Below are positions 1 through 64,000 of a stretch of 64,000 bases of DNA, one piece after another. Where the stretch lies: contig JAJYDV010000003.1 in the NCBI GenBank assembly GCA_021777375.1, positions 1 through 64,000 of the forward strand, in the 5' to 3' direction. Each line of letters opens with the position of its first letter. The first letter of the stretch is position 1. The translations under genes were made by a program, and so were the position numbers. The notes below the pieces were generated by a model. It saw only the letters and a list, made by a program, of their open reading frames with translations, made no database searches and was not told the DNA's origin. Source of the DNA: a bacterium (lineage in GTDB: Bacteria; Patescibacteriota; Saccharimonadia; Saccharimonadales; UBA4665).

Positions 1-11
1 TTAATCTTTGG

Positions 12-98
12 TGGTGCGCGGGGCGGGAATCGAACCCGCACGCCCTTACGGGCAACAGATTTTAAGTCTGTCTCGGCTACCTATTACGACACCCGCGC
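12..98 (-). tRNA. tRNA-Leu (anticodon TAA)
   Basis: Reverse complement gives acceptor GCGCGGG/CCCGCGC, long variable arm, GGTTCGATTCC T-arm, anticodon TAA in ACTTAAA loop, encoded CCA. Confidence 0.93.
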
Positions 99-106
99 AT
101 AATCTT

Positions 107-180
107 TGGAGACGCCGACCAGAATTGAACTGGCATAAAAGGTTTTGCAGACCTCTGCGTAACCACTCCGCCACGGCGTC
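107..180 (-). tRNA. tRNA-Cys (anticodon GCA)
   Basis: Acceptor GACGCCG/CGGCGTC, anticodon loop CTGCAAA, T-arm GTTCAATTC, encoded CCA. Confidence 0.92.
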
Positions 181-218
181 ACATTTTATTAACCCAAGTA
201 TAGCCTACTACACTTCGC

Positions 219-677
219 CTAATCCATAATAGAGGATGGGCGAACTGTCTCCAGTTTAGTGCACTCTGCGCACTTACCCTGGATTTCAACCTGATGAGCG
301 ATAAGGGTAAAGTTGTTTGCTTTAGCAAGGTCCCGGATATGCCGCTCCAGCTCTTCGGCATTCATGTCGATTACTTTACCACACTGCGTGCAGTTCAAAT
401 GATGGTGGTGCGGATTGAAGCTATCGCTCAGCTCAACCTTATACTTAAAGCCGCTTACCAACCTGACCAATATACCGAGTCTTTCAAATAGTGCCACCGT
501 GCGGTAAATACTGACACGATCAAGACTACCTTCCAGCTTGTCAATCAGCTGGCGCATACTTATTGGCTCGCCGCCGGAAAGTGCTTTAAACACCGCCAGG
601 CGCTGACGTGTAATGCTATTTCCATTAGCAGCTAAGACCTGCTCAAGACGGGTTTCACTACCATTGCTGCTATTCAC
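219..677 (-). CDS. Fur/Zur/PerR-family metalloregulator
   Basis: Winged-helix (SMRQLIDKLEG..VSIYRTVALFERLGIL), HHHH and CxxC (CTQC, CAEC) metal motifs; GTG start. Confidence 0.88.
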   Translation of the reverse strand: MNSSNGSETRLEQVLAANGNSITRQRLAVFKALSGGEPISMRQLIDKLEGSLDRVSIYRTVALFERLGILVRLVSGFKYKVELSDSFNPHHHHLNCTQCGKVIDMNAEELERHIRDLAKANNFTLIAHQVEIQGKCAECTKLETVRPSSIMD

Positions 678-736
678 TAGAGTGACTATAGCTTTAACGC
701 CTGAAATTTAAAACAATTCGACCAAGAACCGCTGGG

Positions 737-1033
737 CTAAAGACCTGAGGCTTGAGTACTTAACTGTGTACTATCGGTAGAGTTTGCGCCAATATTAGTT
801 TGGTTAAGCGCTGTTAGAGCGGCGCTCAAATCCGACGTGTTATTAATTTGCGGAGCCGTCGGTACTGTAACCTGCGTATTGGGTGTAGATTCGGCATTTA
901 TGAAGCTGGCGGTTGATTGGCCGGAATTGGCACCGTGATTTCGAATCACGTAGTAACCGATTCCTGCTATGGCAATTAACACTACCGCAAGCACTACTAG
1001 TTCTACTGTTGCAAATCCGGATTGTTTTTTCAT
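737..1033 (-). CDS. prepilin-like (type IV pilin N-terminal motif) small membrane protein, cassette copy 1
   Basis: MKKQSGFATVELVVLAVVLIAIAGIGYYVI: G|F..E5 prepilin-type N-terminus followed by TM helix; paralog of 5448..5753. Confidence 0.72.
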   Translation of the reverse strand: MKKQSGFATVELVVLAVVLIAIAGIGYYVIRNHGANSGQSTASFINAESTPNTQVTVPTAPQINNTSDLSAALTALNQTNIGANSTDSTQLSTQASGL

Positions 1034-1035
1034 GG

Positions 1036-1584
1036 TTATTTAGCACTCCCTGAGGTTGTCGAAGCGCCGGCCAGTGTTACGCCGTTAGCTTGGGCTACCC
1101 CTACGATTAGATTTTTAACACTCGTCCTAAAACTTTGCAGGTCACTGATTTCACTCTTAAGGACACTTTGGAAGCCGGTTATTAAGGCTCGTGGATTACT
1201 ACCGCTACAGCTGAAGTTAGAGTTCGATTGCAGTGAACTTAGGTCGGAGCGTGTTTGTGACTCCGAGCTATTAACCGCAGCCACTAGTTGAGTGTAGTTG
1301 CTCGAGGTTTTTCCTTTAGTTACGTAGAATGCTTCTACCCTAGAGGCGATTGTACTGAATAGATTCAGCTGATTAGTGGCTCGTGTGTCGATACGGGTCA
1401 TTATTTGGTTGATAGCCTTCTCCCTGGCCACACACATCTTTTGCTGGGCGGTGGTTTGGGCTTGTTGGGCGGTTGCATTACCGCTACTAGCTTGAGCCGG
1501 TAGAGCGCTCGCTGATGCGCTCATAAGAGTAATCAGCGCCAGGCTGCTAATAATCAGCCCTAGTTTAGATAATATTTTATTCAT
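1036..1584 (-). CDS. exported hypothetical protein, cassette copy 1
   Basis: Signal peptide (ALPAQA), conserved Cys, helical region; paralog of 5755..6387; coupled to 737..1033. Confidence 0.75.
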   Translation of the reverse strand: MNKILSKLGLIISSLALITLMSASASALPAQASSGNATAQQAQTTAQQKMCVAREKAINQIMTRIDTRATNQLNLFSTIASRVEAFYVTKGKTSSNYTQLVAAVNSSESQTRSDLSSLQSNSNFSCSGSNPRALITGFQSVLKSEISDLQSFRTSVKNLIVGVAQANGVTLAGASTTSGSAK

Positions 1585-1662
1585 TGTATTGTTGATTAGC
1601 TTCCTTTAAGTTATATCAAAAGAATAAGCATTTAGGAGTGTAAAATCAAGCACAACCGCAGC

Positions 1663-1935
1663 TTAGTGTTTATGAAGATCGTAGATTGTAGCTGCAACAA
1701 CTACTAATATGGCGGCCAAGATATACAGGAGAATGAACCTAATGGCGTGCTTGGAATGAAAGGCAGTATGCCCACTCTCCGCGGCCGGTAGATTTAATGG
1801 CTGGTTAGCAATGGCCTTATTTTGAGTTGAGGATTCCTGCGGTTGCGTAGTCGATTCTCTGGCCGGTGGTTGTTCTAAGCCTGTTTTATTGGTTTGTTCG
1901 GTATTTGGAGCTGGCGCGCCAGTGCTATCTTCCAT
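1663..1935 (-). CDS. hypothetical protein, low-complexity N-terminus and C-terminal TM
   Basis: ORF with a single C-terminal TM (FILLYILAAILVVVAATIY). Confidence 0.5.
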   Translation of the reverse strand: MEDSTGAPAPNTEQTNKTGLEQPPARESTTQPQESSTQNKAIANQPLNLPAAESGHTAFHSKHAIRFILLYILAAILVVVAATIYDLHKH

Positions 1936-2021
1936 AACTTGAGCATAAGCGTTGAGAAGATTGTTTGCAATAACCGCCTCTTTAGCCCTCGTTATTTCAT
2001 GAATACAACGACTAATAATCT

Positions 2022-3278
2022 CTAGCTAGAGCTGCGGCTATCGATGTAGTCCAGGCAAAAGCGTTCGAAAATTGAGTTAGTCCAGCCGAAACCGATTTGG
2101 CTTGGATAGACACCTTTAGTCGGTGGTTTACCGGGCTGCAGAACGTTATATTTCTCTAGGAATACACCGTTTGGCTCAAACCAGGCTAGGTTAGTCTTCA
2201 ACCATTTCATGGCTATCCGGTTGGCTTCCTTGTCGTAGCCGTAGCGCTTTAGCCCTTCGACAACCAAAAAATGTAACGGTGCCCAGCCGTTAGGATAGGC
2301 CCATTGCATCGGTACGGAGCTGAGTATGTGCTGGCCGAATAAAACGGCGTCAGTGGTCGTTAAGCCGCCCTTAACTTCAAACCGCCGTAAAGCACGCACC
2401 ATTTTTTTGGCTTGATCCGGAGTCGCCATTCCGGCCCAAAGGGCATAATAACTCGCTAGGGAACTCACATTGCTACACTTGCCTTTAAGATAATCGTAGT
2501 CATAATAGAGACCCTTGCCGCTGTCCCACATCAGTTCGTTGATTACTTCTTTACGGCGATTGGCCGTTTCCTCCCACTTGGCAGCGACTGATGAATCGCC
2601 TTGTAACTTTGCACCTCGGGCAAAATCCATTTCGTATTTATAGAGCAGCACATTAAGGTCAATCGGCAGATACTCTAGCACCTTATGGTTAAAGCGCGGC
2701 GTGTAGTCCCAGCCGCTTTCAGTTTCAGCCAGGTCATTTAAATAATTAATATCGTAGTAGCGGGACAGTCCTTTGTAGACCAAGCGGGCATTAGGCTTAG
2801 CAGTTCCCATCCAAACTTTCCGATACTCGGATTCTGCGATTGCTAACGATTTCTTTAACCAGGTTTTACTCATCTGAAAACTATCATAGACATCCCATAT
2901 ATAGCTGGTTAAAAATGGGGGCTGCGAATGTCCAATAAGATAAACCCGTGAAGCGTTAGGGATTATCCCAAAACGTTCAAACTCTGCAAAAAGATCTTCT
3001 AAAATTCCCACAACCAGACTGCGATGTTCTTCGCTCAATAGAGCCTGAATCATGAAATAGCTATCCCAGTAGTAGAGCTCGTTAAAGTCAAATTCGTGTC
3101 CCTTCTCATAAGCCGGAACCAAATACGGCTTAGGAAGTGCTATCAGTGTCTCGTCGTCTTTACTCTGATCATGGATCAGGTTCTGCCAATAGTTTTTAAT
3201 GTAGTTGCGGGCTTTAGCTACATCTTTAGCGCTTAAAGGCTTATCTGCAGCGCCGTAGGAGTTACGTACATCAAACAT
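2022..3278 (-). CDS. trehalase-family (GH37-like) glycosidase
   Basis: YYWDSYFMIQALL and QWAYPNGWAPLHFLVVEGL match trehalase signature regions. Confidence 0.85.
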   Translation of the reverse strand: MFDVRNSYGAADKPLSAKDVAKARNYIKNYWQNLIHDQSKDDETLIALPKPYLVPAYEKGHEFDFNELYYWDSYFMIQALLSEEHRSLVVGILEDLFAEFERFGIIPNASRVYLIGHSQPPFLTSYIWDVYDSFQMSKTWLKKSLAIAESEYRKVWMGTAKPNARLVYKGLSRYYDINYLNDLAETESGWDYTPRFNHKVLEYLPIDLNVLLYKYEMDFARGAKLQGDSSVAAKWEETANRRKEVINELMWDSGKGLYYDYDYLKGKCSNVSSLASYYALWAGMATPDQAKKMVRALRRFEVKGGLTTTDAVLFGQHILSSVPMQWAYPNGWAPLHFLVVEGLKRYGYDKEANRIAMKWLKTNLAWFEPNGVFLEKYNVLQPGKPPTKGVYPSQIGFGWTNSIFERFCLDYIDSRSSS

Positions 3279-3334
3279 CTATGTTCTAAGCCTAGGCTAG
3301 GCATCAAGGCCCGTCAAGCTAGGCATGATTATTC

Positions 3335-4066
3335 CTAAAGATACTTGGAAAGATAGCTTAGAACACGTTCCCAAGCATCTTTAGCGGCCGGCTCATAGTA
3401 AGCAAACTTATTCGAATCATTGAAAAAAGCATGCGCGCAGTCCGGGTAGACCCTAGACTCAAAATCTACGCCGGCTTGTTTCATTGCTAAACTAACCGCA
3501 GGCAACGTACTAATCAGACCCTCATCGTTTTGGCCATAAAAGGCCCGAATCGGACTCTTTATCTTAGCTAGCTCGGACACTTCAGTTGTTACGTGCCCGT
3601 AGAAAGGCAAGGTTAGTTTTAGCCTTGGTTCTTCTATGGCTAGGCTGTAACTATAACTGCCCCCGAAGCAAAATCCATTCACCGCCACACGCTGCTTAAT
3701 CTCGGGCAGGTTATATAGATAATCGAAGCAGACTTTCAATTTACTAATTGTTTTAGAGGCAAAGTCCGGCTCTTGGATTGGCGCCATTAAAGCCCGCATC
3801 TTAGTTTGAGTGGCGTTACGCTTTTGGGGGTTAAATAAATCTTCCTGAAGCTCCGGGGTGGCATGAGCGGCTATATCCGTCTCGCTTAGCAAGTTAGGGG
3901 CTAGAGCGATGTAGCCTTGGCTAGCATAGCGATCGGCCACCGATTTAATGTGGTCGACTAATCCCCATACCTCATGAATCACAATTATCCCGCCCTTTAC
4001 CTCAGTTTTCGGGGTAGCTACGTAAGCTTTGAGCTTTTGGCCGCCGTACTCTAAATCCTGCCTCAT
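3335..4066 (-). CDS. dienelactone hydrolase family protein
   Basis: GGIIVIHEVWGL..., nucleophile region VNGFCFGGSYS, DCAHAFFND. Confidence 0.88.
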   Translation of the reverse strand: MRQDLEYGGQKLKAYVATPKTEVKGGIIVIHEVWGLVDHIKSVADRYASQGYIALAPNLLSETDIAAHATPELQEDLFNPQKRNATQTKMRALMAPIQEPDFASKTISKLKVCFDYLYNLPEIKQRVAVNGFCFGGSYSYSLAIEEPRLKLTLPFYGHVTTEVSELAKIKSPIRAFYGQNDEGLISTLPAVSLAMKQAGVDFESRVYPDCAHAFFNDSNKFAYYEPAAKDAWERVLSYLSKYL

Positions 4067-4165
4067 TATGGTTACTAATTATATACCGAGACGCCTTTTA
4101 GGGAGGTTAGAAATACCTTATCAGGGCTTTTAAAATAACATTTCTGACTAGTGTGGACATGTCTG

Positions 4166-5176
4166 TTAAGCGGATAAGCGGACTTCGGTTTCGTACCTGT
4201 TGTCGCTTAAATTGCCACCACTAATTAAGCAAACCACGTTTTTCCCTGAGATATCTTCAGTGCGGTTTAAGGCAGCTACCGATAAAGCTCCGGCCAGCTC
4301 AGCTCTTAATGGCCGGCGTCTTTCCCATAATTGCATCGTGGCTTTCCTTAACTCTAGATCAGATACTTCAACTGTCGCAGCTACCAGATGTCCGGCAAGT
4401 CGAAAAGGTAACTCGCCGACTTCCTTTACCGACGCTCCGTCAACAAAAGTAGAAATCGTTTCAAGCTGCGCCGGTCGACCATATTTCAGCGCTTCTTTTA
4501 GAGAAGCAGCACCTTCAGGTTCGGCGCCAATAACTTGTGCGTTAGGGTAGCGGTTTTTTATCGCCGTGGCAATTCCGGCCAACAAGCCCATGCCTCCTAC
4601 CGGGCACATAACGACGTCAATATTTGGTACCCGGTCCGCTATCTCTAGGCCCCACGTACCCTGTCCGGCAATAACTCTAAGATCATTAAAGGGATGAGCC
4701 ATGACTGCTCCCTTTTCGCGGCCAAAGTCCTTGGCGGCCCGTGAGGCCTCGTCGAAGCTGTCCCCGACTAGCTTAACTTCAGTTTGTTCGCCCCCAAAGT
4801 CTAATACACGGTTAATCTTATTGGCTGGCGTGTTTCTGGGCATGTAGACTCTGCACTTCACTCCCTCGCTATTACAGCAAAGAGCAATACCCTGGGCATG
4901 ATTGCCGGCGCTTGCAGTGACTACGCCGCGCTCTTTTTGGTTTTGGTCCAGATTGCTAATAAAGTTAAAAGCCCCTCGAATCTTATAAGCCCCGATCGGC
5001 TGATGCACTTCGCTGGCCAGCCAAACGTTAGCGGCGTAAGTTTCAGATAGCGCCTCGTCAAAACTTACTTCAGTCCTCAATACCGGGCTAAAGGGCTCCC
5101 TAAGCAGTTTGTCGGCAATCAGAATTTCACCCATCAGTTCTTGATTTAGCGAATTGTTTTGCTCAGTTCTAATCAT
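4166..5176 (-). CDS. ilvA: threonine dehydratase-like PLP enzyme, catalytic domain only
   Basis: PLP lysine motif IGAYKIRGAFNFI, SAGNHAQGIAL, PVGGMGLLAG; no C-terminal regulatory domain. Confidence 0.85.
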   Translation of the reverse strand: MIRTEQNNSLNQELMGEILIADKLLREPFSPVLRTEVSFDEALSETYAANVWLASEVHQPIGAYKIRGAFNFISNLDQNQKERGVVTASAGNHAQGIALCCNSEGVKCRVYMPRNTPANKINRVLDFGGEQTEVKLVGDSFDEASRAAKDFGREKGAVMAHPFNDLRVIAGQGTWGLEIADRVPNIDVVMCPVGGMGLLAGIATAIKNRYPNAQVIGAEPEGAASLKEALKYGRPAQLETISTFVDGASVKEVGELPFRLAGHLVAATVEVSDLELRKATMQLWERRRPLRAELAGALSVAALNRTEDISGKNVVCLISGGNLSDNRYETEVRLSA

Positions 5177-5204
5177 TTCATTGTTAACTATTAGTAAATA
5201 TTAA

Positions 5205-5228
5205 AAATCCTCCTTTTTGCGGAGGATT
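5205..5228 (-). terminator. hairpin AATCCTCC-N7-GGAGGATT with following U-rich tract
   Basis: 8-bp perfect stem; minus strand continues TTTAATATTT. Confidence 0.55.
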
Positions 5229-5366
5229 ATTGTTATTTGCTTGCCTGAAAATTGACCAAAGCTATAAGCACCCCCGCCGAGGAGTCATAATCATCTCCGA
5301 CATAATAATTGAGTTGCTCATAACTTTTTTATTATATACGCCAACCGCTTAAACCGCCAATAGCAG

Positions 5367-5396
5367 TCCTCCTAGGCATTGCAATACCTAGGAGGA
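5367..5396. repeat. 30-bp near-perfect palindrome TCCTCCTAGGcATTGCAATaCCTAGGAGGA
   Basis: 14 of 15 positions complementary; no U-tract on either side. Confidence 0.8.
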
Positions 5397-5447
5397 GTCT
5401 ATGTTAGTGTTGCTAAGTCCTTAGCAAAAAAGCGCAAAGCTCTAGCT

Positions 5448-5753
5448 TTAAAAACCAGAAGAATAGCTGCTTAGCTGACTGCTATCGACATTGCTGGAGC
5501 TAATACTGGTCTGATTAAGAGCGCTCAAAGCACTACTAAGATCAGATGCGGTATTAATTTGCGGGGCTGAAGGAGTAGAAGTCGCAGGCGATTGATAGCC
5601 GCCATTTAAAACTGAAATTGATGCTGTGGAATTGCTATTTTTGTTGTGTTCGTGCCAGACGAAAAAACCCGTGGCAACAATAGCTGCCGCAAGAACGACT
5701 ATTATTACCATTTCTACAATTGCAAACCCAGATTGAGTTAGTTGTTTTTTCAT
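5448..5753 (-). CDS. prepilin-like small membrane protein, cassette copy 2
   Basis: MKKQLTQSGFAIVEMVIIVVLAAAIVATGFF; C-terminus SDLSSALSALNQTS...QLSSYSSGF parallels copy 1; start trimmed to the ATG just after the upstream stop. Confidence 0.72.
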   Translation of the reverse strand: MKKQLTQSGFAIVEMVIIVVLAAAIVATGFFVWHEHNKNSNSTASISVLNGGYQSPATSTPSAPQINTASDLSSALSALNQTSISSSNVDSSQLSSYSSGF

Positions 5754-5754
5754 A

Positions 5755-6387
5755 TTATTGCTTACTCCCCTGTGCAGCAGTTGACTGATTGTTTGAAGAT
5801 ATATTAACCCCGTTAGCTGAAGCAACCCCTACGATAAGGTTCTTAACGGCCGTTCTGTAGTTTTGCAGGTCACTGATTTCAGTTTTTAAGTAACTCTGAA
5901 AAGCGGAAACCATTCCCTTTGGATTACTCGCACTACAGCTAAAGGTGCTGTTAGTCTGCAGAGTACCAAATTCAGTCTCAGCTTGAGTTTTTGCCGCCGA
6001 AACAGCCGCTAACAACTGACTGTAGTTACTTAGAGTCTTGCCTTTTTGAGTATAGAAATTTTCCACCCGGGTAGCTATGGTGCTAAAAAGAGTTATCTGG
6101 TTTTGGGCTCGGGTATCGATTCGGCTCATTATATTAGAGATGGCTTTTGAGCGGTTCTGACAGGCTTTTAGCTGTGCCGCCTGGAGATGTGCCTGGCCAT
6201 TAGCAAGCCCATTGCCCGATTGGCTAGATCCCGGGTTATTGGTGCTGTTGTATCCTGGATTACTCCCAGCAGTTTGGGTGGCGTGCGTAGTTGCTTGTGC
6301 CGGCAGGGCGAAAGCTATTGATCCGCCCATCACTACTAGAGCCAGCGAAGAGCTGATTAGCCCAAGTTTTGTGAAGTATTTTCGCAT
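5755..6387 (-). CDS. exported hypothetical protein, cassette copy 2
   Basis: Signal peptide (ALPAQA); KGMVSAFQSYLKTEISDLQNYRTAVKNLIVGVASANGV parallels copy 1. Confidence 0.75.
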   Translation of the reverse strand: MRKYFTKLGLISSSLALVVMGGSIAFALPAQATTHATQTAGSNPGYNSTNNPGSSQSGNGLANGQAHLQAAQLKACQNRSKAISNIMSRIDTRAQNQITLFSTIATRVENFYTQKGKTLSNYSQLLAAVSAAKTQAETEFGTLQTNSTFSCSASNPKGMVSAFQSYLKTEISDLQNYRTAVKNLIVGVASANGVNISSNNQSTAAQGSKQ

Positions 6388-6477
6388 GTTATTCCTTTTT
6401 AATTATTAACCGTGCTTTAAGCTTAAGGTTAAAGTTTTGGGTTGTCAATAATCTGAAGCATTGACTATATAATAGTT

Positions 6478-6714
6478 ATGTGGCAATGTTGCTTTATGAT
6501 TGACCGGACCGGGAAGATAAAGTATTTCGATAGATCAATTGAGGCAGCAGAAAGCATCTTAAGCCAACAGGAGACCATCGATAATTTGGGCTATGATAGA
6601 ATTTTAAATCTGTCGCGTTTACTAGGCAGAATCGTCCCGGTTGTTTCCGAGCAAGACGCTGTCCGCATGCCAAGGGAGTATCTCTCGGATAAGGTTTTAA
6701 AATACCCACATTAA
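6478..6714 (+). CDS. hypothetical protein (start may be the ATG at 6496)
   Basis: Isolated ORF downstream of TATAAT at 6468-6473. Confidence 0.4.
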   Translation: MWQCCFMIDRTGKIKYFDRSIEAAESILSQQETIDNLGYDRILNLSRLLGRIVPVVSEQDAVRMPREYLSDKVLKYPH

Positions 6715-6869
6715 TAGATATAATTTGAACGCCTAATGCTAATTCCCTATTTTGCTGTTAGCTTCTAAATATTAAAGAATTCTTAAAATAACACCAGACT
6801 TTAAAAAGTTAGAGTTAAAGATACCTGCACTCATCAAACAGGTTCAGTGTCAGTATGAACAAATAAAGC

Positions 6870-8273
6870 TTAAGTACAGCAACTCATTTTTGTTATATCT
6901 TTAGTAAATGATACAGCCGCCAATTTGATGGCCTCGGATAACGTTGGAAATACAGGTAGCATATCATCAATGTCGTCTATCGTATTTTTGTTCTTTATTA
7001 GTACCATTGCTTGAGCTATTAAATCGCCTGCGTTAGGAGCTAAAATATGCATACCCATAATGACTTCAGTCTCAGGATGTATGGCTATCTTAATGGCTCC
7101 TTCGGTTCGGTTCGTTATTATAGCCTTTGGTAACTTATCAAAGCTAACGGTACGACAAGCGCAAACCTTCAATTCCGCCATTTGTTGATTTTCGGTATAG
7201 CCTATACTAGCTAACTGAGGATCCGTAAAAACCGTCCAGGGCACACTATGATAGTCAATGGACTTATTGGCCCCATTTAGGGCATTTTCAGCCGCGTATG
7301 TACCTTCACGTCCAGCCGTGGTCTCAAGTCTTAAAGGCAAGCTAGTTACATCACCAACTGCATAAATATGGGCCTGTGAAGTTTGCAGGTTCGACTGCGT
7401 AGCAACTGCTTGTTTATCACTTATCTCAACACCTGCTGCAGCAAGGTTTAACTCGCTAGTATTAGGAGCTTTGCCGGCAGCAAGCAGTATTTCGTCAACC
7501 TCGACAGTACTTTCGCCAGTTTCACTAGCATAAAACACTGTCTTAATTTTGTTCTCGGTAACCACTTTAGTAACTCGAACGCCGGTTTTAACGCTAATTC
7601 CTTCGTCAGTGAGCGCTTGTTGTAAACGCTCAGTTAATATAGGTTCGGCGCTGGGCATAATACTGGCTGCTCGTTGCAAAATGGTTACTTGACTACCAAA
7701 TCTGGCATATAGTTGGCTTAGCTCCAGCCCGACTGGGCCAGCTCCAATAACTGCTAAACGTTTCGGAACTGTTTTAAGCTGCATGGCTTCAATATGAGTT
7801 ATATAACCAGCTTCGGCTAATCCCTCAACCTCCGGCACGATTGCGGTTGAGCCAGTAGCAATAATAAACTTGTCTGCATTAATTTGCCGTTCTCCTACCT
7901 TAACGGCGCTACTTGAGACAAAAGCTGCCCTGCCTTCTATAAAAGTCACATTATCTAAACCTTTAAGTACCTTCTCGTATTTTTCCCTTCTCAGCTTTTC
8001 TACCAACGCCAGCTCATTAGCAACCACTGCAGCGTAGTCAGCTTTGTTTACTGCTAGTTCAATGCCCGGCACACCGTGATGTTTAGCGGTATGCAATAGC
8101 TCGGCAGCATGTAACAAAGTTTTAGAAGGCACACATCCAACATTAACGCATGTACCTCCAAGAGGTAGGCCAGAGTTAATAATGGCTGTTTTGGCTCCGA
8201 GTTCGTTAGCTTTAATGGCAGCGGCAAACGCACCTGCACCACCGCCGATGATTACTAGATCATAGTTGGGCAT
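6870..8273 (-). CDS. merA: mercury(II) reductase (MerA core, no N-terminal HMA domain)
   Basis: FAD GGGAGAFAAA, redox GGTCVNVGCVPSK, NAD-binding GAGPVGLELSQ, C-terminal vicinal Cys MSCCT. Confidence 0.87.
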   Translation of the reverse strand: MPNYDLVIIGGGAGAFAAAIKANELGAKTAIINSGLPLGGTCVNVGCVPSKTLLHAAELLHTAKHHGVPGIELAVNKADYAAVVANELALVEKLRREKYEKVLKGLDNVTFIEGRAAFVSSSAVKVGERQINADKFIIATGSTAIVPEVEGLAEAGYITHIEAMQLKTVPKRLAVIGAGPVGLELSQLYARFGSQVTILQRAASIMPSAEPILTERLQQALTDEGISVKTGVRVTKVVTENKIKTVFYASETGESTVEVDEILLAAGKAPNTSELNLAAAGVEISDKQAVATQSNLQTSQAHIYAVGDVTSLPLRLETTAGREGTYAAENALNGANKSIDYHSVPWTVFTDPQLASIGYTENQQMAELKVCACRTVSFDKLPKAIITNRTEGAIKIAIHPETEVIMGMHILAPNAGDLIAQAMVLIKNKNTIDDIDDMLPVFPTLSEAIKLAAVSFTKDITKMSCCT

Positions 8274-8317
8274 TTTTATCCTTTCTTAATATTTGTTGCT
8301 CTATCATTATGATCAAT

Positions 8318-8842
8318 TTAATGATCTTCCTTAATTTGGCAATTCGGGCAGTGGACTATCTGACGTACACTCATTAAGAAAGCGTAGATTAAAATCATTA
8401 AAGACACGAGAAGAATCAATGGCTCGTGTGTGGCTATAAAACCCTGAACGCCAGATAAGAAAGTTACATTAGGCAGTATAACGGCAATGAAAGCGATTAT
8501 TGAAGGTAATATAAAACTGCAGCAGAGTAAAGAGCCGAGCAATCCACTTATTCCACCTATGATTGTACCTGCAGAATGAGTTCGTTGACCGCTGGCTTTA
8601 AGTTTAAAGTTCATCGGTACTATTAAAGACAGAAGACCCGCCATAACAAAAGCAAATGCTACTAATTGTGAGGATAGGTAGCTAAGGTTTGTAAGACTAA
8701 TTTGACCCCCCGTATTACTTGCAGGTAAGACTATTAGATAAAGAAGAAATACTAAGACAAAAGTAATGATTCCAATTAGATGGTATTTTCTAGCATCGAA
8801 GGTAAAATAAATTGCTGCTTGAATCTTAGATATCCAGTTCAT
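8318..8842 (-). CDS. membrane protein with vicinal Cys (LLCCSFILP) and C-terminal CPNC; putative mercury transport component
   Basis: Multiple TM helices, CC in TM, located in the mer-like operon; start taken as MNWISK because TAA-A-ATG couples it to the upstream gene. Confidence 0.6.
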   Translation of the reverse strand: MNWISKIQAAIYFTFDARKYHLIGIITFVLVFLLYLIVLPASNTGGQISLTNLSYLSSQLVAFAFVMAGLLSLIVPMNFKLKASGQRTHSAGTIIGGISGLLGSLLCCSFILPSIIAFIAVILPNVTFLSGVQGFIATHEPLILLVSLMILIYAFLMSVRQIVHCPNCQIKEDH

Positions 8843-8843
8843 T

Positions 8844-9401
8844 TTATGTACTCTTAGCAAATTGTAAAATCGAGCTCATTGTTGCAGACGGAGTAGAATT
8901 AACGGCCCGGATAACGCCGTTGGGATTAATTAAGTAATAAATGTCAGGGGTATTATCTGGATTATAGCTAGAAGTTAATGATTGACTTGCTTCCCCAAAA
9001 TAAAAGTTTGATGGTAAGGAGTTGGCATTAGTAGTGTCAGAAATAAATTGTTGCATTGATGGACCCGAATACCCAGCATCTCCGTACGTCTCAAGTGTAA
9101 CTATATTCAGACCGTCTTTTTGAAGAGTAGGAGCGTTACTAATTAGTGTTTGTAAGCTTGCCTGACATGACGAGCACCATGTAGCCAGTAGGTAAACCAT
9201 TAGTTTCTTTCCCTGATAACTAGTTAACGAAATAGGTTTACCCTGAATGTTAGTAAAGACAGCCGGAACTAACGGTTTATTCACGGTAGCCGTTTGAAGT
9301 GTTTTAGTCGATTTGGGTTTTTGATGATTATTAGCTATGCCAATAGCAAATAATCCACCTACCAAGACGATTATAATTATTATAAATACTTTCTTGTTCA
9401 T
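8844..9401 (-). CDS. thioredoxin-fold (TlpA/ResA-like) membrane-anchored protein
   Basis: N-terminal TM; LLATWCSSCQASLQTL active-site CxxC. Confidence 0.82.
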   Translation of the reverse strand: MNKKVFIIIIIVLVGGLFAIGIANNHQKPKSTKTLQTATVNKPLVPAVFTNIQGKPISLTSYQGKKLMVYLLATWCSSCQASLQTLISNAPTLQKDGLNIVTLETYGDAGYSGPSMQQFISDTTNANSLPSNFYFGEASQSLTSSYNPDNTPDIYYLINPNGVIRAVNSTPSATMSSILQFAKST

Positions 9402-9460
9402 TCATTATTCTTCATTCTTCGTTCTCTTTTTGACGACCATAGTATTAGTTAATCCATTTC

Positions 9461-9691
9461 CTAATAATTCTTAACAAATCCATTATTCTTATGTCGATGT
9501 TTAATCAAAAAATAAACAATTGAAGTCAGCAATACCCCAAAAATCAATAAACTAACTTTGTTGTTTTTTAAATAAGAAACTATGGCTCCAGTAGTTATAA
9601 GTAAAAATATAGCGGGGCCAAAGCAGCACACGACTAATGCCAGTGGAGCGATTAGCATGATTCTAGGTAACTTTTCGTCAGTCTTATGCAT
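9461..9691 (-). CDS. small MerT-like membrane protein
   Basis: VVCCFGPAIFLLITTGAIVSYL: CC in first TM; start trimmed to MHKTDEK, coupled to regulator stop (TAATATG). Confidence 0.6.
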   Translation of the reverse strand: MHKTDEKLPRIMLIAPLALVVCCFGPAIFLLITTGAIVSYLKNNKVSLLIFGVLLTSIVYFLIKHRHKNNGFVKNY

Positions 9692-9692
9692 A

Positions 9693-10001
9693 TTAGTTAC
9701 CAATAAGACTGATGATATTATCAAAGGCATTATTTGCTAAGGAATAATAAACTGTTTGAGCCTCTTTTCTAGAAGTAACCATATTAACTGCTCGTAATTT
9801 ATTCAGGCTATGTGAAGCATTGGACACAGTTGTGCCAACTAATTCAGCTATAGTAGTAACGTTCAGCTCTGAATGATACCGTAGTAAATAGCAAATCTTG
9901 AGTTTAGTGGCATCTCCTATAACTCCACATTGACGGGCGCATAACTCAAGGGCTTCGTTGTTTTGTAGTTCTTGTTTCACTGATTGAGTATTTGAACGCA
10001 T
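9693..10001 (-). CDS. ArsR-family transcriptional regulator of mer-like operon
   Basis: wHTH ATKLKICYLLRYH..VTTIAELVGTTVSNASHSLNKLRAVNMVTSRKEAQTVYYSL; Cys residues LCARQCG; start trimmed to MRSNTQ because the longer ORF overlaps the promoter. Confidence 0.82.
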   Translation of the reverse strand: MRSNTQSVKQELQNNEALELCARQCGVIGDATKLKICYLLRYHSELNVTTIAELVGTTVSNASHSLNKLRAVNMVTSRKEAQTVYYSLANNAFDNIISLIGN

Positions 10002-10007
10002 ATTCAC

Positions 10008-10046
10008 ATAATAAACAGCTTTCATTTTTAAGTCAATTAAGTGACT
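10008..10046 (-). promoter_or_regulatory. sigma70-type promoter TTGACT-N17-TATTAT with AGTCA-N6-TGACT dyad over the -35
   Basis: -35 at 10031-10036, -10 at 10008-10013; predicted TSS falls at the ATG. Confidence 0.7.
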
Positions 10047-10105
10047 ACTCTAAGCGATGCACAACATTAAACAAAAAAGGCTCCTCAGAGCCTGACAGTC
10101 GTTTT

Positions 10106-10182
10106 TGGTGCGAGTGAAGAGACTCTAACTCTCGACCTCTTCCTTGGCAAGGAAGCGCTCTAAACAACTGAGCTACACTCGC
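10106..10182 (-). tRNA. tRNA-Gly (anticodon GCC)
   Basis: Acceptor GCGAGTG, anticodon loop TTGCCAA, encoded CCA. Confidence 0.92.
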
Positions 10183-10227
10183 GTAATTTCTTAACTATTC
10201 TAGCAAATATTCTTCGCCAAAATAAAA

Positions 10228-10303
10228 TGGTGGCGCCTCCCAGACTCGAACTGGGGACACAAGGCTCTTCAGGCCTCTGCTCTACCAACTGAGCTAAAGC
10301 GCC
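10228..10303 (-). tRNA. tRNA-Phe (anticodon GAA)
   Basis: Acceptor GGCGCTT/AGGCGCC, anticodon loop CTGAAGA, encoded CCA. Confidence 0.92.
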
Positions 10304-10314
10304 AATTTGTTAAA

Positions 10315-10390
10315 TGGTGGAGCTAGCGAGATTCGAACTCGCGACCTACTCAATGCCATTGAGTCGCGCTACCAACTGCGCCATAGCCCC
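10315..10390 (-). tRNA. tRNA-Ala (anticodon GGC)
   Basis: Acceptor GGGGCTA/TAGCTCC with G3-U70, anticodon loop ATGGCAT, encoded CCA. Confidence 0.92.
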
Positions 10391-10426
10391 GTATTTCACC
10401 TATAAATAATACCAGTTTGACTTCTT

Positions 10427-10454
10427 TAAACAAAAACCGGCCCAATTGCCGGTT
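10427..10454 (-). terminator. rho-independent terminator AACCGGC-N6-GCCGGTT TTTGTTT
   Basis: 7-bp GC-rich stem followed by U-rich tract on minus strand, downstream of ligA. Confidence 0.8.
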
Positions 10455-10583
10455 GACGGGAGGACGTGCGCGCCCACCCAAGGGCCCTTTTTGTTTTGCA
10501 TTGAATCATTTTTGTTTTAGCGTCACGCCAAGAGCCTTAGCGCACGACACCTGCCATGAACAGCATAACAATATTGCTAAAGC

Positions 10584-12602
10584 TTAGTCAAGTAGTTGGC
10601 TCAAGGCCCGCTCGTCAATAGTGTTAGTTCCGAGCTTCCTTGCCTCTTCGACCTTGCTAGCGCCAGGGTTATTTCCAATAACCAGATAATCGGTGTCCTT
10701 AGCTATTGACGTTTGAAACCGTCCGCCTAAGGCACGTATCTTATCGGCGGCTGTTTCCCGGCTCATGCTCTCAAGCGTTCCGGTTATAACAAAGTTCATT
10801 CCGATTAATTTACCCGCTTGAGCATGCCTGATTGGCTCAGGCCAGACACCGAGATGCTTAAACTTATCGAGCAGTCGGCGGTTTACCGGTTCGGTGAAGT
10901 ATTCTACTACAGCTTCAGCCACTACCTCTCCAACCCCCTCGACATTAGTTAGATCTCCGACCTTAGCCTCCATAATTGCTTCAAATGTTTTAAAGTGGTT
11001 TGCTAGATCGATAGCGGTTTGTGCACCAATATGGCGAATCCCTAATCCGTACAAAAAGCGGGACAATGAAGGATGCATTTTAGCGCTAATAGCCGCGATT
11101 AGATTACTGGCTGAAACATTAGCAAATCGCTCCAAGCCTATGACTTGTTCGGTCTTTAAACTATAGATATCTGCCGTATCTCTAATTAGTCCTTTGTCCA
11201 GCAAAGCAATAATGTTCTTTTCTCCTAAGCCCTCAATGTCTAAGGCTTCTTTTGACGCATAATGCTGAATTTGCTTCCAAGTGCGAGATGGGCAGTTGGG
11301 GTTAGGGCAGCGCCAGGCTGCATCTTTGGCCTTTAGTTTCACTAGTTTGGTGCCGCAAATCGGGCAAAGCGATGGCATTTTAAAAACCCGTTCTTTGCCG
11401 GTACGTAGTTTAACCAGTGGCTCAACTACTTCCGGAATGATGTCTCCGGCTTTATGGACTATGACGCTATCGCCAATCCGAATGTCTTTGCGCTTTATCT
11501 CGGCCTCATTATGTAAAGTTGCCATCTGAACGGTGCTACCGGCAATAACTACCGGTTCAAGCACGGCAACCGGGGTGGCGGTACCGGTGCGGCCAATAGA
11601 GACAAAGATATCTTTTACGATTGTGGTAGCTTGTTCGGCGGCATACTTAAAGGCAATTGCGGCTCTTGGTGCTTTACCGGCTACGCCAAGTTTTTCAAAT
11701 AGTTGCCGGTCATTGAGCTTTACTACTATCCCATCAGTATTAAATTCCAAGTCTTTTCTTTTATGCTCCCAAAGCTTTACAAAATCCATGATCTGGTTGA
11801 CGCTGCTCAGCAGCGTTGCCGCACGATTCGTACTAAAGCCCAGGTCGGCTAGCGCTTGGTAGGCAAAACTGTTAGTTAACACTTCTGTGGGATTGTCTCT
11901 CAGTAAGTCATAGGCTCTAAAATGCAGCGGTCGACTGGCGACAAGGCTGGGGTCTAGTTGACGGATAGTCCCGGCCGCGGTATTGCGCGGGTTGGCAAAC
12001 AGAGGTTGGCCCAGTTTATGCCGCTCTTCGTTAAGACGATCAAAGTCGGCCTTGTACATCACGATCTCGCCCCGAACTTCTGTCCTATCTTTTAAAAAAC
12101 CGGGAAACCCGGTGCCGGACCTTAGGGAAAGCGGAATTGAATCCATTGTCCGAACGTTTAAGGTTATATCCTCACCGACATAGCCATCGCCGCGGGTAAC
12201 TCCGCGTACCAGCAGACCGTCGTTATAGATAAGCGCACAGGCTAGACCGTCCATTTTAATGTCCGCAAAATACTCATTCCTTAGCGTCGGTTCAGTTTTC
12301 TTTATCCGTTTTGTCCAGTCTTCAACTTCTTCGGCACTAAAAACATCATTAAGACTTAGCATCCTCCGGCTATGCCTGACTTCACTAAAACCCGGCAATA
12401 CAGCGCCAGCTACTCTTTGAGTTGGACTATCTGGGGTGATAAGTTCGGGGTAACGCTCTTCAAGCTGAGCTAGTTCGTGCTTTAAGCTGTCTGCTACTTC
12501 ATCGCTAATAATTGACTCGTTTAGGACATGGTAGTGATAACGATAATCATTGATTAAATCTCTAAGCTTAGCAGCTCGGCCCCTGGCTTGAGCAAGGTTC
12601 AT
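10584..12602 (-). CDS. ligA: NAD-dependent DNA ligase
   Basis: KMDGLACALIY active site, RGDGYVGEDIT, Zn-finger CPICGTKL..CPNPNCPS, HhH and BRCT domains. Confidence 0.97.
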   Translation of the reverse strand: MNLAQARGRAAKLRDLINDYRYHYHVLNESIISDEVADSLKHELAQLEERYPELITPDSPTQRVAGAVLPGFSEVRHSRRMLSLNDVFSAEEVEDWTKRIKKTEPTLRNEYFADIKMDGLACALIYNDGLLVRGVTRGDGYVGEDITLNVRTMDSIPLSLRSGTGFPGFLKDRTEVRGEIVMYKADFDRLNEERHKLGQPLFANPRNTAAGTIRQLDPSLVASRPLHFRAYDLLRDNPTEVLTNSFAYQALADLGFSTNRAATLLSSVNQIMDFVKLWEHKRKDLEFNTDGIVVKLNDRQLFEKLGVAGKAPRAAIAFKYAAEQATTIVKDIFVSIGRTGTATPVAVLEPVVIAGSTVQMATLHNEAEIKRKDIRIGDSVIVHKAGDIIPEVVEPLVKLRTGKERVFKMPSLCPICGTKLVKLKAKDAAWRCPNPNCPSRTWKQIQHYASKEALDIEGLGEKNIIALLDKGLIRDTADIYSLKTEQVIGLERFANVSASNLIAAISAKMHPSLSRFLYGLGIRHIGAQTAIDLANHFKTFEAIMEAKVGDLTNVEGVGEVVAEAVVEYFTEPVNRRLLDKFKHLGVWPEPIRHAQAGKLIGMNFVITGTLESMSRETAADKIRALGGRFQTSIAKDTDYLVIGNNPGASKVEEARKLGTNTIDERALSQLLD

Positions 12603-13525
12603 ATTAGCAGCTCCCGGTATAGGTTATAAAGGTAACTGTGGGTTAGCGAGAGCATCAGTAGCGAAGCAAAGAAGAATACCCATGGTGCAGCTGGCGCGGC
12701 CCAGGCAATAAATGGCAAAACGATTAGCGCCGAGAGAATGAAGAGTGCAATCGGCAGAAAAGCTAATCTAGGCAGGATCAGAAAGCGCCTCTTTCGCACT
12801 AAGTCTCTTGCCGAACGCAGTGCTTTAAATGGGGTCATATCCGGTAAAGTCACGATGTAGAGAGCGATAATTGAACTGCTTAGCCAGTAGATAGTTGGAA
12901 GACTCATAGCTATAGCGATTACAGTAAAAAGCAGTTTCTCTAAAGCCGTGACGGCTATTACATCGTTGATAGCCGTAACGTAAATAGATATTCCGAGAAT
13001 CATGGGTAACAATTCCAGGCCAATAATTAAAAGAATCGCCACGAAGGGGATTAAGGGATAAACTCCCTTGTAAAAAGCGTCCTTTACACTGGCGCCGACA
13101 TTATTTGAGGAGTTGCGCAATACCCAAATAATAGCCAAGCTGGCAATAATAGCTAGTAGCATCGAGTAGCCAAAACCACCGCCGCCGGTGCTCGATCCGC
13201 CAAACGATCCTAACATTAAAGCGTAAACACTTAGGTTGCCGCTCAAACCGGAAAGATGCCCATGAAAAAGGCTGTCCAACTGGGTCTTGGCTGAAGTAAC
13301 ACTTAAGCCGCTAGAGAAGCCCTGAGCAATAGCAAAGTTAACAATTCCGTATGAAATTAAAATTAAAATGATCGTCCAGCGTTGTCGCCATAAAACTACT
13401 AACGCTCCTTTACTTAGCTCAATGACGTTAGGTATACGCCGGTAAGGAATAGTTTTCGGCATTGACGATTTAACGGATTTTTTAGCACTTGAGCGTTTAG
13501 CAGTGGTAACAGCAGCTTTAGGCAT
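12599..13525 (-). CDS. multi-TM membrane protein, unknown function
   Basis: Several TM helices; ATGA overlap with ligA; start taken as MPKAAV. Confidence 0.65.
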   Translation of the reverse strand: MPKAAVTTAKRSSAKKSVKSSMPKTIPYRRIPNVIELSKGALVVLWRQRWTIILILISYGIVNFAIAQGFSSGLSVTSAKTQLDSLFHGHLSGLSGNLSVYALMLGSFGGSSTGGGGFGYSMLLAIIASLAIIWVLRNSSNNVGASVKDAFYKGVYPLIPFVAILLIIGLELLPMILGISIYVTAINDVIAVTALEKLLFTVIAIAMSLPTIYWLSSSIIALYIVTLPDMTPFKALRSARDLVRKRRFLILPRLAFLPIALFILSALIVLPFIAWAAPAAPWVFFFASLLMLSLTHSYLYNLYRELLI

Positions 13526-14399
13526 GGGTTTCCATGTGTTCCAGTTTTTTGATACGTTCCTCAATTGGCGGATGGGTACTAAACAAGTTAGTTATACTAT
13601 GCGCCTTAAGTGGGTTGGCAAAGAAGAAATGAGCCGTAGCAGTGTTTTGATGTTTCAACGTGCTCCCGTTTTGTTCAATTTTCCTTAGGGCCGAAATCAG
13701 ACCCTCCGGGTAGCGGGTTGTCAGTGCTCCGGTCGCGTCGGCTAAATATTCGCGCTGGCGCGATACCGCCATCTGAATCAAAAATGCCACAAGAGGGGCT
13801 AAAATAGCTGCCGCAATCCCAATAAACAATGCAATCTGATCTTCTTCGTTTCTATCGCCACCTCTAAAGAAGCTCATACGCAGTAGAATGTCGGCAATTA
13901 AGGAAATCGCTGCCATCAAAGCAAAGGCGATCATACTGACCCGGCTATCGTAGTTCTTGACATGGCCAAGCTCATGAGCAAAGACACCTTTAAGCTCATT
14001 GTCGTCCATGATTTCCAGTAGCCCACTGGTTGCGCAGACCGCAGCATGCTTGGGGTCGCGTCCGGTTGCAAAAGCATTAGGGGCCGGATCCTCCATGATA
14101 AAAACTCTAGGCATCGGCAATCCATCAGTAATCGCTAGGTTTTCAATAATTCGCCATAATCTTGGATTATCCTGTTTATTAATCTCTTTGGCCGCATTAA
14201 TCGCTAAGCTTAGACGCATACCCACGAAATAACTGATGGTAGAGTAAATGATAGACCCGACTACCACTCCTATAAGGATTGCCGGACTGCCGCCGGCATA
14301 GGCGTAGTCGAAAACATCCGCTAGGGCAGCAATGATTACAACGAAGAGAGAGATGATTAAGATGCTCTTGCGTTTGTTATGGGCAATTTCAGAGTACAT
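13518..14399 (-). CDS. htpX: M48-family membrane protease HtpX-like
   Basis: GVFAHELGHVKN zinc motif, NAFATGRDPKHAAV. Confidence 0.93.
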   Translation of the reverse strand: MYSEIAHNKRKSILIISLFVVIIAALADVFDYAYAGGSPAILIGVVVGSIIYSTISYFVGMRLSLAINAAKEINKQDNPRLWRIIENLAITDGLPMPRVFIMEDPAPNAFATGRDPKHAAVCATSGLLEIMDDNELKGVFAHELGHVKNYDSRVSMIAFALMAAISLIADILLRMSFFRGGDRNEEDQIALFIGIAAAILAPLVAFLIQMAVSRQREYLADATGALTTRYPEGLISALRKIEQNGSTLKHQNTATAHFFFANPLKAHSITNLFSTHPPIEERIKKLEHMETHA

Positions 14400-14439
14400 A
14401 TTTAGGCGACCTTATTATACGTATCGATTCTTATAATGT

Positions 14440-15009
14440 TTAGAATTTTACGTCAACCGGTTGTTCAACCTGAGCAGTTTGGGCATCGTCAAGTTCGAAA
14501 AACTCCTTGTCTTGTTTGTAGCCGGCCATATTAGCAAAAAACTTGGTCGGGAATGTGCGACGCTTAGTATTGAAATCCCTGACCACGCCATTATAAAAAC
14601 GACGCGAGGCCTGAATCTTATCCTCGGTGTCTACTAGTTCATTTTGTAGTTCCTGAAAGTTCTGAGTGGCCTTCAAATCCGGGTAGTTCTCTGCTACCGC
14701 AAAAAGACTTTTTAGCGTAGCCTGAAACTGGTTTTCAGCCTGGGCGGTTTGAGCCGGACCAGTAGCGCTAAGAGCCTTAGAGCGAGCCGCTGTAACATCT
14801 TCGAACACCGTTTTCTCATGAGCTGCATAACCCTTAACGCTGTTTACTAGGTTTGGGATTAAATCATAACGCCGTTTTAACTGGACCGTTATATCACTCC
14901 AAGCCTCATCGGACTGCTGATTGAGCCTCACCAAACTGTTGTAGGCAAGAAAGAACATTAAGCCGAGGATCAGCACGATTGCAACAATTGCAACAATAGC
15001 GATTACCAT
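14440..15009 (-). CDS. LemA family protein
   Basis: YNSLVRLNQQSDEAWSDITVQLKRRYDLIPNLVNSVKGYAAHE. Confidence 0.95.
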   Translation of the reverse strand: MVIAIVAIVAIVLILGLMFFLAYNSLVRLNQQSDEAWSDITVQLKRRYDLIPNLVNSVKGYAAHEKTVFEDVTAARSKALSATGPAQTAQAENQFQATLKSLFAVAENYPDLKATQNFQELQNELVDTEDKIQASRRFYNGVVRDFNTKRRTFPTKFFANMAGYKQDKEFFELDDAQTAQVEQPVDVKF

Positions 15010-15085
15010 TAACCTACTCCTCCTTATTTAGATGATTTAATTATACATTAGCTAAGGCGTTTGGTCGTGTATCATAATTAATTAA

Positions 15086-16318
15086 ATGGTTATCCCTCAT
15101 ACCCGAAGACATTCTAGACAGCGTTGGTATTTTAGTCTGGCTCTATTAGTCCTAATCTTGCTCTATGTCGGCCTATGCTTGCTATTGCCGCTACGGTTAC
15201 TTTATAGCGCCGCTGGGGAATCCTCGCTTAGGATTAGCACCCAGAAGGCTAACCTGCCCTGGCCTGACTATGGAGAGTCGGCAGTCGGCCTGCTTGGGTC
15301 TGGAGTCATTCAAACCCATGGCCAGCAAAAACCCTTACCAATTGCTAGCGTTGCGAAGCTGATTACCGCTCTAGCGGTACTTAACAAATACCCATTGAGC
15401 CCTGGCCAGCAAGGACCGATTATCACCCTCGATGCGACCGACTACAGCCTCTATACAACTTATGTTTCAGAACAAGGCTCAGTAGTCCCGGTATATAGCG
15501 GCGAGCAATTAAGTGAGTACCAGATGTTAGAGGCAATGCTTGTACCGTCCGGAAACAATATTGCTGACGCCTTAGTTCGCTGGGCGTATGGCTCGGTAGC
15601 CAATTACGATACTTACGCAAATACCTTCCTACGCAACTTGGGGCTAAACAATACCCACGTCGGCGGTGATGCCAGCGGCTTCCTGCCTTCAACAACTTCA
15701 ACCGCTAGCGATCTTATTATCCTAGGCGAAAAGGTAATGGAGAATCCACTGCTAAAACAGATAGTCGGGATGAAATCGGTCAATATACCGAACGTTGGGG
15801 TTATGAATAACTACGACGGCATCCTTGGTGTTGATGGAATAATCGGGATTAAAACCGGCAATTCCAACCAGGCTGGCGGTGTTTTTTTGAGCGCTTCAAA
15901 AACCACTATTAATAACCGTCCGGTAACCTTACTTACGGCTTTGCTCGGTGCACCCAACCTTTCCGGCGCCTTAAGTGACTCACTGCCACTAGTAGTTTCG
16001 CTTCAAGCCAGTTTCGCTAAAGTCATCCTGGTTAACAAGGGCGAGGTACTTGGCGAGTTTAAGCAACCCTGGGGAGGCTATGTCCAAATTGTCGCCAAAG
16101 ACAACTTGACTAACCTATTGCTACAAGGACAATCGGTAAATGCGATATTGAGTATTCATAACTTAAAAGTGCCCTCACCGAGCGCAACCGAAGTCGGTAG
16201 TCTTTACGTACCTACCAATCAGTTTAATGGCAAACAGGTGATTCCGTTAATAACGCTCCAGTCAACAACCAAACCTTCATTGATTTGGCGCTTGTCACAC
16301 CCCGAAGCCGAAATCTAA
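15086..16318 (+). CDS. D-alanyl-D-alanine carboxypeptidase-like serine peptidase (S11)
   Basis: SVAKL nucleophile motif, SGNN, KTG motif (GIKTGNS), N-terminal TM. Confidence 0.9.
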   Translation: MVIPHTRRHSRQRWYFSLALLVLILLYVGLCLLLPLRLLYSAAGESSLRISTQKANLPWPDYGESAVGLLGSGVIQTHGQQKPLPIASVAKLITALAVLNKYPLSPGQQGPIITLDATDYSLYTTYVSEQGSVVPVYSGEQLSEYQMLEAMLVPSGNNIADALVRWAYGSVANYDTYANTFLRNLGLNNTHVGGDASGFLPSTTSTASDLIILGEKVMENPLLKQIVGMKSVNIPNVGVMNNYDGILGVDGIIGIKTGNSNQAGGVFLSASKTTINNRPVTLLTALLGAPNLSGALSDSLPLVVSLQASFAKVILVNKGEVLGEFKQPWGGYVQIVAKDNLTNLLLQGQSVNAILSIHNLKVPSPSATEVGSLYVPTNQFNGKQVIPLITLQSTTKPSLIWRLSHPEAEI

Positions 16319-16593
16319 AAGTCTAGAATTGACGGCAATAGCTGGTAGATCCGTGAAACCTTGATGAGGGTTTATACAAAAACTTTATTATTTAATGCTT
16401 GTTTTTTGCTGCGGCGAATTATATGAAATAACGTCCCGCAGTGTCCGTTTGGAAATACCGTTTTTGGTTGCTTTCTTAATTCAATTATAGTGCTTGGGGT
16501 ATTTTCTATTGCCCGGCAATCTTTCGCTTTTGATGCACCTAACTATCTAGCGGAAAACAATTATTGCGGCTTCGTCAGGGCTTCTAATGCCGC

Positions 16594-16630
16594 ACAAATA
16601 AAAGCAGCCAGATCTTAGAATCTAGCTGCT
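16594..16630 (-). terminator. hairpin AGCAGC-c-AGAT/ATCT-a-GCTGCT with TTTTATTTG tail
   Basis: Near-perfect stem; U-rich on minus strand. Confidence 0.6.
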
Positions 16631-16640
16631 GAAAACCGAA

Positions 16641-16964
16641 ATGGTGGCACTTTCCACGTGTGACACAGAAAAATGGTTCACGCTTAAGAAATGGCTTGAT
16701 TCGACGCCGTCATCGGCTTCTGAACTGCAGAACGCTACTTCACACCGTAATCGTAATAACGCACGCGATCACAATGTCAGTGCCGAGCGAGTTGTACAAC
16801 GTCTACGCCAGCGACAGAGGCGCCTCACTGTGGAACAGGTGACCGACATGATTGTGAAATTTGAAGCAGGAACTACGGTTTGTCAGCTAGCCGCTGAATT
16901 CGGCTGCCATCGCACGACCGTCGCCGATTACCTGACGAGAGTCGGCGAAAAGATTCGACTTTAG
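16641..16964 (+). CDS. HTH-domain protein (recombinase/resolvase-associated type)
   Basis: RRLTVEQVTDMIVKFEAGTTVCQLAAEFGCHRTTVADYLTRVG resembles resolvase C-terminal HTH. Confidence 0.55.
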   Translation: MVALSTCDTEKWFTLKKWLDSTPSSASELQNATSHRNRNNARDHNVSAERVVQRLRQRQRRLTVEQVTDMIVKFEAGTTVCQLAAEFGCHRTTVADYLTRVGEKIRL

Positions 16965-17092
16965 ACTTCCTCAGGTGAGATCGACTGAACTTGCAGTGCT
17001 CTACACATATGGGCATCGACTGATGTGCTGGCTCAGCGCATTCTTTACGCGCCGAAGACTGACCTTCGGAGCTTGAGAATCCAGGAAAACCC

Positions 17093-17425
17093 TTAAGATG
17101 ACACTCCTGAAATAGCAGAATCATTAGACCCAGAACATTCAGATTCTAGCACTCGGACTAGTGCTTTAATACATGACCAACGTTCAACCCTCTTATCTGT
17201 CATTTCCGGAGGCAACTCCAAAGACGCCGCAATCTCGAAGATGAGGGAGTATGCCGGATGAGAATTGACACCATCACTCCACTCAGAGTCATTGGGGTTG
17301 TTCACTACGCTAACAATCATTGAGGCAATTTCAGAATCGGGAGTTCTACTCGATAAAAGGGACAGGCATTCTTTCCAGTAAGAAGCAACTTCTGAAAGCG
17401 TGGATAATTCGAAGGCAGACTTCAT
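17093..17425 (-). CDS. hypothetical protein, leaderless promoter
   Basis: 110-aa ORF; TATAAT at 17432-17437 places TSS at the ATG. Confidence 0.5.
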   Translation of the reverse strand: MKSAFELSTLSEVASYWKECLSLLSSRTPDSEIASMIVSVVNNPNDSEWSDGVNSHPAYSLIFEIAASLELPPEMTDKRVERWSCIKALVRVLESECSGSNDSAISGVSS

Positions 17426-17526
17426 GTTGACATTATACCTGATAAATGTCTATTTATGCAATGGACAGTTTTTGTTTATTGTCCTTACGCGGACAAGCAG
17501 GAGTCATGTCCAGGACTGCCTGTACT

Positions 17527-17703
17527 TCAGGCCGTCCACTTGCTGTGTTGCTCAATGCCATTGGCGTCAATCACCACGTGCAAGTGCTCATTTGGGTATT
17601 CCGGCTGAACGATGATGACGTCAGTCTGAGGCTGTCCGTTGCTCGTACCGGCGTTGACCTTCACAGTCGCGTCGGGACCGGAACTCTGAATCTTGTAGCT
17701 CAT
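17527..17703 (-). CDS. small hypothetical protein (58 aa)
   Basis: ATG preceded by GGAGGTG Shine-Dalgarno with 6-nt spacing; MSYKIQSSGPDATVKVNAGTSNGQPQTDVIIVQPEYPNEHLHVVIDANG. Confidence 0.5.
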   Translation of the reverse strand: MSYKIQSSGPDATVKVNAGTSNGQPQTDVIIVQPEYPNEHLHVVIDANGIEQHSKWTA

Positions 17704-17718
17704 AATTTCACCTCCCCC

Positions 17719-18180
17719 TTGAAGCGCGAGAAGGACAAGTTCGAGCGACAGCGCGAGAAGCTCATGGAGGCGCATTACGTGGGAGCCATTCCCGTTGATC
17801 TTCTCGGTCGCGAACAAGAACGGATCAGCCGGTCGCTCAGAGAGATTGAGGCGCGGATGTCGGCTTCGTTGACTGAGTTTGAGACGATTGAGGAAAACCT
17901 CGCACGGGCACTTGATCTCGCCGGAGACTGCGGAGCCGCCTACGAAGAGGCGCCGGATCACATCAAGCGGATGTTCAACCAGGCGTTCTTCGAGAAGGTC
18001 TTCGTCGTTCAGATCGACGAGAGCATGGCGGGCGTTGAGATCGACGCCAAGTTGAGGGGGCCCTTCGACCTGCTGCTGGGCGACGAACTTCGTACCGCCA
18101 GTAATTCCTCGACACCGGATCGGAGAACGAAGAAGCCCGCTGACAAGACTGTCAACGGGCTTTCATGTACCGGCTCTCGA
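17719..18180 (+). pseudogene. C-terminal fragment of a large serine recombinase
   Basis: KREKDKFERQREKLMEAHYVGAIPVDLLGREQERISRSLREIEARMSAS... coiled-coil region; catalytic N-terminus and zinc-ribbon absent; frame runs on into the tRNA without its own stop. Confidence 0.65.
18133..18164 (+). terminator. AAGCCCG-c-TGACA-agac-TGTCA-a-CGGGCTT hairpin
   Basis: 12 paired bases with short T run. Confidence 0.65.
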
Positions 18181-18217
18181 ACACCTCTTCAGGTGAAGGG
18201 TTTGAGTAACGCACTAA

Positions 18218-18294
18218 TGGTGGGCGCTGAGGGACTTGAACCCCCGACTTCTTGCGTGTAAAGCAAGCGCTCTAGCCAACTGAGCTAAGCGCCC
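18218..18294 (-). tRNA. tRNA-Val (anticodon TAC)
   Basis: Acceptor GGGCGCT/AGCGCCC, anticodon loop TTTACAC, encoded CCA. Confidence 0.93.
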
Positions 18295-18295
18295 A

Positions 18296-18382
18296 TGGTG
18301 CGCGAGAGAGGACTTGAACCTCCACGTCCTAACGGACACCAGCACCTCAAGCTGGCCTGTCTACCGGTTCCAGCACTCGCGC
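18296..18382 (-). tRNA. tRNA-Leu (anticodon GAG)
   Basis: Acceptor GCGCGAG, long variable arm, anticodon loop TTGAGGT, encoded CCA. Confidence 0.92.
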
Positions 18383-18452
18383 GCGTAAGACATGCGTCGC
18401 TAAGTATATTAACATCTTATGCCTAGCTCCGAAACAGTTTATTTCTCTGGTT

Positions 18453-20090
18453 CTAAGAAAGCGGCAGGTGGTCATAAATATGCTCTAGGCTATATTTGCT
18501 CCTAAGCAATGGTTTGACCTCGTCACTACTCACGCTAATCTTAACTCCCGGGTTAAGGATGTTATACGGATCGAAAATCTTTTTAACCTTAATGAATAGC
18601 TGGTAAACATCGTCCGGATAAAGTTTAGGCAGGTAGGGTCCCCTCAAGCGACCCTCGTTATATCGCCCACTGGTTGAGCCTCCTAATTGTCTCATCTGAG
18701 TAGTAAAGTCCTCTAGCATTCGAAAGGCTTTCTGGCGATCCCCAACCTGACTTAAGTCAAGGTGAGGCTGAACGTGCAAGTTACCGTCGCCGGCATGCCC
18801 CCACACCGCAACTTGAAGATGCTCACGTTTGAACTGCTCATATATGCCGCTTAGAAAACTGGATAGCTTGTCTAGCGGGACAACACCATCATCAATTAGC
18901 GGCAGTGGATTGGTTTGTCCGATGGCGTGTCCACTTAGTAGAGCCGAAGCGTCCCTAACCTTCCATATTAGCTTCTGTTTTTCAGGATCATTCTCAAGTA
19001 TCACGCTTTGGCTATATTTGCCTAGAACCTTAGCGGCTTTTTTACTACCTTTGCGCCGATCATGCTCACTCATGTCATCAAACTCAACTAATAATACAAA
19101 CTTTGGATAAGGAGCTGAGATGATCTCCTTTAGGTAGTTCGCATTTTCAGCTGAAACAGTGTTCAGAAGGTTTTCGTCGACCAACTCGATAGCACTTGGG
19201 GCTTCGCTTAAACCACGCAACTCAATGACTGCAGCCTGTAGATCATCGACACTGTCAAAGTAGGCAGTTACCAGGGAGGTTGGCTCATTATAAAGTTCAG
19301 TACCAAGCGTAACTTCGGTAATTAATCCTAGCGTGCCCTGAGATCCGACAAAAAGCGGCGTGAGGTCAAAAGAACCATCTTTATGCTGGATATCTGCAAT
19401 ATCATATCCGGTAGCATTCTTACTGATCGAGAGAACGCTTTTTTCTACCAGGCTGCGGTTTTCTTCTATTAAGGTGTCGATCGAACGATAGACTTCGCCT
19501 TCGAAAGTAGATAGACCAAGTTTACGGTTTAATTCACGCTTGCTAATTCGCTGCGTCTCAATCACCTCTCCATTGGACAATACCACCCTAAGCCCGCGAA
19601 CATAATTACGTATTGAACCGTACTTAAATGATCGCCTGCTCGCTGCGTTATTGGCAACCGCTCCACCGAGTGTTGAGTATTCCAGGCTCGCCGGAGCTGA
19701 AGGAATAACACGGTTATAGGACACTAGCAGCTGTTGGAGTTTGCCAAAGTTAATACCTGCTTCAACAGTTATTTCTGAAGCTTTGGTGTCAAAAAACTTA
19801 ACTTGATTTAAATGCGCCGGGTAAACCAGCATTATACCGCTGCCAATCGCCGCTCCGGTTAAATCAGTGCCACTGCCACGTGCCGTTAGTGGGATTGCCC
19901 GACCACGTTCCGCTAGCTGCCAGATAAAACGTGCGGTTTTACGCACGTCATTCTCATTTTTTGGATAAACAATAACATTTGGGACCAGCGTAAAGATGCT
20001 GTCGTCAGTTGAAAAGTAGGCTCGAGCGTCATTACCCGTCATAACCTCGCCAGCCACATGTTCCTGCAAGTAATGCGCAACCCTATTCAT
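18453..20090 (-). CDS. FAD-linked oxidase (GlcD/D-lactate dehydrogenase type)
   Basis: LTARGSGTDLTGAA FAD PP-loop, SLEYSTLGGAVANNAASRRSFKYGSIRNYV, WGHAGDGNLHVQPHLDL. Confidence 0.9.
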   Translation of the reverse strand: MNRVAHYLQEHVAGEVMTGNDARAYFSTDDSIFTLVPNVIVYPKNENDVRKTARFIWQLAERGRAIPLTARGSGTDLTGAAIGSGIMLVYPAHLNQVKFFDTKASEITVEAGINFGKLQQLLVSYNRVIPSAPASLEYSTLGGAVANNAASRRSFKYGSIRNYVRGLRVVLSNGEVIETQRISKRELNRKLGLSTFEGEVYRSIDTLIEENRSLVEKSVLSISKNATGYDIADIQHKDGSFDLTPLFVGSQGTLGLITEVTLGTELYNEPTSLVTAYFDSVDDLQAAVIELRGLSEAPSAIELVDENLLNTVSAENANYLKEIISAPYPKFVLLVEFDDMSEHDRRKGSKKAAKVLGKYSQSVILENDPEKQKLIWKVRDASALLSGHAIGQTNPLPLIDDGVVPLDKLSSFLSGIYEQFKREHLQVAVWGHAGDGNLHVQPHLDLSQVGDRQKAFRMLEDFTTQMRQLGGSTSGRYNEGRLRGPYLPKLYPDDVYQLFIKVKKIFDPYNILNPGVKISVSSDEVKPLLRSKYSLEHIYDHLPLS

Positions 20091-20166
20091 AGCAGTTTTT
20101 GCTCACTAAATTTTCTTAAGCCTTTGCCTTAAATAATACCATAATGATTAAGGTTGCGTCTTAAAT

Positions 20167-20252
20167 TGGTGCGGATGAGAGGACTTGAACCTCCACGAGC
20201 TATTGCTCACTAGCTCCTGAAGCTAGCGCGTCTACCATTCCGCCACATCCGC
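20167..20252 (-). tRNA. tRNA-Leu (anticodon CAG)
   Basis: Acceptor GCGGATG, long variable arm, anticodon loop TTCAGGA, encoded CCA. Confidence 0.92.
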
Positions 20253-20309
20253 GGGTGGGTTAAAGGTCGCTTGAACGCCTCGATATATTAGAGGTTTTTA
20301 GGGCAAAAC

Positions 20310-22088
20310 TCAAGTTTGGCGACGGTCTGTCACACCGGTAGTTAAGATTTCCCAGTTATAGACATTATTAAAGCGATCTTGCTGGGCATTAATTTGCGCA
20401 TCGCCCAAACCATAGACCTTTCCGTTAGTAATGTATAAAACCCGTGGCTGGTAAAGACCGAGTGCCGGAGCATCCTTCTGCCATGCAGCTAAAAATGGCT
20501 GGTACTTAATTATGCGCAACGCCGGGTTAAGGCGAGTCCGACCCTCCTCTAGAGCAATACTCGCCGTGTTGCTGTCATATTCTGAAAGGTTAAGGTTGGT
20601 TGAACGCGGATCGTACTGAGATTTGTCCCAGTAGACAAATACGTCCGGGTCGTTGCCTATCGATATCCCGTCAAGAGTCGAGTCATAGTTGTGATCAGCT
20701 AAAGTTATTGAGTAGGTATCCGGAAATTCAAACAAGGGAATTAAATTTACCCCTAATTTGTGCCATTGTTTAGCTAATAAATTGACAATTAGTCGGTTTT
20801 CAGGAGTGTCGGTCGTAACAAGATTAAAGCTAAGCTGTTGGCCGGCTTTGTAGCGATAGCCATTTTTCGCAAGTATCCAGCCGTCAGAATTTAGCAGCGC
20901 TTGAGCTTGTACCACTTGACTTGTCTTTTGCGCGTATTTCGGATTAAAGGCCAGTTGTCCTTGCAGCAAAGGTTCGGTTACTGGGACGGTTTGGTAACCG
21001 AGCTTTTTAATGATAGCCTCTGGGTTGGATCCTAAAACCAAAGCATTACGAATATTTGAATCGCTTAGGATACTACCCTGAGTTTTAAAAAACACATAGT
21101 TTCCGGCAGTCAGTATTAGGCTGTGAACCTCAGTAGAAGGAAGAGCTTTAATTGAAGCCGGGACATTGTTTAGGCCAGCTAGACCATTTAGTTGGCCGGA
21201 TCTAAAAGCAGCCAGAAGCTGGTTTTGGTCAGCATAGGCGTGCAAAATGAACTCGCTTAATTTAGGTTTTCCTAGAACATAGCCGCTAAATGGTAAGAGG
21301 GCTATCTGTTCGACAGCGTTTTGGGGAGTGTTGCCGCTTACTTCGAGGGCATGCCAACTAAAAGGCCCGGCCCCGACAGGATTATTAGTATTGAAGGCAG
21401 CGGAGCGTAAGTTGGCCGGATCAATATTGCCTAGCAAATGCATCGGGATAATCCCGACTGTCAGATTGTACGGGAATGAGGCCAAGGGGTTTGGCAGCTT
21501 AAACTGAACGGTTAGTGGGTTCAAGGCACTGACGGAGATATTTTGCCAGCTAGAGAAAAGTGGCGATTGGGCGTTTGAGTTCTGAATCGTATCAAAAGTA
21601 AACACCACGTCGGCGGCCGTCAGCGGTTTACCGTCTTGCCATTTTAGGTTCGGTCGCAAGGTTACGGTGTACAAAGTTCCAGCTGAATCGACGCTATAAC
21701 CGCTAGCCAAATCATCCACTAGCTGATTGTTCGAGTTGTATCCTAAAAGTCCGGCGAAAATAAGCTGCGACAAGCTAGAATCTACTTCTCCGGTAGCATA
21801 AATAGGATTAACGTTTGTCAGGGTACCGAGAACACCTTCATTATAGATACCGCCGGGTACCGGTTGAATGGTTTGGAAGTAGTGATTTAAAGAAATAAGT
21901 TGCCAGACAGTAGCCAATCCCAGCAATAACCAAAACAATAGCCAGACGCTAACAAAACGACGCACTGCCACTAAATGGCTGATACGGCTATAGAGGTTTT
22001 TCTCAATTGAACGTCCTGCTTGCTTAGAGAGGTCGAGAGCCTGTCCTTGGCGCCGGAGTATGACTCGGCGCATCTTTTGGTAACGCAT
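20310..22088 (-). CDS. family 5 extracellular solute-binding protein with N-terminal membrane anchor
   Basis: LIFAGLLGYNSNNQLVDDLASGYSVDSAGTLYTVTLRPNLKWQDGKPLTAADVVFTF; TM near residues 45-65; no lipobox. Confidence 0.87.
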   Translation of the reverse strand: MRYQKMRRVILRRQGQALDLSKQAGRSIEKNLYSRISHLVAVRRFVSVWLLFWLLLGLATVWQLISLNHYFQTIQPVPGGIYNEGVLGTLTNVNPIYATGEVDSSLSQLIFAGLLGYNSNNQLVDDLASGYSVDSAGTLYTVTLRPNLKWQDGKPLTAADVVFTFDTIQNSNAQSPLFSSWQNISVSALNPLTVQFKLPNPLASFPYNLTVGIIPMHLLGNIDPANLRSAAFNTNNPVGAGPFSWHALEVSGNTPQNAVEQIALLPFSGYVLGKPKLSEFILHAYADQNQLLAAFRSGQLNGLAGLNNVPASIKALPSTEVHSLILTAGNYVFFKTQGSILSDSNIRNALVLGSNPEAIIKKLGYQTVPVTEPLLQGQLAFNPKYAQKTSQVVQAQALLNSDGWILAKNGYRYKAGQQLSFNLVTTDTPENRLIVNLLAKQWHKLGVNLIPLFEFPDTYSITLADHNYDSTLDGISIGNDPDVFVYWDKSQYDPRSTNLNLSEYDSNTASIALEEGRTRLNPALRIIKYQPFLAAWQKDAPALGLYQPRVLYITNGKVYGLGDAQINAQQDRFNNVYNWEILTTGVTDRRQT

Positions 22089-22112
22089 AATGTTTTAGGA
22101 ACGAGTTTTTGC

Positions 22113-22328
22113 CTAACCTATGATGGCGCTAAACAATAAAGATAGCGAGAAGATGATGGCGCAGACAATGGTCAGCTGAAAGATTGTCTTTTCGGTGCCT
22201 CTTCTAGTAGTGTTAACATCACCGGCTCCACCAAGTCCAGCACCTAAAGAAGCGCCCCTGGTTTGCACCAAAATAAGCAACACCATAAGCAACATTGATC
22301 CGAATGCTACGTAATCATATATGTTCAT
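22113..22328 (-). CDS. secG: preprotein translocase subunit SecG
   Basis: LLMVLLILVQTRGASLGAGLGG..TRRGTEKTIFQLT. Confidence 0.88.
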   Translation of the reverse strand: MNIYDYVAFGSMLLMVLLILVQTRGASLGAGLGGAGDVNTTRRGTEKTIFQLTIVCAIIFSLSLLFSAIIG

Positions 22329-22416
22329 AAAATATCTAACTCTGTTCTTTAGCTTTATTAATTATTAGTTTAGAGGATGATTGTAGACTCCGCAAATCCA
22401 TAGAGGTTAGTCCTTG

Positions 22417-23649
22417 CTAAAGCTGGCCCGGGAATTTAGCGCTTAATACTTTAGCTCCAGTAGCCGTAATTAAGACATCATCCTCAATTCTAACTCCAAT
22501 GCCCTCCTGGGGCAGGTAAATACCTGGCTCGAGGGTAATAACGTTGCCCGGCTGGAGTGGTTTCGTGTAATCACCTACGTCGTGAACGTTCAAGCCCAGA
22601 AAGTGCGATGCTGCATGCGGGAAATAACGCCTGACACTTTCTATTTTAAGATCCCGAGTTACCCCTAGTTGCTTAAGCTTTAGGCCCGCGAATTTGGCGA
22701 CCTTAGCCTCGTAACTCTGTAGATGCACCCCGGGCCCAAGTAAACTAAGTGCATAGTCCTGGGTTTCCTTAACGGCGCTATAGACATCCTTTTGGCGCAA
22801 CGTAGGTTTTGACGTCTTTAGCATTCTAGTGATGTCGGCGGCATAACCGCTAACTTCCGCCCCGACATCGCAAATTACGATTTCTCCGCTTTTGAGGCGA
22901 GCTGAATTGCTGATGTAGTGCATGGTGCAGGCCCGTGAGCCGCCGGCAATAATTGGCTCAAAAGCATGACCACTGGCTCCTCGGAAGCGAAAGCCGCGGC
23001 TAATATCTGCCTCTACCTGATACTCATAACTATATGTACCGTAAGGTTTAGCTAGCACTTCTTTTAAGGTGCCGAGAGTAATGTCTATGGCTCGCTGGAT
23101 CGCTGCAAGTTCTACCGGCTGCTTAACTACCCGCAAGGCGGCCAGTTGGGGCCTAATATCTATCAGCTGCAGGTCTTCACCGGCATGCTGCTTTAGACGA
23201 TCAACGAAACGCGAGCGGGCTGGATTTGCATACAACCCGTACTGCTCGATAAAAGAGGGGGCCGGTGCCAAGGTTGCAACTTGTTTGGTTCGCATAAGCA
23301 AGCCATCGAGACGCCGCCAGCCGCTGGCTTCGTTAATAATGTCACTGACACCCGAGGTTTTTGCAAGCACGAGCTTATCTATTTGGCCATCAAAAGTTAC
23401 CCTTGAGCCTTCACGAATCGGTACGATTAAAAACTCCCGTTGCTGATCGATCACTAGTGTAATATCCGGATCGTTAATACCGGTCAAGTACCAGAAGTTA
23501 GCATCTTGGGCGAAAGGATAGGTCGTGTCGGCTCCACGCTGAATTAAACCGTTGGCAGTAACGGCTATTGGCAAGTCCGAAGGTAACTGGCTAATTAAAC
23601 GCTGGCGGTTAGCTTTAAAAAAATTGGCGTTAAAATCTAGTTTGGGCAT
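22417..23649 (-). CDS. pepP: Xaa-Pro aminopeptidase (M24)
   Basis: N-terminal FWYLTG; metal ligands VICDVGAEVSGYAADITR, HFLGLNVHD, ITLEPGIYLP. Confidence 0.92.
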   Translation of the reverse strand: MPKLDFNANFFKANRQRLISQLPSDLPIAVTANGLIQRGADTTYPFAQDANFWYLTGINDPDITLVIDQQREFLIVPIREGSRVTFDGQIDKLVLAKTSGVSDIINEASGWRRLDGLLMRTKQVATLAPAPSFIEQYGLYANPARSRFVDRLKQHAGEDLQLIDIRPQLAALRVVKQPVELAAIQRAIDITLGTLKEVLAKPYGTYSYEYQVEADISRGFRFRGASGHAFEPIIAGGSRACTMHYISNSARLKSGEIVICDVGAEVSGYAADITRMLKTSKPTLRQKDVYSAVKETQDYALSLLGPGVHLQSYEAKVAKFAGLKLKQLGVTRDLKIESVRRYFPHAASHFLGLNVHDVGDYTKPLQPGNVITLEPGIYLPQEGIGVRIEDDVLITATGAKVLSAKFPGQL

Positions 23650-23681
23650 ATTCTAATTTGTACACAAATCGTATATATCTT

Positions 23682-25202
23682 CTAGCTTAGCAGACTCGGT
23701 CGGTTACTAAGAAAGCCACGCACGCTATTTGCCTTTCTAGGTCCAAGCACGCTAGCTAGTTCAGTTTCAGGAGCTTCGGATATTGCTTTTAGAGAACCGA
23801 AATGACGGAGCAGCTTTTTGGCGCTAGACGGACCGATACCCGGAATGGCCTCAAGCGTCGAACCGCTAACTCGTTTGAGCTTTAGGCTCGAGTGGTAGCT
23901 AACTGCGAAACGGTGACTTTCGTCACGTACTCTTTGGAGTAATTTAGTAATGTTGCCACTGTGGGGCAAACTAAGCAGCACGAACTGACCAGACTCGACA
24001 GCGTGTCCATGCAATTCTTTAGCTAGCTTGAAGTTTAACTTTACATGGCTACGAATAGTATCGATGACAATTTGTTCTTCGCGTTTGGCGAGACCGATAA
24101 AAGCTACTTCACTTCCGGTTCCAGCCTCATCTCGAGCATCTAAAGCCGCTTCAAGTTGCCCCTTGCCGCCATCAATTAGAACTAGATCCGGCACTCCCCA
24201 ACTAGATAGGTTTTTATGGCTGAAGCGGCGCAGAATAGTTTCGTGCATGTTATAAAAGTCATTATTAATATCGTAGTTAGTCTTAAATTTGCGGTAACTG
24301 GTCTTATTACTGACACCGTTCGTAAACACTACCATCGACGCAACAACATCCGTTCCCTGCATATGGCTAATATCGTAACCCTCAATGCGGCGTGGATAGG
24401 CCTTTAGATTCAGCAGTTCCATGAGCTCGTTTAGGGCCTGGTCTTTACTGATATCTAGGAATTCCTTGTCTAGAAATACTATTTGTTGGCTGAGACGTTT
24501 TAGGCTCTCAATTTGGTCGCGCTTGCAGGCTGCTTGCTCAAAGTCATGCTTAGCGGCCGCCTGCTTCATTTCGCGCTCCAGCTCGAGCACTAAGGTTGCC
24601 CTTTTACCGCTAATATAGTCCATTAAGCGCCTTAGGTTAGTACGGTAATCACTGAGTGAAGTGCGACCCTCTTCAAGCCCCGGATCAAGTCCTAGATGAT
24701 AGCTTAGAGTTGCTCGCTTTTGGTTCGGCTGACGTTTAGTGGCATATGGGAATATCCGTCGCAGCAATTTTAAAGCTTGGCGAATCGTGGCGATTGAAGT
24801 GTAAGGACCGAAATAGCGGGCTCCATCGTCAAGGGGACGGCGGGTAAAACTTACAGTCGGGTAGTCACTATCGTAATCTATCCGGACGTAGACCAAAGAT
24901 TTATCATCTCGAAGTAAAATATTGTACCGTGGCAGATAGCGCCTGATCTGCTCAGCTTCAAGAAACAAGGCGTCCAGTTCATTGTCTACAACCATCCATT
25001 CAAGGTCTGCAATTTCCCTAATCAGCGCCTCGGTTTTTGGATCCCGGTAGCGGCTCTTTTGGAAATACTGGCGCACCCGGTTTTTGAGTACCGAAGCTTT
25101 GCCGATATATATAATTTCGCCATTTTTATCTCGATAGAAATAAACTCCCGGACTGGAAGGGAGAGTTGACAATTTCTGGGCTAACTTTTCGCTCAACATC
25201 AT
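23682..25202 (-). CDS. uvrC: excinuclease ABC subunit C
   Basis: GIY-YIG SPGVYFYRDKNGEIIYIGKA, UVR motif, RIEGYDISHMQGTDVVASMVVF, C-terminal HhH. Confidence 0.96.
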   Translation of the reverse strand: MMLSEKLAQKLSTLPSSPGVYFYRDKNGEIIYIGKASVLKNRVRQYFQKSRYRDPKTEALIREIADLEWMVVDNELDALFLEAEQIRRYLPRYNILLRDDKSLVYVRIDYDSDYPTVSFTRRPLDDGARYFGPYTSIATIRQALKLLRRIFPYATKRQPNQKRATLSYHLGLDPGLEEGRTSLSDYRTNLRRLMDYISGKRATLVLELEREMKQAAAKHDFEQAACKRDQIESLKRLSQQIVFLDKEFLDISKDQALNELMELLNLKAYPRRIEGYDISHMQGTDVVASMVVFTNGVSNKTSYRKFKTNYDINNDFYNMHETILRRFSHKNLSSWGVPDLVLIDGGKGQLEAALDARDEAGTGSEVAFIGLAKREEQIVIDTIRSHVKLNFKLAKELHGHAVESGQFVLLSLPHSGNITKLLQRVRDESHRFAVSYHSSLKLKRVSGSTLEAIPGIGPSSAKKLLRHFGSLKAISEAPETELASVLGPRKANSVRGFLSNRPSLLS

Positions 25203-25245
25203 ACTAAGAGGTATTGTACTTCACAATAGCTGCAATATAGATTTT

Positions 25246-26670
25246 CTAGCGAAAGACTAAGAAAAGAATCAGACCAATTAACAAACTAATAACTATTCCC
25301 AAAATAACATTGGCTAGCGACGAATCCGATGTCTTCGTAGCAGTATTTATTACTAACGAATGGGTACTTAATGGGGCAGCAAGCGGGCGGTCTGAACGAT
25401 GCTGTTCGTTAGTCGAATCCAGTACTTGTTTAAGCAGTTCATCACTAGCTATGCGGGAACTCGGAGACTGGTTACGGAGGCGCGGGTCACGTTCAAAATA
25501 GTTTTGACGGTCTAAAATCTCGCGCCGTAATTGAGGTAAGATATCTTTACCCTTATAGTGTGCCTCCAGCAAACGCCTAAGAGCGTTTTCATCAAACAAA
25601 CTGTTTTCAAACATGTGCTTAAGTGACGCACCGCCAACTCGGACATCGTTACTTAAATCTAGCAGCTCATTCCGGCGTAGGCTTTTAATCTGCTCAGGAT
25701 TGGAGATTGCTCGCACTTCGCGCAGCTCTGTAACTGGCCGTTCTTTACCAACCAGGACTTTCCCGATATGCCCGGCATGTTCCGGCTTAATAATACCCGG
25801 CAGGTTTTCGCTGCGGTTCGGAAGAGTTTGCTCATAAGGGATTTCGAAGACTGGAGTCTTATTTATAGTTTCTTTCTGCTTGCTCAAATGCTGCAGTGCC
25901 ACTTCTTGACCCGTTAGCTTAGCCTCTAAGCCTGACACCTCCCTCTCGATCTGCCTTTCTTGAACCGCTACCTTATTAATGTGAACCTTCTTTGCAGAAT
26001 TGGGATGATGACGGTTAAAGATGTCTGCTGCTAACCGGGTGGCTATTTTTGAATGATTTTTTTTATCTGATTTCACTTCTTTTTTTGGCATTGATCTGAA
26101 TAAGTCGGAAGCCAAATTAGCTTTAGCCCGAGTCTGACTAATGTCTGTTGGCGATGCGCTTTCTTGAAGTCTCACGGGGTGGCTCTTACGAACAGGAGAC
26201 GGCTGTTCAATATTCCCGTCATCTAGCTGGTGCGCTATTTTAGTGGCCTCGATTGCAGTTTCTGGTTCGACGCCACTAACAACCAACCCCAAAAATTCAG
26301 TTACCGGAGGTAGTGGCGATTCCTCAGTTACCGGATTTTTTAAATGCTCCTCTGCGATAGCCTGGTTGATGCTACTGACTTCTTCCGGGCTCAGCGGTAC
26401 TTCAGGGTTTCCGTTTACGTCCGCTTCTGGCGAATGTTCAGACTCTGGGATCAATGTTTCGGGCTCAGCTTGATCGAATGACTCTTTATCTATGAGCAAG
26501 GATAAGGCAATATCCAGACCGACTTTTTCTTTCGGCCGATCCTCATTAGTCTCTTCTAATAATATGATTTCAGCTAGTGAAAGTGTTTTTTTCTTGGTCT
26601 TATTCTCTTCGTCGTCGCTCGACTCGTCATCATCTTCTTCGGGTTTAGGAAATGTCAGGTTTTCTTCCAT
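25246..26670 (-). CDS. hypothetical protein, acidic/disordered with C-terminal TM anchor
   Basis: Long low-complexity region; C-terminal LANVILGIVISLLIGLILFLVF. Confidence 0.75.
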   Translation of the reverse strand: MEENLTFPKPEEDDDESSDDEENKTKKKTLSLAEIILLEETNEDRPKEKVGLDIALSLLIDKESFDQAEPETLIPESEHSPEADVNGNPEVPLSPEEVSSINQAIAEEHLKNPVTEESPLPPVTEFLGLVVSGVEPETAIEATKIAHQLDDGNIEQPSPVRKSHPVRLQESASPTDISQTRAKANLASDLFRSMPKKEVKSDKKNHSKIATRLAADIFNRHHPNSAKKVHINKVAVQERQIEREVSGLEAKLTGQEVALQHLSKQKETINKTPVFEIPYEQTLPNRSENLPGIIKPEHAGHIGKVLVGKERPVTELREVRAISNPEQIKSLRRNELLDLSNDVRVGGASLKHMFENSLFDENALRRLLEAHYKGKDILPQLRREILDRQNYFERDPRLRNQSPSSRIASDELLKQVLDSTNEQHRSDRPLAAPLSTHSLVINTATKTSDSSLANVILGIVISLLIGLILFLVFR

Positions 26671-26757
26671 GGCAAAATAAAACTTAAATAATTATCTACT
26701 CTCTAACCTACTTAAAAGTATATATCTCTTGTCTATTAGAGAAAGCTTGCTAACTTG

Positions 26758-27474
26758 CTAGGATTCAGTTTTTTCAGAACCACTGCTCGCAGATTCCGAC
26801 GAGACTTCTCCGATGGTTTCGCCGCTCTCGGCAGTTTCAGCTTCTTCAGCCGGAACAGTTTCTTCGGCGCTACCGCCGGCAGATTCGTTAGCCGCGGCTA
26901 GAGCGCTAGGTTCGTAAACAGTAGCGACTGCGTGGTTAGCTTCAGTCTTAAGAACTACATTCGGCGGCAAAATTAAATCAGCAACCGAAATCTGGTCACC
27001 AATATCTACTAGTTGCTCGGCATCAAAGTAAATAACTTCCGGTAAATCTTTAGGCAGTGCCTCGACAGTTACTAATTCAAGGTTGTTTAAGACAATCAGG
27101 CCCGCTCGCTCGGCCGGCGTGGCTTCGTTGCCTTCATTAAACTTTGGCTCAATCGGGATTTCAGCTTCAACCTTTTGGTCTGCGGCAACAGCGTTAAAAA
27201 CTACATGATTAAGGAGGTGTTTGCGTGGCTCGAACTCTACACTTTTAATCATCGCCGTATAGGTTTTACCGCCGGCACTCAAAATAAGTGGGTGGTGCTT
27301 ACCAGCCTGTCGGTAAGCTTTAAGTAAGTTCACAGTATCCCCTTCCACGATAATCGATGGTTGCCCGTGGTCATGAATTACAGCCGGAGTTTTTCCGTCT
27401 TTACGCAAATGCTTAACGGCTTTACCGGTTATACTGCGCGGTTCTAAAGTCAAATTAATTACATCTTGAGCCAT
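26758..27474 (-). CDS. rplY: 50S ribosomal protein L25 (CTC-type, long)
   Basis: L25 N-terminal LEPRSITGKAVKHLRKDGKTPAVIHDHG and TL5 domain, acidic tail. Confidence 0.92.
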   Translation of the reverse strand: MAQDVINLTLEPRSITGKAVKHLRKDGKTPAVIHDHGQPSIIVEGDTVNLLKAYRQAGKHHPLILSAGGKTYTAMIKSVEFEPRKHLLNHVVFNAVAADQKVEAEIPIEPKFNEGNEATPAERAGLIVLNNLELVTVEALPKDLPEVIYFDAEQLVDIGDQISVADLILPPNVVLKTEANHAVATVYEPSALAAANESAGGSAEETVPAEEAETAESGETIGEVSSESASSGSEKTES

Positions 27475-27531
27475 ACTGAGCTTATCATCCCCTGTCTAGT
27501 GTTTAGATCTACTTGATTACATTTTACCAGA

Positions 27532-30345
27532 TTACTTAAGAATATGCTTTAAGAATTGGCCGGTATAGCTAGTTTTGTTGTTAGCTACGGCTTCCGGAGT
27601 GCCGCTAGCAACAATCGTTCCGCCGCCATCACCACCTTCAGGACCCATGTCAATAAGGTAATCGGCGTTCTTTATGACATCCAGATTGTGCTCAATAACA
27701 ATCATACTATTGCCGGCATCAACTAAGGCATGCAACATCTTGAGTAGTTTCTCGACATCGGCGATATGTAGTCCGGTAGTCGGTTCATCAAGGATGTATA
27801 GCGTCCGACCCGTTGGTCGCCGACTAAGTTCGCTGGATAGCTTAATCCGTTGGGCTTCACCACCGGACAAAGTCGTTGCCGGCTGACCGAGTGTTATGTA
27901 ACCCAGCCCCACGTCAACTAAAGTTTGCAATTTACGGCTGATGGAAGGAATATTGGCAAAGAATTCCAAGGCGCTCTCGCAAGTCATGGCTAAAACATCG
28001 CTGATATTCTTTCCCTTGTAATGGATCTCCAGAGCTTCATGGTTGTATCTCTTACCGTGGCATACTTCACAGGGCACATAAACATCCGGTAGAAAATGCA
28101 TTTCAATCTTAATAATTCCGTCTCCGCGGCAGTTTTCACAACGTCCGCCACGCACATTAAAACTGAAACGTCCGGCCGAATAGCCACGCAGTTTAGCTTC
28201 AGGTAAAGAAGCAAACAGTTCGCGAATTGGAGTGAATAATCCGATGTAGGTAGCTGGGTTGGAGCGAGGTGTGCGGCCAATCGGGCTTTGGTCAATAATA
28301 ATCGCCTTGTCCAGCTGCTTAATGCCCTCAATGTCGTCATGCCGTCCGGGCGTAGTACTGGCCCGATTGAGCCGAGCTAGCAATTCTTTAGCTAGGATGT
28401 CGTTAATTAGACTGGATTTACCCGAACCGCTGACACCGCTGACTACCACTAAACTACCCAGAGGAATTAACACGTTAAGGTTCTTAAGATTGTTTTCGCG
28501 GGCACCTTTAATTTGCAGTTGTTTGCCATTCCCTTGGCGCCTAATTTTAGGAACTGGTATTTCAAGTTTGCCGGAAAGGTATTTGGCGGTGATACCGCGT
28601 TGCTGCTTAATTACCTGTTCCGGCGTGCCAGCGGCTACTACTTCCCCGCCGTGAATACCGGCTCCTGGTCCAATGTCCAGCAACCAGTCAGCGCTACGAA
28701 TAGTTTCTTCGTCATGCTCTACTACCAATACCGAGTTGCCCAAATCTCGGAGACGCTTTAAGGTTTCTATTAAACGGGCGTTGTCTCTTTGGTGCAAACC
28801 AATGCTCGGTTCATCTAGCACGTAAAGCACGCCGCTTAAACCTGAGCCGATTTGAGTAGCCAGACGGATTCTTTGAGCCTCGCCTCCAGATAAAGTTACG
28901 GCACTGCGCAGCAGGGTTAAGTAGTCTAGACCAACGTCAATTAAGAACTTCAGTCTTGCAGTAATCTCTTTAATTACCAGCCGGGCAATACGAGCTTCGG
29001 TGGGATTTAGCTTTAGTTGATCGACCCAGGCCGCAGCATCGGTTATAGACAGCTGACAGACATCCATAATTGAAGACTCATTAACCGTGATTGATAAGAC
29101 TTCGGGTTTTAAACGTAATCCATGGCACTTAAAGCATGGCCTTTCCTGCATAAATCGCTCAATGTCGCGACGAATAAAATCACTGTCCGTTTCGCGGTGT
29201 CGCCGCTCCAGATTAGGAATAACACCCTCATAAGTCGTCTCGAAGCTGCGTCCTGAAGCTAAACGGATCCGGTAAGTTTGTTCGCCGGTTCCGTACAAGA
29301 TCAGGTTCAGCTGTTCTTGGGTTAGTTCACCGGTCGGTTGGTGCAGTGAGAAATGATAAGCCTCGGCCACGGCAGTTAGTTTCTTCATGTACCAGTTGTC
29401 GACATTAATCCGGTTGTAAGGACGAATCGCCCCTTCGGCAATCGTTAAACGACCATTAGGTATTACTAGGTCAGGGTCAACCTCAAGCCGTGAACCAATG
29501 CCCGTACAAACCGGACAGGCACCGTGGGGGCTGTTGAAACTGAAAGTTCGTGGTTCGAGCTCGGGAATCACTACTTCCGGATGGTTCGGACAAGCATAGC
29601 GCAGACTGTAAGTTAAAAGTTCGCTGGAGTCGGCGTCCAATATATAGACATTACCCTCGGTCTGGTCCAGCGCCTGCTCGACACTCTGAACTAGACGGCC
29701 CCGGCTATCGGCGTCTAACGCCAGCCTATCGACTACTATTTCAATCTTATGACGCAGGTTTTTGTCGAGCGACGGAAATTCATCAAGAGCATATATCACT
29801 CCGTCAACTCTAGCCCGGGCGAAACCGGCGCGGCTATACTGCTCGGGAATATGCTCAAAAGCGCCTTTTTTATCTATTACAACTGGAGCCAAAACTATAA
29901 TCCGGCGCTCTTTAAAGCGTGTGATAATTTGTTCCAATATTCCCTCGATTGTGCGGCGTTCGACCACTACGTTATCTATTGGGCAGTGCGGAATTCCAAT
30001 TCTGGCATAAAGTAATCTTAAATAGTCATAAATTTCGGTGACGGTAGCAACTGTTGAACGCGGATTGCGGCTAGTCGATTTCTGATCAATCGAAATTGCC
30101 GGACTTAAGCCATCAATCTGATCAATGTCCGGTTTTTCCATTAAACCCAAGAATTGCCGAGCGTAAGAGCTCAGGCTTTCAACGTAACGACGCTGGCCTT
30201 CGGCGTAAATAGTATCAAAAGCCAGAGAGGACTTGCCGGAACCAGAAAGACCGGTAATTACAACCAGTTTGTTGCGCGGGATATCCACACTCAAATTCTT
30301 AAGATTATGTTCCCGTGCTCCTTGAACTGAGATTACATCGGCCAT
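27532..30345 (-). CDS. uvrA: excinuclease ABC subunit A
   Basis: [52 protein letters not shown], Zn fingers. Confidence 0.98.
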
Positions 30346-30450
30346 CAGAAATTAACCATTCGCTTAATTGACAAAGTAAACAATTATACCTAATTTTATC
30401 GCTTTTGACCACTGTCTAACTAATCACTGCAGCTATTACTTAAACACTTA

Positions 30451-30479
30451 TTGACCTAATAGCAATTTAGTGGTATTAT
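30451..30479 (+). promoter_or_regulatory. sigma70-type promoter TTGACC-N17-TATTAT
   Basis: -35 at 30451-30456, -10 at 30474-30479. Confidence 0.6.
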
Positions 30480-30524
30480 TTGCGCTCATCAGTTTGTAAG
30501 AGACTTTCTTAGACAACTAATGAT

Positions 30525-30848
30525 ATGAATCAATTAATTAATTTGGGATTAGTGATTGGCACAAAGCTCGGCTTTATCTGGTGGTCCCTGATTTCAATCG
30601 GAATAATTTCTCTAATTAGCTTCAGGCGCTTACGCCAGCAACTACATAAACTCGTTCAAAATAGCCAGCTTTTAATTTGGAGCATCCAAAATACTAGGCA
30701 CAGTGCAGGATCAATCTACTTCTTCCGCCACATAGTCAGTGGGAATCAGGGACTCCCCGTACAACTTGAGATCTTCGAGCAGAACTTGACTTCGCGAATC
30801 CGTTCGTTCCTGAACCAAATCGGCAATTTGTTTAAAATAAAGCGCTAG
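30525..30848 (+). CDS. small membrane protein, 3' half antisense to sbcB end
   Basis: N-terminal TM segment IGTKLGFIWWSLISIGIISLI; promoter upstream; overlaps sbcB on opposite strand. Confidence 0.4.
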   Translation: MNQLINLGLVIGTKLGFIWWSLISIGIISLISFRRLRQQLHKLVQNSQLLIWSIQNTRHSAGSIYFFRHIVSGNQGLPVQLEIFEQNLTSRIRSFLNQIGNLFKIKR

Positions 30849-32195
30849 TCGGCTGTTGCCATTACCGTCAAGCAAATGCCTCTTTAGATATTTATCCCAG
30901 CCGGTGCGTTCACTTTCACTTAGCTCACGCTTATAATTACGGCCTAAATAAAAACTGCACAGTTGAGTCAGTCTTGGGTCACTAAACCTATCTCTAAGTG
31001 CACGCACCCTGCTCGCCGATTCACCGTCTGTATGCAGTTCCTGTACTAATTTACGGTCATGGTCATTATAAAAGCCATCATATAACCGTGTGTCTAAGGC
31101 AATCTTGCGTTTTTGTTGACGTACGTTTTGCTCTTGATTCAATATCTCTAGAGCCTTATTTAAGCGTACTCCAAACTCTGTGACATCAGCATTTTTGATA
31201 GTTTCAAAGTGCTGGTCAATATCTCTTAGATTAAGACTTAATCGTTTAAGGGCGTCAGGATCGGAACGAATAATATTTTGCGGAGCGATTGCCGGACAGC
31301 GATTTAACTTAACGGTCTTAACCGGCAATAGAGGATTTTCTTCCAGATTACGATCAAACGTAAAGCGCCAGCTATCGGCTAGCTGCTCGGAACTGAGATT
31401 TAGCCATGGCGTGGGATCGAAGCGTAAATCATAGACCAGGAAGCTATTTGCGTTAGATGAATTACTCGCAATCTTGACTGCTAGAGTGGTATGTAAATTA
31501 GTTGAAGGATAGCGCCTGGAGGTATAGATAAATGGTTGGTTGTTATTGATTAACTTGGCGGCGTTTTCCTTTATGCGCATTGAGAATAAATAGTTGAAAA
31601 GTTTGGGCTGTCGAAGTTTTATCAGACGCGCCAGATCAATTGTCGCCTCTACGTCTGATAGAGCGTCGTGAGCCTTAACCTGGTTTAAGTTGTTGGCTTG
31701 GGCAAGACTCTCGAGCCGATTAGTCGGTTTAGAACTACTATCTAAGGGCCAGTTAATTCCCTCCGGTCGGAGCGCCCTGGTCATCCGCACCACATCTAGA
31801 ATATCCCAACGTGAACGAGCTTTTTCCCAAGTCCAGGCATAAGGATCATATAAATTACGGAAGTTTAAAAAGCGCATGAATTCGTCATCAAAACGGATAT
31901 TGTTATAGCCCACGAAAGTGGTGTTTTCAGTCACAATCGAGGCATAGAACTCGTGAAGAAACTCAGCTTCCGTTAAGCCTTCGAGTATTGTCTGTTGCGG
32001 GGCGATACCGTGAATCAAAATGGCCTGCGGATCAGGTAATACATCTTCATTAAGTTGAATTAAGAAGTTAAACGGTTCACCGACTTTATTGAGCTCCTGA
32101 TCAACGCGCTGACCGGCAAATTGCATAATCCGGTCAGTATCAGGGTGAATTCCCGAGGTTTCAAGATCGTAAAAGAAAAGTGTTGGTTGGGCCAT
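30711..32195 (-). CDS. sbcB: exodeoxyribonuclease I
   Basis: DEDDh FFYDLETSGIHPDTDRIMQFAGQR, FVGYNNIRFDDEFMR, KAHDALSDVEATIDLARLI. Confidence 0.93.
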   Translation of the reverse strand: MAQPTLFFYDLETSGIHPDTDRIMQFAGQRVDQELNKVGEPFNFLIQLNEDVLPDPQAILIHGIAPQQTILEGLTEAEFLHEFYASIVTENTTFVGYNNIRFDDEFMRFLNFRNLYDPYAWTWEKARSRWDILDVVRMTRALRPEGINWPLDSSSKPTNRLESLAQANNLNQVKAHDALSDVEATIDLARLIKLRQPKLFNYLFSMRIKENAAKLINNNQPFIYTSRRYPSTNLHTTLAVKIASNSSNANSFLVYDLRFDPTPWLNLSSEQLADSWRFTFDRNLEENPLLPVKTVKLNRCPAIAPQNIIRSDPDALKRLSLNLRDIDQHFETIKNADVTEFGVRLNKALEILNQEQNVRQQKRKIALDTRLYDGFYNDHDRKLVQELHTDGESASRVRALRDRFSDPRLTQLCSFYLGRNYKRELSESERTGWDKYLKRHLLDGNGNSRLALYFKQIADLVQERTDSRSQVLLEDLKLYGESLIPTDYVAEEVD

Positions 32196-32197
32196 AA

Positions 32198-33475
32198 TTA
32201 GTAGATAATCTCGCCCTTACCGGCAATATCTATCTTGTCTCCCGGTTTGATGCCCTGCTTCACTAAAGCCCTGAGCACACCGAGCTTACGCAAGATATCC
32301 AGAAGCCTTGCGACTGCCTGTTCGTTATTAAAGTCCGTCCGCAGAGCAAAGCGCTCAATCTGGGTACCGCTAATTAGGTACTTATTGGTAGCCGGATTCG
32401 TAATTTCCCAGCGGCTCTTGCTGGACGGAAGATGATATTCAAATAATTCCGGCTCACTTGGTTGGAGTTGTTTAGCAGTCGCCTTGTCTTTAGCGGCTTT
32501 GGCAGCAAACACTAGATCCCTTAATCCTTGGCCGCTCTTAGCAGAAATTAGAAATACCCGTGTTGACTTTGACTTAAGTACGCTTTTTAGACTGGCAACT
32601 AAATCGTCAGTTATTTCATTATCTAAGCCTTCGACTTTATTAATGGCTACGATTTCGGGGCGTTTCGCTAGAGCCGGGTTGTAAGCCATTAGTTCACTTC
32701 GGACGGTCTGATAGGCCTGCGCCACGTCTTTAGCATAGGCATCAATCACATGAATGATTAATGAGGTTCGTTCAATGTGGCGCAAAAAATCATGTCCTAA
32801 ACCCTTCCCTTGGGCAGCACCTTCAATTAATCCAGGGATATCCGCAAACAGCAAGCTGCTCTTCTTGTCGATGTCGACTACTCCAACTGACGGGTTAAGT
32901 GTAGTAAACGGGTAGTCCGCTACTTTAGGATGGGCATGACTGATCGCGCCAAGCAAGGTCGACTTGCCAGCGTTAGGCAGCCCGACCAGTCCAACATCAG
33001 CTAACATCTTAAGCTCCAGATTTAATTGCCTAGATTGTCCGGGCTCTCCTTTTTCAGCAAAGTTTGGGGCTTGGCGGCGGGAACTCACGAAATGAGCATT
33101 ACCGAAGCCACCGCGTCCCCCAAGCGCTACTATCTCGCTCTGACCGTCTTCTACTAAATCGGCGATTAGAGTTCCGGCGTCATCTTTGGCTTCAGTGCCG
33201 ACCGGTACCTCAACCACTAAATCAGCTCCGCTTTTACCATGCTTTTTTCTACCTCCACCCGGTGCGCCATGTTCGGCGTGTAGTTGTTTTGTGAAGCGAA
33301 AAGTAGCTAGCGAGTCCTGGTTATAGCTAGCCCTTAGTATGACGTCGCCACCATCTCCTCCGTCACCGCCATCCGGGCCGCCACGAGATATAAACTTTTC
33401 ATGCCTAAAACTAACCCTGCCGTCGCCACCATTACCAGCTTCAACACTTATCGCCGCCTGATCAATAAAATTCAC
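32198..33475 (-). CDS. obg: GTPase Obg/CgtA
   Basis: Glycine-rich OBG fold FISRGGPDGGDGGDGGDVILRA, GLPNAGKSTLLGAISHA, DIPGLIEGAAQGKGLGHDFLRHIER. Confidence 0.97.
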   Translation of the reverse strand: MNFIDQAAISVEAGNGGDGRVSFRHEKFISRGGPDGGDGGDGGDVILRASYNQDSLATFRFTKQLHAEHGAPGGGRKKHGKSGADLVVEVPVGTEAKDDAGTLIADLVEDGQSEIVALGGRGGFGNAHFVSSRRQAPNFAEKGEPGQSRQLNLELKMLADVGLVGLPNAGKSTLLGAISHAHPKVADYPFTTLNPSVGVVDIDKKSSLLFADIPGLIEGAAQGKGLGHDFLRHIERTSLIIHVIDAYAKDVAQAYQTVRSELMAYNPALAKRPEIVAINKVEGLDNEITDDLVASLKSVLKSKSTRVFLISAKSGQGLRDLVFAAKAAKDKATAKQLQPSEPELFEYHLPSSKSRWEITNPATNKYLISGTQIERFALRTDFNNEQAVARLLDILRKLGVLRALVKQGIKPGDKIDIAGKGEIIY

Positions 33476-33542
33476 AATTCGTCCCTCAACTTAAACCTTT
33501 TGATTAGGAACGCTCTATTATGACCTAAGCTTAGTCGAATCA

Positions 33543-34595
33543 TCAATAGATATAAAGTAAGTTGGAACTCGGTATGACGCGGGTATCGGTAACGAAAGGT
33601 TCCCAGTAATAGTTCATTTCGCTTATTGTAATCGTGCCGTTTGGATTTACTGCCGTGACGTAGGCAACATGCCCATAGTCATAAGTCGAGGTCACGACCG
33701 CCGCCCCAACTTGGGGGGTTGATCCGACAGGCAAGCCGAAACGTTCAGCATTAATTCCCCAGGTATAGGCATTGCCTAAGTCTGTAGGTAGCGGATCGCC
33801 AGCTTCAGCTCTTAGTTTAGCCACCCACCATGTACATTGACCAGGATCGTAGCCGTTAAATCCATATGTCGGAACTGATCCCCATCCATAAAGAGTATTA
33901 GCTAAGCTAAAGGCGGCCGGCTCGGTCCCGTTTGGAATAATAATACGTTCGCCCGGATAGATACCCTTAATTTCTGCGTCGTTATAGGCAGTCAGCAATG
34001 ACTCGCTGGAGTTATATTTTTGAGCTAGGGAGGCCGGTGTATCTCCGGCTTTAACGGTATACACGATACCGTTAATTGGCGGTATGAGAAGCTTAGTACC
34101 AACCGCCACATAGTTCCCAATAATATTGTTTGACCAGATGATACTGTTGGTAGATAAATTAAACTTCTGAGCAATTGAAGTTACGCTGTCGCCGGGTTGA
34201 ACGACATAGACTTTAATGTCCTTATTAGAGACGTAATCGGTGGCTACAACTTGAGGTTTAGATATAACATTATTATTCGCTGAAGCTACTGATAGCAGAG
34301 CTATTTCACTATCCGCCTGGTTGGTAACAGCGGTGGTCTCCGGTAAATTCGTTAGCCGGGCTACGGTTAAGGCGATCATTGCAGAGGATAACTGATCAAG
34401 GGGGTTAAGTGTGCTCGTTGAATTAACGACCGCCGGCGCCGAAGGTGTCGTTATGCTACTCAGAGACACTTGAGCGCTAGTTGAGTCACGAATAAAAGCA
34501 ATGACTCCAAGTAGTAGAACAGCCTCTCCTAATAACAGGCTGGCCCTAATTAATTTGCGCTTGCTCTTTTTTTTACCGCCTAATACTAGATTCAA
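33543..34595 (-). CDS. secreted LysM x2 + CHAP-domain peptidoglycan hydrolase
   Basis: LysM repeats VVQPGDSVTSIAQKFNLS, YTVKAGDTPASLAQKYNSS; CHAP GQCTWWVAKLRAE..GHVAYVTAV. Confidence 0.9.
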   Translation of the reverse strand: MNLVLGGKKKSKRKLIRASLLLGEAVLLLGVIAFIRDSTSAQVSLSSITTPSAPAVVNSTSTLNPLDQLSSAMIALTVARLTNLPETTAVTNQADSEIALLSVASANNNVISKPQVVATDYVSNKDIKVYVVQPGDSVTSIAQKFNLSTNSIIWSNNIIGNYVAVGTKLLIPPINGIVYTVKAGDTPASLAQKYNSSESLLTAYNDAEIKGIYPGERIIIPNGTEPAAFSLANTLYGWGSVPTYGFNGYDPGQCTWWVAKLRAEAGDPLPTDLGNAYTWGINAERFGLPVGSTPQVGAAVVTSTYDYGHVAYVTAVNPNGTITISEMNYYWEPFVTDTRVIPSSNLLYIY

Positions 34596-34767
34596 TAGAC
34601 GCTTCAGAGGATTGGCTTTAAAAGGTAGCGCGCCTAAGTTTAAGCTGTGTGAAATAGTTCGATTAATAACTACTCCTATAGTGATCGATGACTGGGGTAA
34701 TTCACAATTTCTCCAGATACCGACTGCTTAATTTTAACAGAGTTAGGGGTCAATTTCCAGGTAACGT

Positions 34768-35838
34768 TTAGGGTAGGGCGCAAAGCTTATGGCAGTAGTT
34801 TGCGGTGTCCGCATTATGTTGCTGAATGGTGGTTTCAAAGTAAGTCGTTCCGTTGTCTCCAGTTACAAAGTACAGCCAGTTTGTGGGTGCTGGATTAGCA
34901 ACCGCAATTAGCGCATTTTGGCTAACACTGCCGATTGGAGTTGGTGGGATACCAGTATTTATCAAGGTGTTGTAAGGCGAATTATAACTAAGTGAAGGTG
35001 CTTGATTGGCAATGATCGAGCCGTAGTTGGCCGTAACATCGGAACCTAAGGGGGCGCCCCGGTGTAACCGGGTTAGAAAGACTTGTGCAACTTGAGACAT
35101 GTCGCTCGGTTTGGATACTTCTTGTTGAATGATCGAGGCGAGAGTGATTGCTTGGTAGACACTCAAGCCCTCAGCTTTATAGCTGGCCTTCAGTGCGGGC
35201 GTTAGATGGTTGCCCATCTCGCTTAGTGACTCGCTTATTATCTGTGACGGCTGAGTCGTACTGGTTTTGTCAAAAGTGTCCGGATAGAGTAAACCCTCAA
35301 GTGTCGAAACGCCAGCCGGTAGATAGGAGATTACGGAAAGATTCTTATAGTTAGCCGGATTTAAAGCTGACGTAACGGCGGTCGGAGTAAAGCCCGCATT
35401 GATTAAGGCAACCTTGATTTGAGCGATAGTCTTACCGGGCAAAATAGTTACCGTTCCTTCAGCAACATGGCCGGAAGCAATAATTGCAACGATTTGAGAT
35501 ATTGAGTCACTCGGAGATAAGGCAAAAGTTCCGGCTTCCAGGTTGCCGCCCGCGCCGGTACTGTGAACATACCAGTCAAATACCCAGCTTGATCTAATTA
35601 ATCCCTTACTCTTTAATATCTGCCCAATCTGACTGACGCTAGCACCGCTTGGGATTGCGACAATTACACTCTTCGGATTTGAGCTTAATGCCCCAAGGTT
35701 TACATCATAAAATAACCTAACTCCAACTACACTTCCGCTTAGTAGCAACAAAACTATTAAGCCAATCAGCCAAGCTTTTAATGGAACACGCTTAAATGAA
35801 CGAATGTTAATCAAGGTTTTTACCGCCTCTATGGTCAT
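34768..35838 (-). CDS. mltG: endolytic transglycosylase MltG-like
   Basis: YLPAGVSTLEGLLYPDTF, ITLASIIQQEV, YNTLINTGIPPTPIGSVSQNALIAVANP. Confidence 0.94.
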   Translation of the reverse strand: MTIEAVKTLINIRSFKRVPLKAWLIGLIVLLLLSGSVVGVRLFYDVNLGALSSNPKSVIVAIPSGASVSQIGQILKSKGLIRSSWVFDWYVHSTGAGGNLEAGTFALSPSDSISQIVAIIASGHVAEGTVTILPGKTIAQIKVALINAGFTPTAVTSALNPANYKNLSVISYLPAGVSTLEGLLYPDTFDKTSTTQPSQIISESLSEMGNHLTPALKASYKAEGLSVYQAITLASIIQQEVSKPSDMSQVAQVFLTRLHRGAPLGSDVTANYGSIIANQAPSLSYNSPYNTLINTGIPPTPIGSVSQNALIAVANPAPTNWLYFVTGDNGTTYFETTIQQHNADTANYCHKLCALP

Positions 35839-36241
35839 TCATAAAGTCCTCCAGGATATACACGGCGCTGAGCTGGTCAATATCGGACCTTAGATAGTTT
35901 TTATGGTTATTGCGCAGTTCTTCTTCGGCTTTCAGCGAGGTACCTGCTTCGTCCTGAAGATAAATTGGTAAGTTAAGTTCCTGCCTTAAGAAGTCTACAG
36001 TTTTAAGTGTCGTCCGGGTTTGGTCAGTCTCACGGCCTTCCAGGGTGCGCGGTTGACCAGCAACCAAGAAGGCAACATTCTCATTCTCTATTAGTTTAGC
36101 TAACTCATTAATTAGGTTTGCATCGTTCGCCAGTACGGTTAATTTAGTCGGTATGCCGTCCGGCCAAGAAGCTCGAGCAACTCCTATCCTGACATTGCCG
36201 ATATCTAGTCCTAAAACCGATGTCTGCGGCTGTTGCATCAT
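35807..36241 (-). CDS. ruvX: RuvX/YqgF family putative Holliday junction resolvase
   Basis: VLGLDIGNVRIGVA, QDEAGTSLKAEEEL. Confidence 0.92.
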   Translation of the reverse strand: MMQQPQTSVLGLDIGNVRIGVARASWPDGIPTKLTVLANDANLINELAKLIENENVAFLVAGQPRTLEGRETDQTRTTLKTVDFLRQELNLPIYLQDEAGTSLKAEEELRNNHKNYLRSDIDQLSAVYILEDFMNDHRGGKNLD

Positions 36242-36250
36242 AGATTAGTC

Positions 36251-37960
36251 TTAATTAGTGCTTGGTTTCGCAATATTGACCGTTATCTTAGAGGGGTTGC
36301 CGGGAACCGAGGTTACCCAGAAGGGACTTAATTTAATTGTTACGCTTGTGATGTCCGGGTTTTGCTTAATGGCCGCGATGGCGGCATTGGCTGATTTGCC
36401 CTTAACCTCTTGTCTGATTTGTCCTGGAGATATGTTGGGACCCACTACCGCAGTCGTAGCTAGAGTCACTTCATCAGTCGTGCCACTAGTACCGGTTTGC
36501 TTAAACGCCGCTTCGTTTACGCCGTTTGAAATAATGTTCTGGTTTTTGGTAGTCTGAGACTGAATATTGGCATCCACTATGGCATTAATATCCGATTGCT
36601 TAGCTCCAAACATTGTGAAAGTAATAATCTCAGTCACTGCAACAGTGCTTCCCTGGGCACCAACACTAGGCGAAGAAGTAATTTGCGGGGTTCCGGCGGC
36701 AAAAGTGACATTTATTGGGTAGAGGTTTTGTCCTCTTAATTGACTAGCTAGGTCGGCTTCTACGGTAGAATTATTACTGGCGTTAATCTTTGCTGTTGCA
36801 GAGGTAATGTCTGCCTGAGAGACAATTTGCACAAAGTTGTCTGTTCCGCCGCTGGCTGAACCGGTTCCGCTAACATCGTTTCTGCCGGCGACCGAAAAAT
36901 TTACGTTGCCATTTGTATTGTATGCAGTGCCAGGACTCTGAGCAGATATTGGCGTAGAGGCAGAGGCAGGATAGGAGTCACACCCACCACCCTTATTGTG
37001 AGCGCCTGCTAGGGTGAACGAAGTGTCCGCCTCAGTTATATAGGTTAGGTTGTTGTAAGACACTCCCATCCCTTGCGGAACATCACTTGGAAGGTTGCCG
37101 TTGCATTCAACAGCCACCATGTTTATGGTCCCGCTAGCGCTGTTGCCGGTATTTTGCTGGCCAGTGGTATTAACGGTCTGGGTAAAGGTCTTCTGTTCAC
37201 TGACTTGGGTAGCTGGAATATCTCCGCTCGCAAGGTTTGCTGATGTGGCTTGGGGGTCCAAGGTGATGCTCTCACTAGTATTAACACTTGTAGCATTTGT
37301 CTTAATAAAGATACCTGCATGCGGCCAGACAGACAAAGCGAATACCGCAAGCACGATCAGCCCGATAATAACAATAATACCTAAGACTAAGAACAACCTA
37401 AAGCGATCGAAATTCGGGACCTTTAGATGCTTATCCTTAGGAACTTTAGCTTGTTTGCCGCTTTCCGGCTTAGGCTCTTCTTCGTCATCAAGCTTTAGAG
37501 TTTCTAGGGTCTTGTCGGTCTTTGAGGCATGCTTAGCGGCATCATCTAGTGCGCCAACACTTGCGCCTAAACTCGCCTCTTTGGTTAAGTCCGGTGTTTC
37601 TTCATCGGCTTCCGGTTCAAGGGGAATAATACTCATATCCTCATCGACAGTTTCGCTATCGCTACCGATAGCCGGTGAAGGCGGAATTTCTGGAGCCGAG
37701 GTAAGAGTCTTGGCAACATGTAAACCTACAGCGCCAGCAAGAGGCAAGAGACCTGCTTCACTAGTGATTAGGACCAGGTTTTTCTTTTCGCTGTCGGCAG
37801 AGCGTTTTAAGAGCTTCATGTTAACAATTGACTGCAGGACACTGGCTCGTTTTGGTAGGACTAGGGCTAGCACTTTGGCGTTGGCAGCCTTAACCTTGTC
37901 AATAATAACGGTTATTTCGTCATCAACGTCTACATAAATCGTTTCTTTAGTGTCTGCCAT
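36251..37960 (-). CDS. conserved-looking hypothetical membrane protein with large extracytoplasmic region
   Basis: Soluble N-domain (VLALVLPKRASVLQSIVNMKLLKRSADSEKKNLVLITSE), acidic linker, TM LFLVLGIIVIIGLIVLAVFAL, extracytoplasmic region. Confidence 0.85.
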   Translation of the reverse strand: MADTKETIYVDVDDEITVIIDKVKAANAKVLALVLPKRASVLQSIVNMKLLKRSADSEKKNLVLITSEAGLLPLAGAVGLHVAKTLTSAPEIPPSPAIGSDSETVDEDMSIIPLEPEADEETPDLTKEASLGASVGALDDAAKHASKTDKTLETLKLDDEEEPKPESGKQAKVPKDKHLKVPNFDRFRLFLVLGIIVIIGLIVLAVFALSVWPHAGIFIKTNATSVNTSESITLDPQATSANLASGDIPATQVSEQKTFTQTVNTTGQQNTGNSASGTINMVAVECNGNLPSDVPQGMGVSYNNLTYITEADTSFTLAGAHNKGGGCDSYPASASTPISAQSPGTAYNTNGNVNFSVAGRNDVSGTGSASGGTDNFVQIVSQADITSATAKINASNNSTVEADLASQLRGQNLYPINVTFAAGTPQITSSPSVGAQGSTVAVTEIITFTMFGAKQSDINAIVDANIQSQTTKNQNIISNGVNEAAFKQTGTSGTTDEVTLATTAVVGPNISPGQIRQEVKGKSANAAIAAIKQNPDITSVTIKLSPFWVTSVPGNPSKITVNIAKPSTN

Positions 37961-37964
37961 GACT

Positions 37965-39302
37965 TTAAACGCTTAACATCCTGTCTAGTTTCTCACGAAT
38001 ACTGCCACCTTCGCCACCACTTAACTGCATAGTATCCAATCCGACTCTTAGCAACCCCATGGCGGTTATATAGGTATGGTCGTTAACTTTGCCGGTGGTG
38101 TCATTAATACCGACTACCTGATTTGGGCGAATTAAATTAACACTCGGACGTCTGGTGAAAGGTAAGCTTTTATACCAATCCGATCCTTCCAGACGGTCAA
38201 GCAGCATACTAAGACTGGCGCCACCACCACAAAGGAACATCCGGTTAGGTAAGTGATCGAGTTTGGGGAATTCGGCTAGGGCAAGTTCAATGCCGCTTAA
38301 CCAGACATCGGCGGTTTTTTCGAGCGCTGTTTCGACGGTCGGACGCTTTTGGGGTGGCAACTGGTTGTTGCCGTAACTCAGTTTTAAGGTCTCGGCTTGT
38401 TCAAAGGTGACATCCAAATCCCTAGCTACGGCGTGAGTATAGGCGCGTCCGCCGATACCGAACATTTTGGTCCCCTGCACTCCTCCGTCATCGACAACCG
38501 CTATATCTGTAGTGCCGCCGCCGACATCCATCAATATGGCACTTAGGTTTTGGTTTTGTTTATCGCCAATCACTGCTCTAGCGACTGCAAAGGGCTCGGC
38601 AGCCACGGCAATTAAATCTAGGTCCAGTTCTTCGGCAGTCTTCTCTAGGGCACCAATATGAATCATTGGCGCAAATGCGGTATAAAGTTGAATTACTACG
38701 TCTTTACCTTGAAAACCAATTGGGTTTGTTACCGGATAACCGTCAATCTCGATACTTACAAGAGCACTGTTGACCAGGCGAATGGCAACTTCTTTGCCGC
38801 CCATTTCCCAGGCTAGTTGTTGTTTGGCCCGGGTTTCGGCTCGCTGTTGGACTAAGCGAATAATCTGCTCCATCTCTTCAAGGTCAATCGTCTTATTGGC
38901 TGTTTTGCGGGCTACCCGGATAGTAGTAGTTGTTCCTTTAACCAGTTCACCGGCTATACCAATAATTGCCGGGCGGGCACTTACCCCGGCCTGTTGCTCG
39001 GCTTCATTTAGTGCAGCGTCACAGTTTTCGACAACCCCAGCAATGTCAGCAATCGCTCCGGCCTGCATGTCGCTTAAGGCCTGGTGTTTACGACCAACAC
39101 CAACAACATCAATACTGCCATCCGAATTAATCTTGCCAATCAGCGCTTTAATATATTCGGTACCAATATCCAGAGCAACTAGGTAATTTTTACCTGCTGG
39201 ACCCTTGGCGGCCTTAAAGCGGATATTCTGTAATTTACCTTTGGAGGTCGTAACTAGTTTAGTGGCCGTATCTTTGCCGACCGATTTGAGCTTGCTAAGC
39301 AT
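37965..39302 (-). CDS. ftsA: FtsA-like actin-fold ATPase (cell division/pilus-type)
   Basis: LVALDIGTEYIKALIGKI, SHS2-like region, LSAILMDVGGGTTDIAVVDDG, MFLCGGGASL. Confidence 0.85.
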   Translation of the reverse strand: MLSKLKSVGKDTATKLVTTSKGKLQNIRFKAAKGPAGKNYLVALDIGTEYIKALIGKINSDGSIDVVGVGRKHQALSDMQAGAIADIAGVVENCDAALNEAEQQAGVSARPAIIGIAGELVKGTTTTIRVARKTANKTIDLEEMEQIIRLVQQRAETRAKQQLAWEMGGKEVAIRLVNSALVSIEIDGYPVTNPIGFQGKDVVIQLYTAFAPMIHIGALEKTAEELDLDLIAVAAEPFAVARAVIGDKQNQNLSAILMDVGGGTTDIAVVDDGGVQGTKMFGIGGRAYTHAVARDLDVTFEQAETLKLSYGNNQLPPQKRPTVETALEKTADVWLSGIELALAEFPKLDHLPNRMFLCGGGASLSMLLDRLEGSDWYKSLPFTRRPSVNLIRPNQVVGINDTTGKVNDHTYITAMGLLRVGLDTMQLSGGEGGSIREKLDRMLSV

Positions 39303-39359
39303 AATAACTTCTACAGTATAGCACCGAGAGCGCTTAAGTAAGGCTTAAGAACTGGCGCT

Positions 39360-41249
39360 TTAAGTCAAAACCGCTTTAATCCGTCGGATGCCAGCCGAGG
39401 ATGACTCCTCTTTAATAATTTTAAAGTGTTTTCCGCCCTCGCCTAGTTGTCCGGTATGTTCAACATGCGGTCCTCCGCAAACTTCCAAGCTATACGGTTT
39501 AGTTTCTCCTTTCGGGGTCATAGAATAGACTTTCACTTTGTCTCCATAACGTTCACCAAATGCTCCGAACGCGCCCATTTCATTTAGCGCTTGGGAGGTT
39601 GGATACTCTGTCCAGGATACCTGAAGATCACGTTCAATCTGGCGGTTTACTTCTTCTTCTAACGACCTTATCTGCTCGGGTGTCAATTTGCTTGGATAGC
39701 TAAAATCGAAACGCAGACGCTCTTCTGTAATATTGCTTCCGTGCTGTACGACACCTTCCCCTAGCTGTTCACGCAAAGCCTTGTACAGCAAATGCGTGGC
39801 GGTGTGGTATTTCTTGTGGATGTCTCCATGGCCCGCTAGTCCACCCTTAAACGTTCCTTTGGCGGCAGTGTGCGAGCGCTCACGTTGCAACTTCATCTGA
39901 CGGTCAAAAACTTCTTTCCAGTTCGTTTCTAGATCAACTCCCTTGGTGGCAGCTTCCTCAGCACTTAGCTCAACCGGAAAACCAAACGTGTCGTACAAAG
40001 TAAATATGTCCTCACCGTTGAGACGCCGTTTGGCAGTTAGTTTATCAAACTGCCTAAGGCCCTTCCTGAGAGTCTGGCGGAAAAGTTTTTCTTCGCGGTT
40101 TAAGGTTTCTGTGACATTAGCTCGACTCTGGGCCATTTCGGGGAAATCGGCCTCATAAAGATCAGCTACCGTACGACTGACTTCTTCAATAAAGTTTTGC
40201 TCAATTCCAAGTTCAAAGGCAAAACGTACCGCGCGGCGGATCAAGCGTCGCATTACATAGCCCTGTTCTTTATTGCTTGGCGTAATTCCATCCACTGCTA
40301 AAAATACGGCCGCCCGGAGATGATCGGTAATCACCCGCATCGGGGTGGTAGCGGTCTCGTAGGTCTTTCCGGACAAGCGCTCCAGCGTTTCAATAACCGG
40401 GCGCATTACGCTAACTGAATAGACATCCGGGTCATCAAGAACCGCTGCAGCAATCCGTTCAAGTCCGCCGCCATAGTCAACATTGCGCTTAGGTAGCTTA
40501 GTAAAACCGTCCTTGGTCTTCTGGTATTCCATAAATACACAGTTACCTAGCTCAATGTAACGTCCACAATCACAATTGACATGACAGAACTCACCATACT
40601 TTGGGTTATGTTTAACCTGCGGGAAGAGATAAAACAGTTCGGTATCCGGTCCGCCCGGCTCACCGTCCGGCATTCGCTCCGGACCACCGGAACGGGACCA
40701 CCAATTCTTGTCCTCATAGTAGAAGATACGTCCGTCTTGCTCGCCAAGAGTAGCCGCTCGGTCGGTGCTTACAAAGTCTACCTGTTGGCTGCCAAGGCCG
40801 GCTTTGCTAAACACTTCACTCCAGATATTTGCACTCTCTTCATCCTTAGGAATACCTAGCTTTTGGTTACCACTATAGCAGCTGACAAAAATACGGTTTT
40901 TATCCAGACCAATAACTTCGGTCATAAACTCCCATACCCAGGCAATTTGTTCGTGCTTGAAGTAATCGCCGAGACTCCAGTTGCCGAGCATTTCAAAGAA
41001 TGTAGTGTGCCGGTTGTCGCCAACTTCCTCAATATCTTGAGCTCTGAGACAGGTTTGGCTGTCCACCAAACGCACTCCGGCTGGATGCTCCTGGCCCAGC
41101 AAGTAAGGTAGTAAAGGCTGCATACCGCTGCCGGTAAACAGAGTTGTTGGGTCCTCTTTGGGAACCAGCAATGAGCGCGGTATGACTTGGTGCGCTCGAG
41201 CTTTAAAAAACTCCAGGTAGGCGGTGCGGATTTCTTGAGTCGTCTTCAT
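39360..41249 (-). CDS. alaS: alanyl-tRNA synthetase lacking C-Ala domain
   Basis: FTGSGMQPLLPYLLGQEHP, editing-domain HTATHLL and CGGPHVEHTG; ends at SAGIRRIKAVLT (629 aa). Confidence 0.96.
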   Translation of the reverse strand: MKTTQEIRTAYLEFFKARAHQVIPRSLLVPKEDPTTLFTGSGMQPLLPYLLGQEHPAGVRLVDSQTCLRAQDIEEVGDNRHTTFFEMLGNWSLGDYFKHEQIAWVWEFMTEVIGLDKNRIFVSCYSGNQKLGIPKDEESANIWSEVFSKAGLGSQQVDFVSTDRAATLGEQDGRIFYYEDKNWWSRSGGPERMPDGEPGGPDTELFYLFPQVKHNPKYGEFCHVNCDCGRYIELGNCVFMEYQKTKDGFTKLPKRNVDYGGGLERIAAAVLDDPDVYSVSVMRPVIETLERLSGKTYETATTPMRVITDHLRAAVFLAVDGITPSNKEQGYVMRRLIRRAVRFAFELGIEQNFIEEVSRTVADLYEADFPEMAQSRANVTETLNREEKLFRQTLRKGLRQFDKLTAKRRLNGEDIFTLYDTFGFPVELSAEEAATKGVDLETNWKEVFDRQMKLQRERSHTAAKGTFKGGLAGHGDIHKKYHTATHLLYKALREQLGEGVVQHGSNITEERLRFDFSYPSKLTPEQIRSLEEEVNRQIERDLQVSWTEYPTSQALNEMGAFGAFGERYGDKVKVYSMTPKGETKPYSLEVCGGPHVEHTGQLGEGGKHFKIIKEESSSAGIRRIKAVLT

Positions 41250-41274
41250 AGTTTAATTTAAGTATTCTAGCAGT

Positions 41275-42330
41275 TTAGGCGCAACGATTAATAATCCCGC
41301 CGCCAATTACCTCTTCATCGCGGTAGATAACTGCCGATTGACCTGAACTGGCAGCACGCAGCGCATTGTCGAGTTTTAACTTAACTCCTTCTTGATCAAT
41401 TAGCACCTGACATGGAATGGAATCAGAACGGTAACGGCACTTAACACTGTAGCCAATGCCGTTTTTGGGCCGATCATTAATCCACCAAGGCTCGACCAAC
41501 TCAAGTTCGCTGCTCCAAAGACCCGGGTCAGTTAGTTCACTGCTAACATAGACTTCGTTCTTGGCCATATCTTTACGGACTACATAATAGGGTAATCCGC
41601 CACCAACGTTTAAGCCGTGACGCTGCCCAATCGTATAGTAAATGGCTCCATCGTGTTCACCGATAATCTTGCCCTGCTGATCGATAATCTTGCCCTTAGG
41701 TTGTTCACCAAGCTCACTTAGCAGAAACTGTTTAATACCGACTTCGCCAACGAAACAGATGCCTTGGCTATCCGGCTTTTGGGCGGTTCTTAAATTGCGT
41801 CGTGCGGCTTCTTTGCGAACCTCACTCTTATGCATTTCACCTAAAGGGAAAAGGGTACGTTTTAACGCCTGGCTACTGATTCGATAGAGAAAGTAACTCT
41901 GGTCCTTAGTTTTATCTCTTGCCGTTAGCAACTTGCCGTTAATTGCTCTCGCGTAATGACCGGTGGCGATTAGCTCGGCGCCCATTTCGGTAGCCGTATT
42001 TAAGAAAAGCTTAAACTTAATTTCCTGATTGCACATGATGTCCGGGTTTGGTGTCAGACCTTGCTGGTAGGCTGACAGCATGTAATCGACAACTTGTTGG
42101 CGGTATTCAGTCTCGAAATCGAAAACCCTAAAAGGGATACCTAACTGTACGGCAACCGCTTTAGCGTCCTTGAAGTCGTCCTCCCAACCGCATGTAAAGC
42201 CGGGCAAATCACGCGTCCAGTTCTTCATAAAAACTCCCGTGACATCATAACCCTGCTCCTGCAATAACGCTGCTGCAAGAGAGCTGTCAACACCGCCGGA
42301 CATGCCGACAAACACCTTCTTTTGGCTCAT
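41275..42330 (-). CDS. mnmA: tRNA-specific 2-thiouridylase MnmA
   Basis: VGMSGGVDSSLAAALLQEQGYDVTGVFMKNW, IMCNQEIKFKLFL, DSQGICFVGE. Confidence 0.97.
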   Translation of the reverse strand: MSQKKVFVGMSGGVDSSLAAALLQEQGYDVTGVFMKNWTRDLPGFTCGWEDDFKDAKAVAVQLGIPFRVFDFETEYRQQVVDYMLSAYQQGLTPNPDIMCNQEIKFKLFLNTATEMGAELIATGHYARAINGKLLTARDKTKDQSYFLYRISSQALKRTLFPLGEMHKSEVRKEAARRNLRTAQKPDSQGICFVGEVGIKQFLLSELGEQPKGKIIDQQGKIIGEHDGAIYYTIGQRHGLNVGGGLPYYVVRKDMAKNEVYVSSELTDPGLWSSELELVEPWWINDRPKNGIGYSVKCRYRSDSIPCQVLIDQEGVKLKLDNALRAASSGQSAVIYRDEEVIGGGIINRCA

Positions 42331-42368
42331 CCTAACATTTTAGCCTAAAAGGTAAGTTTATCGTGAAC

Positions 42369-44786
<2,418 letters not shown>

Positions 44787-44790
<4 letters not shown>

Positions 44791-46214
44791 CTCTTTAGCT
44801 CCACTAAGCTCTCGGCGAGTAGTTTATCTTTAATGCGTTCATAATCGGCCTCTTTCTTAAACTCCAGAGCGGCTTGGTTAGCCTGGCTTTTGAGCTTTTG
44901 GATGTTTAGTGGCTTATCCAGAGAGGCATGGAGTACAATATCCAGTGCTAAAGTTTGGGCAAGTAGCGAATAGTGTTCATTAATTTGTTGGTTCATCAGC
45001 TGAAATAGCATTTTGCCACGGTTTAGCGAAGTTTGAGCCTGCAGAGCGAGTTCTGATCCGAAGTGCGCATACTCTTCAGCCTCGTTATAGTCAGCCAGTA
45101 ATTTTAAAGCTTCAGCAGTGAGTTCTTTTTGGCGTTGGTTCTGACCAACCCCGCCAACTCTGGATACACTTAGACCGACACTGACCGCTGGACGCATCGT
45201 ATCTCTAAAGACTTTCATGTCCAAAATCCACTGACCATCAGTAATGGACATAATATTGGTTGGCAGATAGGCGGCAATGTCCCCGCTGTCGGCCAAAACA
45301 ATCGGTACAGCAGTAAAGGTCTTCTTATTGGACTTTAGTCGGCCGGCGCGTTCCAGCAAACTGGAGTGAGCATAAAACATATCTCCCGGGTAGGAATCGC
45401 GTCCCGGACTCATCCTGGAGAGTAGGGCGACCTGGCGGTAGACATGGGCATGGCTGGTAAGATCATCGTAAACAATGACTACGTCCTGGTCGCATTTTTG
45501 CCAAAGATACTCTCCGAGTGCACAACCGACATACGGCGCAAGGTAGCTGGCAATTAACGAATCAAAACTGGTAGAAACAACGACTATACAATTATCCATC
45601 GCCTTGGCCGCTTCTAAGCGAAGCAATAAATTAGAGATGTCCGTTCGGCGTTTGGCAATTAAGACATAAATTACGGTCTCATCGCTTTTGGCTTGGTTAG
45701 TTACAATCTGGGTAGCAAGTGAAGTCTTACCGGATTTGCTATCGCCCAAGATAGCTAGGCGTTGACCCTTAATTAAAGGCAGTAAGCTATCAATGACAAC
45801 TACTCCGGTAGCTAACTGATCGCTTAGGCTAAAACGCTCAGAAAGCGGCGGTGCATCGTTAAATACCGGCCAAGTGGCTTCAGCGGCAATTGGTCCTTTT
45901 CCATCTAGCGGTTCGCCAAAAACATTAATTACTCGACCAATAAAGTCGCGGCCGACCCGGGTTACCAAATCATCGTGCTGAACTACCACCCGCGTACCAA
46001 TATTTAAAACCTCTTTACCAAGGTGAAGTACGCTTGTGAACTGTTCACCGACTTCTGTGACGTAACCCTTACTGCCATCCTCAAACAACACTAGGGAACG
46101 AACTTTAACGGGTTGCATACCGCTAATCTTGACTAAAAAATCATTAACTGCCGCCACTTCGCCAATCGGGCGGCCAGCTTCAACTAAATGATCAAAGTGT
46201 CGATTGTCGCTCAT
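44787..46214 (-). CDS. atpA: F-type ATPase alpha subunit
   Basis: LAILGDSKSGKTSLATQIV, GRDSYPGDMFYAHSSLLERAGRLK, RPAVSVGLSVSRVGG. Confidence 0.95.
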
Positions 46215-46714
46215 AGGGGCTCGGTTGCCTGGGACTCCCTAATCCCATTAAGCAATAGCTCACGCTGGTCACTAAATTGCTGACGCAGGCTAAAGTCATG
46301 GTAATGGTTAAGCGTTCTTAGAGTAAATCCGGCTGCAATTGATGGCTCAAGGCCAACGTTAATCAGCAGTATCGGATCGATTCGGTCCCGAAACCAGCTC
46401 GTGATTTTAGCCATGAAAATACTTGATGGTTCACTTGCGAAACTAATATGTACCTGCGGAGCACTTTCGACTAAGTTGCCGAGGAAAGCAATTGCCGCTT
46501 CACGATCCTCGGTCTTTAGCAGGTTAAGACTATTCTCTTGGGCAAGGTCATTCAACGCCGATGATGGTTTTGGCAAGGTTTTAGGCTCTGCCCCTGATTG
46601 GCGTAACTCTGTTTGGTGCGCATAATCGTTTAGCACTTCCAGCTCACGTTTTAGACGCATCGCATCGCCTAGGCTAATCACCCGAAGCGGTAAGACAAGC
46701 TGCTCATGCGCCAT
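46211..46714 (-). CDS. atpH: F-type ATPase delta subunit-like
   Basis: Position between b-like and alpha; C-terminal PILLINVGLEPSIAAGFTLRTLNHYHDFSLRQQF; start taken as MAHEQ. Confidence 0.7.
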   Translation of the reverse strand: MAHEQLVLPLRVISLGDAMRLKRELEVLNDYAHQTELRQSGAEPKTLPKPSSALNDLAQENSLNLLKTEDREAAIAFLGNLVESAPQVHISFASEPSSIFMAKITSWFRDRIDPILLINVGLEPSIAAGFTLRTLNHYHDFSLRQQFSDQRELLLNGIRESQATEPL

Positions 46715-47324
46715 GTGTAATATCCTCGGCAATCGACTGTTTATTTGCTTCCAGTTCGGATAGGATATACTCCAACTGATCACTCAGATCAATCTGCTTA
46801 CCAATCGCCTCCAAAACATAATGATTAATGATGTCAGCCATATTTTGTTCGAAGCGCCCGATTAAACGCTGTTTTTCAGCCTTAACCTCGCTCGACATTT
46901 GCTGACTCATCATTTGGCGTTGCTCCTCTATGGTCTCCTTGGTTTTCTCGATTGAATCAATCGCCATTTGCTTGGCATCGGTAATGGATTCTTCATATTT
47001 TGTAAACTCTTCCCTCAACTTAGAGCCTAGCTCCTGCTTCATGTATTCGTTTAGCTGGCTAGTGGTTAAGCGAAGGTCTTGTTGCAGAAACATTGCGTTT
47101 TCGCCAATAATTTTCTCGAAGTGTAGCCGGCCGCGGTTACGCAGTTCCTCACGAAATTCCTCATTAAAAATATGCTCTACATCAGTATTCGCGGCATCAA
47201 GCAGCTGCTGACGAGGGTTCTTGGAACTTTCACTTAAGTGCGATAGCTTAGTTATTAGCCAAATAAAAGCAATACCGGCAGATACGATTGACACTAATAT
47301 GACTGCCAGCCACCAAATTGTCAT
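46704..47324 (-). CDS. atpF: F-type ATPase b subunit-like
   Basis: Single N-terminal TM plus long coiled coil, upstream of delta/alpha. Confidence 0.7.
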   Translation of the reverse strand: MTIWWLAVILVSIVSAGIAFIWLITKLSHLSESSKNPRQQLLDAANTDVEHIFNEEFREELRNRGRLHFEKIIGENAMFLQQDLRLTTSQLNEYMKQELGSKLREEFTKYEESITDAKQMAIDSIEKTKETIEEQRQMMSQQMSSEVKAEKQRLIGRFEQNMADIINHYVLEAIGKQIDLSDQLEYILSELEANKQSIAEDITHGA

Positions 47325-47402
47325 TTATTTTATCCCACCATTTTTGCTTATTTATGCTTCCTGCTTAAGCTTTAATATACCGCAGAATGATTTGACAAGC
47401 AA

Positions 47403-48545
47403 TTAGTCAACAAGGGTATGAAGAACGGCGATTACCCGGTCTATTTCAGCTTTGGTGGTATTTCTTCCTAGGGTAAAACGTAGTGAAGCGCGAGCATCAC
47501 TGTCTGCTAGACCCATAGCTAGCAATACGTGCGAGGATTCGCTGCGGGCGGCACTACAAGCCGAACCGGCAGCCGCCATAATACCAGCTTGATCGAGTTT
47601 TATAAGCAACGCCTCGTTGTCTTGATTCTTAAATGTAGCGTGAACGTTATTTGGCAGACGCTGTTTTCGGGATCCGTTAATAGTGACTAAAGACTTAAAG
47701 TTCGCGTATAGCTCTTTGATGAAGTAATCACGCAGCTTAGTTTGCAAATCACTCTGCTTGGCGCGCCGCTTTTGAGCCAAACTTAAAGCCGCAGCAAAAC
47801 CAATGTCTGCACTGACATTCTCAGTTCCGGAACGCAAACCGGATTCCTGGCGTCCACCGTCAATTACTGGACTAAGTGTTGCTCCAGCGCGCACATACAA
47901 GGCGCCACTCTGTTTAGGACCATATACTTTGCCACCATTCAAGCTCATCAAGTCAACACCAAGACGGCTAACATGCAAGTCTAAAAAGTTACCGGCTTGA
48001 CAAGCGTCAGTATGAAAGAGTAGCGGCAATCGGTTGCCCTCTGCTCGACGCTTTGCACGCTCGGCGTTAATGATAGCCGCAATAGGTTTAAGTGGCTGAA
48101 TAGTGCCGACTTCGTTATTGGCGTACATAACGCTTACTAATACGGTGCGCCCATCAAGCTGATTAATTAAATCTTCGAGGTCCAGACGACCATCAGGGTC
48201 AACTTTAAGCTTGGCATGGTCAAAAAGAGCGGCTGGGGCTAGCACCGATTCATGCTCGACTGCCGAAACCAACATCCTAGCTTCTGGGTAGCGTTGCATT
48301 ACACCTTTAATAGCTAAGTTGTTGGCCTCCGTACCGCCAGCGCAAAATATTATTTCTCCCGGCTTAGAACCTAGAACTGTAGCAACCTGGGAACGAGCCA
48401 GATTTAGTATAGCTTTAACCTCCCTGGCCGCCTGATAGTCGGACGAGGGATTAAAGAACTTATCTGATGCAAATGGTTGCATCAGATCAGCGACACGTTT
48501 ATCTAACGGAGTAGCCGCCGCATAGTCCAGATAGATTGATTTCAT
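47403..48545 (-). CDS. cysteine desulfurase (NifS/IscS type)
   Basis: YLDYAAATPLDKRV, SAVEHESVLAP, SLNGGKVYGPKQSGALYVR, AGSACSAARSESSHVLLAMG. Confidence 0.95.
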   Translation of the reverse strand: MKSIYLDYAAATPLDKRVADLMQPFASDKFFNPSSDYQAAREVKAILNLARSQVATVLGSKPGEIIFCAGGTEANNLAIKGVMQRYPEARMLVSAVEHESVLAPAALFDHAKLKVDPDGRLDLEDLINQLDGRTVLVSVMYANNEVGTIQPLKPIAAIINAERAKRRAEGNRLPLLFHTDACQAGNFLDLHVSRLGVDLMSLNGGKVYGPKQSGALYVRAGATLSPVIDGGRQESGLRSGTENVSADIGFAAALSLAQKRRAKQSDLQTKLRDYFIKELYANFKSLVTINGSRKQRLPNNVHATFKNQDNEALLIKLDQAGIMAAAGSACSAARSESSHVLLAMGLADSDARASLRFTLGRNTTKAEIDRVIAVLHTLVD

Positions 48546-48562
48546 GGACTAAAAAGTTGCCG

Positions 48563-48928
48563 CTATGACGTTTGGTTAGCTAAGCGCTGCAATTCAGGGA
48601 AAACTTTTTTGCTGTATAGCTGGCTGGCCTGATAGAGGTTTAACAACTCTTCTTGATTAACCTCGCGGTAGGGGTTATTGCCTTGAGTTTTAAAAACGCC
48701 GTTTGGTCTAACGTCATAACGGGTAGTTAAACTACGGCGGCGACCGCGTTTATCCGGCCATTCCTCATGCCACACCCAGGTGTGTTCATCTAGACAGAAG
48801 AACTCTCGGCGGTGTTTGTTTGGAACCGGCCCAAATAATTGTCCGCCGATTCTAGCTTCATAACGAATTAATTCTTGCACGCTGTTCAAGGGAGTACTAA
48901 GCGCTTTCTTAATGGAATCGATAATCAT
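48563..48928 (-). CDS. hypothetical protein
   Basis: 121-aa ORF in tight gene string; CLDEHTWVWHEEWPDKRGRRRSLTTRYDVRPNGVFKTQ. Confidence 0.75.
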   Translation of the reverse strand: MIIDSIKKALSTPLNSVQELIRYEARIGGQLFGPVPNKHRREFFCLDEHTWVWHEEWPDKRGRRRSLTTRYDVRPNGVFKTQGNNPYREVNQEELLNLYQASQLYSKKVFPELQRLANQTS

Positions 48929-49258
48929 TTAGGCGGCCCTTTCAACATCTAATTCGTCTAGCTGATCGGAGTAAATTTTCTCAACACGGGAACGGATAAA
49001 AGTAATATCCAACTCACCGTCGACGCCTACTTGCATTTCTGGGGCAGCTTCGGAAGTAATAACTTCTTTGGTTTCGGTACTCATCGCTTCCGCAGGTGAA
49101 TTTTGAACCTCGAGCGGCGGTTGCTCAATAGCTAATTTAACTGCAACAGCAGCTTCCAGGCGAGCTATGGCCTCTGAAATTGTAAATAAGCGATCCTCGG
49201 CCGGATGCCTTGTCTTAAGTGTCTCTCTTGAGTAGTCGTCTTGATTCATAATATTCAC
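48929..49258 (-). CDS. hypothetical protein
   Basis: 109-aa ORF abutting 48563..48928. Confidence 0.65.
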   Translation of the reverse strand: MNIMNQDDYSRETLKTRHPAEDRLFTISEAIARLEAAVAVKLAIEQPPLEVQNSPAEAMSTETKEVITSEAAPEMQVGVDGELDITFIRSRVEKIYSDQLDELDVERAA

Positions 49259-49269
49259 GCAAAATTTAA

Positions 49270-50085
49270 TTATATCCCAAAAAGTTGTTTCGTGTTATCT
49301 ATAGTTGCTTGTTCGAGATTTTCAAGTTTAACTTTTCTAAGCTCCGCTAAAAACTCGACTATCCGCACTATGTATTTTGGCTCATTTATATTACCACGAT
49401 ATGGGTTTGGTGTCAAGTAAGGGGCGTCAGTTTCAAGAAGTAAGCGGTTCTGCGGGATAGCTTTAAACATTTCTTTCAGGAGCGGGTCTTTAGCAAAAGT
49501 CGCGATGCCGTTAACACCAATGTAAAGCCCCCTGTCAATAGCCATATCCAGAGTCTCCTTGGTATCCGTAAAACTGTGCAATACTCCACGTAATCTTCCT
49601 TTGGGGTAACTATCGAAGATCGGCCAGAAATCTGAATAAGCCTCCCGAACATGAAAGATCAGCGGTAAATTGTTTTTAATTGCCTGGTCGAGTTGAAATC
49701 TTAGGATTTTCTCCTGATCTAAAGGTTCAGAGTGCTGATAATAATAATCTAATCCGCATTCACCAATAGCGATGACTTTGGGCTGCTTAATCAGCTCACT
49801 AAACTCAGCGCTAGCTTTAGGGTTGCTAAAAAATCGTTTTGCTTCATGCGGGTGAATACCAACAGCGGCATAACAACCAGTGCTAGCTTGAGCAAACGAG
49901 ACTGCCGCCACGCTGTCTTCTAATTCCGTTCCAACGCAAATAAATTCCTCTACTCCTGTCTCTCGTGCACGATTGATAATCTCGTCTGGACCAAGTCCCA
50001 GCTTGGCCCATTTCCTTGAGGTTTGGTCCTCGCTAGTCGGGCCAAAGGAATGGATATGACAGTGGCTATCTATTAGCTTAATCAT
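49270..50085 (-). CDS. tatD: TatD family metal-dependent hydrolase
   Basis: LIDSHCHIHSFG, IGECGLDYYYQHSE, FHVREAYSDFW, LLLETDAPYLTPNPYRGNINEP. Confidence 0.96.
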   Translation of the reverse strand: MIKLIDSHCHIHSFGPTSEDQTSRKWAKLGLGPDEIINRARETGVEEFICVGTELEDSVAAVSFAQASTGCYAAVGIHPHEAKRFFSNPKASAEFSELIKQPKVIAIGECGLDYYYQHSEPLDQEKILRFQLDQAIKNNLPLIFHVREAYSDFWPIFDSYPKGRLRGVLHSFTDTKETLDMAIDRGLYIGVNGIATFAKDPLLKEMFKAIPQNRLLLETDAPYLTPNPYRGNINEPKYIVRIVEFLAELRKVKLENLEQATIDNTKQLFGI

Positions 50086-51536
50086 ATCTCTGAGCTAGGG
50101 ACAGAATCTTGCTTCGGGAACAGCACAAGATGTGATGGACTTAATGATCCATCCTTAAAAACTTCACTTATCTTACTCGAGGTTAACGGCATGAACGGAG
50201 CGAGCAGATCGGCAATTTCACGAATGCTGCTAATTAAATAGACAATAACTTCATTAAGATGCTCGCGGTCACCCTCCTTGGCTACTTCCCAAGGCTTTTC
50301 TTCGTCGATATATTGGTTAAGTCCCCTTACTTGTTCCCAGACGCTTTCTAGGGCTTTATCGAAGTGACACTCCGCTAGAGCTTCATTGTACTGAGTGACG
50401 TCATGTTCGGCTGGAGGGATATTTTTCACTTCGCCATCAAGGTACTTTGAGGCCATGACCCGAATCCGTTGCACTAAATTACCCAGCTCGTTAGCTAATT
50501 CGCTGTTGTAAACGGCCTTAAATCTCTCCCAGCTGAAGTTACCGTCGTCATAACTTGGCATGCTCTTAAGCATGTAGTAGCGGAAAGCATCTACGCCATA
50601 TGGTTTAACCGCGTCGAAAGGATTTATTACGTTCCCTAAGCTTTTGCTCATCTTCACACCTTCAGCCGTCACAAAACCATGAACATAGAGCTGTTTGGGC
50701 AGCGCAATATCTAGCGCCAGAAGCATAGCAGGCCAGATAGCGGCATGAAAGCGGATTATGTCTTTACCGATAACCTGCACATTTGCGGGCCAGTACTGCT
50801 TGAATTCTTCCTGTTCCGGGTAGCCAAGAACGGTTATATAGTTCATTAGCGCTTCAAACCAAACATAGATTACCTGATCTGTATCGCCTGGGACAGTTAT
50901 ACCCCAGCTCAATTTGTCTTTGGGTCGGCTAATTGAAATGTCTTCCAAGCCTTGCTCTAGAAGCGACAAAATCTCATTACGGCGGGTAGTCGGAACAATA
51001 TTAAAGCTGCCGTTCATGATTGCTTGTTTTACTTGTTCAGTGTAGTTGCTTAGTTTAAAGAAGTAGTTTTCCTCAACTAATTTTTCGTAGGGCCGATTAT
51101 GGGCCGGGCATATACCTTTGTTGGCCTTAACTTCCGTTTCTGTAAAGAAAGCCTCGTCACCAACACAATACCAACCTTCATAGCGACCCCTGTAAATGTC
51201 CTTTTTTAGTCTTTTCCAAATTTCTGCAGCTCGCTGTTCATGTCCTTTATCGGTAGTACGAATAAAGCGATTGTTACTAACCGCTAGCTCTTTAGTTAGT
51301 TGACGAAAACGATCTGAAACCTGGTCGGTATATTGCTTAAGAGTTAAGTTGCTAGCTTTGGCGCGTTCAGCAATTTTGCCACCGTGCTCATCAGTGCCGG
51401 TAACAAAGATAACTTCATCGCCGTTCGCCCGGGCGTGTCTAGCTAGAACATCAGCATATAGCAGCTCTAAAGCAAACCCGATATGGGGCTCGGCATTGAT
51501 ATACGGTATGGAGGTTGTTACGTAGTATCTACTCAT
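50082..51536 (-). CDS. metG: methionyl-tRNA synthetase
   Basis: TSIPYINAEPHIGFALELLYADVLARH, GTDEHGGKIAERA, MSKSLGNVINPFD. Confidence 0.97.
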   Translation of the reverse strand: MSRYYVTTSIPYINAEPHIGFALELLYADVLARHARANGDEVIFVTGTDEHGGKIAERAKASNLTLKQYTDQVSDRFRQLTKELAVSNNRFIRTTDKGHEQRAAEIWKRLKKDIYRGRYEGWYCVGDEAFFTETEVKANKGICPAHNRPYEKLVEENYFFKLSNYTEQVKQAIMNGSFNIVPTTRRNEILSLLEQGLEDISISRPKDKLSWGITVPGDTDQVIYVWFEALMNYITVLGYPEQEEFKQYWPANVQVIGKDIIRFHAAIWPAMLLALDIALPKQLYVHGFVTAEGVKMSKSLGNVINPFDAVKPYGVDAFRYYMLKSMPSYDDGNFSWERFKAVYNSELANELGNLVQRIRVMASKYLDGEVKNIPPAEHDVTQYNEALAECHFDKALESVWEQVRGLNQYIDEEKPWEVAKEGDREHLNEVIVYLISSIREIADLLAPFMPLTSSKISEVFKDGSLSPSHLVLFPKQDSVPSSEI

Positions 51537-51546
51537 ACTTATTTAG

Positions 51547-52047
51547 TTATTTTAACAGTACTTCATCTTGAAGAGCCACTTCTAAACGGTCAATGAAGGG
51601 GCGTTGTTTCGGGAAGAGTTTGGTTTTTGCGTTTTTTAGATCAAACCACGCTATCTTATCGATCTCTCTAAAGCTCTGCTGATTACCGGAATGAGGCGGC
51701 CATTCAAGCTCAAACGTATTGCTCGAAAATGTGCCTAAATCCGGGTCGGCGTTAATTGCCCAGATATGATTTGTCTTAATGCTGGATTGCTCATGTTCAC
51801 CCAAATCAATCAGCGGCTGATCATAGTTCAGACTCAGACCGGTTTCTTCATGAAACTCGCGTTTAGCAGTATCGAGTTCGGATTCCCCTGCCTCGGGCTC
51901 GCCCTTTGGAACAGTCCAGCTGTCCTTATTCGCCCAAAACGGACCGCTCGGGTGAGCTAGCAACACGCTAACTCTCCTGTCTATAATCTTGTACACTAAT
52001 ATTCCGTAGCTAGTCTTTGGCATCATTACTCTTAAGCAACTTGGCAA
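51547..52047 (-). CDS. NUDIX hydrolase
   Basis: Nudix box GEPEAGESELDTAKREFHEETGL. Confidence 0.92.
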   Translation of the reverse strand: MPSCLRVMMPKTSYGILVYKIIDRRVSVLLAHPSGPFWANKDSWTVPKGEPEAGESELDTAKREFHEETGLSLNYDQPLIDLGEHEQSSIKTNHIWAINADPDLGTFSSNTFELEWPPHSGNQQSFREIDKIAWFDLKNAKTKLFPKQRPFIDRLEVALQDEVLLK

Positions 52048-52447
52048 ATTCAGCTTGCTCGCTTGGATCTAAATCGGTAAATAAGTCCGTCTCAAACTTT
52101 TCTGAGACCTGGTAAAGATAGTCTTGATAATACCTAGGGTAGACATGAAAGTGGACATGGTTCTGCTTAAGACGACCGGCGCTTATGAATGGCCGGTAGT
52201 TTTGACGAATATCCGCACCTTGCCCTAACTTACTGACCAGTCTTTCCTCAATAAAGAAGATTAGTTCAAAGATGTCCTGGAGCTCATCCTTAGTCAGCTC
52301 CCAGGGTTTTTCCAAGTGACGTTTAGGAGTCACTAAAAAATGACCGGGAACCTTACGCGGGTTACTTAAAAAAGCCTGGGCTAAGCGGTTGCTCTTCAGT
52401 ACCCGATCATTAATATTGCAAAACGGGCAATCTTCTTTAGATATCAT
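52010..52447 (-). CDS. HIT-family protein
   Basis: CPFCNINDRVL.., HFLVTPKRHLEKPWEL, QNHVHFHVYPRY. Confidence 0.88.
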   Translation of the reverse strand: MISKEDCPFCNINDRVLKSNRLAQAFLSNPRKVPGHFLVTPKRHLEKPWELTKDELQDIFELIFFIEERLVSKLGQGADIRQNYRPFISAGRLKQNHVHFHVYPRYYQDYLYQVSEKFETDLFTDLDPSEQAEFAKLLKSNDAKD

Positions 52448-52472
52448 TTATATTCCCTTCTAGGATTAGCAC

Positions 52473-52549
52473 TGGTGGGGCTACATGGACTCGAACCATG
52501 GGCCTCAGCAATGTGAATGCTGCGCTCTAGCCATCTGAGCTATAGCCCC
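52473..52549 (-). tRNA. tRNA-Val (anticodon CAC)
   Basis: Acceptor GGGGCTA, anticodon stem-loop CAGCA TTCACAT TGCTG, encoded CCA. Confidence 0.92.
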
Positions 52550-52611
52550 CTCTTAAATACCTTAAGCCCTATTATATATTAGCTAACTTAATATGTTTGT
52601 TAGGATACGAG

Positions 52612-53310
52612 TTATTTTTGTTCCGGGCGAAAATTAGTTGGGTGTCGGTCCATGCTGCCGCGCAACTCTTTGTTAATCGCTTTACGCTCTAACATCGAAC
52701 TACTGGCTTTATCGATCATCATCCCGGTAGTATCGCCCGACTGATATACAGCAAAACCGGCCGAAAAACCCACCTCCAAGCCAAGACCCAGCTTCTTTAT
52801 CTCTGCATTGGCACGTTTCTCAAATACTACTGCCAGGCTGAGAGCTACTTCCTCAGGCACCGTTTTGCGCGCGTGCAGCAAGCGGTGAGGGCGATATTCT
52901 TTACGCGGCTTTAAATCTGCAATCCACCATATCTCATCTCCTCCTGCACGCCCGATAAGGTCTTCCTCGCGACAAGACCTGCCGACAGCTTTAAGTAAGG
53001 CGTCTCCACCGTAGTAGTGGCCAAATTCAGTGTTTGCATACTTCATGTTATCTACGTCACCAATAATTAAGACAAATTTGTCTCCTGTTTTACTGGCTTT
53101 TTCTACGCGTTGGTCCAACTCGTTACGAATTAATTTATCTACTTTCAAGCCAGTCAATTGGTCACGACCTAACCAGGCAATTTCTTCTTGAAGTTTTAGT
53201 TCTCTTTGCTGCGCTTCTTCTAAAAAATATTCCAACTGGGCATAATTTGCCCGGGGCACAAACTTCTCGGGATCGGGATATGATTCGAATCGAGATCTCT
53301 CTACGTTCAT
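52612..53310 (-). CDS. GGDEF-domain protein (signature GGDEI)
   Basis: DQLTGLKVDKLIRNELDQR, LIGDVDNMKYANTEFGHYYGGDALLKAVG, IGRAGGDEIWWI. Confidence 0.85.
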   Translation of the reverse strand: MNVERSRFESYPDPEKFVPRANYAQLEYFLEEAQQRELKLQEEIAWLGRDQLTGLKVDKLIRNELDQRVEKASKTGDKFVLIIGDVDNMKYANTEFGHYYGGDALLKAVGRSCREEDLIGRAGGDEIWWIADLKPRKEYRPHRLLHARKTVPEEVALSLAVVFEKRANAEIKKLGLGLEVGFSAGFAVYQSGDTTGMMIDKASSSMLERKAINKELRGSMDRHPTNFRPEQK

Positions 53311-53465
53311 CTTAGCTAAATTATATACAAAAAATTGCGTAATAAAATTACTTATGGTCTACTATTCGGTTTTAACAGCTAATGATTTTTGAGGTTGCTT
53401 TTTACACGAAAGTTTGTCTAAAGATAATAAAAATGACCACATGGTATATGAGGTCATTAGTTCTT

Positions 53466-53853
53466 TGGTGGAGCTGCCGGTTATTGCAACCGGGTCCGTC
53501 GATCTACTATGGCTAGTCTTCTACAGGCATAGGCTGTTTTAAAAATTTTGACAGCGGGTATTTAAACAGTCAAACTTCCGCTGCTATAGTCCGCAAAGTC
53601 TTTAGCGACCGACGCGAACGAATTGGTCGCCGCATCCGGAAAATATGAAGCGCCTTGCCTCTATCCGGCGTTAAGTCAGACGCCGCTTTAGGTTTAAGCT
53701 AAAGCAGGTGCGTATACTGGTGCTAGAAACAAGTTCTTTACAGCCAGTGCTACGCGGTTAAATGCGTTTGCATTTAGATTGGTTTGCCTATAACGCTGGC
53801 CAGCGGCCTGCCGATCTGTCCTGTAAAACCGACGTCGAGCTAAATTCAGCCCC
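53466..53853 (-). ncRNA. ssrA: tmRNA (ssrA), tag ORF 53697-53771 encoding ANAFNRVALAVKNLFLAPVYAPALA
   Basis: 5' GGGGCTGAATTTAGCTCGACG, 3' CAGCTCCACCA pairing GGGGCTG/CAGCTCC with G3-U70, tag reading frame ending ALA-TAA, 388 nt. Confidence 0.92.
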
Positions 53854-53912
53854 ACGCGTATGTGAGTTGTTGCTTGCTAACAAAAATATATAACTCTGTT
53901 AGCACAACCATA

Positions 53913-54740
53913 TTATACCACTTTCTCAGATTGCGTTTCGGTTAGCGCTTTGGTAAGTTTTACCCATTCTTCAAGACTTAGTTCCTGAGGCCGACGGTAC
54001 GGATTAATAGCCGCTAGTCGTAAATAGTCTTCAGTTGTTGATTTGCTTATTTTAAGACCTGCACTAAGCGAGTTCGCGATTGTTTTACGGCGTTGACCAA
54101 ATCCAGCGCCGACAACTCGAAAGAATTCTTGGCTTAAATTAGTTGGGGGTACTGGGCGTCTTTTTAAAACCACCACCTGAGAGTCGACTTTAGGTGGTGG
54201 ACTAAATAAATTCGCGGGGATAATCGGTCCAGGCGTAACCTCCCAGTAGGTCTGAGCAGTCACGCCAAGCAAGGATAGTTTACCTGGTTTGGCACTTAAT
54301 CGTCTAGCGACCTCCTTTTGCACCAGCAAGACACATAAAGATGGTGGATTAGCCGACTCACTTAGCTGACGGATGAGATGGCCGGTAAGGTAGTACGGGA
54401 TATTGGCAACTACTTTATATCCCTCATTTAACTGGGTTAGGTCGTAATTGCGAATGTCGGCGTTAATAAGTTCCAGCTTAGGTTGATTATTAAAGCGTTC
54501 GGAAAGTCCTGCTAACAGACCCTTGTCTATTTCAACGGCTATAACGCGAGCTGCTATACCTAGCAGCACTTCGGTCAGATTACCGGTTCCAGGACCAATT
54601 TCGAGGATATAGTCTTCAGGGCCCAGATTTGCAAGTTCACAAATCGCTTCTAATGAATCACGATCACTGAGCCAGTGCTGCCCAAGGTCTTTATTTGCTT
54701 CAATGCTTTTTTTGGCCATATCTACTTCTTCTACCACCAA
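53913..54740 (-). CDS. rsmA: 16S rRNA (adenine1518-N6/1519-N6)-dimethyltransferase
   Basis: KDLGQHWLSDRDSLEAICELANL, ILEIGPGTGNLTEVLL, VVANIPYYLTGHLI. Confidence 0.96.
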   Translation of the reverse strand: MVVEEVDMAKKSIEANKDLGQHWLSDRDSLEAICELANLGPEDYILEIGPGTGNLTEVLLGIAARVIAVEIDKGLLAGLSERFNNQPKLELINADIRNYDLTQLNEGYKVVANIPYYLTGHLIRQLSESANPPSLCVLLVQKEVARRLSAKPGKLSLLGVTAQTYWEVTPGPIIPANLFSPPPKVDSQVVVLKRRPVPPTNLSQEFFRVVGAGFGQRRKTIANSLSAGLKISKSTTEDYLRLAAINPYRRPQELSLEEWVKLTKALTETQSEKVV

Positions 54741-56002
54741 CTATAGGTAGTCCAATGCTGATAGGCATCATACCAACTGCCGTATTTACTGACTGCATAG
54801 CCGTTACACCAACGAAGCTGGGTGATTGGATCGGTCTCCCAATCGCTTCCTGCTGAAGCCATTTTGTATCCAGGGGTGGCTTGGCAAAGACCATAGCCAT
54901 AAGGAGTCATCGGGTTGTCGGGCACACCAGGGCAATAAGTTTCACCTTGAGCCTTAGTTGGGCACCAGCCCGATTCGTGGCTAATTATATAGTCAACGTA
55001 AGGGTAGTCGCTAGGGGCAATTCCGGCATAAGCCATGTCACCCTTAATACCGGATAGGTTAATACCAACAAGAATAATTTCAGTCACTGCAGGTATTGTT
55101 ACGATAGTCTGAATTGGCGTTTTACTAACTACTATGCCGTTTTGGGTATTCTCCTGGTAAGTTATAACCTCCTGTCCGGTTGAACCATTCTGCTGAACCG
55201 CACTGGTACCGTAGGCTAGAGAGTTGTCATAGACGGTGTCTACCGGCATTGCTATATTTTGGGTTACGGATGCCAGTTTTTCGCCATTACGGATCAGGAA
55301 AACTTCAAGATTGGGAGTGACTGGCGTTTCTAAGCTTGGCATTACCTGGTCATTTTTAGTTAAATGGATATTCTCGAGCTTTATTAGGTCGGCAACCGTG
55401 GCGGCATGAGTATATACGACTACTGGTGAACCGTACAAATTTAGGTCGACCGGAGTTGCCGGGTTAATAACAACCTGCTCGCCGATTGCCCCCTGAGAAA
55501 TGAAGTTAGAGGTCGGGATGGTAGTAACCACGTCCGCCGGATTTAACTTGTATCCCGCCTGTTCGGCGATTGCTCTAGGAGTAGCGGATGCCGAGAAAGT
55601 AAAGCTGTTGTGTCCGTTCTCGGTTATCTCAACCGGTACGGCACGGTAAATGTTAATTCGAAAGTCATACTGGTTAATCGGAGTGGACAGGTTTGGCTCA
55701 ACAACGTCACCCGGATTTAATTTAATGTCTAGCTTGTTTAGTAGCATACCGACGGTTGGTTCGATTGACGGCACAATTTGTTCTATATGGTCGTGATTAA
55801 TGATTACTAGTTTTGGTCCGGGCTGATTACTAGTTTGGTCCGGCTTAAAAATTAAGTACCCAAGGATTGATATAATTAGCAGTCCGGCAAAAACAAACAC
55901 TGGCACAGCAAAAGGGTGCCGGCTGGCATTTTTTGCGGTTTTAATATGGCGCTTCTGAGCTCGCTTAAAGCGCCGTTTGTACAGATTAAACCTTTTACGC
56001 AT
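54731..56002 (-). CDS. DUF348/G5-domain secreted protein with Rpf/transglycosylase-like C-terminus
   Basis: Repeated DUF348-like modules, G5 region (GSTGQEVITYQENTQNGIVVSKT), C-terminal ISHESGWCPTKAQG..YGYGLCQATPGYKM. Confidence 0.87.
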   Translation of the reverse strand: MRKRFNLYKRRFKRAQKRHIKTAKNASRHPFAVPVFVFAGLLIISILGYLIFKPDQTSNQPGPKLVIINHDHIEQIVPSIEPTVGMLLNKLDIKLNPGDVVEPNLSTPINQYDFRINIYRAVPVEITENGHNSFTFSASATPRAIAEQAGYKLNPADVVTTIPTSNFISQGAIGEQVVINPATPVDLNLYGSPVVVYTHAATVADLIKLENIHLTKNDQVMPSLETPVTPNLEVFLIRNGEKLASVTQNIAMPVDTVYDNSLAYGTSAVQQNGSTGQEVITYQENTQNGIVVSKTPIQTIVTIPAVTEIILVGINLSGIKGDMAYAGIAPSDYPYVDYIISHESGWCPTKAQGETYCPGVPDNPMTPYGYGLCQATPGYKMASAGSDWETDPITQLRWCNGYAVSKYGSWYDAYQHWTTYSWW

Positions 56003-56100
56003 GATTGGATGCGGAAAAAGACCCTGAGCTAATCTTCATATTTTGGCAAGCTCTGGACTTGAACCCGCAACATCTGTTTATTGTACCAGAAGACGCCGCT

Positions 56101-58263
56101 CTAAAGTTTTTCTAAAGGGGCAAACCCGACCATTAACCTGCGTGTGCCCTTGCCTTTGAAAAAGATGGTAGCGACATCACCGTCAATTTCCAGCACCGTT
56201 CCAACGCCAAAGAGTTGATGCCTGACGTTGTCGCCTTCATTTAGCTCAATTACATAACGCGGTTCATTAGCTGAAACGCTTTGCTGTTTAAGCAAGGCCT
56301 CTCGGGCCGGAGGAGTCGACCAATCAGAAGCAACCACCGCGTCAATTTCGTTTAAAAAACGGCTCGGTGGATTATGCTGAACGCCACCGAAAAGTAGCCT
56401 CGAGCCGGCGGAAAGCAGATAGAGCTCCTGACGGGCTCGGGTAACACCTACGTAAGCCAAGCGGCGCTCCTCCTCCATTCCTTTCTGATCGTATATCGAC
56501 CTGGAATGAGGAAAAAGGCTTTCCTCCATTCCGGCAATAAATACCACATTAAACTCCAGTCCTTTTGCAGAGTGCAGGGTCATTAAAGTAACTGCATCAC
56601 TATTTAAATCCACGCTGTCGATGTCGCTAATTAAACTGACCTCTTCAAGAAAATCCGCCAGCTGTAGGTCCTGGTATTGACGGGCGACACTTAGTAGTTC
56701 TTTGACGTTTTCCTGTCGTGCTTCACCTTGGGGAGTCCCGTCATCTAAATACTCTAAGTAGTTAAGACGGCGGGTCAGTGCCTCAATTAACTGATAGGGG
56801 CTGGTTTGCGGAGCTTGCTTTTGAAAACTAAGCAAAATATCTCCTAGTTCTCGCAATCCGTTAACCGCTTTGGGACTTAGCTTAGGACAATCCGCACTCG
56901 ACACCAAAGCATCAATTAAGGATTTAGCGGTTGTCGTTCGCCAGTCTAAAAACCGCTTTAAGCTAATTGCGCCAATACCCCTGGACGGCACATTAACAAT
57001 CCGTTCAAAACTAATGTTATCCTCAGGCTGAAAGATTAAACGCAAGTAAGCAATGATGTCCTTAATCTCTTTTCGATCGTAAAAACGCATCCCGCCAACG
57101 ACTTTGTATGGCAATCCGAATCGAATAAAACCCTCTTCAATTGCCCGGCTTTGAGCATTTGTACGGTAGAGCACTGCGAAATCCCGGTAGTTGCGTCGTC
57201 CGTCAAAGACTGCTGTCGCAACCCTTAAGCAGATCGCTTCAGCTTCGGCACGCTCGTCTCTAACCTGGAGCACCTGTACCGGCAAACCATCCCCTGCCGA
57301 GGTCCAGAGTTTCTTGTCGCTACGCTCAGAAATCTTGGTAATAATTGCCTGTCCGGCATTTAAGATATTACCGCTAGAACGATAGTTTTCTTCTAGCTTA
57401 ATAACCGTACATTCCGGATAGTCTCGTTCAAAGTTTAAGATGTTTCGAAAGTCAGCACCTCTAAACCCGTAAACCGTTTGCCAGTCATCACCAATTACTG
57501 CCAAATTGTGTTTATCGTTAGTCAGCAGTTTAGTTAGCCGGTATTGAGCAGCGTTGGTATCCTGGTACTCATCAATCAGGACGTAACGGAATTGATTCTG
57601 CCAACGGGATTGCACCTGTGGCTGGCTTTCCAGCAAACTTACCGTCTGGGCAATTAAGTCATCAAAATCCAGCCCGCCGGCCGTTTTTAGTTCTCGTTCG
57701 TAAAGCGGGTAAACTTTGGCCGCTGCAGCAGCGGTTGGATAGCTAGCTAACGCTAAATACTCTTCTGGGGTAATGAGTTCGTTCTTAGCCGATGAGATTA
57801 GTCCGGAAAGCACTTTTGGCGGAAAGGCTTTCTCGTCTATAGACAGTTCACGACTAACCCTTCTAATGGCCGCTAGCCGATCACCCTCATCGAAAATAAC
57901 AAACGTTCTAGGTAAATTAATCTTATCGGCATCCATTCTTAAAATGCGCACACAGATTGAATGAAAGGTACCCATGAACGGCATAAACGAACGGTTGGCA
58001 GCATTCGCATTAATCAGCGCGGCCACCCGGTTGCGCATTTCCTGGGCCGCCTTATTGGTAAAAGTTACCGCCAGAATCTCTGGTGGTGTAGCTTTCCCGC
58101 TAGCCAGCAAATATGCAATGCGATGGGTTAGAGTTTTGGTTTTACCGCTGCCTGCGCCAGCTTGAATAAGCAGCGGACCTTCGGTACTTAATACAGCTCT
58201 CTTTTGCTCTTCGTTGAGTCCGCTTAGTAATTCAGTAAATGGCTCCATTGAGTCTTGCTTCAT
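56101..58263 (-). CDS. pcrA: UvrD/PcrA-type superfamily 1A DNA helicase
   Basis: LLIQAGAGSGKTKTLTHRIAYLL, VLIDEYQDTNAAQYRL, VTLMTLHSAKGLEFNVVFIAGMEE. Confidence 0.96.
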   Translation of the reverse strand: MKQDSMEPFTELLSGLNEEQKRAVLSTEGPLLIQAGAGSGKTKTLTHRIAYLLASGKATPPEILAVTFTNKAAQEMRNRVAALINANAANRSFMPFMGTFHSICVRILRMDADKINLPRTFVIFDEGDRLAAIRRVSRELSIDEKAFPPKVLSGLISSAKNELITPEEYLALASYPTAAAAAKVYPLYERELKTAGGLDFDDLIAQTVSLLESQPQVQSRWQNQFRYVLIDEYQDTNAAQYRLTKLLTNDKHNLAVIGDDWQTVYGFRGADFRNILNFERDYPECTVIKLEENYRSSGNILNAGQAIITKISERSDKKLWTSAGDGLPVQVLQVRDERAEAEAICLRVATAVFDGRRNYRDFAVLYRTNAQSRAIEEGFIRFGLPYKVVGGMRFYDRKEIKDIIAYLRLIFQPEDNISFERIVNVPSRGIGAISLKRFLDWRTTTAKSLIDALVSSADCPKLSPKAVNGLRELGDILLSFQKQAPQTSPYQLIEALTRRLNYLEYLDDGTPQGEARQENVKELLSVARQYQDLQLADFLEEVSLISDIDSVDLNSDAVTLMTLHSAKGLEFNVVFIAGMEESLFPHSRSIYDQKGMEEERRLAYVGVTRARQELYLLSAGSRLLFGGVQHNPPSRFLNEIDAVVASDWSTPPAREALLKQQSVSANEPRYVIELNEGDNVRHQLFGVGTVLEIDGDVATIFFKGKGTRRLMVGFAPLEKL

Positions 58264-58281
58264 AGCTTAATTGTAGGGTGT

Positions 58282-58968
58282 TTAGGAATTAAGAACAAAG
58301 AAGTTAGTATGCGGTAAGTGCCAACTGTTACGAATTATTCCGGCATCGAGCGCTATATCCAACCAGACAGCGGCTAGCAATATGCAAATTAGTACCCCGA
58401 TTAGAATAACACGGTGGTTATAGCGTTTTTCTTTCATGTTGATTGGCAGAAAATAACGCTCCTGAGTAATTAGCTGATTAATTTTCTCCATGTGCGCCCG
58501 GCTAACTTCTTCTTGCTGTAATTCAAGGCGCACCTTGGCAGCATCGGATTGAGCCTCCGGTGGCGTAGATTGGCCTTCGCTGTCCGGCTTGGGCTCGTTA
58601 GTTTCAGAAGCTGGACTAGATTCTTGGACTGGATCTAATCTTTGTTGCTCAGACGGATTAGGCTTCTCGGGTTCGGGTTTATCTTTAGACGATTCGGGGT
58701 TATTCTCGGTTACCGGTTTAGTTTCCAGTTTCGCGGCTTCTGAAGCTACCTCCTCTTTGTCTTTAGGAGAATCAAACTTAATGAAGTTATTTCGATTAAC
58801 ATTATCTTCTTCGTTTTTCGGCATTGTCTCGTCTTCGCTAGCTTGGGCAACAAATTCTGGGTCAGACATAATTGGTTTGCGACTAACGATAATTGGTTGA
58901 TTTACCGACTCAGACTCAGGCTTATCGGAGACTACATCGACTGATTTGTTTTTCTTAATTTCTACCAC
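58282..58968 (-). CDS. hypothetical protein, disordered acidic region with one TM
   Basis: Low complexity N-region; TM VILIGVLICILLAAVWLDIAL. Confidence 0.7.
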   Translation of the reverse strand: MVEIKKNKSVDVVSDKPESESVNQPIIVSRKPIMSDPEFVAQASEDETMPKNEEDNVNRNNFIKFDSPKDKEEVASEAAKLETKPVTENNPESSKDKPEPEKPNPSEQQRLDPVQESSPASETNEPKPDSEGQSTPPEAQSDAAKVRLELQQEEVSRAHMEKINQLITQERYFLPINMKEKRYNHRVILIGVLICILLAAVWLDIALDAGIIRNSWHLPHTNFFVLNS

Positions 58969-58980
58969 TGGAAATTTCCC

Positions 58981-59778
58981 CTAATTTTGCGATTGCTCCG
59001 TTTTGGGCTCGCCTAATGAAGCTATATGGACCCCAGTCACAATATCGCTGAAACGTTCATAATTTAGGCTTGCCCGACCGACCAATAAACCATCAACACC
59101 CTTAACCTCCATAATAGCCGCTACGTATTCCGGCTCATCGCTACCACCGTACAAAATACGTACCGCCTCTTCGGTTGTTTGCCCGTAAAGTTCTCTTACC
59201 TGAAATCTAATCCAACTAACCGCTTCGGCTATAGCTTCCGGCGGTGCCGGCTCATCAGCACCAATTGCCCACACCGGTTCGTAGGCAATCACAACATTTT
59301 CTACGTCTTGACTGGTAAGATTGGCTAGTGCAGTGACCACTTGGTCGTGGAGTACTTGTTTTGTCTCTCTTTGGGAGCGTTCTTCCTTGGTTTCACCAAC
59401 GCACAGAATTGGAATAATGCCGTTACGTACCGCGGCGGCAACCTTATCCCTAACCTCATCTAAACTCTCGTGGAAGTAACGGCGGCGTTCAGAATGACCG
59501 ATAATCGCGTAATGTACAAGACCGCGCATCTGGCTTAAAGAAACCGCTCCCGTGTAGGCTCCTTCGTCTATAAAGTAACCATCCTGAGCGGCCAGACGGA
59601 ATTTTCGGTGGTCAATTTCCTGGCTTATCGGCTGTAGACTTAGGTAATTAGGAGACAGAACAACTTCTACCCCGCGATGCACTTTTATAACTTTATTTAA
59701 GCGATTAACTAGCAAGCTTGATTCATGTACGCTTAAGTACATTTTCCAATTAGCCACCACTAATTTAACTCTACTCAT
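58981..59778 (-). CDS. tpiA: triosephosphate isomerase
   Basis: VVANWKMYLS, IIGHSERRRYFHE, IAYEPVWAIGA, ILYGGS. Confidence 0.97.
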   Translation of the reverse strand: MSRVKLVVANWKMYLSVHESSLLVNRLNKVIKVHRGVEVVLSPNYLSLQPISQEIDHRKFRLAAQDGYFIDEGAYTGAVSLSQMRGLVHYAIIGHSERRRYFHESLDEVRDKVAAAVRNGIIPILCVGETKEERSQRETKQVLHDQVVTALANLTSQDVENVVIAYEPVWAIGADEPAPPEAIAEAVSWIRFQVRELYGQTTEEAVRILYGGSDEPEYVAAIMEVKGVDGLLVGRASLNYERFSDIVTGVHIASLGEPKTEQSQN

Positions 59779-59798
59779 AATGCTTACCTTATTGTACC

Positions 59799-61082
59799 CT
59801 ATTTATCCTCCAGAGCTTCGACTCCGGGAAGTTTACGCCCAGCCATCAATTCAAGACTGGCTCCGCCACCGGTTGAAACATGATCAAACTGATCAATTAA
59901 TCCACGGCTTTCAATGTAACCAACCGTATCACCGCCACCGACTAGACTAAACGGGCGGTAACCAAATTGGCCAAGTAAGGCATCAACAATTAGCTCGGTA
60001 CCGTGGGCAAAGGGTCCGCTTGCATCAATCAGAGAGGATACTTCTGTTACCCCCATTGTGCCATTCCATACTACGGTACTTACTTGTTGCATTGCACCGG
60101 CAATGAATGAGCCGCTAAAAGGTCCGATGTCCAGAATTCGTTCATGCTTGGCTATGCTAATCGCACCATGCGGTACTCGTCTGGGATAATTTTCTATTTC
60201 GGCGACAACGTGCGTACTGAAGTCGACAATTCTAGTCTTTGCATTTGACTCAATCTTCTCAGCTACCACCGCATCGCGCGGCAATACGAACACAAAACGC
60301 CGCTTTTTTGCTTCCTGGTCAGCTAAACGGAGGATGTCTCTAGCAAGCGGCAGGTCGTTGGAGGCTACTAGACTATCGCCAATAAAAAGTCCTTGGGCAC
60401 TTAAAAAGGTATTTCCCATAGCACCGCCAATGGCTACAATGTCGGAAATTTCAATAAATCTTTTTATTAAATCGAGCTTGTCGGCAATTTTTGCGCCGCC
60501 AATAATTGCCATTAACGGACGTTTAGGATTAGCCATTACATCGGTAATCGTATCAACCTCGCGTTTAAGCAAAAACCCGGCTACGGAAGGTAGGACGCGG
60601 GTAATTGCATCCGTCGAAGCGTGCTTACGGTGAACTACGCCGAAGCCGTCTTGAACAAACAGATCGGCCCCTTTAGCCAGTAACTTTGCAAAGCTCTCAG
60701 AGTTCTCTTCCTCTTCAGGATGAAAGCGTAGATTTTCGCAGAGTACTACTCCGCCGGGTGCTAATTTAGTTAGGGCTGCCTCAACTGGTTTACCGATACA
60801 ATCTTTGGCAAACTCCACTTTAACGCCCAGCATGCGTTCCAGAACTTGTGCTACCGGATGCAAAGAGAAATCAGAATTAAACCGACCTTCTGGACGACCC
60901 AAATGCGAGATTAGAATCGGTTTAGCTTCGTGCTCCAGTAAATATTTAATGGTCGGCAGGGCTTGTTTGATTCTATATGCATCAGCGACTTTACCGTCCT
61001 TAATAGGTACGTTAAAGTCAGTGCGCACTAATACCGTCTTACCGTTAACCGAAACGTCTTCAAGTGTTTTTTTAACAAACAT
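59799..61082 (-). CDS. pgk: phosphoglycerate kinase
   Basis: KTVLVRTDFNVPIKDG, ISHLGRPEG, GGAKIADKLDLI, FSLVGGGDTVGY. Confidence 0.97.
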   Translation of the reverse strand: MFVKKTLEDVSVNGKTVLVRTDFNVPIKDGKVADAYRIKQALPTIKYLLEHEAKPILISHLGRPEGRFNSDFSLHPVAQVLERMLGVKVEFAKDCIGKPVEAALTKLAPGGVVLCENLRFHPEEEENSESFAKLLAKGADLFVQDGFGVVHRKHASTDAITRVLPSVAGFLLKREVDTITDVMANPKRPLMAIIGGAKIADKLDLIKRFIEISDIVAIGGAMGNTFLSAQGLFIGDSLVASNDLPLARDILRLADQEAKKRRFVFVLPRDAVVAEKIESNAKTRIVDFSTHVVAEIENYPRRVPHGAISIAKHERILDIGPFSGSFIAGAMQQVSTVVWNGTMGVTEVSSLIDASGPFAHGTELIVDALLGQFGYRPFSLVGGGDTVGYIESRGLIDQFDHVSTGGGASLELMAGRKLPGVEALEDK

Positions 61083-61083
61083 A

Positions 61084-62520
61084 CTACTCTAGCATCCTTA
61101 CTTTAATGGTATCGGTAGTGCCGACTACGCCCGGTTGTTGACCAGACACCGTAACTATTACGTCGCCTTTGTTAAAGACATGAGTATCTCTCAAGTAATC
61201 CGTAAGTTTAACGGCAGCTTTGTTGGTTGCCGGTCGTATGAAACTATCCACTCCGAAGACAATTGCAAGTTGCTGGGCACTACGTTCTAGATTGGTTACG
61301 GCAATCAGAGGCGTATTTGGACGCCTCGCGGCAATGCTCAATGCTGTAGCGCCGGTTTTAGTTTCAGCAACTATGGCTTTTGCTTTTACGATTTGGGTAA
61401 GTTTAATAATCGCTTCGGTAATTGCGTCTTGAATCGACTGATTAGAGTTAGCCCCGTCAAAATTGACTAAGTATGGAGAGTGGCTTTCGGTGTAGCTAAT
61501 AATCCGCCGCATCGTTTTGACGGCCTCTAACGGGTAACGACCGTCGGCGGTTTCTTCACTAAGCATCAGACAGTCTGCGCCAATCAGTACAGCTGTAGCA
61601 ACGTCAGATACTTCGGCCCTGGACGGTTCCATTTCATGGGTCATACTAATCAGCATCTGGGTGGCAACGATTGTCGGTTTGGCATATTGCTGCCCGAGAG
61701 TAATGATTTTGCGTTGCACCAAGGGAATGCTCTCGGCCGGTGTTTCTACGGCTAAATCGCCGCGGGCAATCATCACTAAATCCGTTTCTTTTATTATGTC
61801 CTCCAGGTTGTCGAGAGCGGCTTTGGTTTCAATCTTCGCAATAATCCGGGCATTGAAATTGATGGTCGAGAGGATTCGTCTAAGCTGTTTAATGTCCTCG
61901 GCCGACTGCACAAAACTGAGTGCAACATAGTCAATATCCTGATTTGAACCCCATATCAGGTCGGCTCTATCTTTCGGTGTAATAACATCTCCAGCGAAAT
62001 CTGTATCGGGCAGGTTTATGCCTTTGCGCTTGATTAGCATCCCGTCATTTTGAACTTCTACATAAACCTCGCCATTCCTAATAGCCGTAACGTGGCTTAT
62101 TACGCGACCGTCAAACAGCATTACTCTTTCACCACGTTTTACCTTAGAACTGAGATCATATTGGGTCGGCAGATGCCCACCATTACTAAAGTCGGCGTTG
62201 TGTTCAAGGACTAGGGTTTGGCCACGCTTTACTTCAAGCGCACCATCGAAATCTCCTAGGCGCATTTTCGGACCTTGAAGGTCTTGAACAATTGACACAT
62301 AAACACCCAGCTCACTCGCGGCTTTACGTACCCATTTAATCTGTTCGCCTTTTTCTTTGTGAGTTCCGTGTGAAAAATTGAGTCTAAAGCCGTTAACGCC
62401 GCTTTTTATTAACTCTAAAACCAACTCATAGCTACTGGTCGCTGGACCTAGCGTAGCTAAGATTTTGGTTAGTCTACGCTCACTTGAAACTTCTGGTTTT
62501 ATTATTTTATTGCCCACCAT
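61084..62520 (-). CDS. pyk: pyruvate kinase
   Basis: TKILATLGPATSSYE, RLNFSHGTHKE, IAKIETKAALDNL, MIARGDLAVETP, ATQMLISM. Confidence 0.97.
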   Translation of the reverse strand: MVGNKIIKPEVSSERRLTKILATLGPATSSYELVLELIKSGVNGFRLNFSHGTHKEKGEQIKWVRKAASELGVYVSIVQDLQGPKMRLGDFDGALEVKRGQTLVLEHNADFSNGGHLPTQYDLSSKVKRGERVMLFDGRVISHVTAIRNGEVYVEVQNDGMLIKRKGINLPDTDFAGDVITPKDRADLIWGSNQDIDYVALSFVQSAEDIKQLRRILSTINFNARIIAKIETKAALDNLEDIIKETDLVMIARGDLAVETPAESIPLVQRKIITLGQQYAKPTIVATQMLISMTHEMEPSRAEVSDVATAVLIGADCLMLSEETADGRYPLEAVKTMRRIISYTESHSPYLVNFDGANSNQSIQDAITEAIIKLTQIVKAKAIVAETKTGATALSIAARRPNTPLIAVTNLERSAQQLAIVFGVDSFIRPATNKAAVKLTDYLRDTHVFNKGDVIVTVSGQQPGVVGTTDTIKVRMLE

Positions 62521-62567
62521 TCGCCTATAAGTATATGAGTGACAGGCCTAAATTTAAAGCCTTACGG

Positions 62568-63041
62568 CTAGTTATGGATAAAGTTGTACTGGCTGGCCGA
62601 CTGGGGAGACATGATTCGAGTGTCTACTTCATCCCAACCTACACGGTTCATTTCAGATATCGTCCAGGCGCCGGTTTGGGAGTTTACACTCTCGACAAAA
62701 GCTACGTGTCCAAGTCCGCCGGGTGCCTGAGAGTCCTGCATAATGGCTCCGAAGCTAGGCACGTGATCAACCAGGTAGCCATCTGCTGAGGCGCGCGTTG
62801 CCCAGGTAATCGCATTGCCCCAGCTGTTTGGTATTGGCTCACCAATTTGGATACGCCGTAGAGCTACCCAGTAAGTACACTCACCGTACTCATAGGCATC
62901 TGAGGTGTTAGCTGGCAAGTCAAACAAACTAATTGCTGCGGAGGCCAAGGCGCCAACATTCGTCGCCGTGAGCAAGGTAATAATTGGCATACCCGCCATA
63001 AAGATAACTACCCCTACTGCAATAGCAACCATTTTTTTCAT
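62568..63041 (-). CDS. CHAP-domain secreted amidase
   Basis: N-terminal TM/signal; YGECTYWVALRRIQIGEPIPNSWGNAITWA..GHVAFVESV. Confidence 0.85.
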   Translation of the reverse strand: MKKMVAIAVGVVIFMAGMPIITLLTATNVGALASAAISLFDLPANTSDAYEYGECTYWVALRRIQIGEPIPNSWGNAITWATRASADGYLVDHVPSFGAIMQDSQAPGGLGHVAFVESVNSQTGAWTISEMNRVGWDEVDTRIMSPQSASQYNFIHN

Positions 63042-64000
63042 TTCGCGAAGACCTCGTTTGGATCAGTAGTAATTAACGGGTGTTCGCTTGCAGACGCTAC
63101 AACACTTAACGCAACATGGTTCAAGTCCGCAATAATTAACGCATCACCGCGTTCACAAGTCAGCAAAAAGCTTTGTTCGAACTCGCTCAACTTAAATTCC
63201 CGGGAAACGTTACTGATTGTCGTGCTGTCCTGACGCATTAAAATCCTTAACGAACTTTGGCTGGCAATGGCTCGTCCGTATTCGTTAGTTAAAAAGTCCG
63301 TTGCCTGCTGCGAGATAATCGCGACTCCCAGCCAATATTTCCTGGCTCTTCTAAAAAGTCCGGCAATAAAACGGGCGCTTTGTTCATGCTCCAGCAACAA
63401 CCAACCCTCATCAATAACCAGTAGGCGTCGTTTCGGTTCGTTCTTAACCTTATCCCAGACGAAATTTGAGATTATGACCATCATCATCTGGCGCAAATTG
63501 TCCGGCAGATCCTTGATGTCAAATACTACCAAGCGATTATCTAAATCGATATTTGTCGGGTGGTTAAAAACAGATGAAAGTGAGCCGCTAACATACTTAT
63601 CCAGGCGTTCGGCTAATTTAATTTCCTGAGCGTCAATTAGTTGCTTATAAAAGTCCTCTAGTGTCACCTCGCGCTTTGCAGAGACTCTTTTGTAAGCAGC
63701 TAGGACAGCTTTATCTACGGCAGCCATTTCTTGAGCATTTAAGCCATCCGCCATTAGTGAAATAATTTCTGTAAGACCCTGGACCTGCTCGGCTAATGAG
63801 ACAGAAGTGGTTGTTTTATTTTTACCGTTCAATCCAAAAGGATTTATTTTTTGGCTTGAGCCAATGGAAAGTTCAATGTGGGCGCCACCAACCGATCCTG
63901 CCAGATTAGCGTATTCACGCTCCGGATCAATAACGATAACGTCCGTGCCAAGCATTAATTGTCTAAGTATCTCGACCTTGCTGGCGTAGCTTTTTCCGCT
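63038..64000 (-). CDS. VirB4/TraC-family ATPase, N-terminus beyond window (partial)
   Basis: Walker A SGKSYASKVEILRQL continues to window edge; DVIVIDPEREY, LLVIDEGWLLLEHEQSARFIAGLFRRARKYWLGVAIISQQ. Confidence 0.9.
   Translation of the reverse strand, partial: SGKSYASKVEILRQLMLGTDVIVIDPEREYANLAGSVGGAHIELSIGSSQKINPFGLNGKNKTTTSVSLAEQVQGLTEIISLMADGLNAQEMAAVDKAVLAAYKRVSAKREVTLEDFYKQLIDAQEIKLAERLDKYVSGSLSSVFNHPTNIDLDNRLVVFDIKDLPDNLRQMMMVIISNFVWDKVKNEPKRRLLVIDEGWLLLEHEQSARFIAGLFRRARKYWLGVAIISQQATDFLTNEYGRAIASQSSLRILMRQDSTTISNVSREFKLSEFEQSFLLTCERGDALIIADLNHVALSVVASASEHPLITTDPNEVFAK

Follow-up and report, generated by a model that had tools for sequence, protein, structure and literature searches.

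Does a bacterium with a genome of 724 kb carry a working mercury resistance operon, and if so, how did it come by it? The question is raised by five neighbouring genes in the window, by which we mean the whole analysed stretch of 64,000 nucleotides. The genome (97.9% complete) belongs to an order in which relatives carry the title Candidatus Saccharibacteria. Saccharibacteria have tiny genomes and are believed to depend on other bacteria as hosts. A preliminary description of the DNA had called the genes a complete mercury-resistance-like operon, which would be unexpected in an ultra-small host-dependent genome. That is less unexpected than stated, since MerA is known from CPR bacteria, in which clades K12-K14 (Daviesbacteria, Peregrinibacteria, Giovannonibacteria and others) were described by Christakis et al. 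2021 (PMC8261052). The text of that paper does not mention Saccharibacteria, and a search of openly accessible papers found nothing on mer or merA in this group.

We regard it as very probable that the genes form a functional mer operon of the CPR ArsR-MerA type, which is carried as cargo at a tRNA-Gly hot spot of this Saccharibacterium. New are the saccharibacterial mer operon, its divergent transport/thiol module and the tRNA-island setting; the CPR MerA itself is known.

Operon layout and the identity of the flavoprotein

The operon occupies positions 6870-10025 of the minus strand and consists of arsR, CC1, the gene of a TlpA-like thioredoxin, CC2 and merA (Table 1). All five open reading frames are present as first described, and so are the motifs GGTCVNVGCVPSK, the C-terminal SCCT, the LLCC in a transmembrane segment and the C-terminal CPNC. 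The tight coupling that had been proposed holds for two of the four junctions, arsR/CC1 (TAA-T-ATG) and TlpA/CC2 (TAA-A-ATG), where the genes are 1 nt apart. It does not hold for the other two, as gaps of 59 bp and 44 bp separate CC1 from the thioredoxin gene and CC2 from merA. No MerP-like reading frame was found among the five genes and no merB in the operon. To call the operon complete was too strong, because MerP is absent, as is a gene that four sister operons possess. Comparison with relatives indicates purifying selection on all operon genes (dN/dS about 0.08-0.35).

Table 1. Features of the mer locus and its surroundings (positions in the window)
Feature	Position	Strand	Description	Basis
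arsR	9693..10001	-	ArsR/SmtB-family repressor	NCBIfam NF033788
CC1	9461..9691	-	76-aa two-TM protein with VVCCFGP, MerF-like	profile-profile match
TlpA/ResA-like thioredoxin	8844..9401	-	membrane-anchored, WCSSC	Pfam, NCBIfam
CC2	8318..8842	-	174-aa four-helix membrane protein	hhalign to MerT
merA	6870..8273	-	467-aa core, without N-terminal NmerA domain	TIGR02053
Putative promoter/operator	9987..10036	-		conservation in 6 mer loci, promoter scan
tRNA-Gly(gcc) and terminator-like hairpin	10078..10182	-		ARAGORN, terminator scan
Truncated 5' gene remnant	6478..6714	+		comparison with sister genome G062

Judged by its sequence, the flavoprotein is a mercuric reductase, as had been suggested. It passes the MerA equivalog TIGR02053 of NCBIfam with 519.7 bits (cut-off 454.45) and contains all six signature residues C207, C212, Y264, F605, C628 and C629 (CCYFCC in RC607 numbering). 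The numbering was derived from an alignment to 5x1y, in which the positions fall exactly on RC607 207, 264, 605 and 628; Y264 is the conserved Tyr of KYEKVL. C207/C212, Y264, Y or F605 and C628/C629 are the MerA criteria used in PMC3466566 and PMC8261052. The solved structures closest to the protein are the mercuric reductases 5x1y, 4ywo and 1zk7.

It is extremely unlikely that the flavoprotein is instead dihydrolipoamide dehydrogenase (LPD)-like or another disulfide reductase, working with the TlpA thioredoxin in an extracytoplasmic thiol-redox system. Such a system would account for a thioredoxin within the operon, and CcdA/DsbD-like membrane electron carriers adjoin merA in other CPR loci. 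However, the protein passes the MerA cut-off and stays with 358.6 bits under that of the LPD model TIGR01350 (408.8). It also possesses Y264 and the terminal CC, both of which are absent from the LPD rows compared. In a tree of 49 rows the LPDs split off from the MerAs with a support of 99/97, so that the grouping with dihydrolipoamide dehydrogenases considered earlier is not observed. The MerC and MerF-like proteins linked to these reductases argue against a thiol-redox system as well.

The same tree, in which few of the archaeal, Bacteroidota and Chloroflexota MerAs are represented and which does not reach the deep origin, unites the saccharibacterial MerAs and one sequence from an actinobacterial MAG in a group (100/100) that nests inside a CPR MerA clade (100/99). 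The CPR MerAs that were fetched carry F605 and fall into one clade with that of the window. F605 is shared by 4ywo and by the 15 other MerAs from Saccharibacteria, CPR genomes and gw902; it is the type seen in Metallosphaera and the usual residue of archaeal MerAs (PMC3466566, PMC8261052). Typical actinobacterial MerAs contain Y605 and form a separate clade, and an actinobacterial origin of the window MerA was rejected on the basis of this tree.

ArsR-regulated mer operons, in which an ArsR-family repressor stands over merA as it does in the window, are known from Streptomyces lividans and Sulfolobus (PMC3466566). The comparison with actinobacterial operons of this type was right in so far as arsR is linked to a true MerA, whereas the lineage of both proteins is one that extends across the CPR and not the usual actinobacterial one.

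Membrane proteins, thioredoxin and sister operons

In a profile-profile comparison (hhalign) CC1 aligns with MerF over 65 columns, CC on CC, with a probability of 94.9 and an E-value of 4e-8. The MerF profile was built from eight plasmid MerF sequences of seven annotated loci. The score of 43.7 was reached by none of 60 block shuffles, the best of which scored 28.2. CC1 is predicted to form two transmembrane helices with the CC pair in the first one. Compared with MerF (PF11431) it lacks the second, C-terminal CC pair, which is absent too from the annotated MerFs of loci L081 and L078, and it remains under Pfam detection; the Pfam cut-offs of MerF and MerT are reached by neither CC1 nor CC2. 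This strong profile match marks CC1 as a probable MerF-like protein. An assignment of CC1 to MerT was rejected, as its score was not above those of shuffles. According to a passage of PMC5500634 that cites mutation work, the vicinal cysteines of MerT and MerF are needed for transport and MerF alone suffices.

CC2 is predicted to contain four helices, with LLCC in the third (TM3) and CPNC at the C-terminus; the AlphaFold model is of low confidence (mean pLDDT 49). Its C-terminal half matches MerT weakly (probability 36.7), with a score above all 60 shuffles, and shows the MerT-type arrangement of CC and Cys pair. In contrast to classical MerT, two extra helices precede this half and the third MerT helix is missing. 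The C-terminal half may thus be called weakly MerT-like, as a lead and not as membership. Among the 294 genomes of the order, convincing full-length CC2 homologues are limited to genomes with this MerA; two further matches are weak and interrupted by stops. The earlier remark that vicinal cysteines in a TM helix are a MerT-type feature needs refinement: the small CC protein fits MerF, and the larger one fits MerT weakly.

The TlpA-like protein scores above the cut-offs of the Pfam families AhpC-TSA (37.1 bits) and Redoxin (31.8 bits) and resembles ResA/DsbE (NCBIfam). It does not match MerP (probability 1.7). As roughly one in two mer operons in the survey of PMC3466566 has no MerP, its lack in the window is not decisive. 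Classical mer operons of the Tn501/Tn21 type (merR-merT-merP-merC/F-merA) are alike in combining membrane CC transporters with a cytosolic MerA. The window operon differs from them in having ArsR for MerR and a TlpA protein, and in lacking MerP and the NmerA domain.

Two groundwater Saccharibacteria, gw487 and gw137, have the order arsR-MerC-merA. In the one genome scanned MerC (PF03203) is above the Pfam gathering score, and the other protein is its close homologue. On sequence grounds this MerC is the best independent link of the operon family to mercury. In four relatives merA is preceded by an extra gene for an anchored protein of 174-191 aa ending in NCC (mean pLDDT 54), which is limited to these four among 294 genomes and missing in the window. 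The gene arsR adjoins or lies near merA in six other CPR genomes. Several CPR relatives carry arsR-merA alone, to which the window operon adds the MerF-like, MerT-like and TlpA genes. In another CPR genome (L046) the order arsR-TlpA-like-CcdA-like-merA is found, and a thioredoxin thus recurs beside merA.

Could the substrate be something other than inorganic mercury? A MerA-type reductase and import system for a different soft metal or metalloid (Au, Ag or an organomercurial, for instance) would fit the divergent accessory proteins and the fact that many metals are sensed by ArsR regulators. A MerA with a noncanonical residue at position 605 is untested according to PMC8261052, and we found no biochemically tested member of the CPR F605 MerA clade. 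Such a substrate is nevertheless very unlikely, because F605 is usual in archaeal MerAs and those groups of the MerA tree in which archaeal sequences occur contain reductases confirmed for Hg(II) (PMC3466566, PMC8261052), sister operons contain MerC, and merB is lacking from the operon.

Other arrangements were observed as well. In the operon of G616 (L038 2540-3148) the membrane and thioredoxin genes between arsR and merA are replaced by a gene for an NADPH-dependent FMN reductase-like protein. The MerA of the Simkania plasmid pSn (L077 2902-5022) is a single protein of about 700 aa with a C-terminal extension past the core, possibly a membrane-domain fusion.

Predicted regulation and proposed working

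ArsR reaches 67 bits with NF033788 (cut-off 55). Its reading frame is open from 10025; however, the conserved position of the promoter makes the ATG at 10001 the likely start, which gives a protein of 102 aa. C21 and C37 are invariant in an alignment of 12 mer ArsRs, of which eleven belong to CPR genomes and the twelfth to an actinobacterial MAG. The predicted promoter comprises a -35 box TTGACT (10036-10031), a spacer of 17 nt and a -10 box TATTAT (10013-10008), followed after 6 nt by the ATG. As the -10 box ends 6 nt before the ATG, a leaderless arsR transcript starting at 10001 is predicted. The sequence TANTATNTGAATATGCRTTCAARTA is kept in six mer loci, which have TANTATNTGAAT-ATG-CRTTCAARTA in common while the rest of the upstream DNA is unalignable; a -35-like hexamer at a distance of 17 nt is present in five of the six.

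An imperfect dyad (10012-10003 / 9996-9987) spans both the -10 box and the ATG. Its arms, AGTATTTGAA and TTCAAATACT, are perfect over 10 bp in gw487 and gw137 and agree in 8 of 10 positions in the window; the right arm is partly coding sequence, which confounds the dyad. Promoter and dyad together suggest autorepression by ArsR.

The following working is proposed. Without Hg(II), ArsR would keep the operon repressed by occupying the dyad that covers the -10 box and the ATG of its own leaderless transcript. Hg(II) would be bound by the two invariant cysteines and thereby release ArsR. Extracytoplasmic Hg(II) would be handled by thiols, those of the anchored TlpA-like protein and, where relatives have it, of the NCC protein, and passed on to the vicinal cysteines of MerF-like CC1 and MerT-like CC2. 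It would then cross to the cytosolic side, where CPNC of CC2 is placed, and reach the C-terminal CC of MerA. This FAD-dependent enzyme would reduce it with NAD(P)H to volatile Hg(0). The sequences show the gene content, the family and active-site residues of MerA, the relation of CC1 to MerF, the conserved promoter with its dyad and the context of the insertion. What we infer is the specificity for Hg(II), the order of the relay, the binding by ArsR and the parts played by TlpA and CC2. A more specific version, in which the TlpA-type thioredoxin (WCSSC) and the NCC protein of relatives constitute an extracytoplasmic relay that captures Hg(II) and supplies a split MerF-like/MerT-like importer, and in which this new module has spread among epibionts via the tRNA-Gly site, is put forward tentatively and is rather doubtful.

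The tRNA-Gly site and the distribution of the operon

The operon lies directly after a tRNA-Gly(gcc) gene (10106-10182), which is followed by the terminator-like hairpin (10093-10078), and this is the left edge of a variable region. The homology of the ligA-tRNA-Ala-Phe-Gly block to genomes of the same genus ends at the 3' end of tRNA-Gly (10105). On the other side, sister genome G062 is 97.3% identical at the nucleotide level over 1405-6674 and then diverges. The remnant listed in Table 1 is the 5' start of a gene whose intact form in G062 encodes 342 aa, and the end of homology at 6674 marks the right edge of the insert. MerA was not found in G062, a genome of 81% completeness in which mer could lie on missing contigs.

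A serine recombinase abuts the same tRNA-Gly in three genomes of the genus (G062, G048 and G057), and the mer operon of G616 begins just after a tRNA-Gly 3' end. In G319, of another CPR class, a serine recombinase lies at a tRNA-Val beside arsR-merA. In the window neither a duplicated tRNA 3' end (att) nor, at the mer locus, a recombinase was found. The tRNA-Gly is presumed to be the integration site, and the sequence data fit a mer operon that is cargo in a tRNA-Gly integration hot spot.

Two observations in the same regions may be added. The recombinase gene beside arsR-merA in G319 (L041 1742-3595) is flanked by perfect inverted repeats of 135 bp and is possibly part of an invertible or mobile unit. 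The window segments 5755-6387 and 1036-1584 encode paralogous secreted proteins of about 200 aa without a Pfam family; the former has matches in 16 of 19 genomes of the genus, usually followed by a short pilin-like gene.

MerA of this level is encoded by four of the 19 genomes of the genus, the window genome counted, and by one further genus of the family. Eight of the 294 genomes of the order contain it, and eight of 382 sampled genomes of the phylum are over the cut-off. The operon is thus sporadic and not ubiquitous, which answers the check on presence and absence. G616 shares 83% identity with the window in MerA and 54% in LigA, the groundwater genomes 77-78% and 64%. As G616 is farther by LigA yet closer by MerA than the groundwater genomes, horizontal transfer inside the order is indicated. 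The operon is also more AT-rich than its surroundings, as had been noted (GC 0.394 vs 0.46 for the window), and GC3 is 0.27-0.35 in the mer genes vs 0.40-0.49 in six housekeeping genes. Sporadic occurrence, low GC3, the MerA/LigA mismatch, the tRNA-Gly edge and the gene truncated in comparison to mer-free G062 make the suggested acquisition probable.

An operon that is ancestral and vertical in the genus, lost in most members, with a tRNA-Gly location that reflects conserved gene order, is unlikely. It draws on the same 210-aa and LytR-type genes that are neighbours of mer in G051, G052, G061 and partly G010. MerA identity does not track host divergence, though, the gene cut short at the junction is whole in the closest sister without mer, and the GC3 of the mer genes is lower. 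The gene order partly shared in G051, G052 and G061 indicates that the residence of mer in the genus may be older than the window junction alone would suggest.

A relative was seen in another phylum. The Actinomycetota MAG NC_groundwater_902 (L016 7647-9395) contains an arsR-merA pair that is 73% identical to that of the window and takes the sister position to the saccharibacterial clade, with a GC content of 0.464 vs 0.527 for the contig. Identity is near 40% in all 24 remaining actinobacterial genomes that have a MerA match. A transfer between Saccharibacteria and an actinobacterium is possible, as is a binning or assembly error.

A self-contained, sporadic detoxification operon would mean that Saccharibacteria meet Hg(II) directly and swap adaptive cargo with one another, perhaps across phyla, considering the near operon relative in the actinobacterial MAG. 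The operon would represent a small variant of mercury transport, and CC2 and the NCC protein are possible operon-specific families that are missed by standard mer annotation.
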